Assembly: GCF_004402235.1 (NCBI RefSeq)
Contig: NZ_SOFS01000012.1
Span: 1-64,000 of the forward strand
Direction of reading: 5' to 3'
From: Cryobacterium glucosi
Lineage (GTDB): Bacteria > Actinomycetota > Actinomycetes > Actinomycetales > Microbacteriaceae
DNA: 64,000 bases
The notes under the pieces were generated by a model, which was given only the letters and a program-made list of their open reading frames with translations, ran no database searches and had not been told where the DNA came from. How positions within the stretch are numbered: position 1 is the first letter of the stretch; each line of letters begins with the position of its first letter. A program made the position numbers and the translations under genes. Shown in pieces: positions 1 through 64,000 of the stretch.

Positions 1-13
1 CCGCCGAATCCTG

Positions 14-102
14 GTGGGCAGATCTGTTGGCCATGAGTGGGCAGTTTTCATGGCCATCAGCGGGCATTTTCCGTGGCCGCCAGTGGGCAGTTCTTCATGG
101 CC
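14..102. repeat. Four degenerate direct repeats typical of an IS21-family terminus
   Basis: Four head-to-tail copies of a 19-20 bp unit of the form GTGGGCAG-n5-ATGGCC lie at 14-32, 37-55, 60-78 and 83-102. Multiple imperfect repeats like these are typical of IS21-family element ends, where they bind the transposase. No istA or istB gene is visible inside the window, so the rest of the element must lie to the left or is lost. The element identity is inferred from the repeat pattern only. Confidence 0.5.
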
Positions 103-223
103 CTTGACAAAGGTATCCAAGGGTTTTGAATATCTTGTTTCCGCGCCCTGCGGAAAAGGCAGCCGCGGGTCTGGCGGCGCCTATTTTTGCGACTGCGCGC
201 TTAACAGAGGCCCGAACCCGCGC

Positions 224-382
224 CTACTTATCAAACGGGCGCGGGATGAGATCTATAAGTTGACACTCAGGACATAGTTGACGCACCCGGAGCCCGTATG
301 GTGTCTCCACCGTCGCCACGTTCATCTCGTGGCCGCAGGCAGGACATACCGGTCCCTCCCAGGGGATGCCGTCATCGTCCAT
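224..382 (-). CDS. Small zinc-ribbon-like protein (52 aa)
   Basis: A 52-residue frame runs from ATG at 382 to TAG at 224. It has two CPxC knuckles: CPACG at residues 13-17 and CPEC at 37-40, spaced 20 residues apart, which is the layout of a zinc ribbon. The N-terminus is acidic (MDDDG). No strong ribosome binding site precedes the ATG. Such short zinc-ribbon proteins can be domains of DNA-binding or ribosome-associated proteins, but the role here is unknown. It sits on the same strand as the 68-residue gene to its right, about 70 bp downstream of it. Confidence 0.5.
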   Translation of the reverse strand: MDDDGIPWEGPVCPACGHEMNVATVETPYGLRVRQLCPECQLIDLIPRPFDK

Positions 383-449
383 CGTAGGATTCTGCCTCAA
401 ATTGTGAAGTCCCTCGCCGACGGGCGACGGACGCTTTCGCTTCCCTGGA

Positions 450-656
450 CTAGCCGCGCAGAAGGTCGATCATGTGTTTGTCGTGTGCGACGAGAGCGGC
501 CGTGACCCTCTTATCGATCAAAGCCGTGAGCTCCGCCATGGCTTGGTGTGCATACTCGTCCGCGCTGAGCTCCGTTGTCGACGTTTTGAAAACATTCTCC
601 GACGATCGTGCTTCTATGTAGCGAATGATCGCGTCTAGCAATTCGCGATTCGGCAT
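450..656 (-). CDS. Hypothetical protein (68 aa)
   Basis: A short acidic/helical protein starting MPNREL. It has no recognisable domain; the amphipathic pattern and an ALIDKRV-type helix suggest an all-helical fold. The GGA-containing stretch just upstream (rc of 657-663) could act as a weak ribosome binding site, and a 13-base G tract (C on the plus strand) lies immediately upstream of that. It may form a transcription unit with the zinc-ribbon gene downstream. Function unknown. Confidence 0.4.
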   Translation of the reverse strand: MPNRELLDAIIRYIEARSSENVFKTSTTELSADEYAHQAMAELTALIDKRVTAALVAHDKHMIDLLRG

Positions 657-663
657 TTCCTAT

Positions 664-676
664 CCCCCCCCCCCCC
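664..676. repeat. Homopolymer of 13 C (13 G on the minus strand)
   Basis: An uninterrupted run of 13 C ends 8 bp before the ATG of the 68-residue gene (read on the minus strand as G13). Its position between promoter and ribosome binding site would allow slippage to alter expression. It could equally be an inaccurate homopolymer call in the assembly. Confidence 0.8.
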
Positions 677-1100
677 GAGCGTGGTTATTGATCCCAAACG
701 TAGTCCCTCGTGGCATGGCTCGGCAACGAATGTTAACAGCCATGCCAGACTCGGAGCAGCGAGGCTAATCTCGACTCGCCAACCCCTAAGGGTAATCTGT
801 GTGTAGACGACGGAGTCTTGTCGTCCACAGGGTGCGATCCAAGTCGCAATTTCACTGCCTATCCGCGCAGCTTCATTGGAGTCTTCAACGTCGACGACTT
901 ATTAAGATAGTTCGGTGCTGTTATCGGCAGAAACGACTCTTGACCATCCCAGGTCGCCCGTTCGCCTTAGTCCATTTCTATTGTCGGAGTCCAGAGCTGA
1001 TATTCATTTTGACTCTCGTCAACCATTTTTTAGAAGACGATCTCAGCGATCGATGACTTTGGGTTTTGCCTTGACATAGAGCACAAGATGTTTGGTAGGC
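677..1100. other. No gene supported
   Basis: This 424-bp stretch is AT-richer than the rest of the window. The only open frame (799-1056, plus) has basic, low-complexity composition and no ribosome binding site, so I do not call it. Nothing else is recognisable. Confidence 0.6.
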
Positions 1101-1754
1101 CTACGGCTTTATGATCCGCACACGGCTCAGTGAGAAGATAACAGCTCCGACGATTACGGTGGCGACGAAGATGACGATGGAATAGATCGCAACGCTTCCG
1201 TACCCAGTGGCGGGGTCGAGGAACGGGTAGGGCACCCAGCCGTCAGTTGCACCGCGGATGATGACGACGATGATCCAGAGCACCGGATAGATCAGGACGA
1301 CCCAGAGTCGCTTCCACGCCAGGGCGGTGCGGTCGCCGAAGAGGATCCAGTCCAGTGCGGCGTAGATCGGGAATGCGACGTGGAGCACCCAGTTCGCCCA
1401 CTCGAGTGAGACGCCTCCCTCGAGGCCGGCCAGGAGGAGATTATAGACGATGCCGACGATCACGATGTAGGTCGTCGCGCAGGCACGCGCGAACATGAGA
1501 AGTCGCGTCTGTGTGCGGCCTATGAATGTGGTTAGAGCGGCGAGGAGCAGGATTACCGCGGTGATGATGTTGCTCTGCATCGTGAAGAAGCCGAAGAAGT
1601 TGAACGGGTTGATGTTCGCTCGCGTCGCTGTGTCGAAGAAGGTGGCCACGATGGCGATCACAACTAGCGCGACGATGGCCACTCGGAGGACGGCAAATAG
1701 GTATTTCCGTGATCCGGTCGATGGTTCCGTCTTGATATCGCTGGTTGTCGTCAT
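1101..1754 (-). CDS. Pr6Pr-family integral membrane protein
   Basis: 217 residues with about six predicted transmembrane helices (roughly residues 20-42, 55-75, 85-108, 120-140, 150-170, 185-208). The segment NPFNFFGFFTMQSNI after the first helix and the WVLHV...YPFLDP spacing match the Pr6Pr / FAR-17a-AIG1-like family, whose bacterial members have no proven function. A good ribosome binding site (GGGGAGAG, 4-11 bases before ATG) supports the start. It stands alone, flanked by gene-poor DNA. Family assignment is from the overall pattern. Confidence 0.75.
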   Translation of the reverse strand: MTTTSDIKTEPSTGSRKYLFAVLRVAIVALVVIAIVATFFDTATRANINPFNFFGFFTMQSNIITAVILLLAALTTFIGRTQTRLLMFARACATTYIVIVGIVYNLLLAGLEGGVSLEWANWVLHVAFPIYAALDWILFGDRTALAWKRLWVVLIYPVLWIIVVIIRGATDGWVPYPFLDPATGYGSVAIYSIVIFVATVIVGAVIFSLSRVRIIKP

Positions 1755-1833
1755 GCTTCTCTCCCCGCTAGATGTTGTGCGTATGTATGAAGCATGAGCG
1801 CGATGCTGTCAAGCCTACGAGTATCCGGGGGCA

Positions 1834-2031
1834 TCAGATAGATCGTACCGACCCTTTACTGACGTCATCGCCGAAGGCGATGCGTCGTCCAGCCAGCACC
1901 TCTTGCACGTGGTCCCAGGCCTCGTCGTCCACGAGTGGTTCGTGAGTGCCGTCGTGATTGGACGGGCGACCGGATGGGTCGAGCGGACTTTTTCGATGGC
2001 CAGATTGATCAACTGTTGTCGGGTTGTCGCG
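1834..2031 (-). pseudogene. Relic of a serine recombinase (C-terminal zinc-ribbon-proximal part)
   Basis: A minus-strand frame open between stops at 2032 and 1834 contains THEPLVDDEAWDHVQEVL, closely matching the conserved HEPLVxxExWxxVQxxL segment that precedes the zinc ribbon in large serine recombinases. The catalytic N-terminal domain, the zinc-ribbon cysteines and any start codon are missing, and a stop codon interrupts the upstream extension. This is a decayed fragment of a mobile-element integrase or resolvase, consistent with the other broken genes around it. Confidence 0.45.
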
Positions 2032-2245
2032 TCAAGCACCGCGCCATATATGCGGGGCTGGCTTGCCCTCCTCGGGGAATCTCTGGGCCCAGACGAACCG
2101 ATCCACTGGTGGCCAGTCATCGCGCTCGCGCTATCACCGCTTGCCTTCCTGGCAACCCCTGCCCTTCTGAACGACTTGCGCCTTCCTGAACTCATGACGC
2201 AGTCTCGCCGTTGGCAAACAAACGGCACGCCGGTAGAGACGGGCG

Positions 2246-2536
2246 ATGTCGCCGGACCTGACTGCCGCCATTGCACGCGGCCAGGGAAACGAGATTGTGG
2301 CGATTCCAGCGCTCGGCGATGACGGCGAACCAATGGTTGTGAGTCTCGTTTTGGGCCCGACGAGTTCACTGATCAGCGTCCCGAAGGCGTGGAGTGAGCC
2401 AGTACCGGACTACACGGACGCGGTCGAAAGCCTTTACACACTTGCCTACGACGCACTCTCGGCTGGGCCAGGGGGATTTTCAGAAGCAATCGAAATGACC
2501 GATTTTGAACTGTACGACCCGGACGACACAGGTTAG
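2246..2536 (+). CDS. Hypothetical acidic protein (96 aa)
   Basis: A 96-residue acidic protein (MSPDLTAAIARGQGNE...) ending in an Asp-rich tail. It shows the composition of SseB-like or immunity-type small proteins (alternating hydrophobic strands followed by a helix), but no diagnostic motif is visible. A weak purine-rich ribosome binding site (GAGACGGG) precedes the ATG. It lies next to the recombinase relic, so it may be cargo of a former mobile element. Function not assigned. Confidence 0.45.
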   Translation: MSPDLTAAIARGQGNEIVAIPALGDDGEPMVVSLVLGPTSSLISVPKAWSEPVPDYTDAVESLYTLAYDALSAGPGGFSEAIEMTDFELYDPDDTG

Positions 2537-2908
2537 GTGGCCCGTGCATCACCTAGCTTGGCAGCAGGTTTACGTGACGCAAGTCCGTTTTGCGACCGGA
2601 CAGTTCGAGCGGGCGCGGGATCCTTCCGATGCCTTCCGTGCCTCGCCGTGATTGAACAACGCGACGAGAGGGAGGATGGGTCCTTGATTCCTGCGCTGTT
2701 CACCCCTAGTCAGCATGCGCCACGGCGGCATCCAGCAACGGTTGAAGAGTTTCACGACCGGTTTATCAGAAGGTAGGGGTTCCTCGAAGAGCGGCGGCGG
2801 CGGGGGTTCACCCCGCAGGAGGCTGATCTCGCCCTGCGCGAGGCGGCGGTCGCACTCGGCGTTGTGCCCGGGCCGGCCGCGGTCCTGCGGCTCATCTGGT
2901 GGTGCAGA
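2537..2908. other. No intact gene supported
   Basis: Several short frames are interrupted. One plus-strand stretch at about 2779-2915 reads FTPQEADLALREAAVALGV, which looks like coding sequence from a lost gene, but it starts directly after a stop codon and has no start of its own. I see no complete gene here. Confidence 0.5.
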
Positions 2909-5130
2909 TCAGTTGTCGATGCTCACGTGCTGGGTCGCGGCCTCGGCCCGGAGGGTGGCGCCGTCGGCCGCGATTACCTGGATAACGTCGGCGATCGAGA
3001 GCGGGCGGCCGAGCAGGAACCCCTGACCGTCGTCGCAGGCGAGGTCGAGGAGGTCGTTGAGCTGGGCGACCGTCTCGATGCCCCCACCGACCACGCTCAT
3101 GCCCAGGCCATGCGCCATCGCGATGACCGCCGCGACGATCCCGCGCTCATGCGATGACACGGTCAGCTGCTCGAGCTTGACGACACCCACCGGGAACTTC
3201 GGCAACCGGGTGAGTGAGGTGTACGTCGCGCCAAAGTCGTCGACCGCGAGCTGGACCCCGAGGGCGGCGAGCGCCTCGAGGGTCCTGCGCGAGTCCGGCC
3301 CATCGTAGACCAGGGCTCGCTCGCTGACCTCGAGGCATAGCTGGCCGGGCGCGAGCCCGTGCTGCTCGAGGGTACTGCGGACGAGGTCCACGAAGTGTCG
3401 CTCGCGCAGCTCCCGACCCGAGACGTTGACGGACATCGTCAACGAGGCGATGTTCGGGTCCCGATCGGCGGTCCACGCCGCGAGCTGCTCGCAGGCCGTG
3501 TCGAGCACCCAGCGCCGATCCGCACGATCAGGCCGCGGGCCTCGGCGACGGCGAGGAAGTCCGCGGGGCTGAGCGTCCCGCGCCGGGGGTGCTCCCAGCG
3601 GATCAGCGCCTCGAACCCGAGGACATGCTGTTCCGCCAACGAGAGCCGTGGCTGGTAAACGAGCCTGAACTCCTTGTTCTCCAGGGCAAGCCGCAGCTCG
3701 GCTTCGATTGCGGAGCCCTCGGCGGCCTCGATCGGCGCGAGCGGGTCGAAGATCTCGAACCGGTTCCGGCCGCCCTCCTTGGCCCGGTACATCGCCGAGT
3801 CCGCGTTGCGCAGCAAGCTCGAGGCATCGTTTCCCGGATCGTCGGTGACGACGGCTCCGACGCTCGCTGAGAGACGCAGAGTCAGGGTGCCGACCTCGAA
3901 CGGCTCGGCCATGGCGTGCACGATGCGGTCGGCGACCTGCTCGACGTCGTCGGCGGTAGGTACCTGCTCGCACAGGACGATGAACTCATCACCACCGAGG
4001 CGGGCGATCGTGTCCGTGCGGCGTCCGGCCCGCTCCAGCCTGCGGGCGACCTCGATGAGCACGCTGTCTCCGACCTCGTGGCCGTACGTGTCGTTGACGT
4101 CCTTGAAGCGGTCGAGGTCGACGAAGAAGACCGCGAGCCGGTTCCCAGCGCGCTCCATGCGGACTAGAGCCTGACCCAGGCGGTCCGTCAGGAGGTGCCG
4201 ATTGGCCAGGCCCGTCAGGGAGTCGTGCATGGCATGGTGGGCCAGGGCCTGCTCTGCACGCTTGATCTCAGTGATGTCCCGCATGGAGGTCAGCACCCCG
4301 ACGAGGGCGCCGGTCGTGTCCCGGTCGGGTGACAGGGTGGTGTGGAACCACTTCTCGCCGCCCTGCAGGTCGCGCGCCGAGAACTCGATCTCGTCCGGTT
4401 CACCGGTCTGCAGCACTGCTCGCAATGCGGGCTCCCACATCGCGAGCAGACCTTGGTCCATCCCCGTCTCACGGTCGGTGCGACCGATCAGCTGCTCGAG
4501 CGTCGTGGCACGGGCGCGCTCACCGGCCGGGTTGACGTACCTGTAGCGCAGATCGCCGTCGTACTTCACGATCGCGTCGGTCGAGCCGTTCAGCACCGCC
4601 CGCAGCTGGGCCTCGGCCACTATCAGCCGCGCGTGCTCGTCGGCCGCCGCCTTCGCCATCCGCGCGACCTCCTGTTCGGCTCGCCCCTGGCGGGTGACGT
4701 CCCGGCTGGCGCCGAACGTGCCGACGATCGTGCCGGTGGCGTCGCGCAGCGGGAACTTGCTCGTCTCGACCCACGTGCCCGGCCGATCGACGAGCCGGTC
4801 GACCTCAGCCTTATCGATCAGTGGCTCACCGGTCGCGATGATGCGCTGCTCGTCGGCGAGGAGCTCCAGAGCGTGCGCCCGATCCGTCAGATCGAAGTCC
4901 GTCAGACCGACCAACTCCTCCGGCGTCCGGCCCGTGAGGGCCGCACACGCCGGACTGACCCGGATGAACCTGCCCTGCAGATCCTTGAAGAACACGATCG
5001 CCCCGGGGGCCTCGAGGAGGTTGCGGGTCCAGAACTCGCCCAGGTCCTCCTGGAGGCCGGGGTCTTCGGCGGCCTGAGGCGCGAGAGCGCCAGGGCCCTG
5101 CTCCGCACCGTCAGAGGTCCACGTGCTCAT
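2909..5130 (-). pseudogene. PAS-PAS-GGDEF-EAL cyclic-di-GMP protein, frameshifted in the EAL domain
   Basis: Two PAS domains (about residues 35-150 and 170-285 from ATG 5130), a GGDEF domain with intact GGDEF and an upstream RxxD inhibitory site (RRTD), then an EAL domain. The EAL part starts well (FEALIRW), but near 3515 one base is missing: LIVRIG must jump frame to continue RWVLDTACEQ. Without the jump the protein ends at 3439. Downstream EAL residues are also degenerate: VKLEQL instead of VKID and VGGGIET instead of AEGVET, while NVSG and VDDFG remain. The diguanylate cyclase half may still work; the phosphodiesterase half probably does not. ATG 5130 (GGTGAAG upstream) or 5145 is preferred over 5295, because the extra N-terminus does not look coding. 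An assembly error at 3515 cannot be excluded. Confidence 0.8.
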
Positions 5131-5145
5131 CACTTCACCAATCAT

Positions 5146-5790
5146 CCAGTCGCGGAGCGCCTGAGGTTCGCGATCGCCGCAGATTCGCTCGTTGAGTAAG
5201 TCCTTTTGGGCTGGGTCCGCGTGGGCGCTATTAATGGCTGGCGGCGGGCGATAAACCCTTGGTGCGAACAACGAACTCAACACGCTGCCGACCATACTCT
5301 ACGTCAAGCACCCGGCGTTGCGTCCCTGAGCGTGCTGTAACGGATCCCGGAGACCGTGTCGCCGCAAATGGCGACGGTCACCGCGGGATCCTTCGAGAAC
5401 AAGGGGACGCCGGCCAGGGGTGACGGCCCAGATGGGACGCATTTCAGAGTTCGAATTCGTCCGGGGCACACATAGATCCCCAACAGACTGCGGCTTTGAC
5501 GCAAGGTCATGCTGCACCCATCCCGCGTGATCACCCTGGTGTCTGCGCTCAAACCACGGCCATCTTGTTACCCGTCCGATCTGCACTGCGACGCGAGCCA
5601 GTGGAGGAACTTCATGGGCAGGAATCATTGGTGTGTCGGAGCACCGGGTGACGCGCGCGATGTCGGCGGGGGCGGCGGGGTGGCCGGAGCTGGCGACCGG
5701 GCGGACGGCGACCGAACTATCTAAATATCACTGATGTCCTGATGCACCAGCGCGGCGAGTTTCTCGCGGAGTGCCGTCACGACGCCGGGC
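5146..5790. other. No gene supported
   Basis: About 640 bp of intergenic DNA. Minus-strand frames at 5299-5628 and 5304-5552 end close together and contain no recognisable motif. The plus-strand frame 5509-5724 has skewed Gly/Asp-rich composition at its end. It probably holds the promoter of the cyclic-di-GMP gene (leftwards) and of the serine hydrolase (rightwards). Confidence 0.5.
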
Positions 5791-5796
5791 TAGAAT
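5791..5796 (+). promoter_or_regulatory. -10 element of a leaderless promoter
   Basis: TAGAAT ends 7 bases before ATG 5804, the spacing expected when transcription starts at or next to the start codon. No ribosome binding site precedes this ATG, which agrees with leaderless translation, common in actinobacteria. A clear -35 hexamer is not visible. Confidence 0.5.
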
Positions 5797-5803
5797 CACG
5801 CGC

Positions 5804-7399
5804 ATGCGAACGATTCGCGAGCGCCGCCGATCAGTTCCCCTGTGGTGCGGCTTGATGAACGCGGTCGTCCTGATCTCGTCGCTCGCAGGGGGCACGACGG
5901 TGTCCGCTCGCGCCACTGAATTACCGTCGCCCGGGTGGGCATCGGCGTCCGAGATCAATGCTTTTCTGCAAAAGGAGCGCGCCGATCTGAAGCTGTCGGG
6001 CCTCGCCGTGGTCGTGCTGTCTGAGGGATCGGTCCTATTCGAGGGGGCATTCGGCGACGCGACACCGGGCGGGCCCGCCGTCACGCTCAACACACCGTTC
6101 GTGCTCGGGTCGACGTCGAAACAATTGGCGGGACTCGCGATCCAACAACTCATTGCACAGGGCAAGCTGTCTCTCCACGACACGGTTGGTACGCTGCTGC
6201 GCCGTCTCGGCAGCGAAAGCAGCCCCTTCGCTGACGTGACAGTCGCGGAACTCCTCAGCCACACGTCAGGAATCAGCACTGCCGCAGGCACGGCAGATGT
6301 GTTCGACCCAACGCCTGCGTTCACCTCACTCGGAACCGAGACACGCCATCTGTTGACGACCGCGTCGTCGTCGCTGGCGGGCACGAGGTTCGAATACTCG
6401 AATGGCAACTACACCCTGCTCGGATCGATCATCGAGGAGGTCACGAGGCAGACATTTGAGGCCGCCTTACAGAGCCTCGTGGCCCGGCCCCTCGGGCTCA
6501 ACACGACCACGAGCGACCTCACAGCTGCCCAGGCGAACGGGCTAGCGCCGGGCCATTACACATGGTTCGGGATGATCGACTCGACAACGCCCGGCCCGCG
6601 CTGGCCGATGGGCGCACCATCCGCCTATACGAGCTCGACCGCGGTCGATCTCTCCCGCCTGCTCGAAGCCGAGCTGGGTCGGCCATCCGGCATCGACTCC
6701 GCCGTGTTCGCGGCCGATCACGTGCCGTTGGCCGCCGTCGATAAATACAGCAGGTATGCGAGTGGCTGGTACGTGCGCTCGTTCTGGGAATTACACGATG
6801 GTGACGAAAACTTCGACGACCCGGCCCTCCCGCTGATCTATGAGCACGATGGCGACACCACACGGGAAACCTCATACCTGGCGTTCTCTCCCGACCTTGG
6901 CTTCGGAGTCGTCGTGCTGAGCAACACCGGGCTCGGCACCGATTCGGGCCGATTCAGCGAATTCACCTACCAGCTCCTCCACACCATCGTCGGCACAACG
7001 GCGGCCCCGCATGTGGTTGATCCCGTTGTCGCCGCCGCGCCGATCATTATGATTGCGCTGCCCCTTCTCCAGCTGGCCGCTCTGATCCTTCTGACCGTCT
7101 CGTTCGTGCGCCGGCGCCTGGGCCGCCTCGCACGATCGATGCTGCGGGTCATCGCCGCGCTCGTAACAGTGGTCACATTGTTCGTCGCATTCGTTGTCGT
7201 ACCGGAAAGGACGCACCAGTCCCTTTTCAATCGCGTGTGGTGGGCCGGAGTGCCGGACCTGGCGGTATCGACCGCGTCTAGCCTGTTATTCGCGACGGCG
7301 ACCATCGCCGTGGGGGTCGTCGCGCTGATTCATGCGCAGCACAGGAGACGCAGCCTGTCTGTGAATGATCCCGCCGACAACGCATCCTGGAAGCAATAA
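5804..7399 (+). CDS. Serine hydrolase, class C beta-lactamase family, with C-terminal membrane helices
   Basis: 531 residues. An N-terminal signal/anchor segment (about residues 12-34) is followed by a beta-lactamase/penicillin-binding fold: nucleophile motif STSK (S103-K106), YSN in EYSNGNY near residue 200, and an HDG motif near residue 340. The last ~130 residues hold about three transmembrane helices, a layout found in membrane-anchored esterase/peptidase members of the family, so the catalytic domain probably faces outside. Substrate unknown; family members cleave esters, D-amino-acid peptides or beta-lactams. The start is chosen by the TAGAAT box 7 bases upstream; an ATG-type start further upstream adds only Arg-rich residues. 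It stands alone. Confidence 0.85.
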   Translation: MRTIRERRRSVPLWCGLMNAVVLISSLAGGTTVSARATELPSPGWASASEINAFLQKERADLKLSGLAVVVLSEGSVLFEGAFGDATPGGPAVTLNTPFVLGSTSKQLAGLAIQQLIAQGKLSLHDTVGTLLRRLGSESSPFADVTVAELLSHTSGISTAAGTADVFDPTPAFTSLGTETRHLLTTASSSLAGTRFEYSNGNYTLLGSIIEEVTRQTFEAALQSLVARPLGLNTTTSDLTAAQANGLAPGHYTWFGMIDSTTPGPRWPMGAPSAYTSSTAVDLSRLLEAELGRPSGIDSAVFAADHVPLAAVDKYSRYASGWYVRSFWELHDGDENFDDPALPLIYEHDGDTTRETSYLAFSPDLGFGVVVLSNTGLGTDSGRFSEFTYQLLHTIVGTTAAPHVVDPVVAAAPIIMIALPLLQLAALILLTVSFVRRRLGRLARSMLRVIAALVTVVTLFVAFVVVPERTHQSLFNRVWWAGVPDLAVSTASSLLFATATIAVGVVALIHAQHRRRSLSVNDPADNASWKQ

Positions 7400-7405
7400 G
7401 GAAAC

Positions 7406-7435
7406 GGTTGCGGGTTCGAATCCCCCTGCCGCTCA
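7406..7435 (+). other. tRNA 3'-end remnant (T-arm and acceptor), possible attachment site
   Basis: The sequence GTTGCGGGTTCGAATCCCCC followed by TGCCGCTCA has the TTCGAAT T-loop and a nearly paired T-stem (one mismatch) plus acceptor-like end. No D-arm or anticodon arm lies upstream; the serine hydrolase stop codon is 7 bp away. Such isolated 3' halves are left where integrative elements recombined into tRNA genes. Confidence 0.45.
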
Positions 7436-7829
7436 AGCGGTTTTAGACACCACATCGTGCGCATAGAGAGGCTACCCAAGCCGCATCGATGGTCGGTCTC
7501 GGTCAGTCAGTCTCGGCGACCTCTGGATGAGCGGCAGCGTACCCAGCGTGACGACGGTGCCCCTGGAGGCCGTCATGGGTATCTTCATCCAACGAGCGCC
7601 ATCGAGCGGGCAGCATCAACGCGGCCGCCCCTCCTTGCGACACGTGGGCGGCGAGGAGGATGTCGATGGACGCATCTGTCCGCGCTCACACCCTCCTGGA
7701 ATGCGCAGGAAGTCTAATAGGACCCGTGCGCCGCATGGCTTGTCTCGGTGGTCGGGACCGGCAAGAATGTGGCCGAACGGAGTTACTTAGTCGACGCCGA
7801 CGTAGGGCCTGACGGAAATGAGGAGCGAA
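7436..7829. other. No gene supported
   Basis: About 390 bp between the tRNA remnant and the small acidic gene. Short plus-strand frames (7457-7717, 7527-7790) have Arg/Pro-rich shadow-like composition and no start signals. Nothing recognised. Confidence 0.5.
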
Positions 7830-8042
7830 ATGAACAGACAAGATGGCCTTCCGCCCAAAGATCCCCGAGTCACCAGCGAGGCAGTCGCCGAACCGGATGA
7901 AAAGGGTGAGTACACCGACGTGGATCCGGACCTGGATTCAGTGAGCGCTGACACCGACAGCGTCTCCGATAGCAATGGGCCCGCGAAGCCCGGGGACGGG
8001 TCCGAAGAAGGGGAGTACACCGACAGCGACGAGCCGGACTGA
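7830..8042 (+). CDS. Small acidic protein with two GEYTD repeats
   Basis: 70 residues, strongly acidic and probably disordered. It contains the repeated motif KGEYTDVD (about residue 29) and EGEYTDSD near the C-terminus. Short actinobacterial proteins with GxYTDxD repeats are common but uncharacterised. ATG 7830 has a good ribosome binding site (GAGGAG, 4-9 bases upstream) and is preferred to ATG 7818. It stands alone in a gene-poor stretch. Function unknown; the repeated tyrosine-containing motif may be a recognition tag. Confidence 0.65.
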   Translation: MNRQDGLPPKDPRVTSEAVAEPDEKGEYTDVDPDLDSVSADTDSVSDSNGPAKPGDGSEEGEYTDSDEPD

Positions 8043-8200
8043 CAAATCTCACCGTGCCGGCAGTGGAAATGGAAGTGTCGCGAAGTGGGGCTAGGTTCGC
8101 AGTGCCCAGCAGTGGCCCAGGAACGCGGACGATTTCGTCATCACTTTTAGCCGGATCTCGGTGTCCATCCGAGTCATCGATGCTGTCGTTGGCTAAATGC

Positions 8201-8596
8201 CTAGGCTCTCGTAGCGAGGTCTGTGTTCGCGCGCACGACAAACGGCGGATTCTTCAGCGTCGGCATCTGGCCGCTAATAGCAAGCATGTGTCCGGACGTC
8301 GAGTTCGAGCTCGCGCCGAAGTGATGGTCGGCGAAAACGAATTCCTTGGCCAGCCAACTGTAGAACGGGTTCACCGTGTCATTGTCGATTTGGGCGGGCA
8401 GGGCCGGGTAGTCGCCCATCGCGTAGTGCACCCAGCTGTTGCGATCGTGAGGTTGATCGAAGTTCGGTCCCGCCGTCAAGAGGTTGCCGCGGTTCTCGAC
8501 CAGGGCGCCCGAGGCTGACAGGGTTGGGAAGTAGAAATCGTTGGTCTTGTTCTCCTGCAGGAACACGATCACTCGATGCGCCGCTACTGCACCCAT
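8201..8596 (-). pseudogene. Truncated phosphoesterase (phospholipase C/acid phosphatase family)
   Basis: 131 residues that resemble the N-terminal part of the PF04185 phosphoesterase family: HRVIVFLQENKTNDFYFPTL contains the metal-binding Glu-Asn pair (QENKT), followed by DQPHDRNSW and FVFADHHFG and NSTSGHM. Full-length proteins are about 350-550 residues with further metal ligands downstream; here the frame ends after NPPFVVRANT. No signal peptide is present. It is therefore a gene fragment, cut at the C-terminus and probably at the N-terminus. Confidence 0.7.
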
Positions 8597-9246
8597 GTCA
8601 TGCCCTCCCTAGTTGAGCGTCACCGATTGGCGCCGGAGACAGGAAAACACGCATGGCGTCAGGTCGCTACAACAACAAGGTGAATTCTTCTGGCCAGATC
8701 AAGATCCATTGCCGACACCGAGCGCGCGAGGCCGTGGTCTTTCTGTGCGCTGCTATCGCGATACTTTCCGCTCGACGAGCAGCCGTCGAGCGATATCGCG
8801 CTGCGACACGCATCGGAGTGGGTGTTTCCGCGGCGTTCGAGCCAAGCTGGAACAGTGCCAAGTAAATAGCGTTTGCTGTCGGTTTCGTGTGCATCACGCT
8901 CGGGCCCGGCAGGCCCCATTTCCTCCCCCGCTATATCGCCAGCGGTTTCCAAAAAAAGTAGTCCAGTCGCGCAGAACTGTATCTGTCTTCAGCTGGCGTT
9001 AGTAGAAGCGTTCAGGACCACCCGACCAAGTCCTGCCTGCCTGTATCTCAGGACGCTAATCCGGTGCATGATGACGCTGACAGACGCCATCAACATTGCC
9101 GGACTGTCGGTCCGGCCCAGACGCGCACTGATGAAAGGGCTGCCCGGAAACCGGACAGTGCCGAAGGACAAAGGCGGCCCGGTCCGGCGTGGTGCCGAAT
9201 CCGTCGGGGAAAGCAAGCCGTTCTAAAACCACAAGGAGTGATAAGC
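8597..9246. other. No gene supported
   Basis: 650 bp without a convincing gene. Frames at 8653-8865 (plus) and 8659-8952 (minus) mirror each other and lack motifs. A 52-codon plus frame at 9068-9226 (MMTLTDAINIAGLS...) ends just before the VOC gene but has no ribosome binding site. Confidence 0.5.
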
Positions 9247-9627
9247 ATGCTGAAGGAAAATGAGGTCTTCGCGGTCCTTCCAGCGAAGGACATGGCCCGG
9301 GCTAGAAGCTTCTATCGGGACAAGCTTGGGCTTGAGCCCGCGGACGTCATGGACGAGGACAACGTCCAATATCGATGCGGGAACGGAACGACTTTCCTGC
9401 TGTACAAGACCGACAATGCGGGTACGGCCCAGAACACGCAGGTCGGCTGGAGAACCGACGACATTAATGCTGAGGTTTCGGATCTTCAGAGTCGCGGCAT
9501 TGTCTTCGAAGAATACGATTTTCCAGGGCTCAAGACGGAGAACGGCGTCGCAACGACACCGGTCGGTAAAGCAGCGTGGTTCATAGATAGCGAGGGCAAC
9601 ATTCTCAACATCTTCCAACGCCCATAG
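9247..9627 (+). CDS. VOC-family protein (glyoxalase/bleomycin-resistance fold)
   Basis: 126 residues forming one glyoxalase-like module: AVLPAKDMARARSFYRDKLG at the start is the classic first beta-alpha unit, and PVGKAAWFIDSEGNILNIFQ at the end is the second half with the DSEGN turn and a metal-ligand-type residue. These proteins act as small metal-dependent isomerases, dioxygenases or binding proteins; the substrate is not evident. ATG 9247 follows AAGGAG with 9 bases spacing, so upstream in-frame extension is discarded. Confidence 0.85.
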   Translation: MLKENEVFAVLPAKDMARARSFYRDKLGLEPADVMDEDNVQYRCGNGTTFLLYKTDNAGTAQNTQVGWRTDDINAEVSDLQSRGIVFEEYDFPGLKTENGVATTPVGKAAWFIDSEGNILNIFQRP

Positions 9628-9694
9628 CCCCGACGCCGTGCGTCACTTGATGTGCCTTTAGTGTCCCGTGGGAATCGGCAGACGCCTTCAGGTG

Positions 9695-10153
9695 TCAGGA
9701 TCCTCCGAACGGCGCCGATAGCGTGGTGGCGGTGGCGCGGGAGAACTGGTCGAGCAGAGTGGCAAAGTCGGTCACGGTTTGGTCATCCCAGCCTTCCACG
9801 GCGTGCCGGAGGAAGCCGATTCGGAAGCCCTTCGCGGTCGCGTTCAATTCCTCACCGGCCGGGGTCAGGTCGAGGGTGACACTCCTCGGGTCATCGGGGC
9901 TGGGCGTGCGGCGGATGAAACCGGCCGCCTCAGTCGACGCCACGAGCCGGCTCGCAGTGGAGGGTTTCACCGTCAGGTTCGCTGCGATATCGGCGATCCG
10001 GGCCCGCTCCCCATTGTCCCTGAGACGTGCAACCGTGTCCGTGACGAGCATGGCCGACAGGTCGACCGTGCTGGTCAGGTGCGCCGGCAGCTCGAGCAGC
10101 CGTCGCATTCGGATCAGGGCGGCGTCAATCGTTTCCCAGGGACTCTCGGTCAT
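9695..10153 (-). CDS. MarR-family transcriptional regulator
   Basis: 152 residues with a winged helix-turn-helix: IADIAANLTVKPSTASRLV (recognition helix, about residues 53-72) followed by the wing RTPSPDDPRSVTLDLTPAG. It is divergent from the NmrA-like oxidoreductase gene with only 61 bp between, and a perfect short palindrome lies in that gap, so it probably represses both genes and senses a small phenolic or electrophilic ligand. Ligand unknown. Confidence 0.85.
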   Translation of the reverse strand: MTESPWETIDAALIRMRRLLELPAHLTSTVDLSAMLVTDTVARLRDNGERARIADIAANLTVKPSTASRLVASTEAAGFIRRTPSPDDPRSVTLDLTPAGEELNATAKGFRIGFLRHAVEGWDDQTVTDFATLLDQFSRATATTLSAPFGGS

Positions 10154-10155
10154 AG

Positions 10156-10168
10156 GTGTACTCTACAC
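10156..10168. promoter_or_regulatory. Candidate MarR operator
   Basis: GTGTA-CTC-TACAC is a perfect inverted repeat (5-bp arms, 3-bp centre) located 3 bases upstream of the MarR start codon and 46 bp before the divergent NmrA gene. Size and location suit a MarR dimer site. Confidence 0.45.
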
Positions 10169-10214
10169 ATATGATCGAACGAAGAGGGAAGTCTGCTCGG
10201 GGGAGAGGAACCCG

Positions 10215-11087
10215 ATGGCAGTCGAAGTGATTCTGGTCACGGGCGCGACCGGGAACGTGGGCAGGGTCGTCGTGGAGCGGCTCCTGGCCGCGGGGCGGCC
10301 TGTGCGAGCTGCCGGTCGTACCGCTGAGTCCGTTTCCCGGATGTTCGGCGACCGCGTGCAGGCCGTTCCGCTGGACTTCACGGATGAGTCAACCTGGGCC
10401 TCGGCGTTCGAGGGGGTTCACAGCATGTTTCTTATGCGTCCGCCGCAGCTCGGGAAGCCGAAGACCCAAATGGTCCCCGCCCTTGACTATGCCCGTGACC
10501 ACGGCGTCCAGCAGATGGTGTTCCTCTCGCTACAGGGTGCCGAAGGGAACAAGATCGTGCCCCATGCTGCGATCGAGTCGTGGTTGCGCGCCTCGGGCAT
10601 TTCGTGGACTTTTGTGCGCGCGTCCTTCTTCCATCAAAACCTCACGACCACCCACCTGACCGACATCCGCGATCTGAACGAGATCATGGTTCCCGCCGGC
10701 CGGGGCGCGACCGCGTTCGTGGACGCCGAAGACGTTGGCGCGGTGGCCGCGGCCGCACTTCTGGACCCGCTCTCCTATGCCACCGCTGCGTTGACGGTGA
10801 CCGGAGATGAAGCGCTCACGTATGACCAGATCGCCGGGATCCTCACCCGGGAACTCGGCCGCCCCATCCGTTATGCCCGACCAGGGATGTTCCGCTACGT
10901 TCGTCACGCACGCCGCATTTTGGGGATGCCATGGGGGCTGGTCGCCGTCACGACGGCCATCTACACCACCGCCCGGCTCGGACTCGCCGCCGGTCGCACC
11001 GAAACCGTCCGCGAAGTCCTGCACCGCGACCCGATCGGCTTCGCCACTTTCGCCCATCGAGAACGCGACATCTGGAACAACACGTGA
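10215..11087 (+). CDS. NmrA/NAD(P)-binding SDR-type oxidoreductase
   Basis: 290 residues of the atypical SDR (NmrA-like) class. The N-terminal Rossmann motif is TGATGNVG at about residues 9-16; the body matches NAD(P)H-sensing or quinone-reductase-like proteins (FLSLQGAEGN, WTFVRASFF, FVDAEDVG). ATG 10215 follows AGAGGA, 6-11 bases upstream. It is divergent from a MarR regulator and its stop codon overlaps the start of the uracil-DNA glycosylase gene (GTGA). It probably acts on or senses a redox-active compound. Confidence 0.8.
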   Translation: MAVEVILVTGATGNVGRVVVERLLAAGRPVRAAGRTAESVSRMFGDRVQAVPLDFTDESTWASAFEGVHSMFLMRPPQLGKPKTQMVPALDYARDHGVQQMVFLSLQGAEGNKIVPHAAIESWLRASGISWTFVRASFFHQNLTTTHLTDIRDLNEIMVPAGRGATAFVDAEDVGAVAAAALLDPLSYATAALTVTGDEALTYDQIAGILTRELGRPIRYARPGMFRYVRHARRILGMPWGLVAVTTAIYTTARLGLAAGRTETVREVLHRDPIGFATFAHRERDIWNNT

Positions 11088-11662
11088 CTATTGAGGAGAT
11101 CCGGCGGGCCATCAACACGGATCCCGCGAATTCGGACTGGGCGAAGCAAGGCGCGGGGCCTTTGTTCGTTGCGGACCCTGCCGCTCGGATCGTGATCATC
11201 GGTCAGGCGCCTGGCCAGAGGGCGCAAGCCTCCGGCATCCCCTGGGACGACGCAAGTGGCGCAAAGCTCATGATGTGGCTGGGTGTGACAGAGACTCAAT
11301 TCCGAGACCCCGAGCTGTTCGCGATCCTGCCGATGGACTTCTACTACCCCGGCAAAGGCACCAGCGGGGACTTGCCACCCCGAAAAGACTTCGCACCGAG
11401 ATGGCATCCGCTCATCTTGAGCCAGCTGCCGCGGATTCGTTTGACATTGCTCGTCGGCAAGTACGCGCAAGACCAGTATCTGGTCGGCCGAGCCAAGAGC
11501 AACCTCACCGAGAACGTCCGAGCGTTTCGAGAGTACCTGCCCGAGGTGTTTCCCGTGGTGCACCCGTCCCCGCTCAACTTCCGTTGGCAAGCGCGCAATC
11601 CATGGTTCGAGGCTGACTTAGTGCCCGCGCTCAGGGCATCGGTCGCTGACGCGATCGGGTAA
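11084..11662 (+). CDS. Uracil-DNA glycosylase family protein
   Basis: 192 residues. The N-terminal part has the active-site loop IIGQAPGQRAQASGIPW, matching motif A (GxxPG) of uracil-DNA glycosylases, and the C-terminal HPSPLN is the second catalytic/intercalation motif. It belongs to the short family that includes YfiT-type and mug-like enzymes and should remove uracil or mismatched bases from DNA. GTG 11084 overlaps the upstream stop (GTGA), so it is translationally coupled to the NmrA gene. Confidence 0.8.
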   Translation: MTIEEIRRAINTDPANSDWAKQGAGPLFVADPAARIVIIGQAPGQRAQASGIPWDDASGAKLMMWLGVTETQFRDPELFAILPMDFYYPGKGTSGDLPPRKDFAPRWHPLILSQLPRIRLTLLVGKYAQDQYLVGRAKSNLTENVRAFREYLPEVFPVVHPSPLNFRWQARNPWFEADLVPALRASVADAIG

Positions 11663-11707
11663 GCGCCAACGAGTCATCGACGGCGTCCGCGGCGTTTCGG
11701 GTCTGCA

Positions 11708-11893
11708 TTGAGCAGATCGATGTCAGGCCTCGTGCCAGATGAAAAGCCGGAGGCGTGGGGATGGGAGCGGTTCACTAGGGGTATCGCCCTGAATCGCCTT
11801 GCCGAGGTCGCCGACGTCGCAGGCGTCGTCTCTTTCCTGGCCGGACCCGACTCCAACTACATCACCGGACAATCGATTCTGGTCGACGGTTGA
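11708..11893 (+). pseudogene. C-terminal fragment of an SDR-family dehydrogenase
   Basis: 61 residues match the end of 3-oxoacyl-ACP-reductase-like SDRs: [31 protein letters not shown]. The Rossmann glycine motif and the YxxxK catalytic site are absent. The upstream frame continues without a start or similarity, so this is a truncated remnant, not a functional enzyme. Confidence 0.75.
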
Positions 11894-12250
11894 ATGGTCT
11901 TCAACTAGTCAGGTAAGAATCTCCGCCCCGTGCAAGATCGGGCAGCCGCACGACTTTCAGCGACAGCCTGAGAGAAATGGGGAATTGATGCGTGCACGTT
12001 TATTCAACGTTTATTGCCTCGAGACCGGCCGAGGCGGGCCGAGGGGTTGCGATAAAGTATGTTCCAAACATCGCAAGGAACTCTTGATCAGATCGAGATC
12101 AGTCAAGATGAGTCTAGGTTTCGAAAGCTGAGTCGCTTGGCCAAGAAGCGCCCAACGCAATCCGTCGGTCCCGGGTTCAAGTCCCGGCCGCCCTACTCCA
12201 AAGTATGGTTTGATCAGGTTTTCTTGTCCTCACAGAAGGGGCAAGACTTG
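11894..12250. other. No protein gene; contains a tRNA 3' remnant
   Basis: A long plus frame (from 12059) covers part of this stretch but its composition changes at about 12200 and its first half has no protein-like pattern. The only recognised element is the tRNA-like end at 12165-12200. Confidence 0.5.
12165..12200 (+). other. tRNA 3'-end remnant with encoded CCA, possible attachment site
   Basis: A perfect 5-bp T-stem (CCGGG/CCCGG) surrounds a TTCAAGT T-loop at 12171-12187, followed by CCGCCCTACTCCA with an encoded CCA end. No D-arm or anticodon arm can be folded upstream, so the gene is only its 3' third. It is different in sequence from the remnant at 7406 and probably marks a second old integration site. 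Confidence 0.5.
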
Positions 12251-12586
12251 ATGCATGCAGTCTCTATCCATTGTTTATTCCGAAGTGCCCGCCTACTGAC
12301 GGCGCTCATGGAGAAGGTGCGCGACCGAGTTCGCTCGGTCTGGAGTGACCTCGAACACCTACGGGTGGACATCATCGAGGTGATGCTCGGCACAGCGACA
12401 CGCGCGCCGCTCAGCAACACGACGTTCTCTCCACGAGGCCTACAGTTCTCGCCACGGAGTCAGATCGGGATCGCGCTGTTCATTGTCGGGCTGGCAGTGC
12501 TCGCATTCGGTGCCGGCTGGATGCTCGGGCAACGTCAAGCGGCGAGCCAGCGACGATTGTCCGATCCGTGCAGGTCAGGCAACTGA
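12251..12586 (+). CDS. Small single-pass membrane protein, hypothetical
   Basis: 111 residues with one clear transmembrane helix near the C-terminus (IGIALFIVGLAVLAFGAGW, about residues 75-93), preceded by a basic amphipathic helical segment (LMEKVRDRVRSVWSDLEHL). The ATG at 12251 has AGAAGGGG 9-16 bases upstream. The segment from 12308 would be an alternative start. It lies just upstream of the toxin-antitoxin pair on the same strand. Function unknown; coding status is moderate. Confidence 0.4.
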   Translation: MHAVSIHCLFRSARLLTALMEKVRDRVRSVWSDLEHLRVDIIEVMLGTATRAPLSNTTFSPRGLQFSPRSQIGIALFIVGLAVLAFGAGWMLGQRQAASQRRLSDPCRSGN

Positions 12587-12667
12587 AAGGTTCCGCTGCG
12601 TGGCCCGCGAGCCCAACCCCTATCGGGACGCTATCGAGAACGGTGTCACGGGTGATACCGTGTGTCC

Positions 12668-12871
12668 ATGCCAATGACCCTTCGCTTGACCGATGACGAG
12701 GCGGACGCTCTGCGTCGCCGTGCCGAGTACGAGAGGCGGTCCATGCAGGACATCGCCAAGCAGGCGGTGCGTGAATACGTCGAGAACCACAGCCGACAGG
12801 ACCTTCTGGGTAGTGTCCTTGACGAGGAGCTCCCGCGCTACGCCGAAGCGCTTGAACGCCTGGGAAAGTGA
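12668..12871 (+). CDS. Antitoxin, ribbon-helix-helix type, partner of Doc
   Basis: 67 residues beginning MPMTLRLTDDEADAL, the beta-strand and first helix of an Arc/MetJ-like ribbon-helix-helix protein, with a C-terminal region that would wrap the toxin. The stop codon overlaps the toxin start by GTGA. ATG 12668 is preferred (a GTG at 12662 is possible); GATACC about 14-9 bases upstream may be a -10 box giving a nearly leaderless mRNA. It should neutralise the Doc-type kinase/AMP-transferase toxin and repress the operon. Confidence 0.75.
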   Translation: MPMTLRLTDDEADALRRRAEYERRSMQDIAKQAVREYVENHSRQDLLGSVLDEELPRYAEALERLGK

Positions 12872-13245
12872 TCTATCTCACCTACGCTGATCTCCTCTTC
12901 GTCGGGCAGCGGGCCCTCGGAGGAGACATGCCGGTCCGTGACCAGGGGCTGCTTGAGTCGGCGCTGGCCCGTCCGCGCGCGAGCGCATTCGGAAGGGATG
13001 CCTACGGAAGCCTCAACGAGAAGGCCGCGGCGCTGACGCACTCCTTGGCCCGCAACCACGGCTTGATTGACGGCAATAAACGCCTGAGTCTCGCTGCTCT
13101 GCTCGCTTTCCTCGGTATTAATGGAAGACGGCTGACCTGGTCGAATGATGAGGCCTATGAATTCATCATGGACGTTTCTTCCGGGCGGCTTGACGACGTT
13201 TCCGAGATTGCGGAACGCATTGATCTGGGAAGCGAGGAGCGCTGA
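12868..13245 (+). CDS. doc: Doc/Fic-family toxin (death-on-curing)
   Basis: 125 residues of the Doc branch of the Fic fold. The catalytic motif is HGLIDGNKRLS at about residues 64-74 (consensus HxFxDGNKR); Leu-Ile replaces the usual Phe at the third position. Doc toxins phosphorylate elongation factor Tu; the family is related to AMP-transferring Fic enzymes. GTG 12868 overlaps the antitoxin stop, giving translational coupling. The pair sits in the broken accessory region, a common place for stabilising modules. Confidence 0.85.
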   Translation: MIYLTYADLLFVGQRALGGDMPVRDQGLLESALARPRASAFGRDAYGSLNEKAAALTHSLARNHGLIDGNKRLSLAALLAFLGINGRRLTWSNDEAYEFIMDVSSGRLDDVSEIAERIDLGSEER

Positions 13246-13303
13246 GACGCAGGCGCCGTGGTCGACTCGAGAGTCGTGAAGGCTTCATTCCTCTCGCCGA
13301 GGT

Positions 13304-14131
13304 GTGGGTGACTGTCACTGGAAGTTGAGCCTCTGTCCCAGGGGACCTGCAAAGGCGTATCTGGTCGACTGGTCAGGCATGCCCTACATGCGATTCCTGC
13401 TAGGCAACATCGCAAAGGGAGAATCCCTCCCGCAACGGCTCAAGGTGATGGGCACTCTGCTCCGGGATACCCGTGGCCAACTCGCGAGCCTGATCCACTC
13501 GCACTGCACCTCGGCAGCTGCCCTGGGCCGGCAGATTGGGCTTTCCGCGGATGTCGAGAACACGCTCGCGTACACCTTCGAGCGATTCGACGGCGAGGGC
13601 CTGCCGGCGGCAGTTTCCTGCGACAAGATCCCGATCGAAATGAGAGTCGCCCAGTTCGCGGATGTCGCCGAAGTTCACTACCGGATATACGGGCTCGACG
13701 CCGTGATCGCGATGGCCAGAAGCAGGCGGGGCGGACACCTCGATCCCGACGTCGTCGATGCTGCGCTTGGCTCGCCCGACGAGATCTTTGCGCCCGTGCC
13801 CGCCGGTGACTCCTGGAGTGATGCTCTTGGCTATGCACCCGATCGGGAGGTCCGACTCACCGACGAGAGTCTCGACCGGTTGGTGTGCGCGATAGGCGAC
13901 TTCGTTGACCTCAAGTGCCCCTTCGCCTTCGGCCACTCCCGGCGCGTGGCCACGCTGTCGGCGAAGGCAGGTGAATTGTTGGGACTCGACGCCGGTAACC
14001 TCCGAACGCTTCGACGAGTGGGATACGTGCACGACCTCGGCTGTCTGGGCGTCTCCAACCAGGTGTGGTCCAAACCGGGCGAGCTGACTCCGTCAGAGTG
14101 GGAGCGCGTTCGCAGCCGGGGCCGCCAATGA
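13304..14131 (+). pseudogene. Truncated HD-GYP-type phosphohydrolase
   Basis: 275 residues resembling actinobacterial two-copy HD-domain proteins: the first half has a domain with ERFDGEGLP and VAQFADVAEV, the second reads FGHSRRVATLSAKAGELLGLD and RVGYVHDLGCLGV (HD pair). The frame begins without signal or start (GTG-type upstream sequence is unrelated) and stops right after SEWERVRSRGRQ, where relatives continue with the HHE and GYP motifs and often a LuxR helix-turn-helix. Both ends are missing, so I treat it as a gene fragment. Confidence 0.7.
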
Positions 14132-14250
14132 ACGTCTTGGGATGCGCCTGCCGGAGCACACCGACGCCGTTAGGCACGACGAGCGTGCCGCTTCCTCGGC
14201 AGAGGAGCAGAATGCTCGTAGTCGAGTTTCAACGTTGACCGGGAGGAAGA

Positions 14251-14685
14251 ATGAGCGACCTCGATGTGCGCGAATCTTTTCTGCGGGCAATCACAGACAA
14301 CGATCCGGAGGCCATGCGCGAGGGCCTCGAGCGTTTGTTCGGCCTCACCAAGGAGGGGCTCTCACCTGACGCTGAGTTTCGGCTTCGTGATGAGACCTAC
14401 GTGATGGAGATGCCGCAGTCGGGGGAGCGCATCCGTGGACGTGAGGCCATGCGGGCAATGCAGGAGGCTTTTCCTGTTCCCCCCTCGATCACCCTGCGCC
14501 GAGTCGTGGGGTCGGGGCAAATCTGGGTCGTCGAGGGGACGAATGACTATGCCGGGGATGTGTGGCACGTGGTGGTCATCCTGGAGTTCGGAGCGGACGG
14601 GTCGATCATCCGGGATACCCGCTATTACACGCGAAAGTCGGAGGCACCCGGATGGCGGTCTGAATGGGTGGAGCCCCTCGACTAG
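14251..14685 (+). CDS. NTF2-like (SnoaL-type) protein
   Basis: 144 residues with the cone-shaped NTF2-like pattern: FLRAITDNDPEAMREGL at the start, a strand pair around EMPQSGERIRGREAM, and the strand EGTNDYAGDVWHVVVILEF. Family members are small isomerases, dehydratases or binding proteins. A strong ribosome binding site (GGGAGGAAG) lies 1-9 bases before ATG. It stands alone at the right edge of the accessory region. Confidence 0.85.
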   Translation: MSDLDVRESFLRAITDNDPEAMREGLERLFGLTKEGLSPDAEFRLRDETYVMEMPQSGERIRGREAMRAMQEAFPVPPSITLRRVVGSGQIWVVEGTNDYAGDVWHVVVILEFGADGSIIRDTRYYTRKSEAPGWRSEWVEPLD

Positions 14686-14894
14686 ATGACTCTGCTCAGG
14701 GGTTGTGTCAGTTGTAATTTCTCACAGAACAGGACACTCCTGGAGCTGCATGAGACCACCTGTTCACTGGAACCCGTGAACCCCGACTGCGGAGTTTCTG
14801 TCATTCGCTCCGAGACCTGATCTCGACGGATTCCCCGTTTCCTGGGGAACCTCAAGCGGGCGACGTGCGTGTCAGCCGGGGTACGTTGGGAGAC

Positions 14895-15113
14895 GTGACT
14901 AGCCGAAGCGGACGCATCGCCCTCATCGCCGTCGGCGTGATCGCTCTGATCCTTGGTGGCGTCTGGACCGGGCAGGGCATGAATCTGATCCCGGGAAGTT
15001 TCATGACGGGTAGCCGGATGTGGCTTTCCATCGGGCTCATCCTCGCAATCGTTGGCATCATCCTGATTTGGCTCGGCCTGCGACGGCCGGGGCACGGCCG
15101 CACGAGCAGGTGA
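14895..15113 (+). CDS. Small two-helix membrane protein
   Basis: 72 residues with two transmembrane helices (about 9-27 and 45-64) around a short extracellular loop containing GMNLIPGSFMTG, a combination seen in many uncharacterised actinobacterial proteins. GTG 14895 is chosen because TGGGAGA lies 5-11 bases upstream. It is followed after 3 bases by the immunity-like gene, so the two probably form an operon. Function unknown. Confidence 0.7.
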   Translation: MTSRSGRIALIAVGVIALILGGVWTGQGMNLIPGSFMTGSRMWLSIGLILAIVGIILIWLGLRRPGHGRTSR

Positions 15114-15116
15114 GAC

Positions 15117-15674
15117 GTGCCTTCCCCGCAGTCACTCAGCGAAGGTGACCGACGCCTCGTCGCAACCTGGGCTGCTGACTGTGCTGAGAGAGTCTTGGTC
15201 CATTTCGAAACGGAGGCGCCAACGGACGGCCGGCCACGTGATGCCATCGCTCGTACTCGGGCATTTGCTCAGGGTGATCTTGATACCGCCGGTGAAATTC
15301 GCAGGCGCTTCGTTGCTGGTCGGGCCGCGCAGGCAGTGAACTCTCCCTCGGCAGTGGCAGCTGCTCGGGCTGCCGGACAAGCTTCCGGCGTCGCGCACAT
15401 GGGCGCGCACGCACTCGGCGCAGCCGCATACGCAGCGAAAGCCGCCGGGCTAGCCGCCGCTGATCAGGCTACGGCAGTCTCCGATGAGGTCTCCTGGCAG
15501 CTCGAGCACATGAATGCCCAAGTCAGGGCGGCGCTTCGGCAGTTGCCGCCCCTTGGTGAGGATTCCGCGGGCCCACTCGGTTCAGGTCTTCTCGCGTCGG
15601 GCATCCTCGGGTCGATCATTCGGAGGATTCAGGCCGCCTTGGGCAGTAGCTCGACAGAGCAGGGTCTCCGGTAG
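15117..15674 (+). CDS. Putative immunity protein (Imm5-like, Ala-rich helical)
   Basis: 185 residues with WAADCAERVL at residues 18-27, a segment of stacked helices (ARAAGQASGVAHMGAHALG) and many Ala residues; the pattern matches an actinobacterial family annotated as putative immunity proteins (often mislabelled exonuclease). Immunity proteins neutralise toxins of contact-dependent or secreted systems, but no toxin gene lies nearby. GTG 15117 begins 3 bases after the upstream stop. The C-terminal ~35 residues include a Gly/Ser-rich stretch and a LLASGILGSIIRRI hydrophobic segment. Confidence 0.65.
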   Translation: MPSPQSLSEGDRRLVATWAADCAERVLVHFETEAPTDGRPRDAIARTRAFAQGDLDTAGEIRRRFVAGRAAQAVNSPSAVAAARAAGQASGVAHMGAHALGAAAYAAKAAGLAAADQATAVSDEVSWQLEHMNAQVRAALRQLPPLGEDSAGPLGSGLLASGILGSIIRRIQAALGSSSTEQGLR

Positions 15675-15847
15675 CCGGACGGCCACGGTGACATTTCAGC
15701 GCGGAAGTGCGATCGACCGGGACCGATGGATTGGCTGGAAGTTGACGATCGATTCTCTCCCCTGAGTGACATGCACCAAGCGTGAATTGCGGAGGCTCGA
15801 GGTTGCCCACATGTGGTGCCGGGGGAGCTGTTGCGACGGGCGAGCGG

Positions 15848-16666
15848 CTAGAGTCCGATCACGGAGTAGCGGCGTTCGATTCCCGCGGTGGCGTGACCCC
15901 ACTCGCTGCTGGCGACACGTTCCTGGTGGGCTTCGAAGGCGGATGCGTGCTCAAAGCGCTCTTCGACCTGCCACACCAGGGGATTGCTCGTCCGGGTGAC
16001 GTTGAACGACAGGCATCCCGGTTCGGCGCGGGTGAGGGCAAGGTGCAGTTGCAGGTATTCCCGGACAGTTTCCGCTTGGTCCTGGGTGCGACAAACAAGC
16101 TGCCCGCTGAGGGACACCTCGCCGCCGACTAGCTTCTTCTTCATCTTGAAATTGGTCAGCTGCACGCCGGCCGTCACCGGATGTTGTTCTGCCTCGACGG
16201 TGAATCCGGAGCGCTCAAAGAAGGGGCGGGCTGTAATGCTGACGTCAGCTGTCAGCTCTGTCAGCTGCTCCTGGCGCGCGCGGGCCTCCACGTGGCCGAT
16301 CAGTTGCCGTGCCACCCCGCGTCCCAGGTAGCGAGGGGCGACGAACATCATGTCGATATGTCCCTCAGAGTCCACGTCGGAGAAACCCGCCGGCGCACCA
16401 TCCACGGTTGCCACACAACTGTTCCGCGCCTGCATCGCCGTATGCCAAGCGGACAGCTCGCGCGCTTCTGGCCGCGCCCACGCCTGAATCTGCTCCCGCG
16501 AGTAGTCGGCGGCAGCGGTTTCTGTCACTGCGGCAAGGAAGATCGCTAACGTGTCTGCGGCATCCGCTTGACAATATGGCCGGATGATAACGGCCGGCGT
16601 GTCGGCACCTGTGTTCAGATCCACAGGATCAGCATCCCACGTGGACTGTGCATGACCGTGCGGCAT
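15848..16666 (-). CDS. GNAT acetyltransferase fused to an antibiotic-biosynthesis-monooxygenase domain
   Basis: 272 residues. Residues about 25-170 form a GNAT acetyltransferase (IRPYCQADAADTLAI, acetyl-CoA loop RYLGRGVARQLI). Residues about 182-270 form an ABM/dimeric alpha-beta barrel (LVCRTQDQAETVREYL, EPGCLSFNV, VEERFEHASAFEAHQ). The two domains are usually separate genes; here they are in one frame with a short Lys-rich linker (FKMKKKL). Acetyl transfer to an unknown small molecule and stress-linked quinone-type chemistry are possible. No good ribosome binding site precedes ATG 16666; the true start may be a few residues further in. Confidence 0.75.
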   Translation of the reverse strand: MPHGHAQSTWDADPVDLNTGADTPAVIIRPYCQADAADTLAIFLAAVTETAAADYSREQIQAWARPEARELSAWHTAMQARNSCVATVDGAPAGFSDVDSEGHIDMMFVAPRYLGRGVARQLIGHVEARARQEQLTELTADVSITARPFFERSGFTVEAEQHPVTAGVQLTNFKMKKKLVGGEVSLSGQLVCRTQDQAETVREYLQLHLALTRAEPGCLSFNVTRTSNPLVWQVEERFEHASAFEAHQERVASSEWGHATAGIERRYSVIGL

Positions 16667-16892
16667 TCACTGTGAATCAACGGGGGCAGTCCGCCGTCGT
16701 CGATCTGGTCGGTCGGCCGCAGGGTTGAACGATCCGACAAGGCGACCGAGCAGACTTGCTTACCGTCGTCGACCCGCCCGGTCCTGCGGTCGGCGATCGT
16801 GCGCCCAAGAATGCTGGTCTGGGTCTTTCGTCACCTGATCGGCGGGCACGGATTGCGCGCAGAGCTCGGCGTCGTTCTGGTTTCGGAGACGA

Positions 16893-16921
16893 TTGACCCT
16901 GAGACACCCCTCGCCTACGCT
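16893..16921 (+). promoter_or_regulatory. Leaderless promoter of the DUF2200 gene
   Basis: TTGACC (16893-16898) and TACGCT (16916-16921) are separated by exactly 17 bp. The GTG start at 16928 lies 7 bases after the -10 box, so the first transcribed base should be at or next to the start codon. Confidence 0.6.
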
Positions 16922-16927
16922 GGCATC

Positions 16928-17290
16928 GTGTCCAGGATCTTCGGTACCCAGTTCTCAGCGGTGTATCCGCTCTACGTGGCGAAGGTGGAGCGCAAGGGCA
17001 GGACGAAGATGGAGCTCGATCAGGTGATCATGTGGCTGACCGGATTCGACGACACGACGCTTCGCCGTCACGCCCAGGGTGGAACAACGTTCGAGGAGTT
17101 CTTCGCAGAGGCGCCGATGAATCCCAGCGCGTCGCTGATCACCGGTGTGGTGTGCGGCATCCGCGTGGAGACCATCGAGGACCCGCTCATGCAAAAGATT
17201 CGCTATCTCGACAAGCTCGTCGACGAGATTGCGAAGGGTAAACCGTTGGAAAAGGTGCTCCGTGCACCCGCCACGACCAGGACGGCCTGA
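16928..17290 (+). CDS. DUF2200 family protein
   Basis: 120 residues matching the DUF2200 family end to end: [19 protein letters not shown] near the start, [23 protein letters not shown] and the invariant block [20 protein letters not shown]. The family is widespread but its function is unknown. GTG 16928 is preferred because a perfect promoter (TTGACC-17-TACGCT) places transcription start at this codon, and relatives start here. An upstream in-frame extension has unrelated composition. Confidence 0.85.
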
Positions 17291-17298
17291 ATTTCTGA

Positions 17299-18084
17299 TC
17301 AGTTCCCGCTGGCTCGACTGAAAGCCACGAGGCGAGCCTGCATTTCCCAGTAGGACGTCGCGGTCGGTGCCTGACGGTTATCGCGCAGGGCCGTGACAGT
17401 GTCCACGGCCCTGTCTATGGCTGCACGGTACGGCAGCGACCCCGAGCTCACACGCTTCACCCCCAGATCGCCGAGCTCGGCCACAGTCAGGGAGGGGTGC
17501 GCGAGCACATTGACCGGCAGCGCCACAACCGCGGTGATCCTCCGGATGTCCTCAGGATTCACGAGGCCGGGCACAAAGATTCCGTCGGCCCCGGCGTCGG
17601 CATAGGTGCGTGCTCGAAGCAGGACGGCCTCGACAGTCGCGTGCTCGCCGAACCAGAGATTGTCCACCCGCGCATTGACGAAGATGTCGGGGCTGAGGTC
17701 TTTGACGGCGCTGATTTTGGCGGCAGCCGTCGATGCATCCACGAGATGCCCATCCCGGCTGTCCTCAAGATTGACGCCGGCCACGCCCAGGACCTCTAGC
17801 TCGGCCACAAACTCCGCAACCTCCGCTGGGTCGTCGGAGTAGCCGTCTTCGACGTCCGCTGTGATGTGGACCGACATGCGGCCCAGTCGCGCCGCAAGTG
17901 CGACGGTTGCCGCCTTGCTGGACCCGCCACCATCCGGCAGGCCGGCGCTGGCCGCGATGCCAAAGCTCGTCGTGCCGACGGCCGGAAATCCGGCGTCCGC
18001 GAATGCCAGGGCCGAGCCGACGTCCCAGGCATTGGGTAGCACGAGCGGTGAGTCACGGTAGTGGAGTTGCCGAAAAGTTGACAT
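17299..18084 (-). CDS. Isocitrate lyase / phosphoenolpyruvate mutase family protein
   Basis: 261 residues forming the TIM-barrel of the PEP-mutase/isocitrate-lyase superfamily: NAWDVGSALAFADAGFPAVG near the start, the metal/substrate loop TADVEDGYSDDP, and VNLEDS. The KKCGH-type catalytic cysteine motif of isocitrate lyase is absent, as in the oxaloacetate decarboxylase/2-methylisocitrate-like subgroup. Likely cleaves or rearranges a small 2-oxo acid. It is followed downstream by nothing on the same strand but lies close after the FMN reductase gene (84 bp). Confidence 0.85.
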   Translation of the reverse strand: MSTFRQLHYRDSPLVLPNAWDVGSALAFADAGFPAVGTTSFGIAASAGLPDGGGSSKAATVALAARLGRMSVHITADVEDGYSDDPAEVAEFVAELEVLGVAGVNLEDSRDGHLVDASTAAAKISAVKDLSPDIFVNARVDNLWFGEHATVEAVLLRARTYADAGADGIFVPGLVNPEDIRRITAVVALPVNVLAHPSLTVAELGDLGVKRVSSGSLPYRAAIDRAVDTVTALRDNRQAPTATSYWEMQARLVAFSRASGN

Positions 18085-18168
18085 CGTTGTTCCCGTCCTG
18101 CGCCAGCCGAATCGATGAATTCTCGTCAGCGTACTAGTGGGTGGCGAGCGCGCAAGCCGGTCCGAACG

Positions 18169-18717
18169 CTAACGCTTCTCGTCGAGTTCTTCCGCGGGCC
18201 AATGCTCCTGCATTGTCGCCCACCAGCGGGCCAGTGCTTCGCGTTCCGGCTGCGCCGTGACAGCACCGGCTGCAACCAGGTCCCGCCCGATCGGGAGGTC
18301 GATGCACGCTCCATCGAGTACCTGTGCGTCGACATAGCCGAGTACCGATCTCAATGTGGCGAGTGCACCGTGCCCGCGTCCCGGTGAGGCCACGTTGATC
18401 CACGCGACCGGCTTCCTGGTCAGAACGCTGCTGCCGACAGTCCAATCCAGAAGATTCTTGAAGCTGCCCGGGAGTGTCCCGGCATACTCTGGCGTGCTGA
18501 ACACCACCACGTCGGCGTTGTTGATCTGTTGTCGCAACTCCGCGACCGGACCTGGAACCGGGTCGTGGTCATCGTCCGGGTTGAAGGCGGGTAGTGCAGA
18601 CAAGCCTTGGTACACCAGTGCGATCGAGCCTGCTGGCGCCAGGTCGCGCACCGTGGTCAGCGCCGCGTTGTTGGTTGAAGACTGCCGAGTGCTGCCCGAA
18701 ACAAGGAGGAGTCTCAT
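18169..18717 (-). CDS. NADPH-dependent FMN reductase family protein
   Basis: 182 residues of the flavodoxin-like FMN reductase family. The FMN phosphate loop is SGSTRQSSTN at residues 8-17, and TPEYAGTLPGSFKNLLDW near residue 80 is the family hallmark that contacts the isoalloxazine ring. It would reduce FMN or quinones with NAD(P)H. The start at 18717 (GGGAAG 7-12 bases upstream) is preferred to a longer form that adds an unrelated N-terminus. Confidence 0.85.
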   Translation of the reverse strand: MRLLLVSGSTRQSSTNNAALTTVRDLAPAGSIALVYQGLSALPAFNPDDDHDPVPGPVAELRQQINNADVVVFSTPEYAGTLPGSFKNLLDWTVGSSVLTRKPVAWINVASPGRGHGALATLRSVLGYVDAQVLDGACIDLPIGRDLVAAGAVTAQPEREALARWWATMQEHWPAEELDEKR

Positions 18718-18802
18718 ATTCGTACTTCCCATACAGGCCACAGGCGGAGGAAAGCAGCCGGAAGGATCATCTCGTCGGCGCATCGTCTCCGGCCCGGGCG
18801 CA

Positions 18803-19420
18803 TCAGCGAGCCGTGAGTTCGTGTGCCGTACGCGCGGAGCGTACCGATTGGTAATGCCGCGCAGCGCGAGCGCGGTTGCCGCAAGCGACCGAGCACCATT
18901 CCCGTCTGGGGTGTGTCTTCACGAAGTAGAGCACGCATCCGGGCGCGTGGCATGCCCGCAGATTCGAACCGTTTTCGCCCAGCAGGTGCTGGGCGTGGTA
19001 GGCGACGTCGGCGAGGCCGGCAACCACCGGAGAAACCGCGGATTCGGGGGAGAGCGCGAGAGCCGCTCCGCTCAGCCGCAGCTGCGGGATCGGACGCTGG
19101 TTGGCGGCGGCGTTGATAGTGAGCAGCGCGTCCTCCACGCTCGCCATGGGCGATTCGGCAGTCCGACGATCATCGTCCGTCACGTGGGCTGCCAATCGGC
19201 GCACCGCGTCTCGCAGATTCCGTGCCGTCAGGAACTCGTCCCGAGTCGTTGCCGCGCCTGCCCGATCGATGCGGACGGCATCCAGCCAGGCGTCTACGCC
19301 TGTCGGTGTCGCGAAGTCGTCGTGAAGGCCCTCCGTGTCTGCCCAGATAGTCGCCATCAGGCGGACCGGCATCGGCTCGTCGGCGAGCGCCCAGCTGCGG
19401 TCCAAGCTCCTGTTTCCCAT
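18803..19420 (-). CDS. CGNR zinc-finger transcription factor (ABATE domain)
   Basis: 205 residues. The N-terminal two thirds fit the ABATE domain (stress-induced regulator ligand-binding part); the C-terminal CHAPGC...WCSVACGNRARAARHY forms the CGNR zinc finger (C-x4-C-x12-C-x3-C-GNR). CGNR proteins bind DNA and control nearby detoxification genes. It is divergent from the AhpD-like gene with a shared regulatory gap of 108 bp, so it probably controls that operon and itself. Confidence 0.85.
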   Translation of the reverse strand: MGNRSLDRSWALADEPMPVRLMATIWADTEGLHDDFATPTGVDAWLDAVRIDRAGAATTRDEFLTARNLRDAVRRLAAHVTDDDRRTAESPMASVEDALLTINAAANQRPIPQLRLSGAALALSPESAVSPVVAGLADVAYHAQHLLGENGSNLRACHAPGCVLYFVKTHPRREWCSVACGNRARAARHYQSVRSARTAHELTAR

Positions 19421-19448
19421 GCGGACAAACTATCACGGAAGAAATCAC

Positions 19449-19504
19449 TTGCATACGTTAGAAAGATCGTGATAGTAATTGTCACGGATGAACATGAGTT
19501 CATG
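19449..19504. promoter_or_regulatory. Divergent promoter with palindromes between CGNR and CMD genes
   Basis: TTGCAT (19449-19454) and GATAGT (19471-19476), 16 bp apart, form a promoter towards the AhpD-like gene. A perfect inverted repeat CATGA-GT-TCATG sits at 19493-19504. Two related half-sites, TATCACGG (near 19432) and TCGTGATA (19467-19474), face each other across the gap. These are candidate CGNR regulator sites. Confidence 0.4.
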
Positions 19505-19528
19505 CATTAGTAAACGAGGAGAAGAACC

Positions 19529-20077
19529 ATGACTGCCACCATCACTGCTATCGTCCCGATCCAGCCCGAAACCGCGACGGGCGTCGCCAGGGACCTGCTT
19601 GACCAGGTCCAGAAGGGACTGGGTCTCGTGCCGAACATGGCCAAGGTCATGGCCAACAGCCCCACCCTGCTGAAGGGTTACCTCGCTCTCTCCACCGCAG
19701 TCGGATCCGGCAGCCTTTCTGCTGCGGTGCGCGAGCGCCTCGCTATCTCGACCGCTCAGCTGAACGGTTGCGAGTACTGCCTCTCCGCCCATACCTTCAT
19801 CGGAGGCAACATCGCCAAGGTCGATGCTGCCGAGCTCGACTCCGCGCGCCGAGCGCAGTCACGTGACCCGCATGTGGCCGCACTGCTGACCCTCTCCAAC
19901 ATGATCGCGGAGAATGCCGGTGACGTCGGCGATGACGCGCTTGGTGCAGCCCGTGCCGCTGGTGTGACCGACGCGGAGATCGGCGAGGTCGTCGCGAACC
20001 TCGCGCTGAACATTCTGACCAACTACTTCAACGTGCTCGCTCACGTGGAAAACGACTGGCCTGTCGTCGGGCTGTAA
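19529..20077 (+). CDS. Carboxymuconolactone decarboxylase family protein (AhpD-like)
   Basis: 182 residues. The redox active site is CEYCLSAH (CxxC-x3-H) at residues 76-83, the AhpD peroxidatic/relay motif; the helices around KVDAAELDSARRAQS and NIAALNILTNYFNV-like C-terminus fit the family. It would act as a peroxide or disulfide reductant or as a small decarboxylase. AGGAGAAG lies 4-13 bases before ATG 19529. It heads a cluster with the PPOX and NTF2 genes and is divergent from the CGNR regulator. Confidence 0.9.
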   Translation: MTATITAIVPIQPETATGVARDLLDQVQKGLGLVPNMAKVMANSPTLLKGYLALSTAVGSGSLSAAVRERLAISTAQLNGCEYCLSAHTFIGGNIAKVDAAELDSARRAQSRDPHVAALLTLSNMIAENAGDVGDDALGAARAAGVTDAEIGEVVANLALNILTNYFNVLAHVENDWPVVGL

Positions 20078-20109
20078 TCCTCGACTCGATTCTCCAGGAG
20101 ATGATGACG

Positions 20110-21042
20110 ATGATCGGGACGCCCCAACTCGCCGACGTCGGCTTTCACGCCGGCGAACTGGCCGTGCAGCGCCAGGCCGGTGTCACAATCGACGCGGCCC
20201 GCCTGTCAGGGATGCTCGGGCCTGTCACTCTGACCGCCCGGATGGCCGGGTTTCTCAGCGATCGAACGTTTCTCGTCATCTCCGGGAGGGATCGCTCCGG
20301 ACGCCTCTGGACGTCCCCGCTGGTCGGCCGTCCCGGTTTCTTGGAGGTGCTGTCCGACACCTCCGTTGCCGTTCATGCCGTGATCCCGCCGGGTGACCCA
20401 CTCCGCGGGCTGCAGGCCGGTCAGAAGATCGGGATGGTCACGGTTGAATTCGCCACCCGGCGCCGGGTGCGTATCAACGGCGCACTCACGGTGAGCGGCG
20501 GCGATCTCCTTGTCGTGGACGTCGAACAGGCCTTCGGCAATTGCCCGCAATATATCCAGCAACGTGTTCTCGTGCCCGATGAGATCGATGGGGCGGGCAG
20601 CGAGCACGTCAGACACGGCAGCACGCTCTCGATGGAAGACCGTGAGCTGATCAGTGCCGCCGACACGTTCTTCCTCGGCACAGTGAATCCCGAGCGGGGG
20701 TCCGACGCGTCCCATCGTGGCGGTCCGTCCGGGTTCGTCCGCATAGACGGGCACGGGCTGTGGTGGCCCGACTACCAGGGCAACAACCTCTTCAACAGTT
20801 TCGGCAACATCACCGTCAACCCCGAAGCCGCCCTGTTGGTCATTGATTTCGCGACCGGCAAGTCGTTGCAGCTATCCGGCACGACCCAGATCGAATGGGG
20901 TGAACCCGGTCGGCCCGGAGATGACGGACATACAGGCCGCATTGCTCGCTTCACCCTGCAACGCCTCGTGGCCGGCCAGGTTCTTCCGGTCCGGGAGATC
21001 ACTCACACCCCTTATCCGCGCAACCTCGCGCTGACCGATTGA
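20110..21042 (+). CDS. Pyridoxamine 5'-phosphate oxidase-like flavoprotein
   Basis: 310 residues with two split-barrel PPOX-like halves: TFLVISGRDRSGRLWTSPLVG in the first, FFLGTVNPERG and GPSGFVRIDGHGLWWPDYQGNN in the second. The fold binds FMN or heme and is used by flavin oxidoreductases and heme-handling proteins; the large size is typical of actinobacterial two-domain versions. ATGs at 20101, 20104 and 20110 all follow AGGAG (20096-20100); 20110 gives the best spacing. It starts 24-33 bp after the AhpD-like gene and likely shares its operon. Confidence 0.85.
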   Translation: MIGTPQLADVGFHAGELAVQRQAGVTIDAARLSGMLGPVTLTARMAGFLSDRTFLVISGRDRSGRLWTSPLVGRPGFLEVLSDTSVAVHAVIPPGDPLRGLQAGQKIGMVTVEFATRRRVRINGALTVSGGDLLVVDVEQAFGNCPQYIQQRVLVPDEIDGAGSEHVRHGSTLSMEDRELISAADTFFLGTVNPERGSDASHRGGPSGFVRIDGHGLWWPDYQGNNLFNSFGNITVNPEAALLVIDFATGKSLQLSGTTQIEWGEPGRPGDDGHTGRIARFTLQRLVAGQVLPVREITHTPYPRNLALTD

Positions 21043-21201
21043 CAAGGACCGTTCCGTTGACACTGGCGGCCACTCCGCACCTACGCTGCAGCGCTGCTCT
21101 GGCGTTCCCTCAACGCCCCGGACGAGTTTTAATCGGACAACCGGAATGTGGCGCGGTGAGAGGCGCCGACTGAACTGAACCACGGAAGGAACGTGATCTG
21201 C

Positions 21202-21606
21202 ATGAATGCGAATCAGGAGTCCAATGGCGAGACCCGCCTGGCCTACATTCTCGGCGTACCCCTGGCCGAGAATGTCGTGCGCCAATGGCCGCAAATGGGC
21301 GAAATCGTGCGCACCAGCACACTCATCGGCAGCGTCGAGGGCAACTTCGCGGAACTGACACTGGAAGTCGGCAGACGCCTGCGCCTCGGGGATGTCCTGG
21401 TGGTCGAGTGGACCTGCAACTACGGCGACGGACGCCTCTACCGCAACGTGACCATCGGCGAACTCGAGAACGGGGAAGCCGTGCGCGTCACGGACTACTG
21501 GGGCGAACCCACCGACACGCCTCTCTGGCGAGTGCCGCTGACCGACCGCCTCGACATGCCCGGCGACGGCATCTGGAAGGACAACGACCACCTGAGCCAC
21601 CACTGA
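21202..21606 (+). CDS. NTF2-like/SnoaL-type protein
   Basis: 134 residues. The second half (VLVVEWTCNYGDGRLYRNV, VRVTDYWGEPTDTP) has the NTF2-like strands; the first ~40 residues (MNANQESNGETRLAYILGV...) are shorter and unlike the usual N-terminal helices. A GGAAGGA site precedes GTG 21193 and ATG 21202; 21202 is used. It follows the PPOX gene after a 159-bp gap. Substrate unknown. Confidence 0.7.
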   Translation: MNANQESNGETRLAYILGVPLAENVVRQWPQMGEIVRTSTLIGSVEGNFAELTLEVGRRLRLGDVLVVEWTCNYGDGRLYRNVTIGELENGEAVRVTDYWGEPTDTPLWRVPLTDRLDMPGDGIWKDNDHLSHH

Positions 21607-21708
21607 CGCGAAAGCGACCTGACAACCGGTCCGCGGATTCCGAGCACAGGACGGTCGGGGTGCCGCCGTGCTTGCGGCGCCGTTCTCGGCGCCGATGGCT
21701 GCACTGCC

Positions 21709-22962
21709 TCAGCGGCGGCCCAGCCGACCGATGGCGAACCCGACGACGCCGATGAGCCCGCCGAGGGCGACCCAGCCCGCGGCGCGGCCGCCTCTTGCCG
21801 CGTCCGGTAGCGGATGCGGCGACGCGGCCTCCGTCGCCCCCGCCCCGACAATGGCCACGGAAGCCGCCTCTGCCAGCGGCACCGCGGCATCCGCTGCCGG
21901 GGCGACGACGGACGCGTTGCGCACGAACAGCACGAACCACGCGAACACGATCAGCACGGCGACGAGTTCGAGGGCGGTGAGGTTGTAGTACCCGATCGGG
22001 TACCAGAGCAGCACCGCACCGCCGATCGCGAGTACGAAGACCGTCGTCGTGACGACGAAGCTCCGGGGGAGGTCCTTCAGGACGAGCGGGACCAGCACGA
22101 TGAGCGCGACGAAGCCGACGACGGCAGAGGTCGCGAAGGTGTTGTGCACGACGAAACTGACGTCGACGGGCACGAGGCCGACTCCGATGAGCGCAACGCC
22201 GACGATGATGATGATGATCCGCACGAGCGGGACGCCGCGGAGGTCGCTGCCTGCGGCGCTCCGCCGCGAACGCAGGTCGAGGGTCAGGTAGTCCGCGAGG
22301 GTCGTCATCACGAGTCCGGCGAGGAGGATCGTCAGGTTGAACGCGTATGCGGAGGTTGCGTCCCCCATTCCGAGTGCGCTGAAGTTCGCCTGCCACCAGC
22401 GCGGGTCGGCCGCCGTGAGCATGCTCGAGAATACCCCGGCGGCGAGGAAGAGGCCCAGGAGTGAGGCGAGGCGGGTCGTCGTGATCTCCGCGGCGAGGAG
22501 GAACAGCGCGAAGGTGCTCGCTGCGACCGTCAGCGTGACGAACAGGGTCGCCGCGAACGGGTCGAGCAGCAGTTCGCGGAAGGCCAGCTGGAACACCGCG
22601 TAGACCGAGCTGATCAGGAGGCCGGCCATTGCGGCACCGGTCACCGACAGCCCGATGGTGTCGAGGATGCGTCGGATGCGGGCACGACTGCGCCATCGCG
22701 GAGAGTGCCGGGTGAAACGGACATAGGACCATCCGAAGACCAGCAGTCCGATCAGTCCGGCGATCTGGGCCGAGAGCCCGCCGACGGAATTTTCGCCGGC
22801 GAGGCCGACGGCACGGCCACCGAACACGATCACGGCAGCGAGGAGCCCCGCGAGCGCGCCGACCGCAGCGGCGATCAGGGCACCGGATTCCACCTCGGAT
22901 CGGCCGTTACCGGTGCGTTCGTCCTCCACCGGCGGTTCCGGGTCCGCGCGGGAAGGAGTCAT
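21709..22962 (-). CDS. Multi-pass membrane protein (DUF998-like)
   Basis: 417 residues with about ten transmembrane helices: six to eight in the first two thirds (e.g. ALIAAAVGALAGLLAAVIVF) and two to three at the end. ANFSALGMGDATSAYAFNL between helices is a conserved feature of DUF998-like actinobacterial membrane proteins. It has a ~20-residue charged N-terminus and a glycine-rich C-terminal tail. ATG 22962 has AGGGAG immediately upstream; a start further upstream at 23037 adds unrelated residues. Function unknown; topology resembles channel or flippase-like proteins. Confidence 0.7.
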   Translation of the reverse strand: MTPSRADPEPPVEDERTGNGRSEVESGALIAAAVGALAGLLAAVIVFGGRAVGLAGENSVGGLSAQIAGLIGLLVFGWSYVRFTRHSPRWRSRARIRRILDTIGLSVTGAAMAGLLISSVYAVFQLAFRELLLDPFAATLFVTLTVAASTFALFLLAAEITTTRLASLLGLFLAAGVFSSMLTAADPRWWQANFSALGMGDATSAYAFNLTILLAGLVMTTLADYLTLDLRSRRSAAGSDLRGVPLVRIIIIIVGVALIGVGLVPVDVSFVVHNTFATSAVVGFVALIVLVPLVLKDLPRSFVVTTTVFVLAIGGAVLLWYPIGYYNLTALELVAVLIVFAWFVLFVRNASVVAPAADAAVPLAEAASVAIVGAGATEAASPHPLPDAARGGRAAGWVALGGLIGVVGFAIGRLGRR

Positions 22963-23017
22963 CTCCCTATCCTGTCGCGCTTTCGAGGCTGCTGTGGCCG
23001 CTGAGCGAGGTGTCGGC

Positions 23018-23263
23018 CTATGCGGGCGGGGCCTCACTCACGAAGCAGGAGATTGCACTCGCGAGGTCCGGCCGGACCATCCGGGCGACCGGGGTGCCGA
23101 ATTCGATGACCTCGTAGCCGTCGCGGTTCCTGGCGATGAAGCCGATCACGCTCAGCGCGTTGTCCTTCGCGATCCGGGAGTCGCTGACCCGCCACTCCCG
23201 TCTCGAGAGCGCGCGCACCTGGACGTCGCTGGGCGAACGGGACTGAAGTGCGGCGGCGATCAT
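23018..23263 (-). CDS. Small hypothetical protein (81 aa)
   Basis: 81 residues with two conserved-looking parts: VQVRALSRREWRVSDSRIAKD and VIGFIARNRDGYEVIEFGTP, reminiscent of a short SH3-barrel or regulatory domain. AAAGGACC lies 4-11 bases before ATG 23263. It lies 55 bp upstream of the DUF998-like gene on the same strand, so the two may be co-transcribed. No confident function. Confidence 0.6.
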   Translation of the reverse strand: MIAAALQSRSPSDVQVRALSRREWRVSDSRIAKDNALSVIGFIARNRDGYEVIEFGTPVARMVRPDLASAISCFVSEAPPA

Positions 23264-23368
23264 GGTGGGTCCTTTCCTCGACATGAACCGACCGTAGGTT
23301 CGGTTCCTATCGGTTGCCTTGGGGCCCGATGTGAAGCCGATGAGGCCCGGTACACTCCGATCCGGGAC

Positions 23369-23980
23369 TCAGGTTCCGATCCCGAGCAGCAGGCTCACCG
23401 CGATCACGGTCATGATCACCGCGATTCCGATGTCGAGAATCCGCCACGACACCGGCCGGCCGAAGACCGGGCGCAGCAGCCGGGCGCCGAAACCGAGCGC
23501 TGTGAACCAGATGACACTGCCGAGCACCGCCCCGAGACCGAAGTACCAGCGTTCGTCGCCGTGGGCGGCGGCGACGGAGCCGAGGAAGACAACGGTGTCG
23601 AGGTAGACGTGCGGGTTGAGCCAGGTGAGCGCCGCGGTCGTCGCGAGGACCTGGGTGAGGCTCGCGGCAGTGCCGACGACCGAGGTGTCGAGCGGCCGAG
23701 GGAGAACGGCCCGACGTGCGGCGAGCGCCGCGTAGCCGAGCAGGAATGCGGCACCGACGATCCGGACCACGACGAGCAACCACGGCACCGTGCGGATCAG
23801 CGCCCCGAATCCGGCGACACCGACCAGGATCAGGACCGCGTCGGAGGCTGCGCAGACGATCACCACGGCGAGCACATGTTCCCGGCGCAGTCCCTGCCGC
23901 AGCACGTAGGCGTTCTGGGCGCCGATCGCAACGATGAGGGACAGGCCGAAGCCGAGGCCGGCGAAGGTGGTGAGGATCAT
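23369..23980 (-). CDS. LysE/ArgO family amino-acid exporter
   Basis: 203 residues with six transmembrane helices and the LysE signature [21 protein letters not shown] at the start (residues 10-30). The [14 protein letters not shown] segment in the middle is also diagnostic. The family exports lysine, arginine or related basic amino acids. It is divergent from a LysR-type regulator (72 bp gap), the classical lysE-lysG arrangement of actinobacteria. Confidence 0.9.
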
Positions 23981-24052
23981 TCTCCGACCGTACCTCGGCG
24001 GCGAAGGATGAGTACAACGAAACTTTCTTAGCAGGCATTAGTCTGGCTAATC

Positions 24053-24925
24053 ATGACGATTGACAATGCGCAGCTCAGGGCCCTCGCGGCGACGATCGAT
24101 TGTGGCTCCTTCGACCTCGCCGCCGCGACCCTGCACATCACGCCGTCCGCGGTCAGCCAGCGGATCAAGGCCCTCGAGACCTCCGCGGGCCGGGTGCTGG
24201 TGCGGCGGACGAAACCGACAGAGATCACGGATGCCGGCCTGCCGTACCTGAGGCTGGCCCGGCAGATCGACGCTCTCGTCCAGGACGTCGTCTCCGGGTC
24301 GGAGTCGGAAGCGCGCGCGGGCGTTCCGCTCGCCGTCAACAGCGACTCGCTCGCGACCTGGGTGCTTCCGGCACTCGCCGGCCTGCCCGACTCGATCACC
24401 TTCGACGTACGCCGTGAGGACGAGGATCACTCGGCCGAACTGCTGCGCGCGGGAACGGTGATGGCCGCGATCACGACCGACGCGCGTCCGGTGCACGGTT
24501 GCTCCGTCACCCGGCTCGGCAGCATGCGTTACCGGCCGATGGCGCACCCGCGCTTCGCCGCTCGATGGTTCGCCGCGGGGCCCACAGCGGATGCGCTGTC
24601 CCGCGCGCCCATGGTCGTGTTCGACGCCAAGGACGACCTGCAGGACCGCTTCCTCCGGGGGCGGAGCCGTCGGCCGCTCACGCCTCCCCGGCACTCGATC
24701 CCGGGGTCCGCGGACTTCGCGGAGGCCGTCCGCCTCGGGCTGGGCTGGGGCATGGTGCCCAACCAGCAGATCCTCAGCGGCGAGGCCGACGGTGTGCTCG
24801 TCGATCTCGCGCCGGGCCGGCACATCGATGTGGTGCTCTACTGGCAGCAGTGGACGCTGCACACGCCCGTCCTCGCGACGATTTACGAGGCGATCCGGGC
24901 CGCGGCCGTGGAGCACCTCGACTGA
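24053..24925 (+). CDS. LysR-type regulator of lysine/arginine export (LysG/ArgP-like)
   Basis: 290 residues. The N-terminal winged helix is FDLAAATLHITPSAVSQRI at about residues 22-40. The C-terminal periplasmic-binding-like domain has the ArgP/LysG pattern (VLPALAGLPDSITFDV, GLGWGMVPNQQ). LysG activates lysE when intracellular lysine or arginine is high. It is divergent from the LysE-type exporter, so this role is likely here. Confidence 0.85.
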   Translation: MTIDNAQLRALAATIDCGSFDLAAATLHITPSAVSQRIKALETSAGRVLVRRTKPTEITDAGLPYLRLARQIDALVQDVVSGSESEARAGVPLAVNSDSLATWVLPALAGLPDSITFDVRREDEDHSAELLRAGTVMAAITTDARPVHGCSVTRLGSMRYRPMAHPRFAARWFAAGPTADALSRAPMVVFDAKDDLQDRFLRGRSRRPLTPPRHSIPGSADFAEAVRLGLGWGMVPNQQILSGEADGVLVDLAPGRHIDVVLYWQQWTLHTPVLATIYEAIRAAAVEHLD

Positions 24926-24965
24926 ACCCTGTCGCCACCAACCACTGCCGGCAGGGACCTTGCCG

Positions 24966-25571
24966 TCAGTCGGCGAGGATTCCGTAGAGGGAACGTCGGA
25001 GGTCGTCGATCTGGGTGACGGCCTTCGCGCGCTGCTCCGGGGTCGCGGCGAAGCGGAGTTGGTGGATGACGCCCATGAGCTTGGCGACGCTCTCGTGGAG
25101 ATTCGCTTCGGCTTCGACGCGTGCCGTCGAACTGTCCCAGACGCGGGCAAGGGCGTCCGCGTTCTCGGTGACGTAGGCGCGGCCGGGCTCGCTGAGCTGG
25201 AATTCGGTGCCGGTGCCGTCACCGGTCGGGGCGATGAGGCCCTCGTCGACGAGCTGCTGCAGCGTCGGGTACACCGATCCGGGGCTCGGGCGCCATGTGC
25301 CTCCCGAGCGCTCGGTGATCTCCTTGATCAGTCCGTAGCCGTTGAAGGGCGCTTCGGAGAGCAGCGAGAGGATGGCGAGGCGGACATCCCCCTTGAGCTT
25401 GCGCTGGGCACCCGGCGGCATGAAGCCGCGCGGGCCGAAGCCGCCGAAGCCCGGGCCGAAACCCGGGCCGAAACCGGCTCCGAAACCGGGCCCGGCGCCC
25501 CGGCCGAAGCCGCGGCGCTCGTGCCGGTCGCCGGAGTCGTGGGTATGGGGTTCGCGAAAATCGTTGTGCAT
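24966..25571 (-). CDS. PadR-family regulator with N-terminal Gly-Phe repeats
   Basis: 201 residues. Residues about 15-48 are a low-complexity stretch rich in G, F and P (FGPGFGPGFGG), followed by a PadR winged helix: LSLLSEAPFNGYGLIKEI and SPGSVYPTLQQLVDEGLI (recognition). The C-terminal helix makes the dimer coiled coil. PadR proteins repress stress and detoxification genes. ATG 25571 is preferred over a TTG at 25583. It is divergent from glutamate decarboxylase, with a palindrome between them, so it probably represses both genes. Confidence 0.85.
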   Translation of the reverse strand: MHNDFREPHTHDSGDRHERRGFGRGAGPGFGAGFGPGFGPGFGGFGPRGFMPPGAQRKLKGDVRLAILSLLSEAPFNGYGLIKEITERSGGTWRPSPGSVYPTLQQLVDEGLIAPTGDGTGTEFQLSEPGRAYVTENADALARVWDSSTARVEAEANLHESVAKLMGVIHQLRFAATPEQRAKAVTQIDDLRRSLYGILAD

Positions 25572-25630
25572 GGTGGTGTCCAATCGGGAAGCGGGTGGTC
25601 GACGGTCGAGAGGATCGGCGATGGCTTAAA

Positions 25631-25638
25631 GATATATC
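25631..25638. promoter_or_regulatory. Candidate PadR operator
   Basis: GATATATC is a perfect 8-bp palindrome, one of the few AT-rich sites in the gap between the divergent padR and glutamate decarboxylase genes. AT-rich palindromes of this kind (ATATATC-type) are typical PadR sites. Confidence 0.45.
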
Positions 25639-25695
25639 GGTGAATAGTCCTGAGCAATGACTCTCAGTGAATACGCAGCCGGGAGGTCGAGCGTG

Positions 25696-27114
25696 ATGCG
25701 CGGTGAGTGCGGCAGCATGGACCACATGCAGGCCGACCCAGAGTTCAATCCGGAGTTCTTCGAGATCAACCCACTCTTCTCTCGCCCGGGGGAGGACAGC
25801 GTTGCGCCGCGGTACGTCCTCGGCGCGGGCCCGATGGAACCGGAGACGGCATACCAGATCATCCACGACGAGATCATGCTCGATGGAAACGCCCGGCTGA
25901 ACCTCGCCACGTTCGTCGGAACCTGGATGGACGAGCACGCCGGGCGGCTCTACGCGGAGTCCTTCGACAAGAACATCGTCGACAAGGACGAATATCCGCA
26001 GACCGCCGCGATCGAGGAGTATTGCTGGCGGATGATCGCCGGCCTCTGGCACGCGCCCGAGCCGATGGAGACCATCGGCACGTCGACGATCGGCTCCTCG
26101 GAGGCCTGCATGCTCGGCGGACTCGCCCTGAAACGCCGCTGGCAGCAGGCCAGGCGAGCGGCCGGGAAGCCGACCGCGCAGCCGAACCTCGTGATGAGTT
26201 CCGCGGTACAGGTGTGCTGGGAGAAATTCTGCAACTACTGGGACGTCGAGCCTCGATTCGTGCCCATCAGCGAAGAGCATCCGAGCCTGGACGGGCACGA
26301 CCTGGCGAGCTACGTCGACGAAAATACCATCGGCGTCGTGGCGATCATGGGTGTGACGTACACCGGGGTCTATGAGCCGGTCGCGGCGATCAGCGCCGCC
26401 CTCGACGAGATCGAGGCGCGAACCGGAGTGTCCGTTCCCATCCATGTTGACGCGGCCTCCGGCGGGATGATCGCACCCTTCCTGCAGCCGGAGCTCGAGT
26501 GGGACTTCCGATTGGTACGGGTGCACTCGATCAACACCTCCGCGCACAAGTACGGCCTTGTCTACCCGGGACTGGGCTGGATCGTCTGGCGGTCGAAGGA
26601 TTCACTGCCAGAGGACCTGGTCTTCCATGTCAGCTACCTCGGCGGGAGCATGCCCACGTTCGCGCTCAACTTCTCGCGTCCCGGCGCGCAGGTGCTCCTG
26701 CAGTACTACCTCTTCCTTCGGCTCGGATTCGACGGCTACCGTGCCGTGCAGCAGTCCGCCCAGGACGTTGCGCGGTACCTCGCGCGCGGCATCGAGAAGA
26801 TCGGTGCCTTCACACTGTGGAATGACGGGTCGGACATCCCGGTCTTCGCCTGGCGCCTCACCCCCGGCCACACCCGGAACTGGAACCTCTTCCACCTGTC
26901 GGACCGGCTGCGCTCCCACGGCTGGCTCGTTCCCGCGTACTGGATGCCCGACAACCTGTCCGAGATGACCGTCCAGCGGATCGTCGTACGGAATGGGCTC
27001 AGCATGGACCTCGCTGCGCGCCTGCTCACAGTGATCGAGGAGGAGACGGCGTATCTCGACCGGCTCGAAGGTCCCATGCCCGTCGAGGGGCAGCATCCGG
27101 GCTTCACACACTGA
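25696..27114 (+). CDS. gadB: Glutamate decarboxylase
   Basis: 472 residues of the group II PLP-dependent decarboxylases. Evidence: LDGNARLNLATFVGTWMDEH near the start, DKDEYPQTAAIEE, GTSTIGSSEACMLGG, HVDAASGGMIAPF, and SINTSAHKYG, where the Lys binds PLP. It converts glutamate to GABA and consumes a proton, an acid-stress function. ATG 25696 follows GGGAGG (25681-25686); ATG 25657 is an alternative with a weaker site. It is divergent from the PadR regulator, and a palindrome lies between the genes. No glutamate/GABA antiporter is adjacent. Confidence 0.92.
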   Translation: MRGECGSMDHMQADPEFNPEFFEINPLFSRPGEDSVAPRYVLGAGPMEPETAYQIIHDEIMLDGNARLNLATFVGTWMDEHAGRLYAESFDKNIVDKDEYPQTAAIEEYCWRMIAGLWHAPEPMETIGTSTIGSSEACMLGGLALKRRWQQARRAAGKPTAQPNLVMSSAVQVCWEKFCNYWDVEPRFVPISEEHPSLDGHDLASYVDENTIGVVAIMGVTYTGVYEPVAAISAALDEIEARTGVSVPIHVDAASGGMIAPFLQPELEWDFRLVRVHSINTSAHKYGLVYPGLGWIVWRSKDSLPEDLVFHVSYLGGSMPTFALNFSRPGAQVLLQYYLFLRLGFDGYRAVQQSAQDVARYLARGIEKIGAFTLWNDGSDIPVFAWRLTPGHTRNWNLFHLSDRLRSHGWLVPAYWMPDNLSEMTVQRIVVRNGLSMDLAARLLTVIEEETAYLDRLEGPMPVEGQHPGFTH

Positions 27115-27209
27115 CTCCTGACGGGTGCCCCCTTGCCGGTTCGGGCGTCTCTTCCTATGCTCACGACGGGACCGCCGCCCAGGCGGGCCGACGTACAGAG
27201 GAGAATGCG

Positions 27210-27506
27210 ATGACGCTCAAATACGGTGTGCTGGCTGTCGTTGAGGCCCGGGCCGGGCAGGAACAGGCCGTCGCGGATTTCCTCGCCGGTGCACAGGCAC
27301 TGGCGGCCGCCGAGCCGGGCACCCGGACCTGGTACGCCTTCCGGGTCAATGACGATACGTTCGGCATCTTCGATACCTTCGACACCGAGGAGGATCGCCA
27401 GGCACACCTCACGGGGGCCATCCCGGCAGCGCTCGCCGAACATGGTCCGACCCTGCTCGTGAGGGACCCCGACATCAGCCTGATCGACATCCTCGCCGCC
27501 ACCTAG
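27210..27506 (+). CDS. Antibiotic biosynthesis monooxygenase (ABM) domain protein
   Basis: 98 residues forming a ferredoxin-like dimer barrel: YGVLAVVEARAGQEQAVADF, EPGTRTWYAF and DTEEDRQAHLTG match the ABM family. Members are small oxygenases or quinone-oxidation enzymes without cofactor; no specific substrate can be read. AGAGGAGAATGCG precedes ATG. It follows glutamate decarboxylase by 95 bp and converges with the CO dehydrogenase operon. Confidence 0.85.
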   Translation: MTLKYGVLAVVEARAGQEQAVADFLAGAQALAAAEPGTRTWYAFRVNDDTFGIFDTFDTEEDRQAHLTGAIPAALAEHGPTLLVRDPDISLIDILAAT

Positions 27507-27521
27507 TCGACGGCGAACCCC

Positions 27522-29525
27522 TCAGCCGCCGCCGACGTGGGTGCCCGGACGGCGGAGCGGGTCGGGTTCGACCTCGCGCATGATCTCCCGCACGACGGGG
27601 GCGGTGTCGCCCTGGCCGAGCAGGAGGTAGCGCATCAGATGGAAGAGCGGGTTCCCCTCCGACCATTCGAAGTAGACGTGCGGGCGTACCCCGGAGGCAT
27701 CCCGCAGGGCGAGCAGGATCGCAGCGATGGCGTTCGGCGCCGCCGGGCTCTGCGCGCGCAGCACCCGGTAGCCTTCGATCTCAACTCCCCGGACGTGCAC
27801 GATCTTGCTGAAGCCGGAGGGGTCGATGACCTCGATCTCGAGGAAGAGCACGTCCGCGGTTCCGGGAACCGGATTCATCCCACGCTGGTCGGCCTCCTTC
27901 GCCGCGTACTCGGCGCGGTCGCCGCTCTGGGGCTTGTTCGCGATGATGTTCAGGGCGCCGTCATAGACGAGGGAATCGGCGACGAACTGCCGGGCCATCC
28001 CGTCGAATTCGACGCTGTCCACCCGGAGCTCGGTCGTCCGTGTCACGCGTGAGATCAGGGACACGGCGATGATCGCCGCGATGAAGAACACTGAAATCGT
28101 GATCCCGTCCGGTTTCTCGACGATGTTCGCGCCGAGGGCGTAGAGGAGCGCGAGCGACAGGACACTGAAGCCGATGCTCGCGCGGCGTTGCCTGCGGCGG
28201 ACGGCAGAGATGGTCACGGCGACGGCGCCGGACACCATCATGGCGAGGATCCCGGTCGCGTACGCGCCGGCCTGCGCGTTCACATCCGCCCGGAAACCGA
28301 TCGTGATCAGCACACTCACCCCGGTGTACACGAGTACGACCGGGCGGATGGCGCGGCTCCAGTCCGGCGCCATCCCGTACGACGGCAGATACCGCGGCAC
28401 GATATTGATCAGTCCGGCCATCGCGGACGCACCCGCGAACCAGAGGATCAGGATGCTGCTCACGTCATAGACGGTCCCGAAGACCTCGCCGACGCGCTCG
28501 TGGGCGAGGAAGGCGAGCGCGCGCCCGCTCGCCGCGCCGCCCGCCTCGAACTCGGCCGGTGGGATGAGCACGGTCGTCACGAAGCTGCTCGAGAGCAGGT
28601 AGACGCTCATGATGAGGGCCGCGGTCGTGAGGAGCCTGCGGGTGTTGCGGATCCGCGAGGCGAGTCGTTCCTCGGGGCTCCTGCCGTCCGCGGCGACGAG
28701 CGGCATCATGCTGACCCCGGTCTCGAAACCCGAGAGACCGAGGACGAGGAGCGGGAACGCGATCACGGCGGGCCCGAGGATATCGCCGAAACCGCTTCCC
28801 CGTGCGGTGAGTGCGTCCATCCAGTTCGCGATCACCCCGGGTTCGGTGAAGGCGTCGTGGAGTCCGACGCCGATCACGACTCCATTGAGCAGCAGATACA
28901 CCGCGACGAGGGGAATGGCGACGGAGACGGCCTCGCTGAAACCGAGCAGGAAGACTCCGCCGAGGATGAGCAGCAGCACGACCGTGATCGGCACGGCCTG
29001 GCCCGCGAGGAAGCTCGGCGCAAACGGGTTCTCAAGGATGTGCACCGTCGCATCCGCCGAGGACAGCGTGATCGTGATGATCCAGCTGGTCGCGACGAAG
29101 CCGAGCAGGATGAGCACGAATATCTTGCCGCGCCAGAACGGCAGCAGCCGCTCGAGCATCGCGACGGACCCTTGCCCGTGCGGGCTCTCCTTCGCGACGC
29201 GGCGATACATCGGCAGCATGCCGAGGAGGGTGAGCGCGACGATGAGCAGGGTCGCAACGGGTGAGAGCGCGCCGGCGGCGAGCGCTGCGATACCGGGCAG
29301 GTAGGAGAGGGTCGAGAAGTAGTCGACGCCGGTGAGGCACATCACCTGCCACCAGGGGTGGGTGGATGCCGTCCCCTCTGCGCTCTCGAGACCCACCGGT
29401 TGCACCCGGTTGGCCAGGAGCCACCGGCCCAGGGGCCCATATGCTGCCTTCGTGCGGATCGGACTCGGAACGCTCGCGGGGATCTCGGGACGAACTGCAC
29501 GGCCCGGAGTCTGGTCCATGGTCAC
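27522..29525 (-). CDS. APC-superfamily permease with large C-terminal soluble domain
   Basis: 667 residues. Residues about 55-500 contain twelve transmembrane helices of the amino acid-polyamine-cation permease fold ([42 protein letters not shown]). The last ~165 residues are soluble and contain [18 protein letters not shown] and [15 protein letters not shown]. It is the last gene of the CO dehydrogenase operon: its ATG overlaps the XdhC stop by 4 bp. Substrate unknown; the fused domain may sense a ligand. Confidence 0.85.
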
Positions 29526-30697
29526 ACGAGCTTTCGGGCGTCATCCTCGTCGCGCACGTCGACGATGTCGTGGGCGGCCAGGTCGTGGTGGATCGGTGTC
29601 CGGCGGTCGCCGAGCGGTTCACCGGTGCCACCCCACATTCCGGAGATGACCTCGGCCATGATCGAGACCGCGGTCTCCTCCGGCGTGCGGGCGCCGAGAT
29701 CGAGGCCGATCGGGCTGTGCAGCCGCGCCAGTGCGACCTCGGGCACGGCTGCCGCGCGCAGCCGGTCCAGGCGGTCGTCGTGGGTGCGCAGGGAACCCAT
29801 GGCGCCGACATAGGCGAGGTTGTCGTCGGAGAGGGCCAGCTCGAGGAGAGGGACGTCGAACTTCGGATCGTGGGTGAGCACGCAGACGACGGTGCGCGCG
29901 TCGAGGAGGCCGGCGGCATTCTGCTCGGCGAAGTAGCGGTGCGGCCAGGCCACGACGACCTCGTCGGCTCCGGGGAACCGTGCAGGAGTCGCGAACACGG
30001 CGCGGGCATCGCACACGGTGACCCGGTACCCGAGGAAGTCGGCCAGCCGGGTCAGGGCCGCGGCGAAGTCGACAGCGCCGAACACGAGCATCCGTGGCCG
30101 CGGGGCGAAGCTCGTGACGAAGACGCGTAGTTCAGCGCCGTCGCGTTCTCCGTCCGGCCCGTAGCCGATCGTCGAGGTGCGTCCCGCCGCCAGGAGGCCG
30201 CGGGCATCGTCGCCCACGACGTGGGTGAGCCGTTCGGAACCGAGGTCTCCGGTCACCCCGTCGCCGCGCACGATGAGGTGACGGCCGAGGATGCGGGGGT
30301 CGGGGTGCTCGATGACGGTCACGATACCGACCGGAACGGACGTCGCGAGGTCGCGCAGGACTGTGTCGAGCTCCGCGAAGGTCTCGCGGGAGACCGGTTC
30401 GACGAAGACGTCGAGGATGCCGCCGCAGGTCAGGCCGACCGCGAAGGCGTCGTCGTCGCTGATGCCGTAGCGCACGAGGGCCGGCCGTCCGGTGCGGATC
30501 ACCTCCTGCGCGAGTTCGTAGACGGCGCCCTCGACGCAGCCTCCCGATACCGAACCGACGACGGCGCCGTCGCTCGTGACGAGCATCGATGCTCCTGCGG
30601 GCCGGGGCGCGGAGTGGAACGTGCGTACGACCGTGGCGAGCGCCGCCGTCCGCCCGCGTTCCCAGGCGGGAACCAGTTCTTCGATGACGTCACGCAT
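29522..30697 (-). CDS. XdhC/CoxF-like molybdenum enzyme maturation factor
   Basis: 391 residues. The first ~110 residues are the XdhC-CoxI domain ([15 protein letters not shown] near residues 48-62), the rest is the NAD-like Rossmann XdhC_C domain ([20 protein letters not shown] and [17 protein letters not shown]). XdhC proteins bind the molybdenum cofactor, keep it sulfurated and hand it to the apo-enzyme. The gene is 9 bp downstream of coxG and its stop overlaps the permease start. A second XdhC in the operon carries a YHS domain. Confidence 0.9.
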
Positions 30698-30706
30698 TGC
30701 GGAGTC

Positions 30707-31483
30707 TCACGGTCGGCGCCCCTGGCGGATGTCTGCGGCCGAGCGGGCTGCACCGTGCCGGCCGAGCCGGTAGCCGACGAAGCCGACGACGGCGAGCAGG
30801 CCGAGAAGCGTGGCCGGGTTGCTGAGGCGCTGCATGATCATCGCCCTGGCGAAGCTGAAGGCGTCGAGGCTCGATCCGGCGGCCGGAGGCGGCGGAGTCC
30901 TGGGAACCGGCCGGGCGGGAACATCCGCCGGGTGCGCGATGCCGATCGGTGCCGTCGCGCCCGGCTCGGCGTCCACGGGCACGGTGTTCGCAGGCACGGT
31001 GTTCGCAGGCCCGGTGTCCGCCGGCGCGGGGGCCTCGCTCAGCATCGCCTGGAGGTTCTCGGCGAAGAGCGCCATCATCTGGTCGGTGACACTGCCGATG
31101 ATGCTCTTGCCCATCACGGCGACCTTCCCGGAGAGGTCGACGTCGGCGTTCACGGTGCCGTGGGTCGTCCCGTCCGCCTCGGTGAGCACGAGCGTCGCCG
31201 TGCCCTGCGCGGTGCCCTGGCCGCGCGCCTCCTGGGCGCGCCCCTCGAAGACCGCCCGGTGGGCGTCTGCATCCCGCTCGATCACGTTCATCATTCCTTT
31301 GTACTGCATTGCCACAGGTCCGAGCTTCACCTTCATGCCGACCTGATAGGCGTCGTCGGAGAGACGGTTCAGGATCTGCGCTCCCGGTACGCAACCGGCG
31401 ACACGTTCGAAGTCCATCAGGGTCGCCCAGACCTCCTCGATCGGCGCGGTGACGGAAAAGGTGCTGTCAAGCTGCATGGTCAT
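30707..31483 (-). CDS. coxG: CoxG: SRPBCC-domain membrane-anchored protein
   Basis: 258 residues. Residues 1-145 are an SRPBCC/CoxG lipid-pocket domain (FSVTAPIEEVWATLMDFERVAGCVPGAQ). A Pro/Ala-rich linker (about 150-215) contains repeated TVPANTVPANTVPV. A single transmembrane helix near the C-terminus (NPATLLGLLAVVGFVGYRLG) follows. CoxG anchors CO dehydrogenase to the membrane for electron transfer to the respiratory chain. Its start overlaps the end of coxE by 17 bp. Confidence 0.88.
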   Translation of the reverse strand: MTMQLDSTFSVTAPIEEVWATLMDFERVAGCVPGAQILNRLSDDAYQVGMKVKLGPVAMQYKGMMNVIERDADAHRAVFEGRAQEARGQGTAQGTATLVLTEADGTTHGTVNADVDLSGKVAVMGKSIIGSVTDQMMALFAENLQAMLSEAPAPADTGPANTVPANTVPVDAEPGATAPIGIAHPADVPARPVPRTPPPPAAGSSLDAFSFARAMIMQRLSNPATLLGLLAVVGFVGYRLGRHGAARSAADIRQGRRP

Positions 31484-32789
31484 GTCCTTTGGTCGTCGGG
31501 TGGGGTCGAGTACGGGGATCGGTGCTGGATGCGGTGCCGGGACGAGTGCGGGGGTCGAGCCGTTCCGCGCGGATCAGGTCGGCGAGTTCGCCGAGCGCCG
31601 CGTAACTGTGGCCGCTCACGATGGCGTCGATGTAGGGCAGGGCGGCGTTCATCCCTCCGACGAGCGGCTGGAATCCGGGAGCGACCGTACGCGGGTTGAC
31701 CCAGACGATCCGGTACGCGAGGCGGCGCAGACGGGCCATCTGGTCGGCAACGAAAGCGGGGTCGTCGAGGGCCCAACCGTCGGAGAGCACCACGATCACA
31801 GCGCCCCTGGCCAGTCCGCGCCGACCGTGGTCGTCGATGAACCGGCGGATGCTGTCGCCGAGCCGGGTGCCGCCGGCCCAGTCCGAGGAGCTCGCCGCGG
31901 CGTTCGCGAGCGCGGCGTCCGCATCCCGGACGGCGAGTTGGCGGGTCAGCCGGGTCAGCCCGGTCGAGAAGACGAAGGCCTCCGCGTGCGCGCCCGCAAC
32001 GGCGCCCTGGAGCAGGGTGAGGAACACCCGGGTGTACGGTTCCATCGACGCCGACACATCGCAGAGCAGGACGAGCCTGCGCGGTTGTTCCCTGCGGCGG
32101 GAGGAGACCAGAAGGATCGGCTCCTCGCCGGTGCGGTGTGCGGCCCGGACGGTGCGCCTCAGGTCGAGCCGGGCACCCTCCGCCCGGGTCGGCCGAACCC
32201 GCCTGCTGCGCCGAAGCGGGGTCGAGAGCGAGATCCGGCGCACGAGGTTCCGAACCTGCTCTGTCTCCTCAGCGCTCAGGAGCGAAAACGAGGTCTCGTG
32301 CAGGCGGCGTTCGAGCGAGGCGAGCATCAGGATCGTCTCGCGTTCGACGGCGCCCGGATCTGAGGGCCCTGCTGCGAGAGCAGGCGTCGGAGCCCGGGTC
32401 TCTGGTCCTTCGCGCGGTTCCTGCCGTCTTGCGGCGAGGTCGTCGTGTGGCGCCGGGCGGGTCCTGGCCTGCGAGCCGATGGCCGGCGGCGCGTTCGGGT
32501 CACCGCGCTGGTCCGCCGGGTCGAGCAGGCCGTCGAAGACGGCAGAGAAGACCGCGTCGAACACCGGCAACTGGTCTCTCGACGAGAGGAGCACGATGCG
32601 GCACGTCCAATAGAGTGCCGAGCGATGGGTCGGCGGCACCACCTGGACCGCGTCAGCGAGCCGGGCAGCCCCGTCGACCGAAACCGGCAGGCCCGCGCGG
32701 CGGAGCGCGGTGACGAACCCCGCGGCGAATGCGGCCGGTTCAACCCGCGGGGCGGCATCCGCCGGTGCGCGCTCGGTGATCTCTGCCAT
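31467..32789 (-). CDS. coxE: CoxE: VWA-domain protein of CO dehydrogenase maturation
   Basis: 440 residues. The C-terminal part is a VWA domain with MIDAS motif CDVSASM and later GGTRLGDSIRRFI and VVLSDGW. The N-terminal half is variable, with long Ala/Pro- and Arg-rich segments. CoxE works with the CoxD ATPase in inserting the Cu-S part of the Mo-Cu active site. One base separates it from coxD. Confidence 0.88.
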   Translation of the reverse strand: MAEITERAPADAAPRVEPAAFAAGFVTALRRAGLPVSVDGAARLADAVQVVPPTHRSALYWTCRIVLLSSRDQLPVFDAVFSAVFDGLLDPADQRGDPNAPPAIGSQARTRPAPHDDLAARRQEPREGPETRAPTPALAAGPSDPGAVERETILMLASLERRLHETSFSLLSAEETEQVRNLVRRISLSTPLRRSRRVRPTRAEGARLDLRRTVRAAHRTGEEPILLVSSRRREQPRRLVLLCDVSASMEPYTRVFLTLLQGAVAGAHAEAFVFSTGLTRLTRQLAVRDADAALANAAASSSDWAGGTRLGDSIRRFIDDHGRRGLARGAVIVVLSDGWALDDPAFVADQMARLRRLAYRIVWVNPRTVAPGFQPLVGGMNAALPYIDAIVSGHSYAALGELADLIRAERLDPRTRPGTASSTDPRTRPHPTTKGHDHAA

Positions 32790-32790
32790 G

Positions 32791-33729
32791 TCAGCTCCCG
32801 GCCATCCAGTCGGCCCCGCGCACGAGCGCGAGATCGAGGTCGTCCCTGTTCTTGATCAGGGAACCCCAGGTCTGGGCGACGTACTGCGGATCAAGACGGT
32901 CGGCCCCGAGAACGGCGAGCGCAGCCGCCCAGTCGATGACCTCGGCGATGCCGGGTGGTTTGACGAGGTCGAGGGAGCGCAACCGGGTGATCGCGGTCGC
33001 GGCGTCGAGGGCGAGGCGTTCGGTACTGCCGGGCACCCGGCGGCGCACGATCTCGGCGATCCGTTCCGGGCTCGGGTAGTCGATCCAGTGGTACAGACAC
33101 CGCCGGGTGAGGGCGTCGTGCAGGTCGCGGGTGCGGTTCGAAGTCAGGATCACGATCGGCGGCACCGCGGCCCTGATCGTGCCGAGCTCGGGGATCGTCA
33201 CGGCGGCCTCGGCGAGGAGTTCGAGGGTGAAGGCTTCGAACTCGGCGTCCGCACGATCGATCTCGTCGAGCAGCAGCACGGCGGGCCGGGGACCGGGGTG
33301 TTCGATGGCCTGCAGGAGGGGGCGTCGCAGCAGGTACTCCGGCCCGAACAGCGCATCCTCGTCGATCCCTGATCCGCTGGCCTCCGCGAGCCGGATCGCG
33401 AGGAGCTGGCGCGGGTAGTTCCACTCGTAGAGGGCCTCGCCCGCGTCGATGCCCTCGTAACACTGGAGCCGGAACAGGGGCGTGTCGAGAGCCCTCGCGA
33501 GCGCCTTGGCCGCCTCGGTCTTACCGACACCCGGTTCGCCCTCGAGCAGGATCGGCTGCGGCAGGCGTACCGCGAGGAAGAGGGCCGTCGCGAGGCCTTC
33601 GTCTGCGAGGTAGTCCTCCGCGGCGAGCGCAGCCTGCAGTGCAGGCACGTCAGGGACCAGTGCCCGGACAGCGGACGTCGCCCCGCCCCTGGCCGGGCTC
33701 GAGGGGATTCCCTCAACGCTCGGTGCCAT
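32791..33729 (-). CDS. coxD: CoxD: MoxR-type AAA+ ATPase
   Basis: 312 residues. Walker A is GEPGVGKTEAAKAL, Walker B is LLLDEIDRAD; sensor and arginine-finger regions (SNRTRDLHDALTRRCLYH) are present. MoxR ATPases with VWA partners (CoxE here) activate metalloenzymes; in aerobic CO dehydrogenase the pair completes the [CuSMoO2] centre. ATG 33729 is 2 bases after the stop of the XdhC-YHS gene. Confidence 0.92.
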   Translation of the reverse strand: MAPSVEGIPSSPARGGATSAVRALVPDVPALQAALAAEDYLADEGLATALFLAVRLPQPILLEGEPGVGKTEAAKALARALDTPLFRLQCYEGIDAGEALYEWNYPRQLLAIRLAEASGSGIDEDALFGPEYLLRRPLLQAIEHPGPRPAVLLLDEIDRADAEFEAFTLELLAEAAVTIPELGTIRAAVPPIVILTSNRTRDLHDALTRRCLYHWIDYPSPERIAEIVRRRVPGSTERLALDAATAITRLRSLDLVKPPGIAEVIDWAAALAVLGADRLDPQYVAQTWGSLIKNRDDLDLALVRGADWMAGS

Positions 33730-33731
33730 GG

Positions 33732-34736
33732 TCAGTGCTCCACGGTCGAGGTGTGGACGTGGGTCTTCGTGAGGGCGAAGCGCTCTGGATCTGCGACGAA
33801 GGCCGCGCGACAGCCGGGGGAGCAGAAGTAGTGTGTTGCCCCCGCGTGCTCGTAGTGCAGGCTCGTGGGCAGGGCGGCAACCGTCATCCCGCAGACCGGA
33901 TCGATGGCGCTCGGAGGCTCCAACGTCGCGTCGGCCTCCCCCGGGGACACCGGGAGCGGCAGGGCCCCCGCGGCCCCGGCGAGCCCCGCCGACCGGAGCC
34001 TGAAACGTTCGGCGACGAGTTGCGCGAAGACCGACACCGCGATCTCGCCGGGGGTCCGGCCGCCGAGGTCGAGTCCCGCAGGGTTGAACACCCTGGCGCG
34101 TTGCTCGGCGTCGACGTTGAGGGAGGCGAGCACTGCGGCGCCCCGGGTGGGGCTCGCGACGAGCGCGACATAGGGCACCCCCGCGCGGAGGGCCGCCTCG
34201 AGGGCGGGTTCCTCTTCCCGGCCATGGGACGCGACGATGAGTGCGGCGTCGTCCCGGCGCGGTGACGTGGCCGTGCCGGGGGCGCCGATCGTCTCGCTGA
34301 GCTCGACGTCGAAGCCGAGGTCGACCCCGATCGTGGCGAGGGCCCGCGCGACCGGTGTCGCGCCGACGACGATGACCCGCGGTGCCGGATGCCACGGCTC
34401 GAGGAAGATCTCGACAGCGCCCCCGCTGAGGCACGGGTTCCGCACCTCGACAGCGCCGTCCTCCGCCACGCCGGACGGGTCTCCTGGCACGACCCGGAGC
34501 AGGAGGGGCTCGCGTGCGGCGAGTTGCCTGAGCCCGTAGTACCGAACGGATGCCTCGACGCAGGCACCGCCGACGAACCCGTCGATCCGGCCGGCGGCAT
34601 CCACAACGGCGGTGTCGCCGGCGTGTGCGCTCGTCGGACGCTGGGCGCGTACGACGGTGGCGCGGACGAACGGCTCGCGGCGTTCGGTGAGTTCGTGCGC
34701 CCTGCGGGCGAGGGCGTCCGGAATCGGTGGTGGCAT
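33732..34736 (-). CDS. XdhC-like maturation factor fused to a YHS metal-binding domain
   Basis: 334 residues. Residues about 1-280 form an XdhC-like protein (FVGGACVEASVRYY; IVVGATPVARALATIGVDLGFDVEL; GLDLGGRTPGEIAVSVFAQL). The C-terminal ~50 residues form a YHS domain: DPVCGMTVA, then THYFCSPGCRAAFVADPERF. YHS domains bind metal through CxxM and CxxxC-type residues and occur in copper and mercury proteins. In a form I CO dehydrogenase operon, copper delivery to the Mo-S-Cu centre is a likely role, but this is inference. ATG 34736 or GTG 34742 are possible starts; the gene is 11 bp after coxL. Confidence 0.85.
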   Translation of the reverse strand: MPPPIPDALARRAHELTERREPFVRATVVRAQRPTSAHAGDTAVVDAAGRIDGFVGGACVEASVRYYGLRQLAAREPLLLRVVPGDPSGVAEDGAVEVRNPCLSGGAVEIFLEPWHPAPRVIVVGATPVARALATIGVDLGFDVELSETIGAPGTATSPRRDDAALIVASHGREEEPALEAALRAGVPYVALVASPTRGAAVLASLNVDAEQRARVFNPAGLDLGGRTPGEIAVSVFAQLVAERFRLRSAGLAGAAGALPLPVSPGEADATLEPPSAIDPVCGMTVAALPTSLHYEHAGATHYFCSPGCRAAFVADPERFALTKTHVHTSTVEH

Positions 34737-34747
34737 CGGCACGGCAA

Positions 34748-37137
<2,390 letters not shown>

Positions 37138-37141
<4 letters not shown>

Positions 37142-37743
37142 GCGGTCACCTCTTCCGGTTCCGTCTGCGAGGCCGGGATCGCCCTGGCCGCTTCCGCGGC
37201 GGCGGCGCCCGGTTCCGTGGTCGTGCCCGCCGAGTCGTCGAGCGCTGCGGGGTCGCCACCTGCGGCATCCGCTTCGGTCATGCCCGCCGGGTGGTCTGCT
37301 GCCCAGTGCACCGAACGGACGATCGTCGCGTAGCCGGTGCAGCGGCAGATCTGCCCCGAGATCGCCCGGCGGATCTCGGTGTCGTCTGGGTGAGGGTTCA
37401 CGTCGAGGAGAGCGCGGGCGGTGAGCATCATGCCGGGGGTGCAGAACCCGCACTGCAGCCCGTGTTCCTCCATGAAGCCCTGCTGCACGGGGTCGAGGGT
37501 GCCACCGGTGGCGAGGCCTTCGACCGTCGTGATCGCATGACCATCGGCCATCGCCGCGAGCACGGTGCACGACTTCACCGGCTGCCCGTCCATGAGCACG
37601 ACGCAGGTACCGCAGTTGGAGGTGTCGCAGCCCCAGTGGGTTCCGGTGAGCCTCAACACGTCGCGGATGTAGTGCACGAGCAGGACGCGCGGTTCGACCT
37701 CGTTGGTCACGTCGGTCCCGTTCACCGTCATGGTGATCTGCAT
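37138..37743 (-). CDS. coxS: CO dehydrogenase small (iron-sulfur) subunit CoxS
   Basis: 201 residues. The N-terminal 2Fe-2S domain is GCDTSNCGTC with the fourth Cys in KSC; the C-terminal helical domain has QCGFCTPGM and ICRCTGY, giving the second 2Fe-2S cluster. It carries electrons from the Mo centre to the FAD subunit. The C-terminal ~50 residues (Ala/Glu-rich) are longer than in most CoxS proteins. Stop overlaps the coxL start by 4 bp. Confidence 0.95.
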
Positions 37744-37747
37744 GGAT

Positions 37748-38656
37748 TCAGCCTTCCTGCGGTGTGGTGGGGTGCCCGGTCGCGCCGGCGAACTCCGCGA
37801 CACGATCTGTCGCGCGGCGCAGGACGCGGCGGGTGAGCTCGTCGGCGAGGTGCCGCTTGTAGTCGACCGGTCCGCGCTGGTCGGCGACCGGGTCGGCCGC
37901 GAGTGCTGCGAGGCGGCCGGCCTCGATGAAGAGCTGCTCGCCGGGGCGTTCACCGCGGAGCAGCTCCGTGACCGCGCCGACGGTGCCGTCGAGCCCCACG
38001 GCGGTCAGGCCGACGGATGCCTCCGCGATCGTGCCGTCCTCCGCGAACGAGAGCGCGGCTCCTGCCGCGGCGACGGCCCAGTCGCCGACCCTGCGCTCGA
38101 CCTTTTCGTATGCGCTTCCTGAGCGCGGCCGGATCGGGATGCGCACTTCGCAGAGCAGCTCATCCGCGGCGACCGCCGTCTCGTAGGCTCCGCGATGGAA
38201 CTCGGTCATGGTCAGCATCCGCTCGCCGAGGGGACCGCGAACGATCGCCTCGGCACCGAGCACATCGCAGACGGTCGCGAGGTCCTCCGCAGGATCGGCC
38301 TGGCAGAGCGAACCTCCGATCGTGCCGCGATTGCGGACGATCGGGTCTGCGATCACTCGCTCGGCGTCGCCGACGATCGGGAAGAGCGCGGCGATCTCAG
38401 CTGACTCGAGGAGGGTCGTGTGCCGGGTGAGGGCGCCGATCCGCAACCGGTCTCCGTCCCGCAGCACGAAGTCGAGTTCGAACAGGTCGTTGATGTCGAT
38501 GAGCCATTCCGGCCTGGCCAGCCGGAGCTTCATCATCGGCAACAGGCTGTGACCGCCCGCGATGATGCGGGCCTCGGGGCCGTACCGGGAGAGCAGTGCG
38601 ATGGCGTCGTCGACCGTGTCGGCGCGGGCGTATTCGAATGGTGCCGGAATTTGCAC
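37748..38656 (-). CDS. coxM: CO dehydrogenase medium (FAD) subunit CoxM
   Basis: 302 residues of the PCMH-type FAD-binding family: VQIPAPFEYARADTVDDAI at the start, IIAGGHSLLPMMKLRLA (pyrophosphate loop), NRGTIGGSLCQADPAEDL (second FAD contact). It passes electrons from CoxS to quinones via FAD. GTG 38656 is preferred: GGGGAGG lies 5-11 bases upstream and family members start with this strand. ATG 38677 and 38773 are alternatives, but they add weakly conserved residues. Confidence 0.95.
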   Translation of the reverse strand: MQIPAPFEYARADTVDDAIALLSRYGPEARIIAGGHSLLPMMKLRLARPEWLIDINDLFELDFVLRDGDRLRIGALTRHTTLLESAEIAALFPIVGDAERVIADPIVRNRGTIGGSLCQADPAEDLATVCDVLGAEAIVRGPLGERMLTMTEFHRGAYETAVAADELLCEVRIPIRPRSGSAYEKVERRVGDWAVAAAGAALSFAEDGTIAEASVGLTAVGLDGTVGAVTELLRGERPGEQLFIEAGRLAALAADPVADQRGPVDYKRHLADELTRRVLRRATDRVAEFAGATGHPTTPQEG

Positions 38657-38710
38657 GGACCCTCCCCATTGAGGCATGCCCTGCGGAATGGGGGGCACTG
38701 GATGCCACAC

Positions 38711-38739
38711 ATAGTGGCCCCGGGCCCCAGCGAAGTCAA
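38711..38739 (-). promoter_or_regulatory. Candidate promoter of the cox operon
   Basis: Read on the minus strand, TTGACT (38739-38734) and CACTAT (38716-38711) are separated by 17 bp. Transcription would start about 48 bases before the coxM GTG at 38656. The -10 box deviates from consensus, so confidence is moderate. Confidence 0.35.
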
Positions 38740-38996
38740 TGACCCGCCGATCGGGCATTTCCTTTCGGTTCATGGCAAAGACCTAGACAACGCACAGGCT
38801 TCGGATTAATCTGCCAGCGTCGGCACCCGTGTGTGTGCCGGCCTCCCCGGGAGACGCTGTGCATCACACGTTCTCTCCGCGGTGCTTGACAACATGCAAC
38901 CGTCATCTGCTCTCGGCGTACCTGCGCAGCGCTTGTCTTCCGGTGCTTCTGTCCCAGCGGTCGTGGCGAGAGCCGATCGTGAAGAGAACAGAGATC

Positions 38997-40262
38997 ATGA
39001 CCAGGACACTGCACGGAACAGGACTGCACGGAACGGCACGGCACGGAACAGCACGGCACGGAACAGGACTACGCAGGCGGCTCCTCGCGGGGGTGGCGTG
39101 CGCCTCCCTCGCGGTGGCGTTCTTCGGCGCCACCCCGGCATCGGCCGGACAGGGATCCGGACGCGGCGACGGCGACGGGGAAGGAACAGGCGCGCCGGTG
39201 ACGCTCGCGGAGGGCCTGCTCGGCCCGCTCAGCCTCGAGGTCGGCCGGCACAACACCGTCTACGTCAGCCAGAACTTCGCCGGCGAACTCACGAGGGTGG
39301 CCCGCGACGGAACGACAGCGACCATCGCGAGCGCCCCGGGCGACGAGATCTCCGCGGTCACCGCGCGGAAGGGCACCGTCTACTACGCCCGGGTGGCGCA
39401 GGACCACAGCGCGGCCACGCTCAGGTCCATCGCGCCGGACGGCACGGACGCACAGCTCGCCGACATCTGGGCCTACGAGAATTCGGCGAACCCGGACCAG
39501 GACAACAGCTACGGGTTCGTCGACCTCGACCCGGCGTGTGCCGCCCAGTTCGATCCGGCCCAGCCGCCGTTCATTCCGGCGGCGTACACGGGGGTCGTCG
39601 ACACGCACCCGTACGCGTCGCTCGCCCTCTGGAACGGGGTGTACGTCGCGGATGCCGGCGGGAACGCGATCCTGCACGTCGACTGGGACGGCACGGTGTC
39701 CACCACCGCGGTTCTTCCGCCGAGCGACCCGATCACGATCGATGCGGCGATGATCGCGGATATCGGTTTCCCCGCCTGTGCAGCCGGGCACGACTACCGC
39801 TTCGAACCGGTTCCGACGGATGTCGAGCTCGGCCCGGACGGTTGGCTCTACGTCACGTCGCTCCCGGGCGGGCCCGAGGACGCGAGCCTCGGCGCGCGCG
39901 GCTCGGTGTACCGGGTCGATCCGGACTCCGGTGACGTCGAACTCGTCGCGACCGGGTTCGTCGGTGCGACGGGCCTCGCGGTCTCGCAGGACGACGGCAC
40001 GATCTACGTCGCCGAGCTGTTCGGGGGTCCGGACGGCACCGGCCAGGTGTCGGTGCTCGATTCCGGTTCGGACACGCCGAGTGCGCTCGTGGCGGTGTCG
40101 CAGCCGGCCGCGATCGAGTTGCGCCACGGTGCGCTCTACCTCACGACGGATGCGATCAGTCCGGACGCGAACGGAGCGCCGACCCCGGTCGGCAAACTCG
40201 TGCGCATCCCGCTGACGGGTGGCCACGCCGCGAGCGACTCCCTCGACGACACGACAGACTGA
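38997..40262 (+). CDS. Secreted ScyD/ScyE-family beta-propeller protein
   Basis: 421 residues. A long N-terminal stretch with HGT repeats is followed by a signal peptide (RRRLLAGVACASLAVAFFGATPASA). The mature part has NHL/six-bladed beta-propeller-like repeats (GPLSLEVGRHNTVYVSQNFAG, GNAILHVDWDG, LGPDGWLYVTSLPGG). ScyD/ScyE are known from cyanobacterial scytonemin clusters, but actinobacterial relatives are general secreted propellers. ATG 38997 with AAGAGAAC upstream is the start. It is divergent from the cox operon; a link is not shown. Confidence 0.85.
   Translation: MTRTLHGTGLHGTARHGTARHGTGLRRRLLAGVACASLAVAFFGATPASAGQGSGRGDGDGEGTGAPVTLAEGLLGPLSLEVGRHNTVYVSQNFAGELTRVARDGTTATIASAPGDEISAVTARKGTVYYARVAQDHSAATLRSIAPDGTDAQLADIWAYENSANPDQDNSYGFVDLDPACAAQFDPAQPPFIPAAYTGVVDTHPYASLALWNGVYVADAGGNAILHVDWDGTVSTTAVLPPSDPITIDAAMIADIGFPACAAGHDYRFEPVPTDVELGPDGWLYVTSLPGGPEDASLGARGSVYRVDPDSGDVELVATGFVGATGLAVSQDDGTIYVAELFGGPDGTGQVSVLDSGSDTPSALVAVSQPAAIELRHGALYLTTDAISPDANGAPTPVGKLVRIPLTGGHAASDSLDDTTD
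39010..39070 (+). repeat. Degenerate 15-bp tandem repeat in the ScyD-like gene
   Basis: Four imperfect copies of GCACGGAACAGGACT / GCACGGAACGGCAC-type units encode HGTGL HGTAR HGTAR HGTGL before the signal peptide. Slippage could change the copy number and so the N-terminus. Confidence 0.75.
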
Positions 40263-40270
40263 CCCTCGCC

Positions 40271-40300
40271 GCCCACCCGGCCCTCCCGGTCCGGGTGGGC
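40271..40300. terminator. Bidirectional hairpin terminator
   Basis: GCCCACCCGG and its complement CCGGGTGGGC form a perfect 10-bp stem with a 10-base loop. It lies between the ScyD-like gene (ends 40262) and kdpE (ends 40362), which converge here, and is GC-rich without a long T tract. Confidence 0.7.
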
Positions 40301-40361
40301 CGGGTGCGGGGATCAGGCAGGGGCCGGGCAGCAGGCAGGGCCGGCAGCAGACCGGCAGGGG

Positions 40362-41075
40362 CTACGGATCGGGGGTGAAGCGGTAGCCCATTCCGGCCTC
40401 CGTGAGCAGATAGCGCGGATGCGCCGGGTCGGGTTCGAGCTTCTTGCGCAGCTGGGCGAGGTAGAGGCGCAGGTAGCCGGAGTCCGTCGTGTGGTGCGGA
40501 CCCCAGATGTCCGTCAGCAGCGACTGCCGGGAGACGAGCTTCCCCGGGTTGCGCAGCAGGAACTCGAGGATGCGCCACTCGGTGGGGGTGAGCCGGATGG
40601 CCTCGGGTTTTCCGGGAGCGCCCCCGGAACCCGTGCCCGTGCGCACGACGCTCCGTGCCGAGAGGTCGACGGCGATCGTGCCGAGCATGATCACCGGTTC
40701 GGCACCGGAGTCGACCGGGCCGAGCCTCCGGGTGAGCGCGCGGATCCTGGCGAGCAGTTCGTCGATGGAGAACGGCTTCGTGACGTAGTCGTCCGCTCCC
40801 GCATCGAGAGCGTCGACCTTGTCGGCGGCGCCGCTGCGCCCTGAGACGACGAGGATCGGCACCTGGGTCCAGCCGCGCAGGCCGGCGATGACCTCGATCC
40901 CGTCGAGGTGCGGCATTCCGAGGTCGAGCATCACGAGGTCGGGATGCTCATGCGCTGCAGCGGCGAGGGCCTCAGCGCCGTCCCTGGCGGTCACGACGTC
41001 GTACCCGCGCGCGCCGAGGGTGACCCGCAGCGCACGCAGGATCTGCGGGTCGTCGTCTGCGATCAGGATCTTCAC
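40362..41075 (-). CDS. kdpE: KdpE response regulator
   Basis: 237 residues: receiver domain (IADDDPQ at the N-terminus, phosphorylated Asp in LVMLDLGMP, Lys in DYVTKPF) and an OmpR-type winged helix (TPTEWRILEFLLRNPGKLVSRQ). It activates the kdp operon under potassium limitation. The GTG start at 41075 directly follows the kdpD stop at 41076. Confidence 0.95.
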   Translation of the reverse strand: MKILIADDDPQILRALRVTLGARGYDVVTARDGAEALAAAAHEHPDLVMLDLGMPHLDGIEVIAGLRGWTQVPILVVSGRSGAADKVDALDAGADDYVTKPFSIDELLARIRALTRRLGPVDSGAEPVIMLGTIAVDLSARSVVRTGTGSGGAPGKPEAIRLTPTEWRILEFLLRNPGKLVSRQSLLTDIWGPHHTTDSGYLRLYLAQLRKKLEPDPAHPRYLLTEAGMGYRFTPDP

Positions 41076-43658
41076 TCAGGTCTCCTCATCAGTGCCAGTG
41101 CCAGTGCCAGTGCCCGTGCCAGTGCCCGTGCCCGTGGCTGCGGCCGTGCCGGCTGTCTGGCCCGCCGGCGCTGCGGGGTCGAATGCGGGCAGGGCGATGA
41201 CCATCGTCAGCCCGCCGCCCGGGGTGTCCTCCGCCTCGAGCCGACCGCCCATGCCCTCGGTGAATCCCTTCGCGAGTGCGAGGCCGAGGCCGAGGCCGGT
41301 CAGGTTGTCGGTGTCGCCGAGGCGCTGGAACGGAAGGAAGACCTCATCGCGCCGGTCGGCGGGAATGCCGGGCCCGCGGTCCATGATCCGCAGTTCGACG
41401 ACGCCGCCGAATTCGCTCGCCGAGACGAGCACGCGCCCGCCCGTCGGCGAGAAGCGGATGCCGTTGGCCAGCACGTTCACGACGACCCGCTGCAGGAGTC
41501 CGGCATCGGCGAGCATCGGCGGCAGCCCGGGAGGGAGCTCGAGTTCAACCGTGTCCGGCCCGACGCCGAGCTCATCGAGTGCGGGGAGCACGACGTCCGC
41601 AGCGTCGACGGGGCCCAGGGAGACCGCGAGGGCACCGGCCTGCACCCGGCTGACGTCGAGGAGGTTCGTGACGAGGCTGGCCAGCGACTCGAGACTCTCT
41701 TCGGCCGTCTCGAAGAGCTCCTCCCTGTCGGCGGGCGACAGCGTGAGTTCGGCCGAGCGCAACCCGCTGATAGCGGCTGTCGCAGCGGAGAGCGGCCGCC
41801 GCAGGTCGTGACCGACGGCGGCGAGAAGGGCGCTGCGCATCCGGTCGGCCTCGGCGAGCGGTCCGATCGCACTGGCCGTCTCTGCGAGGTCGCTGTGTTC
41901 GAGCGCGGCGTCGAGCTGGGTCGCGATCACGCCGAGCAGTCGTCGCTCGGACGCTGCGAGGTCGCGTCCGGAGAGCTCGAGGGTGCCCCGGGTGCCGACG
42001 GGGACCGTTGCGAGGGGGGTGTCCGGGCCGGCCTGGGCGGGCGAGCCGTCGGAGTACAACAACGTCCCGCCCGCGAACAGGCGCACCCCGGTGAGGTTGA
42101 AGGCCTCGCGGGTCCTGGCGACGAGCGCGGGAACGGCGTCCTCGCCGCGGAGCACGCTGCCGGCAACGGTGGCGAGGAGTTCTGACTCACCCGCGGCGCG
42201 CTGGGCGCTGCGGCTTCGTCGGGCGGCGAGGTCGACGACGTAGCTGACGACGCCCGCGTTGGCCAGGTACAGGACGAGCGCGAGGGCGTGTGCGGGTTCG
42301 GCGATCGTGACGGTGTAGAGCGGGTTCACGAAGAAGTAGTCGAGGGTGAGCCCGGAGAGCAGCGCGGCGAACAGGGCAGGCCAGAGTCCGCCGACGAGGG
42401 CGACGACGATGACGAGGAGTTGATAGCTGAGCACCTCGCTCGTGATCGATTCCTCGCTGTGGGTCGCCACGAGGAGCGCGGTGAGCAGCGGACCGCCGAC
42501 GACGGCGAGGCCGAGGCCGGCCAGCCGTCTGCGGAGGCTCAGTGCACCGCCGATCCGGGGGAGGCGCATCCGCTCGCCCGCGGCGGAGTGCGTGACGACG
42601 TGCACGTCGATGTCTCCGGACTCCCTGACGACCGTCGTGCCGATTCCCGGCCCGCTGAAGGCCGCCTTGAGCCGGGTACGCCTGCTCACACCGATCACGA
42701 GCTGGGTCGCATTCGAGGCCCTGGCGAATTCGACGAGGGCGGTCGGGACGTCGTCGCCGACGAGCTGGTGGTAACTGCCGCCGAGTTTCTCAACGAGGGC
42801 CCGCTGGGCCGCGAGCGCGCCGGGGTGTGCGGAGCGGAGTCCGTCCTGGCTGATCACGTGCACGGCGAGGAGCTCGCCCCCGGCTGCGCGCCCGGCGATC
42901 CGTGCCCCGCGGCGCAGCAGCGTCTCGCCCTCCGGCCCGCCGGTGAGCGCGACGACGACACGTTCGCGGGCTTCCCACTTGCTGTCGATGCCGTGTTCGG
43001 CCCGGTAGTTCTTGAGTGCCGTGTCGACCTCGTCGGCGAGCCAGAGTAAAGCGAGCTCGCGCAGGGCGGTGAGATTGCCGAGTCGGAAGTAATTCGACAG
43101 GGCGGCGTCGATCCTGGCGGCGGGATAGACGTGGCCCTCGGCGAGCCGGTCGCGCAGGGACTGCGGGGCGAGATCGATCACCTCGACCTGATCCGCGGCA
43201 CGCAGCACGCTGTCCGGGAGGGTTTCGCGCTGGGGGACACCCGTGATCTGCTGCACGACGTCGTTGAGCGACTCGATGTGCTGGATGTTGACCGTCGAGA
43301 TGACGTCGATGCCCGCGTCGAGGATGGACTGGACGTCCTGCCACCGTTTGTCGTGGGCGAGTCCGGGGGCGTTGGTGTGGGCGAGCTCGTCGACGAGTGC
43401 GATCGCGGGTGCGCGATCGAGGACAGCATCCAGGTCGAGGTCGGTGAGTTCGATCCCGCGGTGCCGCCTGACGAGGCGCGGCACGACCTCGAGTCCTTCG
43501 AGCATCGCGGCCGTCGCAGGGCGGTCGTGGGTTTCCACGACCGCGACGACGACGTCCTTGCCCTCTGCGTGCAGCCGCCTGCCCTCTTCGAGCATGGCGT
43601 AGGTCTTGCCGACGCCCGGTGCGGCACCGAGCAGCACCCGCAGTCGACCGCGTTTCAT
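41076..43658 (-). CDS. kdpD: KdpD sensor kinase
   Basis: 860 residues. Domains: KdpD N-terminal ATP-binding domain (Walker A GAAPGVGKTYAML, residues 10-22), a USP-like domain, four transmembrane helices (about 375-480), a GAF-like domain and a histidine kinase (GHDLRRPLSAA with the phosphorylated His; catalytic NGIRFSPTGG and GPGIPADRRDEVF). It senses K+ limitation and turgor. The C-terminus is a Gly-Thr repeat tail. It is followed at once by kdpE. Confidence 0.95.
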   Translation of the reverse strand: MKRGRLRVLLGAAPGVGKTYAMLEEGRRLHAEGKDVVVAVVETHDRPATAAMLEGLEVVPRLVRRHRGIELTDLDLDAVLDRAPAIALVDELAHTNAPGLAHDKRWQDVQSILDAGIDVISTVNIQHIESLNDVVQQITGVPQRETLPDSVLRAADQVEVIDLAPQSLRDRLAEGHVYPAARIDAALSNYFRLGNLTALRELALLWLADEVDTALKNYRAEHGIDSKWEARERVVVALTGGPEGETLLRRGARIAGRAAGGELLAVHVISQDGLRSAHPGALAAQRALVEKLGGSYHQLVGDDVPTALVEFARASNATQLVIGVSRRTRLKAAFSGPGIGTTVVRESGDIDVHVVTHSAAGERMRLPRIGGALSLRRRLAGLGLAVVGGPLLTALLVATHSEESITSEVLSYQLLVIVVALVGGLWPALFAALLSGLTLDYFFVNPLYTVTIAEPAHALALVLYLANAGVVSYVVDLAARRSRSAQRAAGESELLATVAGSVLRGEDAVPALVARTREAFNLTGVRLFAGGTLLYSDGSPAQAGPDTPLATVPVGTRGTLELSGRDLAASERRLLGVIATQLDAALEHSDLAETASAIGPLAEADRMRSALLAAVGHDLRRPLSAATAAISGLRSAELTLSPADREELFETAEESLESLASLVTNLLDVSRVQAGALAVSLGPVDAADVVLPALDELGVGPDTVELELPPGLPPMLADAGLLQRVVVNVLANGIRFSPTGGRVLVSASEFGGVVELRIMDRGPGIPADRRDEVFLPFQRLGDTDNLTGLGLGLALAKGFTEGMGGRLEAEDTPGGGLTMVIALPAFDPAAPAGQTAGTAAATGTGTGTGTGTGTGTDEET
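41091..41137 (-). repeat. 6-bp tandem repeat at the end of kdpD
   Basis: Near-perfect repeats of GGCACT/GGCACG-type hexamers encode a run of about eight Gly-Thr dipeptides directly before the KdpD C-terminal DEET. Copy number could vary without frameshift. Confidence 0.8.
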
Positions 43659-43668
43659 GTCACGCCTT

Positions 43669-44283
43669 TCAGCCCTGGCCGGGCAGCGCCGCGAGGGCGA
43701 GGTTCAGTTGGAGCACGTTGACGGTGGGTTCGCCGAGGAAACCAAGGTCCCGTCCCTGAATCCTAGACTCGACCAGGGCGCTGACCGTCGCGACCGGAAG
43801 GCCGCGGGCCGCCGAGACCCTGTTCACCTGGATCCGGGCGTACTCCGCGCTGATCTGGGGATCAAGACCCGACGCGGATGCCGTGAGCGCGTCAGCGGGG
43901 ATCTGGGCGGCGGTCACGCCGTCGGATCCCTCGATTGCGGACGTCCGGTCGGCGATCGCGGCGATCAGGTCCGCGTTCTCCGGACCGAGGTTACTGCCGC
44001 CGGAGGCCGCCGCATCGTAGCCGTCGCCCGCTGCGGATGGCCGGGACTGGAACCACTCCGGAAGGGCCGCTCCCTGGGCATCCGTGAATGACTGGCCGAT
44101 CAGCGAGGAGCCGACCGCTCCAGAACCCCCCTGGATGAGGGAACCGTTGGCCTGGTTCGGCAGGGCGACCTGCCCGAAGGCCATGATCGCGAGGGGATAG
44201 GCGACACCGAGGATGACGGTGAAGACGAGCATGGCGCGAAGGGCGACGCCGTACTGGCGGGCCGAGCTGCGAGGGGAACTCAT
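43669..44283 (-). CDS. kdpC: KdpC subunit of the high-affinity potassium ATPase
   Basis: 204 residues with an N-terminal membrane helix (ALRAMLVFTVILGVAYPLAI) and a periplasmic domain containing LIGQSFTDAQGAALPEWFQSRPS, SNLGPENADL and the conserved ARGLPVATVSALVE. KdpC stabilises the KdpA-KdpB complex. The kdpB gene ends 51 bp upstream; kdpD follows 10 bp after. Confidence 0.95.
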   Translation of the reverse strand: MSSPRSSARQYGVALRAMLVFTVILGVAYPLAIMAFGQVALPNQANGSLIQGGSGAVGSSLIGQSFTDAQGAALPEWFQSRPSAAGDGYDAAASGGSNLGPENADLIAAIADRTSAIEGSDGVTAAQIPADALTASASGLDPQISAEYARIQVNRVSAARGLPVATVSALVESRIQGRDLGFLGEPTVNVLQLNLALAALPGQG

Positions 44284-44334
44284 GGTGACGTTGTCCGTTT
44301 CCGTGGAAGTGAGGTTGGGGAGAGGTCCGGCGGG

Positions 44335-46545
44335 TCAGAAACCGGGGAGCAATGCGACGAAGAGGTCGACGAGCTTGATCCCGAGGAACGGTGCGATCAC
44401 ACCACCCAGGCCGTAGATCAGCAGGTTGCGGCTGAGCACGCTCGCGGCGGCGGCCGGACGGTAGGTGACTCCGCGAAGCGCGAGCGGGATCAGTACAACG
44501 ATGATGATCGCGTTGAAGATGATGGCGGACAGGATCGCCGAGGCTGGCGAGTGCAGCTGCATCACGTTCAGCACGGCGAGGCCGGGGAAGACTCCTGCGA
44601 ACATGGCCGGGATGATCGCGAAGTACTTGGCGATGTCGTTGGCGATCGAGAAGGTGGTGAGGGCGCCGCGGGTGATCAGAAGCTGTTTGCCGATTCGGAC
44701 GATATCGATGAGCTTCGTCGGGTCAGAGTCGAGGTCGACCATATTGCCGGCCTCCTTCGCGGCGCTGGTGCCGGTGTTCATCGCGACCCCGACGTCGGCC
44801 TGGGCGAGTGCCGGTGCGTCGTTCGTTCCGTCGCCCGTCATGGCGACGAGATTGCCGCCCTCCTGCTCACGCCGGATGAGGGCGAGCTTGTCCTCTGGGG
44901 TGGCCTCGGCGAGGAAGTCGTCGACGCCGGCTTCCGCTGCGATCGTCTTGGCGGTCAGCGGGTTGTCGCCGGTCACCATGATCGTGCGGATGCCCATGCT
45001 GCGCAGTTCGGCGAATCGTTCGGCGATTCCCTCCTTGACGATGTCCTTGAGGTACACCACTCCCAGGATCCGCCGCGCCCCGGGTCCAAGGTCCGCCGAG
45101 TTGTCCGCCGTGTTGCCCGCAGCGCTGCCCTCGGCCACGACGAGGGGGGTGCCGCCCAGTTCTGAGATCCGTTCGACGGTCGCGTTCAGGTCGTCGAGGA
45201 TCGTCGACTCGACGTTCGTGGTTTCGCTCACCCAGGCGAGCACGGCGGAGCCGGCGCCCTTGCGCACGAAGGAGCCGTCGGGCAGGTCGATCCCGCTCAT
45301 CCGGGTCTGCGCCGTGAAGGGCACCACGACGGCGTCGAGGATTCCCGGATTCCCGAACCCGGTTTCGATGGCGAGGTCGACGATCGATTTGCCCTCTGGG
45401 GTCGGGTCGCTCAGGGAGGACAGTGCTGCTGCGTTGATGAGTTCGCCTCTGTCGACCCCGGCGAGCGGGGTGAACTCCCGTGCCTGCCGGTTGCCGTAGG
45501 TGATCGTGCCGGTCTTGTCGAGGAGCAGGATCGTGACGTCGCCTGCCGCCTCGACTGCGCGTCCCGACATGGCCAGCACGTTGCGCTGCACGAGCCGGTC
45601 CATTCCTGCGATGCCGATCGCGGAGAGCAGGGCGCCGATCGTGGTCGGGATCAGGCAGACGAGCAGGGCGACGAGGACGGGCAGGCTCACGGCGGCGGCG
45701 GAGTATCCCGCGATGGGGTTGAGGGTGAGGGTGACGACGAGGAACACGATCGACAGGCTCGCGAGCAGGATGTTGAGCGCGAGCTCGTTCGGGGTCTTCT
45801 GCCGGGAGGCGCCCTCGACAAGGGCGATCATGCGGTCGACGAAGGTCTCGCCCGGCTTGCTCGTGATGCGGACGACGATCCGGTCGGAGAGCACCCGGGT
45901 GCCGCCGGTGACGGCGCTCCGGTCGCCGCCGGACTCACGAACGACGGGTGCGGATTCACCGGTGATCGCGGACTCGTCGATCGACGCGATGCCCCAGACG
46001 ATGTCGCCGTCTCCGGGGACGAGCTCCCCGGCGGTCACGATCACGGTATCGCCCAGTGTCAGGTCGGCGGAGGAGACGGCGGAGACGGTGGCCCGTTCGG
46101 CCGCGGCATCCGCTGCCTCGTCGTAGCCGGCCACGAGGTTGGCGATCGTGCTCGTTCGGGTCTGGCGGAGGCTGTCGGCCTGCGCCTTGCCGCGGCCCTC
46201 GGCGACGGCTTCCGCGAGGTTCGCGAAGATCACGGTGAGCCAGAGCCAGAATGCGATGCCGACGGTGAAACTCGCCGGTACGTCGCCGCCGCCCGAACGG
46301 GCCGGTCCGCCGAGGAAGGGTTCGACGATCGCGAGCAGCGTGGTGAGCGCGGCACCGACCTCGACGATGAACATGACGGGGTTCCGCCACATCAGCCGGG
46401 GGTCGAGCTTGCGCGCCGCCATCGGGAGTGCAGCGACGAGCTGGGCAAGGTTGATCGCGCTCGATGCGCGTTTCCGCGGATGTTCTCCAGCGGGCGCTCG
46501 GCCCTCGCCCCGTGGAGAGGTGGATGCTTCGGTGACTGTCGACAT
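44335..46545 (-). CDS. kdpB: KdpB, catalytic subunit of the potassium P-type ATPase
   Basis: 736 residues of the class IA P-type ATPase family. Diagnostic motifs: [10 protein letters not shown] (actuator), [10 protein letters not shown] (phosphorylated Asp), [10 protein letters not shown] (metal-binding hinge). KdpB hydrolyses ATP to drive K+ through KdpA. The N-terminus is about 30 residues longer than usual (Ser/Thr/Arg-rich). The short frame between kdpA and kdpB ends 3 bases before its ATG. Confidence 0.95.
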
Positions 46546-46547
46546 GA

Positions 46548-46634
46548 TTACTGCTGCCCTTCCGTCGGGGAGTCCGGCGTGAGTGGTGACAAGGAGAGGA
46601 ACGGGGGAGCCTGGGTGCCGGAGGCGGTGGTCAT
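46548..46634 (-). CDS. Possible 28-residue peptide between kdpA and kdpB
   Basis: ATG 46634 to TAA 46548 gives [20 protein letters not shown]..., Pro/Ser-rich with no membrane segment. It starts 3 bases after the kdpA stop and ends 3 bases before the kdpB ATG, so it could only be translated as a coupling peptide; it could also be non-coding spacer. Confidence 0.25.
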
Positions 46635-46636
46635 GG

Positions 46637-48310
46637 CTACTGCAGCCCTTCCGCGAGCGGACCCAGCGCGAGCACCGGGAAGTACGTGAGCGCCGTGATG
46701 ATGACCGTCACGCCGACGAGCAGCCCGACGAACTGCATGCGGTGGGTCGGCAGGGTGCCGCGCGTCGCAGGAACGGTGTCCTGGGCGGAGAGGGCTCCGG
46801 CGAGGGCGAGCACGAGGACGATCGGCAGGAAACGGCCGAGGAGCATGGCAACGCCCAGCGCCGTGTTGAACCACGGCGTGTTGGCCGTCAGTCCCGCAAA
46901 GGCGGAACCATTGTTGTTGGCCGCGGAGGTGAAGGCGTAGAGCACTTCGGAGAGACCGTGCAGCCCGGGGTTCCAGATGGAGGTGCCCTCGACATCCGCT
47001 CGCACGGCGGGGATCGCGAAACTCAGGGCCGTTCCGGCGAGGACGAGGGTCGGGGTCACCAGGATGTAGAGGCTGGCGATCTTGATCTCGCGCGGGCCGA
47101 TCTTCTTGCCGAGGTATTCGGGAGTGCGGCCGACGAGCAGGCCGGCGATGAAGACCGTGATCACGGCGAGGATGAGCATTCCGTAGAGCCCGGACCCCGT
47201 GCCGCCGGGGGCGACCTCGCCGAGCATCATGTTGAGCATCGGCATCAGGCCCCCGAGGGCCGTGAAGGAGTCGTGCATCGAGTTCACGGCACCGGTCGAG
47301 GTGAGGGTCGACGCCGTCCCGAAGATGGCGGACCCGATAATGCCGAAGCGCTGTTCCTTGCCCTCCATGGCGCCACCCGCTGCGAGTGGGGCCGTTCCGG
47401 CACCGCCGAGCTCGAAGAGGGTGAGCGCGGTGAGGGAGACCACGAAGATGGCGGCCATCGCTCCGAGAATGGCATAGCCCTGTCGTTTGTCGCCGACGAT
47501 CGTGCCGAAGGTGCGGGGCAGGCTGAACGGGATCGCGAGCATGAGAACGATCTGGAACATGCTCGTCCACGCGGTCGGGTTTTCGAACGGATGCGCCGAG
47601 TTCGCGTTGAAGAATCCGCCGCCGTTCGTGCCGAACATCTTGATCGCCTCCTGCGAGGCCACCGGCCCGCCCGGTATGGACTGGGTGGCGCCCGTGATCG
47701 TGGTGACGTCCGTGAAGCCGGTGAGGTTCTGGATGACGCCGCCGGCGAGGAGGACGAGCGCGGCGAGAATCGCCACAGGGAGCAGCAGGCGCAGTACCCC
47801 GCGGGTCAGGTCGACCCAGAAATTGCCGATCGTGCCGGTCCGGCGCTGAGCGAAACCGCGCACCAGGGCGATCGCAACGGCGATGCCGACCGCGGCGGAT
47901 ACGAAGTTCTGCACGGCGAGGCCGAGCATCTGCACAGAATAGCCCATGGTCACGTCGGGTGAATAGGACTGCCAGTTCGTGTTGGTCACGAATGAGACGG
48001 CCGTGTTGAACGACAGGCCCGACGGGATGGCCGGAAAGCCCAGGGAATAGGGCAGTACCGCTTGGGCTCGCTGAATGACGTAGACGAAAAGCACGCCGAT
48101 GAGGGAAAAAGCGAGCACGCTGCGCAGGTAGGACTGCCAGGTCTGCTGCGACCGGGGATTGACCCCGACCAGGCGATAGAAGCCGCGCTCGACCCGGTTG
48201 TCACGCGACGACTGGTAGAACGCCGCCATGTAGTCGCCCAGGGGGCGATAGATGAGGGCGAGGACAAGCGCAAGGGTGAGCGCCTGGAGAACGGCGAACC
48301 AGAGGTCCAT
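46637..48310 (-). CDS. kdpA: KdpA, K+-translocating channel subunit
   Basis: 557 residues with ten or more transmembrane helices and the KdpA pore signatures [31 protein letters not shown], and NNNGSAFAG. It forms the potassium pathway. Its ATG (48308-48310) overlaps the kdpF stop as TGATG. Confidence 0.95.
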
Positions 48311-48399
48311 CAGAACCTTTCCGGCTTCACGAGCGCGAGCACGAGGTAGGCCAGGGCCGCGACGGCGAGGAGGGCGCCGAGCAGGTCGAAGACGATCAC
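48310..48399 (-). CDS. kdpF: KdpF, single-helix subunit of the K+ ATPase
   Basis: 29 residues (GTG start 48399), one transmembrane helix ([19 protein letters not shown]) ending KPERF, the typical KdpF tail. It stabilises KdpABC. Its start overlaps the upstream small gene (GTGA) and its stop overlaps the kdpA ATG (TGATG), so the genes are translationally coupled. Confidence 0.9.
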
Positions 48400-48491
48400 A
48401 GTTTCTCGACTCCCTTGGCCACGAGGCCGATCAGGGCGAACACGGCGATCACGCCGAGAACGTAGACGATGTCAAGCACGAGGTCGGGCAC
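48396..48491 (-). CDS. 31-residue KdpF-like small membrane protein
   Basis: From GTG 48491 to TGA 48396, 31 residues with one helix ([20 protein letters not shown]) and ending in KGVEKL. Overlap by GTGA with kdpF and a GGAG site upstream (about 8-11 bases) support translation. A second tiny protein before kdpF occurs in several actinobacterial kdp operons, but I know of no described function. Confidence 0.7.
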
Positions 48492-48720
48492 AGGAGAACT
48501 CCATCCACACGGTGACCGCGCCGGTGCAGGCGCGGGTATCCCGGGGTCGGAACCGGGGTACTCCACAGGATTACGCCGGATTCGGGGCGGAGAATGGGGT
48601 CCTCACGGTATCCATACGGCGCACCGGCGGAACCTAACGGTTTCTCTGCGCTGGTGCGCGCTCCCGTGCAATGTGCGCGGTCGCTCGTCGCAGCGAGGGT
48701 CGTCGGTGCGCGCTGGCAGA

Positions 48721-50523
48721 ATGGAAAGCGTGTACATACTGGTCGGTCGAAGGGGGAACGGGGAGTTCCTCGTCGAGGTGCTGAACGCCGGGGGTGTGAC
48801 TCTCGGTGCCGCCCGCCCGGTGTCGGCGGACGACTTCCCCGGGTATGTGCTCCAGGAGGAACCCGGGTCGCCGCGCTGGGTCTGGGAGGACACCGCGAGC
48901 ATCTACCCGGTCCTGCTCGAGGCCGGCGTCCGCGTCGAACGTGCCCACGACCTGCGGCTCTGCCACGCGATCCTGCGCCACTCCGTCCTCACCGCCGCGA
49001 GCGACCTCGCAACGGCGGCACCGAGCCGGTGGGATGCCGCCCTCGCCATCGTCGCGGAAACCCGCGATCCCGGAGCCACGCTTTTCGAACTGCTCGGAGA
49101 GGACATCGATCCCGCCGGAGAAGCGGACGCGGGCTTCACGGACGCCGGTGCCGAGTTCCGGCGCCAGCTCACGGCCGTCGCCGAGAGCGAGGAGCCGGGG
49201 CGGCTGCGCCTGCTGCTCGCCGCGGAGTCCGCCGGCGCGCTCATCGCCGCCGAGATGCGCTTCGCCGGACTGCCCTGGCGCACCGACGTGCACGACGAGC
49301 TGCTGACCAGGGTCCTCGGTCCGAGGGTCGGCCCCGGGATCCGGCCGGCGCTCCTCGAAAAACTGGTCGGACGCATCCGCCTGGCACTCGGAGACCCCCT
49401 CGTCAACCCGGACTCCCCGCCCGAGCTCACCCGCGCCCTGCGCCGGGCCGGACTCGCCGTGACCTCGACCCGGGCCTGGGAACTCAAGGAGCTCGACCAT
49501 CCCGTGATCGAGCCCCTGCTCGAGTACAAGAAGCTCGCCCGGCTGCTGAGCGCCAACGGCTGGTACTGGATGGACACCTGGATCGTCGACGGTCGCTTCC
49601 ACCCGGAGTACCTGCCGGGCGGCGTCGTGACCGGCCGGTGGGCGACCCGCGGCGGGGGAGCCCTGCAACTGCCCAAGCAGGTGCGCGGTGCTGTTGTCGC
49701 GGACTCGGGCTGGAAGCTCGTCGTCGCGGATGCCGCCCAGCTGGAACCGCGCATCCTCGCGGCGCTCTCGAGCGACACGGCCATGGCGGATGCCGGCCGT
49801 GGCACAGACCTCTACGCCGGCATCGTCGCGAGCGGCGTCGTCGAGACCCGCGCCCACGCCAAGGTGGCCATGCTCGGCGCGATGTACGGTGCGACGACGG
49901 GGGAGAGCGGGCGGTTGCTGCCCCGGCTCGCGCGGGCGTATCCGCGGGCACTCGCGTTGACCGAGACAGCCGCGCGCGCAGGCGAGCGCGGCGACCAGGT
50001 CACGACCAGGCTGGGCCGGTCCTCGCCGCCTCCCGGAGAAGAATGGTATGCCGCGCAGTCTCTGGCTTCGTCGGAGGGAGCCGGCGATGCCGATGAGCGG
50101 AGGGCGCGCACCCAGGCCAGGGACTGGGGTCGTTTCACGCGCAACTTCGTGGTGCAGGGGAGTGCGGCCGAGTGGGCGTTGTGCTGGATGGCGGAAATCC
50201 GGCGGGAACTCCGGAAACTGGCGTCGGACGTCGGCGCAGATGCCGGATCCGGGTTGGAGCCCCGGTCTCCTTCCCGGGCTCCTTCCGGGTCTTCTTCCGG
50301 GTCCCGTTCCGGTCGGGGCGGTGTCGTGTTCGCCGATATCCCGCACCTGGTGTTCTTCCTCCACGACGAGGTCATCGTGCATACCCCGGAGCATCTGGCG
50401 GCCAGGGTCGCGACCATTGTCGAAGATGCCGCGGCCACGGCGGGGAGGCACCTGTTCGGCACCTTCCCTGTCGACTTCCTGCTGACCGTCGCCACCGTCG
50501 ACAACTACGGCGACGCGAAATAG
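48721..50523 (+). CDS. Family A DNA polymerase with degenerate 3'-5' exonuclease domain
   Basis: 600 residues. The N-terminal 170 residues are a degenerate exonuclease-like domain. The C-terminal polymerase core has motif A DAAQLEPRILAAL, an O-helix region (RAHAKVAMLGAMYGATTGESG) and motif C HDEVIVH with the metal-binding Asp-Glu. Between them lies an insertion rich in Ser, Pro, Gly and Arg (residues about 510-535). ATG 48721 or GTG 48730 (matching relatives MYILVGR) is possible; neither has a strong ribosome binding site. Such proteins work in DNA repair in actinobacteria. Confidence 0.85.
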   Translation: MESVYILVGRRGNGEFLVEVLNAGGVTLGAARPVSADDFPGYVLQEEPGSPRWVWEDTASIYPVLLEAGVRVERAHDLRLCHAILRHSVLTAASDLATAAPSRWDAALAIVAETRDPGATLFELLGEDIDPAGEADAGFTDAGAEFRRQLTAVAESEEPGRLRLLLAAESAGALIAAEMRFAGLPWRTDVHDELLTRVLGPRVGPGIRPALLEKLVGRIRLALGDPLVNPDSPPELTRALRRAGLAVTSTRAWELKELDHPVIEPLLEYKKLARLLSANGWYWMDTWIVDGRFHPEYLPGGVVTGRWATRGGGALQLPKQVRGAVVADSGWKLVVADAAQLEPRILAALSSDTAMADAGRGTDLYAGIVASGVVETRAHAKVAMLGAMYGATTGESGRLLPRLARAYPRALALTETAARAGERGDQVTTRLGRSSPPPGEEWYAAQSLASSEGAGDADERRARTQARDWGRFTRNFVVQGSAAEWALCWMAEIRRELRKLASDVGADAGSGLEPRSPSRAPSGSSSGSRSGRGGVVFADIPHLVFFLHDEVIVHTPEHLAARVATIVEDAAATAGRHLFGTFPVDFLLTVATVDNYGDAK

Positions 50524-50596
50524 CGCCCGCCGCGGCAATAAACCCGGGCCCGTGACCGTTGCACTGAAGACACTCACACGACGGGATGGCGCAGGC

Positions 50597-51466
50597 ATGA
50601 CACAGCAGGTAGAGCAGGGCAGCACAGACCAGGACCGGACGGACGCCGCACTCGCACAGCTCGCCGAATTCCGGGACGCACGCTCCCGCGCGGTCGTCGG
50701 CCCGCGCGGCAACCTCGCCCTCGTGAACACCCAGTGGATCACCGGTGACCCCGCGGTCGGCCAGCCGGTCTGGGGCGTCCCCGGGCTCTGGGCGCCGCTC
50801 CCCGCTGGGGTGTCCGGGCTCGCGCTGACAGCGGCAGCGAGCGAGGGGATCACCGTCGACGGTGACGTGGTCGATGGATCGGTGCTCGTGGCCGGACTCG
50901 ACGCGATGCAGCCCTCGAGCATCCGCTTCAGCGACACGCTCACGGGAACAGTGATCGCCGGCGAAGACGGCGGGTATGCCCTCCGGGTCTGGGACGCCGC
51001 CTCCGAGGGAATCCGCGATTTCGGCCGGATCGATGCATTCCCCTACGATCCGGACTGGGTGGTCGAGGCGACGTTCACGCCGATCCCCGGGCGGGGTGAG
51101 GTCAGCATCGCACACCTGCAGGATGAGGGACGGACCCGCCAGCGCGCCCTGCCCGGCGAGATCACCTTCACCAGGGATGGCATCGACTACAACCTCGTTG
51201 CCTTCGAGGACGGGCCGAGCCTGCTCCTCGTGTTCGCCGACGCGACCAACGGGGTCAGCACCTACAGCGTCGGCCGATTCCTGCGCGTCTCACCGGAGGG
51301 CGACGGAACGATTCGCCTCGACTTCAACCGGGCCTACCTGCCGCCGTGCGCCTTCAGCTACAACTTCAACTGCCCGATCGCACCTGCCCAGAACCGACTC
51401 ACCATCCCGATCGAGGCCGGCGAGCGCATGGTCCTGGCCACGGACGGCACGCCGCTGCACGACTGA
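50597..51466 (+). CDS. DUF1684 domain protein
   Basis: 289 residues with the DUF1684 signature blocks: AQLAEFRDARSRAVVGPRGNLALVN, GPSLLLVFADATNG, and FNRAYLPPCAFSYNFNCPIAP, with conserved Cys residues in the last. The family is widespread and uncharacterised; the double Cys motif may bind a metal or form a disulfide. ATG 50597 is used (a GTG at 50552 adds unlike residues). It is 73 bp downstream of the polymerase gene. Confidence 0.8.
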   Translation: MTQQVEQGSTDQDRTDAALAQLAEFRDARSRAVVGPRGNLALVNTQWITGDPAVGQPVWGVPGLWAPLPAGVSGLALTAAASEGITVDGDVVDGSVLVAGLDAMQPSSIRFSDTLTGTVIAGEDGGYALRVWDAASEGIRDFGRIDAFPYDPDWVVEATFTPIPGRGEVSIAHLQDEGRTRQRALPGEITFTRDGIDYNLVAFEDGPSLLLVFADATNGVSTYSVGRFLRVSPEGDGTIRLDFNRAYLPPCAFSYNFNCPIAPAQNRLTIPIEAGERMVLATDGTPLHD

Positions 51467-51560
51467 ACCGATCGTCTCGACTTTCGGCGAAGTCGTCCAC
51501 GGGCTGCATCGTCCACGGGCTGCGTCTCATACTTCTTCCGGACTGGACGCCGTGATCGAG

Positions 51561-52172
51561 CTATGCCGCCACCGCCGGCCGCCGGCCGCGCCGTGGCTTC
51601 TGAAGATTGAGACCGTGCCCGAACTCGCCTGGGGCGGCGGCCAGCGTGCGCTCCGTGCTCTCGAGCCAGGCCAGTGCCGCGGTCGCGAGGGCATGCCGCG
51701 CCCCCGCGCCGAGCAGGTCCTGCCCGGCGCCCGGCCGGAGCTCCCCGCCGTGCGCCCCGGCGACGGTGGAGTCGCTTCCTGCGCCGGGACCGGAGTCCGC
51801 AAGGTCGGACTCCCACTGCGTGCGATAGCGGGCGATGATGCCGAGAACGTCCGTATCAGGGAGTGACGACGCGAGCAGCACCCGGTCGACGAGGTCGTTC
51901 CACTCCTCGCCGACGGCGCTCTCCGTCGCGGTCAGCCAGGCAGATGCTTCGCTCAATCCGGACGAGGTCGCCCGGTACAGGGGGAGTCCGTCGTCAGTGG
52001 TCCCTGCCGATTCCACGACTCCCTGTTTCACGAGTCGCTCGAGAGTGCCGTAGACCTGGCCGGCGTTCACGTTCCGGCGACCGGCCGTACGGGAACTGAG
52101 TTCAGCGTGAAGCTGGAATCCGTATGCCGGACCGATCGACAGGATCACAAGCAGACAACTGCGTACCGACAC
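51561..52172 (-). CDS. PadR-family regulator
   Basis: 203 residues. The winged helix is LLVILSIGPAYGFQLHAEL and NVNAGQVYGTLERLVKQGVV; the C-terminal Vir-like coiled coil follows, then an extra Ala/Gly-rich tail of about 60 residues. GTG 52172 has a clear GGAGG 4-8 bases upstream. A 15-bp palindrome overlaps its -10 box, pointing to auto-repression. It converges with the DUF1684 gene. Confidence 0.85.
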   Translation of the reverse strand: MSVRSCLLVILSIGPAYGFQLHAELSSRTAGRRNVNAGQVYGTLERLVKQGVVESAGTTDDGLPLYRATSSGLSEASAWLTATESAVGEEWNDLVDRVLLASSLPDTDVLGIIARYRTQWESDLADSGPGAGSDSTVAGAHGGELRPGAGQDLLGAGARHALATAALAWLESTERTLAAAPGEFGHGLNLQKPRRGRRPAVAA

Positions 52173-52195
52173 CGGGCCTCCGAAGCGAGAGATAA

Positions 52196-52210
52196 CTATA
52201 CCGAGTATAG
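52196..52210 (-). promoter_or_regulatory. Candidate PadR operator overlapping the -10 box
   Basis: CTATA-CCGAG-TATAG is a perfect palindrome of 15 bp. On the minus strand TATACT (52209-52204) forms the -10 box. Binding of PadR here would block its own transcription. Confidence 0.5.
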
Positions 52211-52423
52211 CGAACCGGTCCACGGGAAAACGCGCGGGAACCGGTTGAACTGGTGGGATCAAATAACCCGATCTTCCTTGAATACCCACAGGCGGCTGAG
52301 GCATAATCCAAGGAGACGGCAGCAATTCCGTCGTAGCGACAAGTTCACACTCGCTTGCATCGTATTGAATCCGCAGTTCTGAGGTCGTTGGGGAAGACGC
52401 ACCTCACAGAACGGAGAAAATCG

Positions 52424-52945
52424 ATGACAGCAATACCTGCGCGCCGGCCACCAACTGCGCGAGGGGTGCTTTTGGTGCATTCGTCGCCACGGGCACTCAG
52501 CCCGCATGTGGAGTGGGCGGTCGGTCGCGCCCTCGGCGAGGCCGTCAACTTCGACTGGTCCGATCAGCCGGTGCTCACGGGTTCCCAGCGCGCCGAATAC
52601 CACTGGGAGGGCGCACCAGGGACCGGCGCGTGCCTCGCATCCGCGCTGCTCGGATGGGACCACTTGCGCTTCGAAGTGACCGAGGACGCCGGGTTCGGCG
52701 TCGATGGCGGGCGGTGGCTGCACACGCCGGAGCTCGGCATTTTCTTCGCCCAGACCGACACCGTCGGGAACATCGTGATCCCGGAAGACCGGATTCGCTA
52801 CGCCATGGAATCCGCCGGCGCGAACGCCGTCGAACTGCATCGCGAACTGCGCCTCGCCCTCGGGCAGGCCTGGGACGACGAACTCGAACCCTTCAGGCAC
52901 GCGAGCGACTTCAATTCCGTGGTCTGGCTGCACAAGGTCGGCTGA
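52424..52945 (+). CDS. DUF3145 family protein
   Basis: 173 residues matching DUF3145, found almost only in actinobacteria near fatty acid genes. Conserved blocks: GVLLVHSSPRALSPHVEWA, TEDAGFGVDGGRWLHTPELG, NIVIPEDRIRYAME. Function unknown. ACGGAG lies 8-13 bases before ATG 52424. It is next to fabF on the opposite strand with a hairpin terminator between. Confidence 0.9.
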   Translation: MTAIPARRPPTARGVLLVHSSPRALSPHVEWAVGRALGEAVNFDWSDQPVLTGSQRAEYHWEGAPGTGACLASALLGWDHLRFEVTEDAGFGVDGGRWLHTPELGIFFAQTDTVGNIVIPEDRIRYAMESAGANAVELHRELRLALGQAWDDELEPFRHASDFNSVVWLHKVG

Positions 52946-53011
52946 CAGTCCTCATTCGCACAAGGCCGGGGAAAGAGACACCTGGCGGAAACGAGAAAAG
53001 GCGGAAACGAG

Positions 53012-53043
53012 AACAGGCCCGACCCCGGGGGGTCGAGCCTGTT
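53012..53043. terminator. Bidirectional intrinsic-type terminator
   Basis: AACAGGC ... GCCTGTT with an inner CCGACCCC/GGGTCG stem gives a strong hairpin between the convergent DUF3145 (ends 52945) and fabF (ends 53078) genes. Confidence 0.7.
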
Positions 53044-53077
53044 ACTGATAGACGTCCGAAGGGACCGAGCTTGTCGA

Positions 53078-54313
53078 CTAGACCGAGCGGAAGGCCACGA
53101 CGGCGTTGTGGCCGCCGAATCCGAACGAGTTGCTGATCGCGAGCAGGTTGCCGCCGGGCAGGGTGCGCGGTGAGGTCACGACGTCGAGCGGAATGGCCGG
53201 GTCCTGCTCGACGAGGTTGATCGTCGGCGGGGCGGTCCGCGTCGAGAGCGCCATCACGGTGAAGAACGCCTCGATCGCACCTGCACCACCGAGCAGGTGC
53301 CCGGTGGATGCCTTCGTCGCGGAAACGGGGATGCCCTCGAGCAGGTCGCCGAACACGCGACGGAGTGCGTTGTACTCAGCGATGTCCCCGACTGGCGTGC
53401 TTGTCGCATGCGCATTGATGTGGGCGACATCACTGAGATCGGCACCCGCGTTGCGGATGGCGGTGACCATGGCCCGGGCGGCCGCCGATCCCTCGGGGTC
53501 GGGAGCCGTGATGTGGTACGCGTCACTCGTGACGGCACCGCCGAGCAGTTCGGCGTAGATGTGCGCACCGCGGGCCTTGGCGTGTTCTTCGGTTTCGACG
53601 ACGAGTGCTGCTGCACCCTCGCCGAGCACGAAGCCGTCGCGTGACACGTCGTACGGGCGTGAGGCATGGGCCGGGTCGTCGTTCCGCTTGGACAACGCCT
53701 GCATCGCCGCGAACGACGCGATCGGCAGTGGGTGGATCGCGGCTTCCGAGCCACCGGCGATGACGACGTCCGCGCGGCCGGCCTGCAGCCGGTCATAGGC
53801 GTTGACGAGGGACTCGGTGCTCGACGCGCAGGCGGAGACGACGGTCGTGATACCGGCGCGGGCGTGCAGGTCCATGCCGATTGCCGCGGCGGGACCGTTC
53901 GGCATCAGCATCGGGACGGTCATCGGCAGCACGCGGCGTGGGCCGCGTTCGCGCAGGGTGTCCCAGGCGTCGAGGAGGGTCCACACGCCGCCGATGCCGG
54001 TGGCCCAGTCGACGGCGAGCCGGTCGGCTTCGACCTCGGGAGATCCGGCATCCGCCCAGGCCTCGCGGCCGGCGATCAGCGCGAACTGGCTCGAGGGGTC
54101 GAGACGCTTGATCTCGTGCCTGGCGAGGACCTCGCTGGCGGGGACCCGCGCCTGCGCGGCGAAGGTGATCGGCAGCTGGGTGCGTGCGACCCATTCCTGC
54201 TCGAGGGTGGTGGCGCCGGACTCGCCGCTCAACAGCGCAGCCCAGGTCTCGGCGGCAGTGCCTCCGAGAGGGGAGGTCGCACCGATTCCGGTGATAACGA
54301 TCTTCTTGGTCAT
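53078..54313 (-). CDS. fabF: Beta-ketoacyl-ACP synthase II FabF
   Basis: 411 residues of the KAS II family. Catalytic Cys in VVSACASSTESLV, His in NAHATSTPVGD and His in KASTGHLLGGAGA are all present. It extends acyl chains in type II fatty acid synthesis. ATG 54313 (GGAGAG 9-14 bases upstream) is used. It is the last gene of the fab block, separated from acpP by a stable hairpin. Confidence 0.96.
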   Translation of the reverse strand: MTKKIVITGIGATSPLGGTAAETWAALLSGESGATTLEQEWVARTQLPITFAAQARVPASEVLARHEIKRLDPSSQFALIAGREAWADAGSPEVEADRLAVDWATGIGGVWTLLDAWDTLRERGPRRVLPMTVPMLMPNGPAAAIGMDLHARAGITTVVSACASSTESLVNAYDRLQAGRADVVIAGGSEAAIHPLPIASFAAMQALSKRNDDPAHASRPYDVSRDGFVLGEGAAALVVETEEHAKARGAHIYAELLGGAVTSDAYHITAPDPEGSAAARAMVTAIRNAGADLSDVAHINAHATSTPVGDIAEYNALRRVFGDLLEGIPVSATKASTGHLLGGAGAIEAFFTVMALSTRTAPPTINLVEQDPAIPLDVVTSPRTLPGGNLLAISNSFGFGGHNAVVAFRSV

Positions 54314-54356
54314 ATGCAACTCTCCGTGGTACATCAAAACGGCGGGCGGAGCCCAC

Positions 54357-54393
54357 AGCCCAGGCCGGTCGGCGATGCCGGCCGGCCTGGGCT
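54357..54393 (-). promoter_or_regulatory. Stable hairpin between acpP and fabF
   Basis: AGCCCAGGCCGG pairs with CCGGCCTGGGCT around GTCGGC-GATGCCGG, giving a stem of at least 12 bp. It could partly terminate transcription or protect the acpP 3' end, so acpP mRNA exceeds fabF mRNA. Confidence 0.6.
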
Positions 54394-54401
54394 CGTTAGT
54401 T

Positions 54402-54650
54402 TTAGTCCTGGGCCTTGACGATGAAGTCGACGGCGTCGCCGACGGTCTTAAGGTTCTTGACCTCTTCGTCGGGGATCTTCACGTCGAACTTCTCTTCTGC
54501 GTTGACGACAATGGTCATCATCGAGATGGAATCGATGTCGAGGTCGTCGGTGAACGACTTACCCATCTCAACCGTGTCAGCCGCAATGCCGGTCTCATCA
54601 TTGATGAGCTCAGCGAGGCCGGACAGTACTTCTTCGGTGGACAATGCCAT
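54402..54650 (-). CDS. acpP: Acyl carrier protein
   Basis: 82 residues, strongly acidic, with DLDIDSISMM; the Ser receives the 4'-phosphopantetheine arm. It carries acyl chains in fatty acid synthesis. It lies between fabH (upstream) and fabF (downstream). Confidence 0.96.
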   Translation of the reverse strand: MALSTEEVLSGLAELINDETGIAADTVEMGKSFTDDLDIDSISMMTIVVNAEEKFDVKIPDEEVKNLKTVGDAVDFIVKAQD

Positions 54651-54710
54651 TTTTTTCTCCTTGGGGTGTCTCGTATGACCGAGATTCAGTTTAGAGGCGG
54701 TACGGGAAAA

Positions 54711-55715
54711 CTACGGGAGCACGACGACCTGCGCGCCGAACACCAGTCCGGCTCCGAAGCCGATCTGCAGGGCGAGACCGCCACTGAGCTCAGGGTGTTC
54801 GGCAAGCAGGGTGTGCGTGGCGATCGGGATCGACGCCGACGAGGTGTTCCCCGTTGTGGCGATATCGCGCGCGATGACGACGGACTCGGGGAGCTTGAGC
54901 AGCTTCGCGAACTCGTCGATGATGCGCATGTTGGCCTGGTGCGGGATGAAGGCCGCGAGGTCGGCACTGGTCACGCCGGCGGCCTCGAGGGCCTGCTTGG
55001 CGACCTTGGCCATGTCCCAGACCGCCCAGCGGAAGACTGTCTGGCCCTCCTGGCGGAGCGTGGGCCACTCGGATTCACCGCGGTGGTATTCCTGCAGGGT
55101 GTGATTCATCTGGATCGCGCCGGCCTTGGAACCGTCGGACCCCCAGACGGTGCTCGAGATACCGGGGTAGTCGCTCGGACCGATCACGACGGCGCCTGCG
55201 CCGTCGCCGAGGAGGAACGAGATGCTGCGGTCGGTCGGGTCAACGAGGTCGGAGAGCTTTTCGGCCCCGACGACGAGCGCGTAGTGAGCGACACCGGTGC
55301 GGATGAGGGCGTCGGCCTGGGCCACGGCATATGCGTAACCGGCACAGGCGGCGTTGATGTCGTAGGCAGCGGCCGGGTTGGCGCCGACCTTGTCGGCGAG
55401 GACGGCGGCCATCGACGGGGTCTGGCGGCCGTTGCTGATGGTGGCGACGATGACGGCGTCGATCAGGGTCGGGTCGATGCCGGACTTCTCGATGGCCTCG
55501 GTGGCGGCAACGACGGCGAGGTCGACGGCCTGGACGTCCTTGCTGGCCCTGACGCGGCTGATGATGCCGGTACGCTGCTGGATCCACTCGTCGGACGAGT
55601 CGATCGGACCGACCAGGTCGTCGTTGGGAACGGTCAGGTCACCGCGGGCGGCACCGACCGACAGGATGCGCGTGAACGCGGGGCCGTGCGACTGCTGGAG
55701 TGTGGGCTTGGTCAT
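54711..55715 (-). CDS. fabH: Beta-ketoacyl-ACP synthase III FabH
   Basis: 334 residues. The Cys-His-Asn triad lies in NAACAGYAYA, FIPHQANMRI and GNTSSASIP. It starts chain synthesis from acetyl- or branched-chain acyl-CoA with malonyl-ACP. It follows fabD (18 bp) and precedes acpP. Confidence 0.95.
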   Translation of the reverse strand: MTKPTLQQSHGPAFTRILSVGAARGDLTVPNDDLVGPIDSSDEWIQQRTGIISRVRASKDVQAVDLAVVAATEAIEKSGIDPTLIDAVIVATISNGRQTPSMAAVLADKVGANPAAAYDINAACAGYAYAVAQADALIRTGVAHYALVVGAEKLSDLVDPTDRSISFLLGDGAGAVVIGPSDYPGISSTVWGSDGSKAGAIQMNHTLQEYHRGESEWPTLRQEGQTVFRWAVWDMAKVAKQALEAAGVTSADLAAFIPHQANMRIIDEFAKLLKLPESVVIARDIATTGNTSSASIPIATHTLLAEHPELSGGLALQIGFGAGLVFGAQVVVLP

Positions 55716-55733
55716 GGTCTCTTTCCGTCGGGC

Positions 55734-56651
55734 TTACTGCTGGTCGATCAGTGCAAACGCGGCGGGCAAATCGTCCGGGGTCTTGATCGCGACGCTGGGT
55801 ACGCCTTTGAGTGCACGCTTCGCAAGGCCGACGAGGGCGCCGGCTGGCGCGATCTCGATGATTCCGGTGACGCCGGCGGCCTCGAAAGACTGCATGCACA
55901 TGTCCCACCGTACCGGCGAGGAGACCTGGTCGACGAGATATCCGACGAACCGCGCGCCGTCGGCGACCTGGCTGCCGTCCCGGTTCGTCCAGATCGGCAG
56001 GGTCGGGTTCGAGGGGGTGAGACGCGCGGCGACCGCGGCGAGCGAGGCGACGGCAGGCTGCATATACCGGGTGTGGAATGCACCGGCGACCTGAAGGGGG
56101 ATGACACGCGAACGGGCAGGCGGAGCGGCGGAGAGACGGGCGAGTGCGTCGATCGCACCGGCTACGACGACCTGGCCGCCGCCGTTGAAGTTGGCCGGTT
56201 CGAGGCCGAGTTCGGTGAGGAGCGTGAGAAGTTCGGCTTCGTCGCCGCCGAGCACGGCGCTCATCCCGGACGGTTCGAGGGCTGCGGCCTCTGCCATCGC
56301 CGCGCCGCGTTCGCGCACGAACCCGAGGGCATCGGCGTCGTTCAGGATGCCGGCCCCGGCTGCGGCGGTGATCTCGCCGACTGAGTGCCCCGCGATCCCC
56401 GCGATGCGGTCGCGGCGACCGCCGGCGAAGAGCGCCCGCATGGTGAGGATTCCGGACGCAACGATCAGTGGCTGGGCGACGGCCGTGTCACGGATGGTGT
56501 CGGCGTCACTGACCGTGCCATGGGTGACAAGGTCGAGTCCGCTCGCGGCGGACATCGCGTCGAGTCCGGCGGCGAAGGCGGGGTCTTCAAGCCAGGGAAC
56601 GAGGAAACCAGGGGTTTGCGAGCCCTGTCCGGGACAGACGACAACAATCAT
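55734..56651 (-). CDS. fabD: Malonyl-CoA:ACP transacylase FabD
   Basis: 305 residues of the acyltransferase family. PGQGSQTPG near the start and the active-site Ser in AGHSVGEITAA are present; the second catalytic His is in the GAFHTRYM segment. It loads malonyl groups onto ACP. It lies 103 bp downstream of fasR. Confidence 0.95.
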   Translation of the reverse strand: MIVVVCPGQGSQTPGFLVPWLEDPAFAAGLDAMSAASGLDLVTHGTVSDADTIRDTAVAQPLIVASGILTMRALFAGGRRDRIAGIAGHSVGEITAAAGAGILNDADALGFVRERGAAMAEAAALEPSGMSAVLGGDEAELLTLLTELGLEPANFNGGGQVVVAGAIDALARLSAAPPARSRVIPLQVAGAFHTRYMQPAVASLAAVAARLTPSNPTLPIWTNRDGSQVADGARFVGYLVDQVSSPVRWDMCMQSFEAAGVTGIIEIAPAGALVGLAKRALKGVPSVAIKTPDDLPAAFALIDQQ

Positions 56652-56754
56652 TCCCCTAGTCTCCCAAGCTCAATTCGCCGCGGAGTGTCGATGATCGACC
56701 AAGTATCCGGAAAACGTTTGTGTCTTCCCGCAGAAACAGGTCAAACGAGGGGTG

Positions 56755-57960
56755 TCAGCGTCGGCGGGTGGAGCCGTCGTGGTCGCTGATCGAGCCGAGG
56801 ATGAGCGCGGACTGCAGGATGAGCGCCTCACGGGCGCCCGTCGCGTCATAGCCGATGACCTCGGAGACGCGCTTCAGGCGGTAGCGCACGGTGTTGGGGT
56901 GAACAAAGAGTTCCCTGGCCGTCGCTTCGAGCGAGCGGCCGTTGTCGAGGTAGCACCACAGCGTCGTGAGCAGTTCGGTCGAGTGCGCCTGGAGCGGCCG
57001 GTAGATGCGGTGGATGAGGGTGGCGCGGGCGAGCGGGTCGCCTGCGAGCGCACGCTCAGGGAGCAGGTCGTCCGCCTGGACAGGGCGCGGCGCGTTCCGC
57101 CACGACCTGGCTACGGCGAAACCGGCCAGGGCCGCCTTCGCGCTCTTGGAGGCGTCGACGAGGTTGGGCACTTCGTGTCCGAGCACGAGGTGCCCGGCAC
57201 CGAAGCTCGGTTCCAGTTGCACCGCGATCTCCATGAACGTCAGGGCGGATGCCGTCCCGACGGTGTCCTCGGAGTCCGCTGAGGCGGGGTGCGCGCGACC
57301 GATCACGAGAACAAGCCGGTTTCCCTGCACCCCGATCAGCACGTCGGCGGCCATGTGCCGCGCGGAGCGGCGCAGCTGGTCGACATCGAGCATCTTCGGG
57401 GTGGTGCCGACGAGCACGCAGACCTCGCCGTGGCCGTGCCAGCCGAGTGCGGCGATCCGGCTCGGCAGTTCGTCGTCGTACTCGCCGCTGAGGATCGAGT
57501 CGACCACGAGGGCCTCGAGCCGCACGTCCCAGAGCCCGCGTGCCTCGGCGGCGCGCGCGTAGACATCCGCAGCTCCGAAGGCGATCTCGCGGGAGTAGAG
57601 CAGGATCGCCTCGCGGAGGATCTCGCCGCCGTCCTTGACGCGTTCCTCGACGACCTCGACGGAGACCCGGATGAGCTGGAGGGTCTGCTGCAGGCTCACC
57701 GAGCGCAACAGCTCCCGCGGCGCGGCACCGAAGACGTCGGCCGCGATCCACGGAGTGGATTTCGGGTCGTCGAACCACGCGATGAAGGACGTGATGCCCG
57801 CCTGGGCCACCAGCCCGACCGAGGACCGCCGTCCTGGCGGCATATCGCCGTACCAGGGCAGCGTGTCCTCGAGTCGTTTCAGGGTCGCCGTGGACAGCTC
57901 CCCTGAGATGGTGCGCAACCAGGCGAGCGTCTGCTCCTTCGTCTTCGGTGCCGGGGCCAC
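56755..57960 (-). CDS. fasR: FasR: PucR-type activator of fatty acid synthesis genes
   Basis: 401 residues. A helical N-terminal domain is followed by a GGDEF-like middle and a C-terminal PucR helix-turn-helix (RSLEATARELFVHPNTVRYRLKRV, about residues 345-368). Homologues next to fabD in actinobacteria activate the fabD-fabH-acpP-fabF operon. The GTG start at 57960 is 7 bp after the aceE stop, linking it to pyruvate dehydrogenase. Confidence 0.9.
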   Translation of the reverse strand: MAPAPKTKEQTLAWLRTISGELSTATLKRLEDTLPWYGDMPPGRRSSVGLVAQAGITSFIAWFDDPKSTPWIAADVFGAAPRELLRSVSLQQTLQLIRVSVEVVEERVKDGGEILREAILLYSREIAFGAADVYARAAEARGLWDVRLEALVVDSILSGEYDDELPSRIAALGWHGHGEVCVLVGTTPKMLDVDQLRRSARHMAADVLIGVQGNRLVLVIGRAHPASADSEDTVGTASALTFMEIAVQLEPSFGAGHLVLGHEVPNLVDASKSAKAALAGFAVARSWRNAPRPVQADDLLPERALAGDPLARATLIHRIYRPLQAHSTELLTTLWCYLDNGRSLEATARELFVHPNTVRYRLKRVSEVIGYDATGAREALILQSALILGSISDHDGSTRRR

Positions 57961-57967
57961 GGTCGGG

Positions 57968-60694
57968 TTAGCTCTCGCCCCCGGCGGAGCCCGTTGTGCC
58001 CGCGGTCACGTCGTGCAGCTGGTACTTCTCGATGGCCTGGCCGACGACCGCCCTGTCGATCTCGCCGCGACGGGCGAGCATCTCGAGGGTGCGGACGACC
58101 ATGGACGGTCCGTCGATCTTGAAGAACCGACGGGCGGCAGGGCGGGTGTCCGAGAAGCCGAAGCCGTCCGCGCCGAGGGTGGCGAAATCACCGGGGATGA
58201 ACTGGCGGATCTGGTCGGGCACGGCGTGCATGAAGTCGCTGACCGCGATGAACGGGCCGGCGGCTCCGGCGAGCTTCTTCGTGACGTACGGCACCTGCGG
58301 GCCCTGGTCGGGGTTGAGGAAGTTGTGCTCCTCCGCCCGCATGCCGTCGCGGCGCAGTTCGGCCCAGGACGTGACGGACCAGACATCGGCCGAGACTCCC
58401 CAGTCGGAGGCGAGCAGGGCCTGCGCCTCGAGCGCCCACGGCACGGCGACACCGGAGGCCAGGAGCTGCGCCTTCGGTCCGGTGACCTGCGAGTGGTTGA
58501 TCCGGTGGATGCCGTGCACGATGCCGTCGACGTCGACCTCGTCGGGCTCGGCCGGCTGCACGGCCGGCTCGTTGTACACGGTGATGTAGTACATGACGTT
58601 CGGGTCGTCGTGCAGGCCGCCGTACATCCGCTCGAGACCGGAACGCACGATGTGCGCGATCTCGTACCCGTACGCCGGGTCGTAGGACACGACGGCAGGG
58701 TTGGTGGATGCGAGGAGCGGCGAGTGGCCGTCGGCGTGCTGCAGTCCCTCACCGGTCAGGGTCGTGCGACCCGCGGTGGCTCCGATCATGAAGCCGCGGG
58801 CCATCTGGTCGCCGGCGGCCCACATGGCGTCGCCGGTGCGCTGGAATCCGAACATCGAGTAGAACACGTAGATCGGGATGAGCGGCTCACCCTGGGTGGC
58901 GTAGGTGGTCCCGACGTTCGTGAACGCGGCCATCGCGCCGGCCTCGTTGATGCCGACGTGCAGGATCTGGCCCTGCGGGCTCTCCTTGTACGCGAGCAGC
59001 TGGGCGTGGTCGACGGACGTGTACTGCTGGCCGTTCGGGTTGTAGATCTTGGCGTTCGGGAAGAACGCGTCGATTCCGAAGGTGCGGGCCTCGTCGGGGA
59101 TGATCGGGACGATGCGGTTTCCGAAGTCCTTGGCGCGCAGGAGCTCCTTGAGCAGACGGACGAACGCCATCGTCGTGGCGATCTCCTGCGTGCCGGAGCC
59201 TTTCAGGGTCGGCGCGTACGTCGAGTCCTGCGGGAGGTTGACCTGGGTGTACTTGCTCCGGCGTTCCGGCACGTAGCCGCCGAGGGCGCGGCGGCGTTCG
59301 TGCAGGTACTGGATCGCCTCGTCGTTCTCGTCCGGACGGTAGTACGGCGGGAGGTAGGGGTTCTCCTCGAGCTGGGCATCCGTGATCGGCATGTGGGTGC
59401 TGTCACGGAAGGTCTTCAGGTTCTCGAGGGTGAACTTCTTCATCTGGTGGGTCGCGTTGCGGCCCTCGAAGCTCGGGCCGAGGGCGTAGCCCTTGACGGT
59501 CTTCGCGAGGATGACGGTCGGCTGGCCCTTGTGCTCCGACGCGGCCTTGAACGCTGCGTAGACCTTGCGGTAGTCGTGGCCGCCACGCTTGAGGTTCCAG
59601 ATCTCGTCGTCGGTGTAGCCCTCGACGAGCTTCAGGGCGCGCGGGTCGCGGCCGAAGAAGTTCTCGCGAACGTATGCGCCGCTCTCGGCCTTGTACGTCT
59701 GGTAGTCGCCGTCGGGGGTGACGTTCATCAGGTTGAGCAGGGCGCCGTCGACGTCGCGGGACAGGAGGTCGTCCCACTCGCGGCCCCAGACGACCTTGAT
59801 GACGTTCCAGCCGGCACCGCGGAAGAAGCTCTCGAGCTCCTGGATGATCTTTCCGTTTCCGCGGACGGGTCCATCGAGGCGCTGCAGGTTGCAGTTGATG
59901 ATGAAGTTGAGGTTGTCGAGACCCTCGTTCGCGGCGACCTGGAGCTGGCCGCGGCTTTCGACCTCGTCCATCTCACCGTCGCCGAGGAACGCCCAGACCT
60001 GCTGGTCGCTGGCGTCCTTGATTCCGCGGTTGGTGAGGTACCGGTTGGTCTGCGCCTGGTAGATGGCGTTGATCGGACCGAGGCCCATCGACACCGTCGG
60101 GAACTGCCAGAACTCCGGCATCAGGCGCGGGTGCGGGTAGGACGACAGTCCCTGCGGCGCGTGCGACTTCTCCTGGCGGAAGCCGTCGAGCTGGTTCGCG
60201 GTCAGGCGGCCCTCGAGGAATGCCCGGGCGTAGGTGCCGGGGGAGGCGTGGCCCTGGATGAAGATCTGGTCTCCGCCACCCGGGTGGTCCTGGCCGCGGA
60301 AGAAGTGGTTGAAGCCGACCTCATAGAGGGCGGCGGATGAGGCGTATGTCGAGATGTGTCCGCCGACGGAGATCCCGGGTCGCTGTGCGCGGTGCACGAG
60401 CACGGCTGCGTTCCAGCGGATCCAGGCGCGGTAGCGGCGCTCGATGTCTTCATCGCCGGGGAAGTCCGGCTCGTTGCCGGCCGCGATCGTGTTGATGTAG
60501 TCGGTGGTGGGCACCATGGGGACGCCCAGGTGCAGTTCCTTGGATCGTTTGAGCAGGCTCAGCATGATCTCGCGGCCGCGTTCGTGTCCCTGGGCGGCCA
60601 CGAGTGCGTCCAGAGATTCGGACCACTCTTTCGTCTCTTCCGGATCCGCATCCGTGCTGTTCACCGAGTATGGGTCCTGGTCGTTGACAGTCAC
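57968..60694 (-). CDS. aceE: Pyruvate dehydrogenase E1 component (homodimeric)
   Basis: 908 residues of the homodimeric E1 family. The thiamine diphosphate motif begins GDGEMDE and ends [10 protein letters not shown]; other blocks are [36 protein letters not shown] and [16 protein letters not shown]-type substrate loop ([15 protein letters not shown]). It decarboxylates pyruvate and passes the acetyl group to E2. GTG 60694 with GAGAGAGG upstream is the start. A strong hairpin lies 55-97 bases upstream. It precedes fasR. Confidence 0.96.
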
Positions 60695-60748
60695 AGTCGA
60701 CCTCTCTCTATCGGGCAGGTCGTGTGATACGCGACCGTGCCTGGTTAG

Positions 60749-60791
60749 GCGTGCCGCAAAGCGGTCCCTGTGGACCGCTGGCACCACGCCA
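60749..60791 (-). promoter_or_regulatory. Leader hairpin upstream of aceE
   Basis: GGCGT-GGTGCC...GGCACGCC flank an inner perfect stem AGCGGTCC/GGACCGCT (60760-60767 with 60772-60779). It has no following T tract. It may be an operator or an attenuation structure in the aceE 5' untranslated region. Confidence 0.5.
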
Positions 60792-60938
60792 GCCTACAGA
60801 TTCCAGCTGTGTGCCGCGCACGCGCGGCCGGTACGCGACGAACGCTGTCAGCGAAAGAATTGTCTAGGTTTCCCCCATCCCCGGGGCTAGGCTGTTCCGG
60901 CGCTTGCCACTGGTGGCTGACGCAGGAAAGGACGCACT

Positions 60939-61406
60939 ATGGCTCTGGAGAATGACACCCAGGCACCCGACTTCGAATTGGTCAACCAGTACGGCGAGCA
61001 CATCCAGCTCAGCCAGTATCGCGGTGACAAGTCGGTGGCATTGGTCTTCTTCCCTCTCGCGTTCTCGGGAATCTGCAGTGGCGAGTTGTGCACCCTGCGC
61101 GACAACCTGAGCCTGTTCGAGAACAGTGGTGTTGAACTCCTGGGTATTTCGGTGGATTCCCGGCACGCGCTGCGCGCCTGGGGAGAGCAGGAGAACTACG
61201 GATTCAACCTCCTCGCCGACTTCTGGCCGCATGGAGCCGTCGCCAAGGAATACGGCGTCTTCCTCGAGGAGAAGGGTTTCTCGAACCGCGCAACCTTCCT
61301 GATCGACCCGGACGGCATCATCCGTGCGAGCTTCATCACGGCTCCCGGCGAGGCGCGTTCGCTCGACGCATACCGTGCCGCGATCGGCGAACTCCAGCCC
61401 GCGTGA
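60939..61406 (+). CDS. AhpE-type peroxiredoxin
   Basis: 155 residues. The peroxidatic centre is PLAFSGICSGELC (Cys46-type motif in the PxxxTxxC/S position) and the fold is thioredoxin-like (ISVDSRHALRAWGEQENYGF). The 1-Cys AhpE group reduces organic peroxides with mycothiol or mycoredoxin. ATG 60939 follows AGGAAAGGA, 5-15 bases upstream. It is divergent from aceE. Confidence 0.92.
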   Translation: MALENDTQAPDFELVNQYGEHIQLSQYRGDKSVALVFFPLAFSGICSGELCTLRDNLSLFENSGVELLGISVDSRHALRAWGEQENYGFNLLADFWPHGAVAKEYGVFLEEKGFSNRATFLIDPDGIIRASFITAPGEARSLDAYRAAIGELQPA

Positions 61407-61469
61407 CCCGATCGCCGCTCCCACCGGTATAGTGGTGTCGGTTCAACCCCGGCGGAAGTCGATACGCAG

Positions 61470-61545
61470 GGGCCTTTAGCTCAGTTGGTAGAGCGCCACG
61501 TTTACACCGTGGATGTCATCGGTTCGAGCCCGGTAGGGCCCACCA
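61470..61545 (+). tRNA. tRNA-Val, anticodon TAC
   Basis: A complete 76-nt cloverleaf including encoded CCA. Acceptor stem GGGCCTT/AGGGCCC (one G-U), D-arm AGCTCAGTTGGTAGAGC, anticodon arm CCACG-TTTACAC-CGTGG with anticodon TAC (codons GUA), T-arm CATCGGTTCGAGCCCGGTA. No variable-arm anomaly. Confidence 0.95.
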
Positions 61546-61726
61546 GTAGGTCAGCACCTCGGGGTGTCCGAGAGTGATTCCCCGGTTGACCGGGATCTGG
61601 TCTCGCGGGTTAGGCTTGGGGTAATTCGGTGAGTCCTGCCGGGACTCCCGTGTGAACCGGTCGCTCCTCCGGGAGCCGAAAGGTCGTGTGTGCCAGTGGC
61701 TCTCCTGTGGAGTGATCTGCGAGTGG

Positions 61727-62533
61727 ATGTCCCGGTCGGCCGCAACAGGCATGCCCCCGGGGCACAGGACCCGGCCCGTGTCCCCCGTTAGCCGTGCGGC
61801 ATTCGATACTGCCGCCCGGGAACTCGAAGCCTGGGACGACTCCGGCACGGAGCTCTGCGCCCCGTTCCTGAGAGTGCTCCCCATCGATGGAGCAGCGATC
61901 TCCACCCTCGGCGCGCCCTTCGGGACCGAGACGATCAGCGCGAGCGACGCGTTCGCCGCCCGGATCGACGAACTGCAATTCGATCTCGGCGAGGGACCGT
62001 GCTGGCGGGCGCTCGCGACCCGGCGCCCGGTCCTCTCGCCGGACATCCGCCTCGAGCAGAATCCGGCCTGGCCGATGTTCCGCGCGGCACTCGACGACGC
62101 GGAGGTCGGGGGACTGTTCGCCTTCCCTCTCGTCATCGGAACGCTCGAGATCGGCGCCGTCGACCTCTACTCGTCCGTTGCCGGCCCGTTGCCGCCGGAG
62201 GCTGTCGCCGACGCAACGGAACTCGCGGATATCGTCGCCCGGGTCGTGCTGCGCCGGGCGCTTCGAGACCACGTCTCCGTGGAACAGGATCCGGAGCGAC
62301 TGGATGCCGACGGACCGAACCGTGCCGCCCCGACGCAACCGGAAGCCGAGGGATTCTCGCGCCGCGTGATCCACCAGGCCACGGGGATGATCCTTGCCCA
62401 GCTGAATCTCTCCGCCACGGATGCATTGCTGCTCCTCCGTGGTTACGCTTTCTCAAACGGACGATCGGTGCGGTCCGTCGCACACGATGTGGTCGCCCGG
62501 AAAATTGATTTCTCCACGGTTATCGCACCTTAG
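61727..62533 (+). CDS. GAF-ANTAR regulatory protein
   Basis: 268 residues. Residues about 25-165 form a GAF domain (DFDLGEGPCWRALATRRPV; VGGLFAFPLVIGTLEIGAVDLY). The C-terminal ~55 residues are an ANTAR domain (RRVIHQATGMILAQLNL). ANTAR proteins bind hairpin RNA and prevent transcription termination. The start is uncertain; ATG 61727 is used. The gene is only 9 bp upstream of the second GAF-ANTAR gene. Confidence 0.85.
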   Translation: MSRSAATGMPPGHRTRPVSPVSRAAFDTAARELEAWDDSGTELCAPFLRVLPIDGAAISTLGAPFGTETISASDAFAARIDELQFDLGEGPCWRALATRRPVLSPDIRLEQNPAWPMFRAALDDAEVGGLFAFPLVIGTLEIGAVDLYSSVAGPLPPEAVADATELADIVARVVLRRALRDHVSVEQDPERLDADGPNRAAPTQPEAEGFSRRVIHQATGMILAQLNLSATDALLLLRGYAFSNGRSVRSVAHDVVARKIDFSTVIAP

Positions 62534-62542
62534 GATTACAAC

Positions 62543-63256
62543 ATGGTCACACAATCCCGGGAGGGTCAGCTCGTCGAGACGTTCGTCACGCTGGCCGACA
62601 CGCTCGTCGTCGGCTACGACGTCGTCGACCTCCTGCAGACTCTCGTCGAGCGGTGCGCGCTCCTCTTCGGAGCGTCCGCGGTGGGTATCATCCTCTCGGC
62701 CGGTCACGGAGACTTCGAGGTCGTGGCCTCCACCAACGAGCGCACCCGGCTGGTCGAAATCCTCCAGCTGCGAGCGGGCGCCGGTCCCTGCGTCGAGTGC
62801 GTGACGACCGGTGCCGCTGTCGCCATTCCCGACCTCGACGTCGTCGCCCCGAAATGGCCCCTCTTCCGTGCGGGTGCACTCGAACAGGGATTCCTCTCGA
62901 TGCACGCCGTTCCCCTGCACCTGCGGGCGACGACCATCGGCTCACTCAATCTTTTCTGGGACCGTCTCGGCGGCCTTGGCGCCGAGGACCTGCGCACCGT
63001 TCAGGCCCTCGCGGACACGGCGACGATCGGAATCCTGCAGGAACGCGCGATCCGCGAGAGCGACATCGCTCGCGCACAGCTCCAGCACGCGCTCAACAGC
63101 CGCGTCGTGATCGAACAGGCCAAGGGCGTCATCGCGTTCATGCACGACGTCGACATGAGCGAGGCGTTCACGATGCTCCGTGACTACGCCAGGAGCCACA
63201 ACAGGCCGCTCGCCGAAGTATCCGCGGCCGTCGTCGATCGCACCCTTCGCCTCTGA
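62543..63256 (+). CDS. GAF-ANTAR regulatory protein (second copy)
   Basis: 237 residues. GAF domain at about 25-165 (RAGAGPCVECVTTGAAVAIPDL) and C-terminal ANTAR (SRVVIEQAKGVIAFMHDVDMSEAF). It resembles the upstream gene in layout but differs in sequence, so it is a tandem family pair rather than a recent duplicate. Together they could form a hetero-oligomeric signal-dependent antiterminator. Confidence 0.9.
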   Translation: MVTQSREGQLVETFVTLADTLVVGYDVVDLLQTLVERCALLFGASAVGIILSAGHGDFEVVASTNERTRLVEILQLRAGAGPCVECVTTGAAVAIPDLDVVAPKWPLFRAGALEQGFLSMHAVPLHLRATTIGSLNLFWDRLGGLGAEDLRTVQALADTATIGILQERAIRESDIARAQLQHALNSRVVIEQAKGVIAFMHDVDMSEAFTMLRDYARSHNRPLAEVSAAVVDRTLRL

Positions 63257-63335
63257 ACCGGTTCTGCATATACTGGGGTTGCGCCCCGGACCCTGGCTGC
63301 ACATGGACAGTTCACTGAGCCAGTGAGGGAAGACG

Positions 63336-63674
63336 ATGAAGCGCATATTCCACGCAGGGGGATCCGTCGTAACCGGGAGTGACCTTGCCGATGCTGTCAT
63401 GCAGTATGCCGAGAGACTGAGTACCCGAGGCCAGGTCGAAGTTGTCGACATTCCCGTCATCGGCGACAGCGGTCAGGTCGGGAGGGCCCAGTTCCTGATC
63501 GGCGCGGCGAGCCAGTTGACGAGCGTCACGTCCCCGACAGGTTTCCGCGAACTCGTCGATACCGACATCACCGCGGGCCTGCGCAGGAAGGCGCTCGCTC
63601 CGATGGCGGTGCCCCAGGGTGCTTGGACCGGCGACGGTCTCGATGCTCCCCAGTTCGACGAATTCGACTACTGA
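63336..63674 (+). CDS. Hypothetical conserved protein (112 aa)
   Basis: 112 residues beginning MKRIFHAGGSVVTGSDLADAVM, a pattern seen in uncharacterised Microbacteriaceae proteins, with VDIPVIGDSGQVGRAQFLIG in the middle. It could be a small ligand-binding or regulatory protein. GAGGGAAGACG precedes ATG. Its end overlaps the convergent universal stress gene by 7 bp. Confidence 0.7.
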   Translation: MKRIFHAGGSVVTGSDLADAVMQYAERLSTRGQVEVVDIPVIGDSGQVGRAQFLIGAASQLTSVTSPTGFRELVDTDITAGLRRKALAPMAVPQGAWTGDGLDAPQFDEFDY

Positions 63675-64000
63675 GGACGTCCCGTCTGACCGCTTGACGA
63701 CGTCCCGTCGATTCGGCGCGGAATGACCACGATCGGGCAGGGCAGGTTGAGCAGCACGTCGTGGCTCACCGAGCCCAGGATGAGGCTCCCGACCGAGCCG
63801 CGTCCGTGCGTGCCGACCACGAGCAGTTCAGCCTCGGCGGACGCATCGACGAGTGCAGGGGCGGCCGGCCCGGTGTCGAGGATCTCGACGACGTCGAGTC
63901 CTGGACGGGCGTCCCGCACCCGTTGGGCCGTGATCGCGAGCGCTTCGGCATTGGCTTCGCGGAGCGCTTCGAACGGCACCGTCGCGCCGAGGTCGATCGC
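63668..64000 (-). CDS. Universal stress protein, C-terminal part (runs off the window)
   Basis: At least 110 residues of the UspA family. The ATP-binding loop is GTHGRGSVGSLILGSVSHDVL (G-x2-G-x9-G-S-x type) and the end is NLPCPIVVIPRR. The gene continues past 64,000, so the N-terminus is missing here. It converges with the 112-residue gene. Confidence 0.9.
   Translation of the reverse strand, partial: AIDLGATVPFEALREANAEALAITAQRVRDARPGLDVVEILDTGPAAPALVDASAEAELLVVGTHGRGSVGSLILGSVSHDVLLNLPCPIVVIPRRIDGTSSSGQTGRPQ

Follow-up and report, generated by a model that had tools for sequence, protein, structure and literature searches.

CoxF with a C-terminal YHS domain in form I CO dehydrogenase operons, and a candidate copper site in its usual form

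The window, by which we mean the whole stretch of 64,000 nucleotides of Cryobacterium glucosi DNA that was analysed, carries a cox operon. All of its genes lie on the - strand, in the order coxM, coxS, coxL, coxF with a YHS domain, coxD, coxE, coxG and a plain XdhC gene (Table 1). The coxF gene starts 11 bases from the coxL stop and ends just ahead of coxD. Just upstream of the operon is a Kdp potassium system (40362-48310, - strand) with kdpA, a P-type ATPase, kdpC, the sensor KdpD and a response regulator. Downstream of the plain XdhC gene, and in the same place in Cryobacterium algoricola (L032), is a gene for a 667-residue membrane-like protein (27522-29525, - strand), for which no Pfam or NCBIfam match was found at E 0.001.

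Table 1. Genes of the cox operon in the window, with the domains and presumed ligands of its CoxF
Feature	Position	Strand	Basis or remark
coxM, FAD subunit	37748..38773	-	FAD_binding_5 and CO_deh_flav_C
coxS, [2Fe-2S] subunit	37138..37953	-	Fer2_2, Fer2; open frame, true start further in
coxL, form I, motif AYACSFR	34748..37141	-	TIGR02416, 1369.6 bits against a cut-off of 991.15
coxF, YHS-bearing form	33732..34736	-	334-residue protein: XdhC_CoxI, XdhC_C, flexible linker and YHS; groups with OM5 CoxF in the tree
XdhC_CoxI domain, residues 17-81, including C59 of the GGxC motif	34494..34688	-	Pfam
XdhC_C Rossmann domain, residues 121-240	34017..34376	-	Pfam; model matches XdhC structures 2we8, 3on5
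Linker, residues 246-276, middle (257-271) predicted disordered, nearly free to change	33909..34001	-	Model and dN/dS
YHS domain, residues 278-321	33774..33905	-	Pfam; confident fold alone and in the whole model
D279, first presumed metal ligand	33900..33902	-	Asp in 91/92; analogy with D178 of M. phlei adenylyl cyclase (PMC4626032)
C282, presumed metal ligand	33891..33893	-	Cys in 92/92
C305, presumed metal ligand	33822..33824	-	Cys in 92/92
C309, presumed metal ligand	33810..33812	-	Cys in 92/92
coxD, AAA ATPase	32791..33729	-	AAA_5; MadB_ATPase model under its cut-off
coxE, von Willebrand A domain protein	31467..32789	-	VWA_CoxE
coxG	30707..31483	-	COXG
Second, plain XdhC without YHS	29522..30697	-	Pfam; outside the CoxF clade in the tree

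The protein encoded between coxL and coxD matches three Pfam models: XdhC_CoxI (52.1 bits against a cut-off of 24.3), XdhC_C (80.5 against 29.7) and YHS (PF04945; 40.6 against a curated cut-off of 30.3, E 2.6e-10). Because these scores exceed the cut-offs, the YHS domain is no chance match. The XdhC-YHS fusion inside a cox operon that a preliminary description of this DNA had proposed is therefore real, with an open frame and all three domains, and the motifs DPVCGM and YFCSPGC are both present in the translation. The separate plain XdhC gene mentioned in that description is also there. A family search of the C. glucosi genome scored 7 candidates and gave one YHS match at E <= 0.001, that of CoxF itself. 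The protein falls below the NCBIfam equivalog models for XdhC in the strict sense, the factor that sulfurates Moco for xanthine dehydrogenase (TIGR02964, 19.7 against 161.6 bits; NF045664, 77.9 against 350), and its closest named record is from C. algoricola, with a best segment that is 87% identical. C59 is invariant in an alignment of 42 rows.

Structure prediction for the full-length protein gave a model (mean pLDDT 88.8) with two confident parts and a linker whose residues 257-271 fall below a pLDDT of 50. In a fold search the whole protein showed its XdhC body only, which matched 2we8, 2we7 and 3on5. Taken alone, YHS had a pLDDT of 87.5; its best Foldseek rows were weak (best E 0.18, none at E <= 0.001) and consisted of YHS-type pieces of diiron hydroxylases and L24e, and also a zinc-finger TRASH domain. 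In one pairwise comparison, with the C. algoricola locus, dN/dS was approximately 0.09 for the XdhC body, 0.70 for the linker and 0.15 for YHS; the low value in YHS as against the linker indicates that the domain is under purifying selection while the linker is nearly free. The linker is variable in length as well, running from 13 to 85 (median 20) between the body and DPVC in the YHS domains of form I loci.

We asked how the protein is related to the XdhC proteins of other cox clusters. A tree was built from XdhC bodies with YHS excluded, using 104 rows after random thinning, and 4 long or gappy rows, including CoxI of O. carboxidovorans OM5 and one archaeal YHS row, were dropped from the careful version. 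In the careful tree 73 rows form a CoxF clade (support 98/92) that contains both the window protein and the CoxF of OM5, and the plain XdhC of the window and the XdhC genes of form II loci fall outside it. A quick tree likewise grouped the window protein with OM5 CoxF, apart from plain XdhC/CoxI. The protein has the XdhC_CoxI and XdhC_C domains of CoxF, and its gene shares a form I cox operon with coxMSL, coxD and coxE. The window gene is thus an ortholog of CoxF, which the preliminary description had not recognised.

The cox cluster of OM5 also has both kinds of XdhC, which were described there as CoxF and CoxI (PMC2997495). Since that cluster holds two kinds, two XdhC genes per cox operon are ordinary, and YHS is the part that needs explanation. 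The plain XdhC/CoxI kind, as represented by the Rv0376c homologue of M. smegmatis (2we7, 2we8), shares with CoxF both XdhC domains and the fold, but it has a CGG motif where CoxF mostly has CxSxG, lies outside the CoxF clade and carries no YHS. OM5 CoxF itself (WP_013913733.1, plasmid pHCG3) shares with the window protein the XdhC_CoxI and XdhC_C body, the clade and the set of cox genes; at 280 residues, however, it ends after the XdhC body, with neither linker nor YHS.

It is from OM5 that the function of CoxF is known. A coxF mutant lost growth on CO (PMC4240915), and its CO dehydrogenase contained 0.043 mol/mol of copper against 1.47, 1.85 mol/mol of Mo against 1.73, and 1.40 mol/mol of cyanolysable sulfur against 1.53 (PMC4240915, Table 1). 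Cu(I) added to the mutant enzyme as isolated restored only 14% of activity, and the authors proposed that copper is supplied by CoxF, assigning sulfuration to CoxD (PMC4240915). Because the mutant enzyme keeps Mo and sulfur and is without copper, these values place CoxF at the copper step. The role in copper insertion suggested in the preliminary description fits these published genetics of the ortholog (PMC4240915). As the copper motif of OM5 CoxF, the same authors proposed MCPSHGTM (PMC4240915). We found that this motif sits on a Cys common to other XdhC proteins and is not common to other CoxF-type proteins: its His occurs in 0 of the 88 scorable CoxF-type sequences, a further 22 being not scorable. 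The word YHS is absent from PMC4240915.

To sample form I loci we relied on coxL genes scoring over the TIGR02416 cut-off, and each group takes its name from the genome at the centre of its search. The Actinomycetota sample held 58 coxL loci in 56 of 396 genomes, and the alphaproteobacterial class sample 12 coxL loci in 11 of 289; the figures were 41/201 for the Thermomicrobium phylum (Chloroflexota), 10/274 for the gammaproteobacterial sample and 3/121 for the phylum of a Nitrososphaerales archaeon (Thermoproteota). With the window itself and four others left out, 119 form I loci were read, among which 106 had a complete CoxF-type gene, 5 had a gene cut by the contig end and 8 showed none. 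YHS was present in 91 of the 106, "CoxF-type" meaning a score over 160 bits, a threshold that also admits YHS-less sister XdhC genes of some gammaproteobacterial clusters (L243, L245, L248), each of which lies beside a YHS-bearing CoxF and is separated from it by the tree. The share was 38/38 in Chloroflexota, 47/50 in Actinomycetota, 2/2 in Thermoproteota, 4/7 in Gammaproteobacteria and 0/9 in Alphaproteobacteria. The YHS-bearing protein is therefore the usual form of CoxF and no odd fusion, and the domain is dispensable in some lineages; neither point was part of the preliminary description.

As a control we read 20 form II loci, all from Actinomycetota, and found YHS in 0 of the 16 that have an XdhC gene, and on this ground we rejected YHS as a form II feature or a general feature of XdhC. 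We also considered whether something else stands in for the domain where it is missing. No standalone YHS open frame of at least 60 residues replaces the fused one in any of the 119 loci. MHYT membrane proteins, relatives of CoxC/CoxH, occur in 11 of 12 alphaproteobacterial form I loci (L231-L242) and 3 of 9 gammaproteobacterial ones (L245, L248, L251), as well as in L083; they are missing from all actinobacterial and chloroflexotal form I loci examined. We rejected them as a simple swap for YHS, given their presence in L083 and in L245 and L248, which keep the domain. A form I coxL is present and YHS absent in Nonomuraea. The coxL loop varies in five of the loci read (SYRCSFR in three, AYRCSLR and AFRCSFR), and in a Caballeronia locus (L318) it reads AYRCSFM. 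The coxL of the Nitrososphaerales archaeon (L078, G551), which is over the TIGR02416 cut-off, has the loop TYRCSFR.

Counts of whole genomes agree with those of loci. Among 150 genomes of Microbacteriaceae, form I coxL and the YHS form occur together in 9 and are both missing from the other 141; single open frames through YHS were checked. Across Actinomycetota (n=396), among the matches listed, 51 genomes have both, 7 have the YHS form without form I, 5 have form I without the YHS form, and 333 have neither. Fisher values were 1.5e-50 and 1.2e-14, which owing to the relatedness of the genomes are no true probabilities. In 5 of the 7 genomes with YHS only (G162, G252, G273, G276, G509) the gene lies at a contig end with a piece of coxL beside it; in G309 an incomplete form I coxL is found on a different contig, and the seventh is G491. 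The genomes with form I only have complete genes in three cases (G299, G471, G527) and genes cut by a contig end in two (G166, G338). We did not count as the YHS form G370 (a 135-residue YHS piece, with no form I coxL over the cut-off) or G298 and G272 (partial XdhC matches), whereas G310, in which the model match stops before YHS, was counted from its locus. By loci and by genomes alike, YHS-bearing CoxF tracks form I coxL and not form II. This is the association that the preliminary description had anticipated, and fusions found mostly without form I CoxL, which it had named as the opposite outcome, did not occur.

A separate scan of genome contigs included the pattern AIDPVCGM, and YHS conservation in that set is therefore selected; because of this bias our counts rest on the loci chosen by coxL. 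In the scan, XdhC and YHS share one open frame in 51 of 52 full-length loci, L040 being frameshifted. A form I loop is near by in 44 of the 52 (including L078, with TYRCSFR), a piece of coxL without the loop in 6, and no coxL within the stretch read in 2 (L041, L071). The pattern-scan set also served to build the YHS and XdhC models of the reverse count, and a very degenerate YHS could escape them, though a degenerate copy in Deinococcus was still detected.

Mapped on the tree, the presence of YHS requires 6 changes. If plain XdhC is taken as the outside, these changes are most simply explained by a single gain at the base of CoxF followed by five losses; the method does not infer the root, and the direction is accordingly an argument. 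One loss is that of an alphaproteobacterial clade of 11 rows that includes OM5 (support 100/98); three more concern one gammaproteobacterial pair and two closely related actinobacteria of one genus, which stand on separate branches; and the fifth is an actinobacterial locus, L188, where the tail of a YHS-less CoxF ends in GGGCCGHGSG. The YHS-bearing CoxF is thus probably the ancestral form. A CC motif occurs in the linker of two YHS-bearing CoxF proteins (TSCCSG and SSCCSE, loci L243 and L248); the L188 tail and these linker motifs are possible further metal-binding tails. A YHS-less XdhC gene that is sister to the CoxF clade lies beside a YHS-bearing CoxF in L243, L245, L248, L064 and L072, and we regard it as a third type of XdhC found in such clusters.

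The conservation of single residues was scored in 92 YHS domains of form I loci, window included. Three Cys are kept throughout while the rest of the domain varies, and the preceding Asp is replaced by Asn in one; a Burkholderiales pair has Asn in place of Asp. Their spacing, D-x2-C-x22-C-x3-C, is that of D178, C181, C204 and C208 in the adenylyl cyclase of M. phlei. The YHS domain of that enzyme is likewise C-terminal behind a linker, with the same Asp and three Cys, but it is attached to a cyclase, serves as a copper switch and has a linker of 8 residues (PMC4626032). It is required for activation by micromolar Cu2+, and Zn, Fe, Cr, Co and Ni did not activate the enzyme; its ligands were presumed by analogy with L24e, and the YHS of diiron hydroxylase was metal-free in the crystal (PMC4626032). 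The nearest sequence relatives in a plasmid collection are YHS domains carried by heavy-metal P-type ATPases (45-62% identity over 42-58 residues among the matches listed), which differ in belonging to membrane pumps; copper binding is presumed there too (PMC4626032). By analogy with the cyclase, we infer that the window YHS binds a copper ion through the four residues listed in Table 1, though it could bind Zn or another metal instead.

We think it rather probable that YHS is a copper-holding module of CoxF, borne on a flexible linker by an XdhC body that docks on apo-CO dehydrogenase. The window CoxF would then be a maturation protein for the copper step of the Mo-Cu (form I) enzyme. YHS would take up a copper ion via D279, C282, C305 and C309, the XdhC body would bind the folded apo-CO dehydrogenase in the way that XdhC docks on the enzyme it serves, and the mobile linker would let YHS reach the substrate channel. 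The copper would next pass to the sulfur of Mo-SH and to the active-site Cys in the form I loop, CoxD and CoxE assisting, and the plain XdhC of the operon would be left handling sulfurated Moco. Lineages without YHS would have to load or hold copper by another route. YHS is no general requirement of the copper step, as OM5 CoxF, for which there is genetic proof, has none; because OM5 works without it, the domain would help to load, hold or gate copper and would not be the sole possible route.

The same domain might act as a copper sensor: bound copper would activate the XdhC body and so confine the maturation of CO dehydrogenase to times when copper is present. The only biochemically studied C-terminal YHS that we found, in the M. 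phlei cyclase, is indeed a copper switch (PMC4626032), and a sensor would explain how CoxF functions without YHS in Alphaproteobacteria. We nevertheless consider this unlikely: CoxF is required for the copper step itself (PMC4240915), and a long, disordered and nearly neutral linker is more in keeping with a carrier on a tether than with allosteric switching, although a switch could also have such a linker. Nor do we expect, with a somewhat firmer doubt, that YHS binds zinc, another metal or none and is a structural or docking piece recognising form I CoxL or CoxD/CoxE. The folds nearest to it, though none reached E <= 0.001, would suit such a piece, as would the existence of degenerate and missing copies; the constancy of the three Cys in an otherwise variable domain speaks against it, as does the link of YHS to the only group of the enzyme family that carries copper and its absence from the form II control.

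The preliminary description had instead suggested that one protein couples sulfuration with copper insertion. XdhC homologues do handle sulfurated Moco (PMC2997495), and much of the sulfur of the coxF mutant could not take up Cu(I), as its limited reactivation suggests (PMC4240915). However, the cyanolysable sulfur of the mutant is near normal and sulfuration is assigned to CoxD (PMC4240915), and the operon has a separate plain XdhC. An enzyme that keeps Mo and sulfur but lacks copper tells against the coupling, and we give a single combined step very little chance; a weaker coupling of the two is possible, because added Cu(I) restored so little activity (PMC4240915).

Bacteria act as a sink for CO of the atmosphere by means of aerobic CO dehydrogenase. 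CoxF as a family and YHS as a domain were both already known, and we found no paper joining YHS with XdhC, CoxL or CO dehydrogenase among open-licence PMC papers. We put forward tentatively, being slightly more doubtful than confident of the proposal as a whole, that the maturation of Mo-Cu CO dehydrogenase has its conserved site of copper loading in the C-terminal YHS of CoxF, that this domain was present in the CoxF ancestor and is tied to form I in bacteria and archaea, and that it was overlooked because the sole organism with a dissected maturation belongs to a lineage that lost YHS. If this is true, a YHS domain attached to an XdhC protein would mark Mo-Cu enzymes at the sequence level, and CoxF-YHS would be a copper chaperone of the cytosol with a new architecture. 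The published model of copper supply names CoxF but rests on a suspected motif that is absent from other CoxF proteins (PMC4240915), and a near-invariant domain with four presumed ligands in most sampled CoxF proteins offers a concrete candidate copper site to mutate, purify and titrate.

Nature also provides material for such work. OM5 CoxF and actinobacterial or chloroflexotal CoxF form natural pairs without and with YHS that are usable for exchange. On plasmid p380k of Deinococcus sp. AJ005 (L317) the YHS of CoxF is degenerate, with SPVDG replacing DPVCG and with FTCANC, beside a form I coxL, which makes this locus a natural test of whether the ligands matter. The locus also has an extra TIGR02466 gene.
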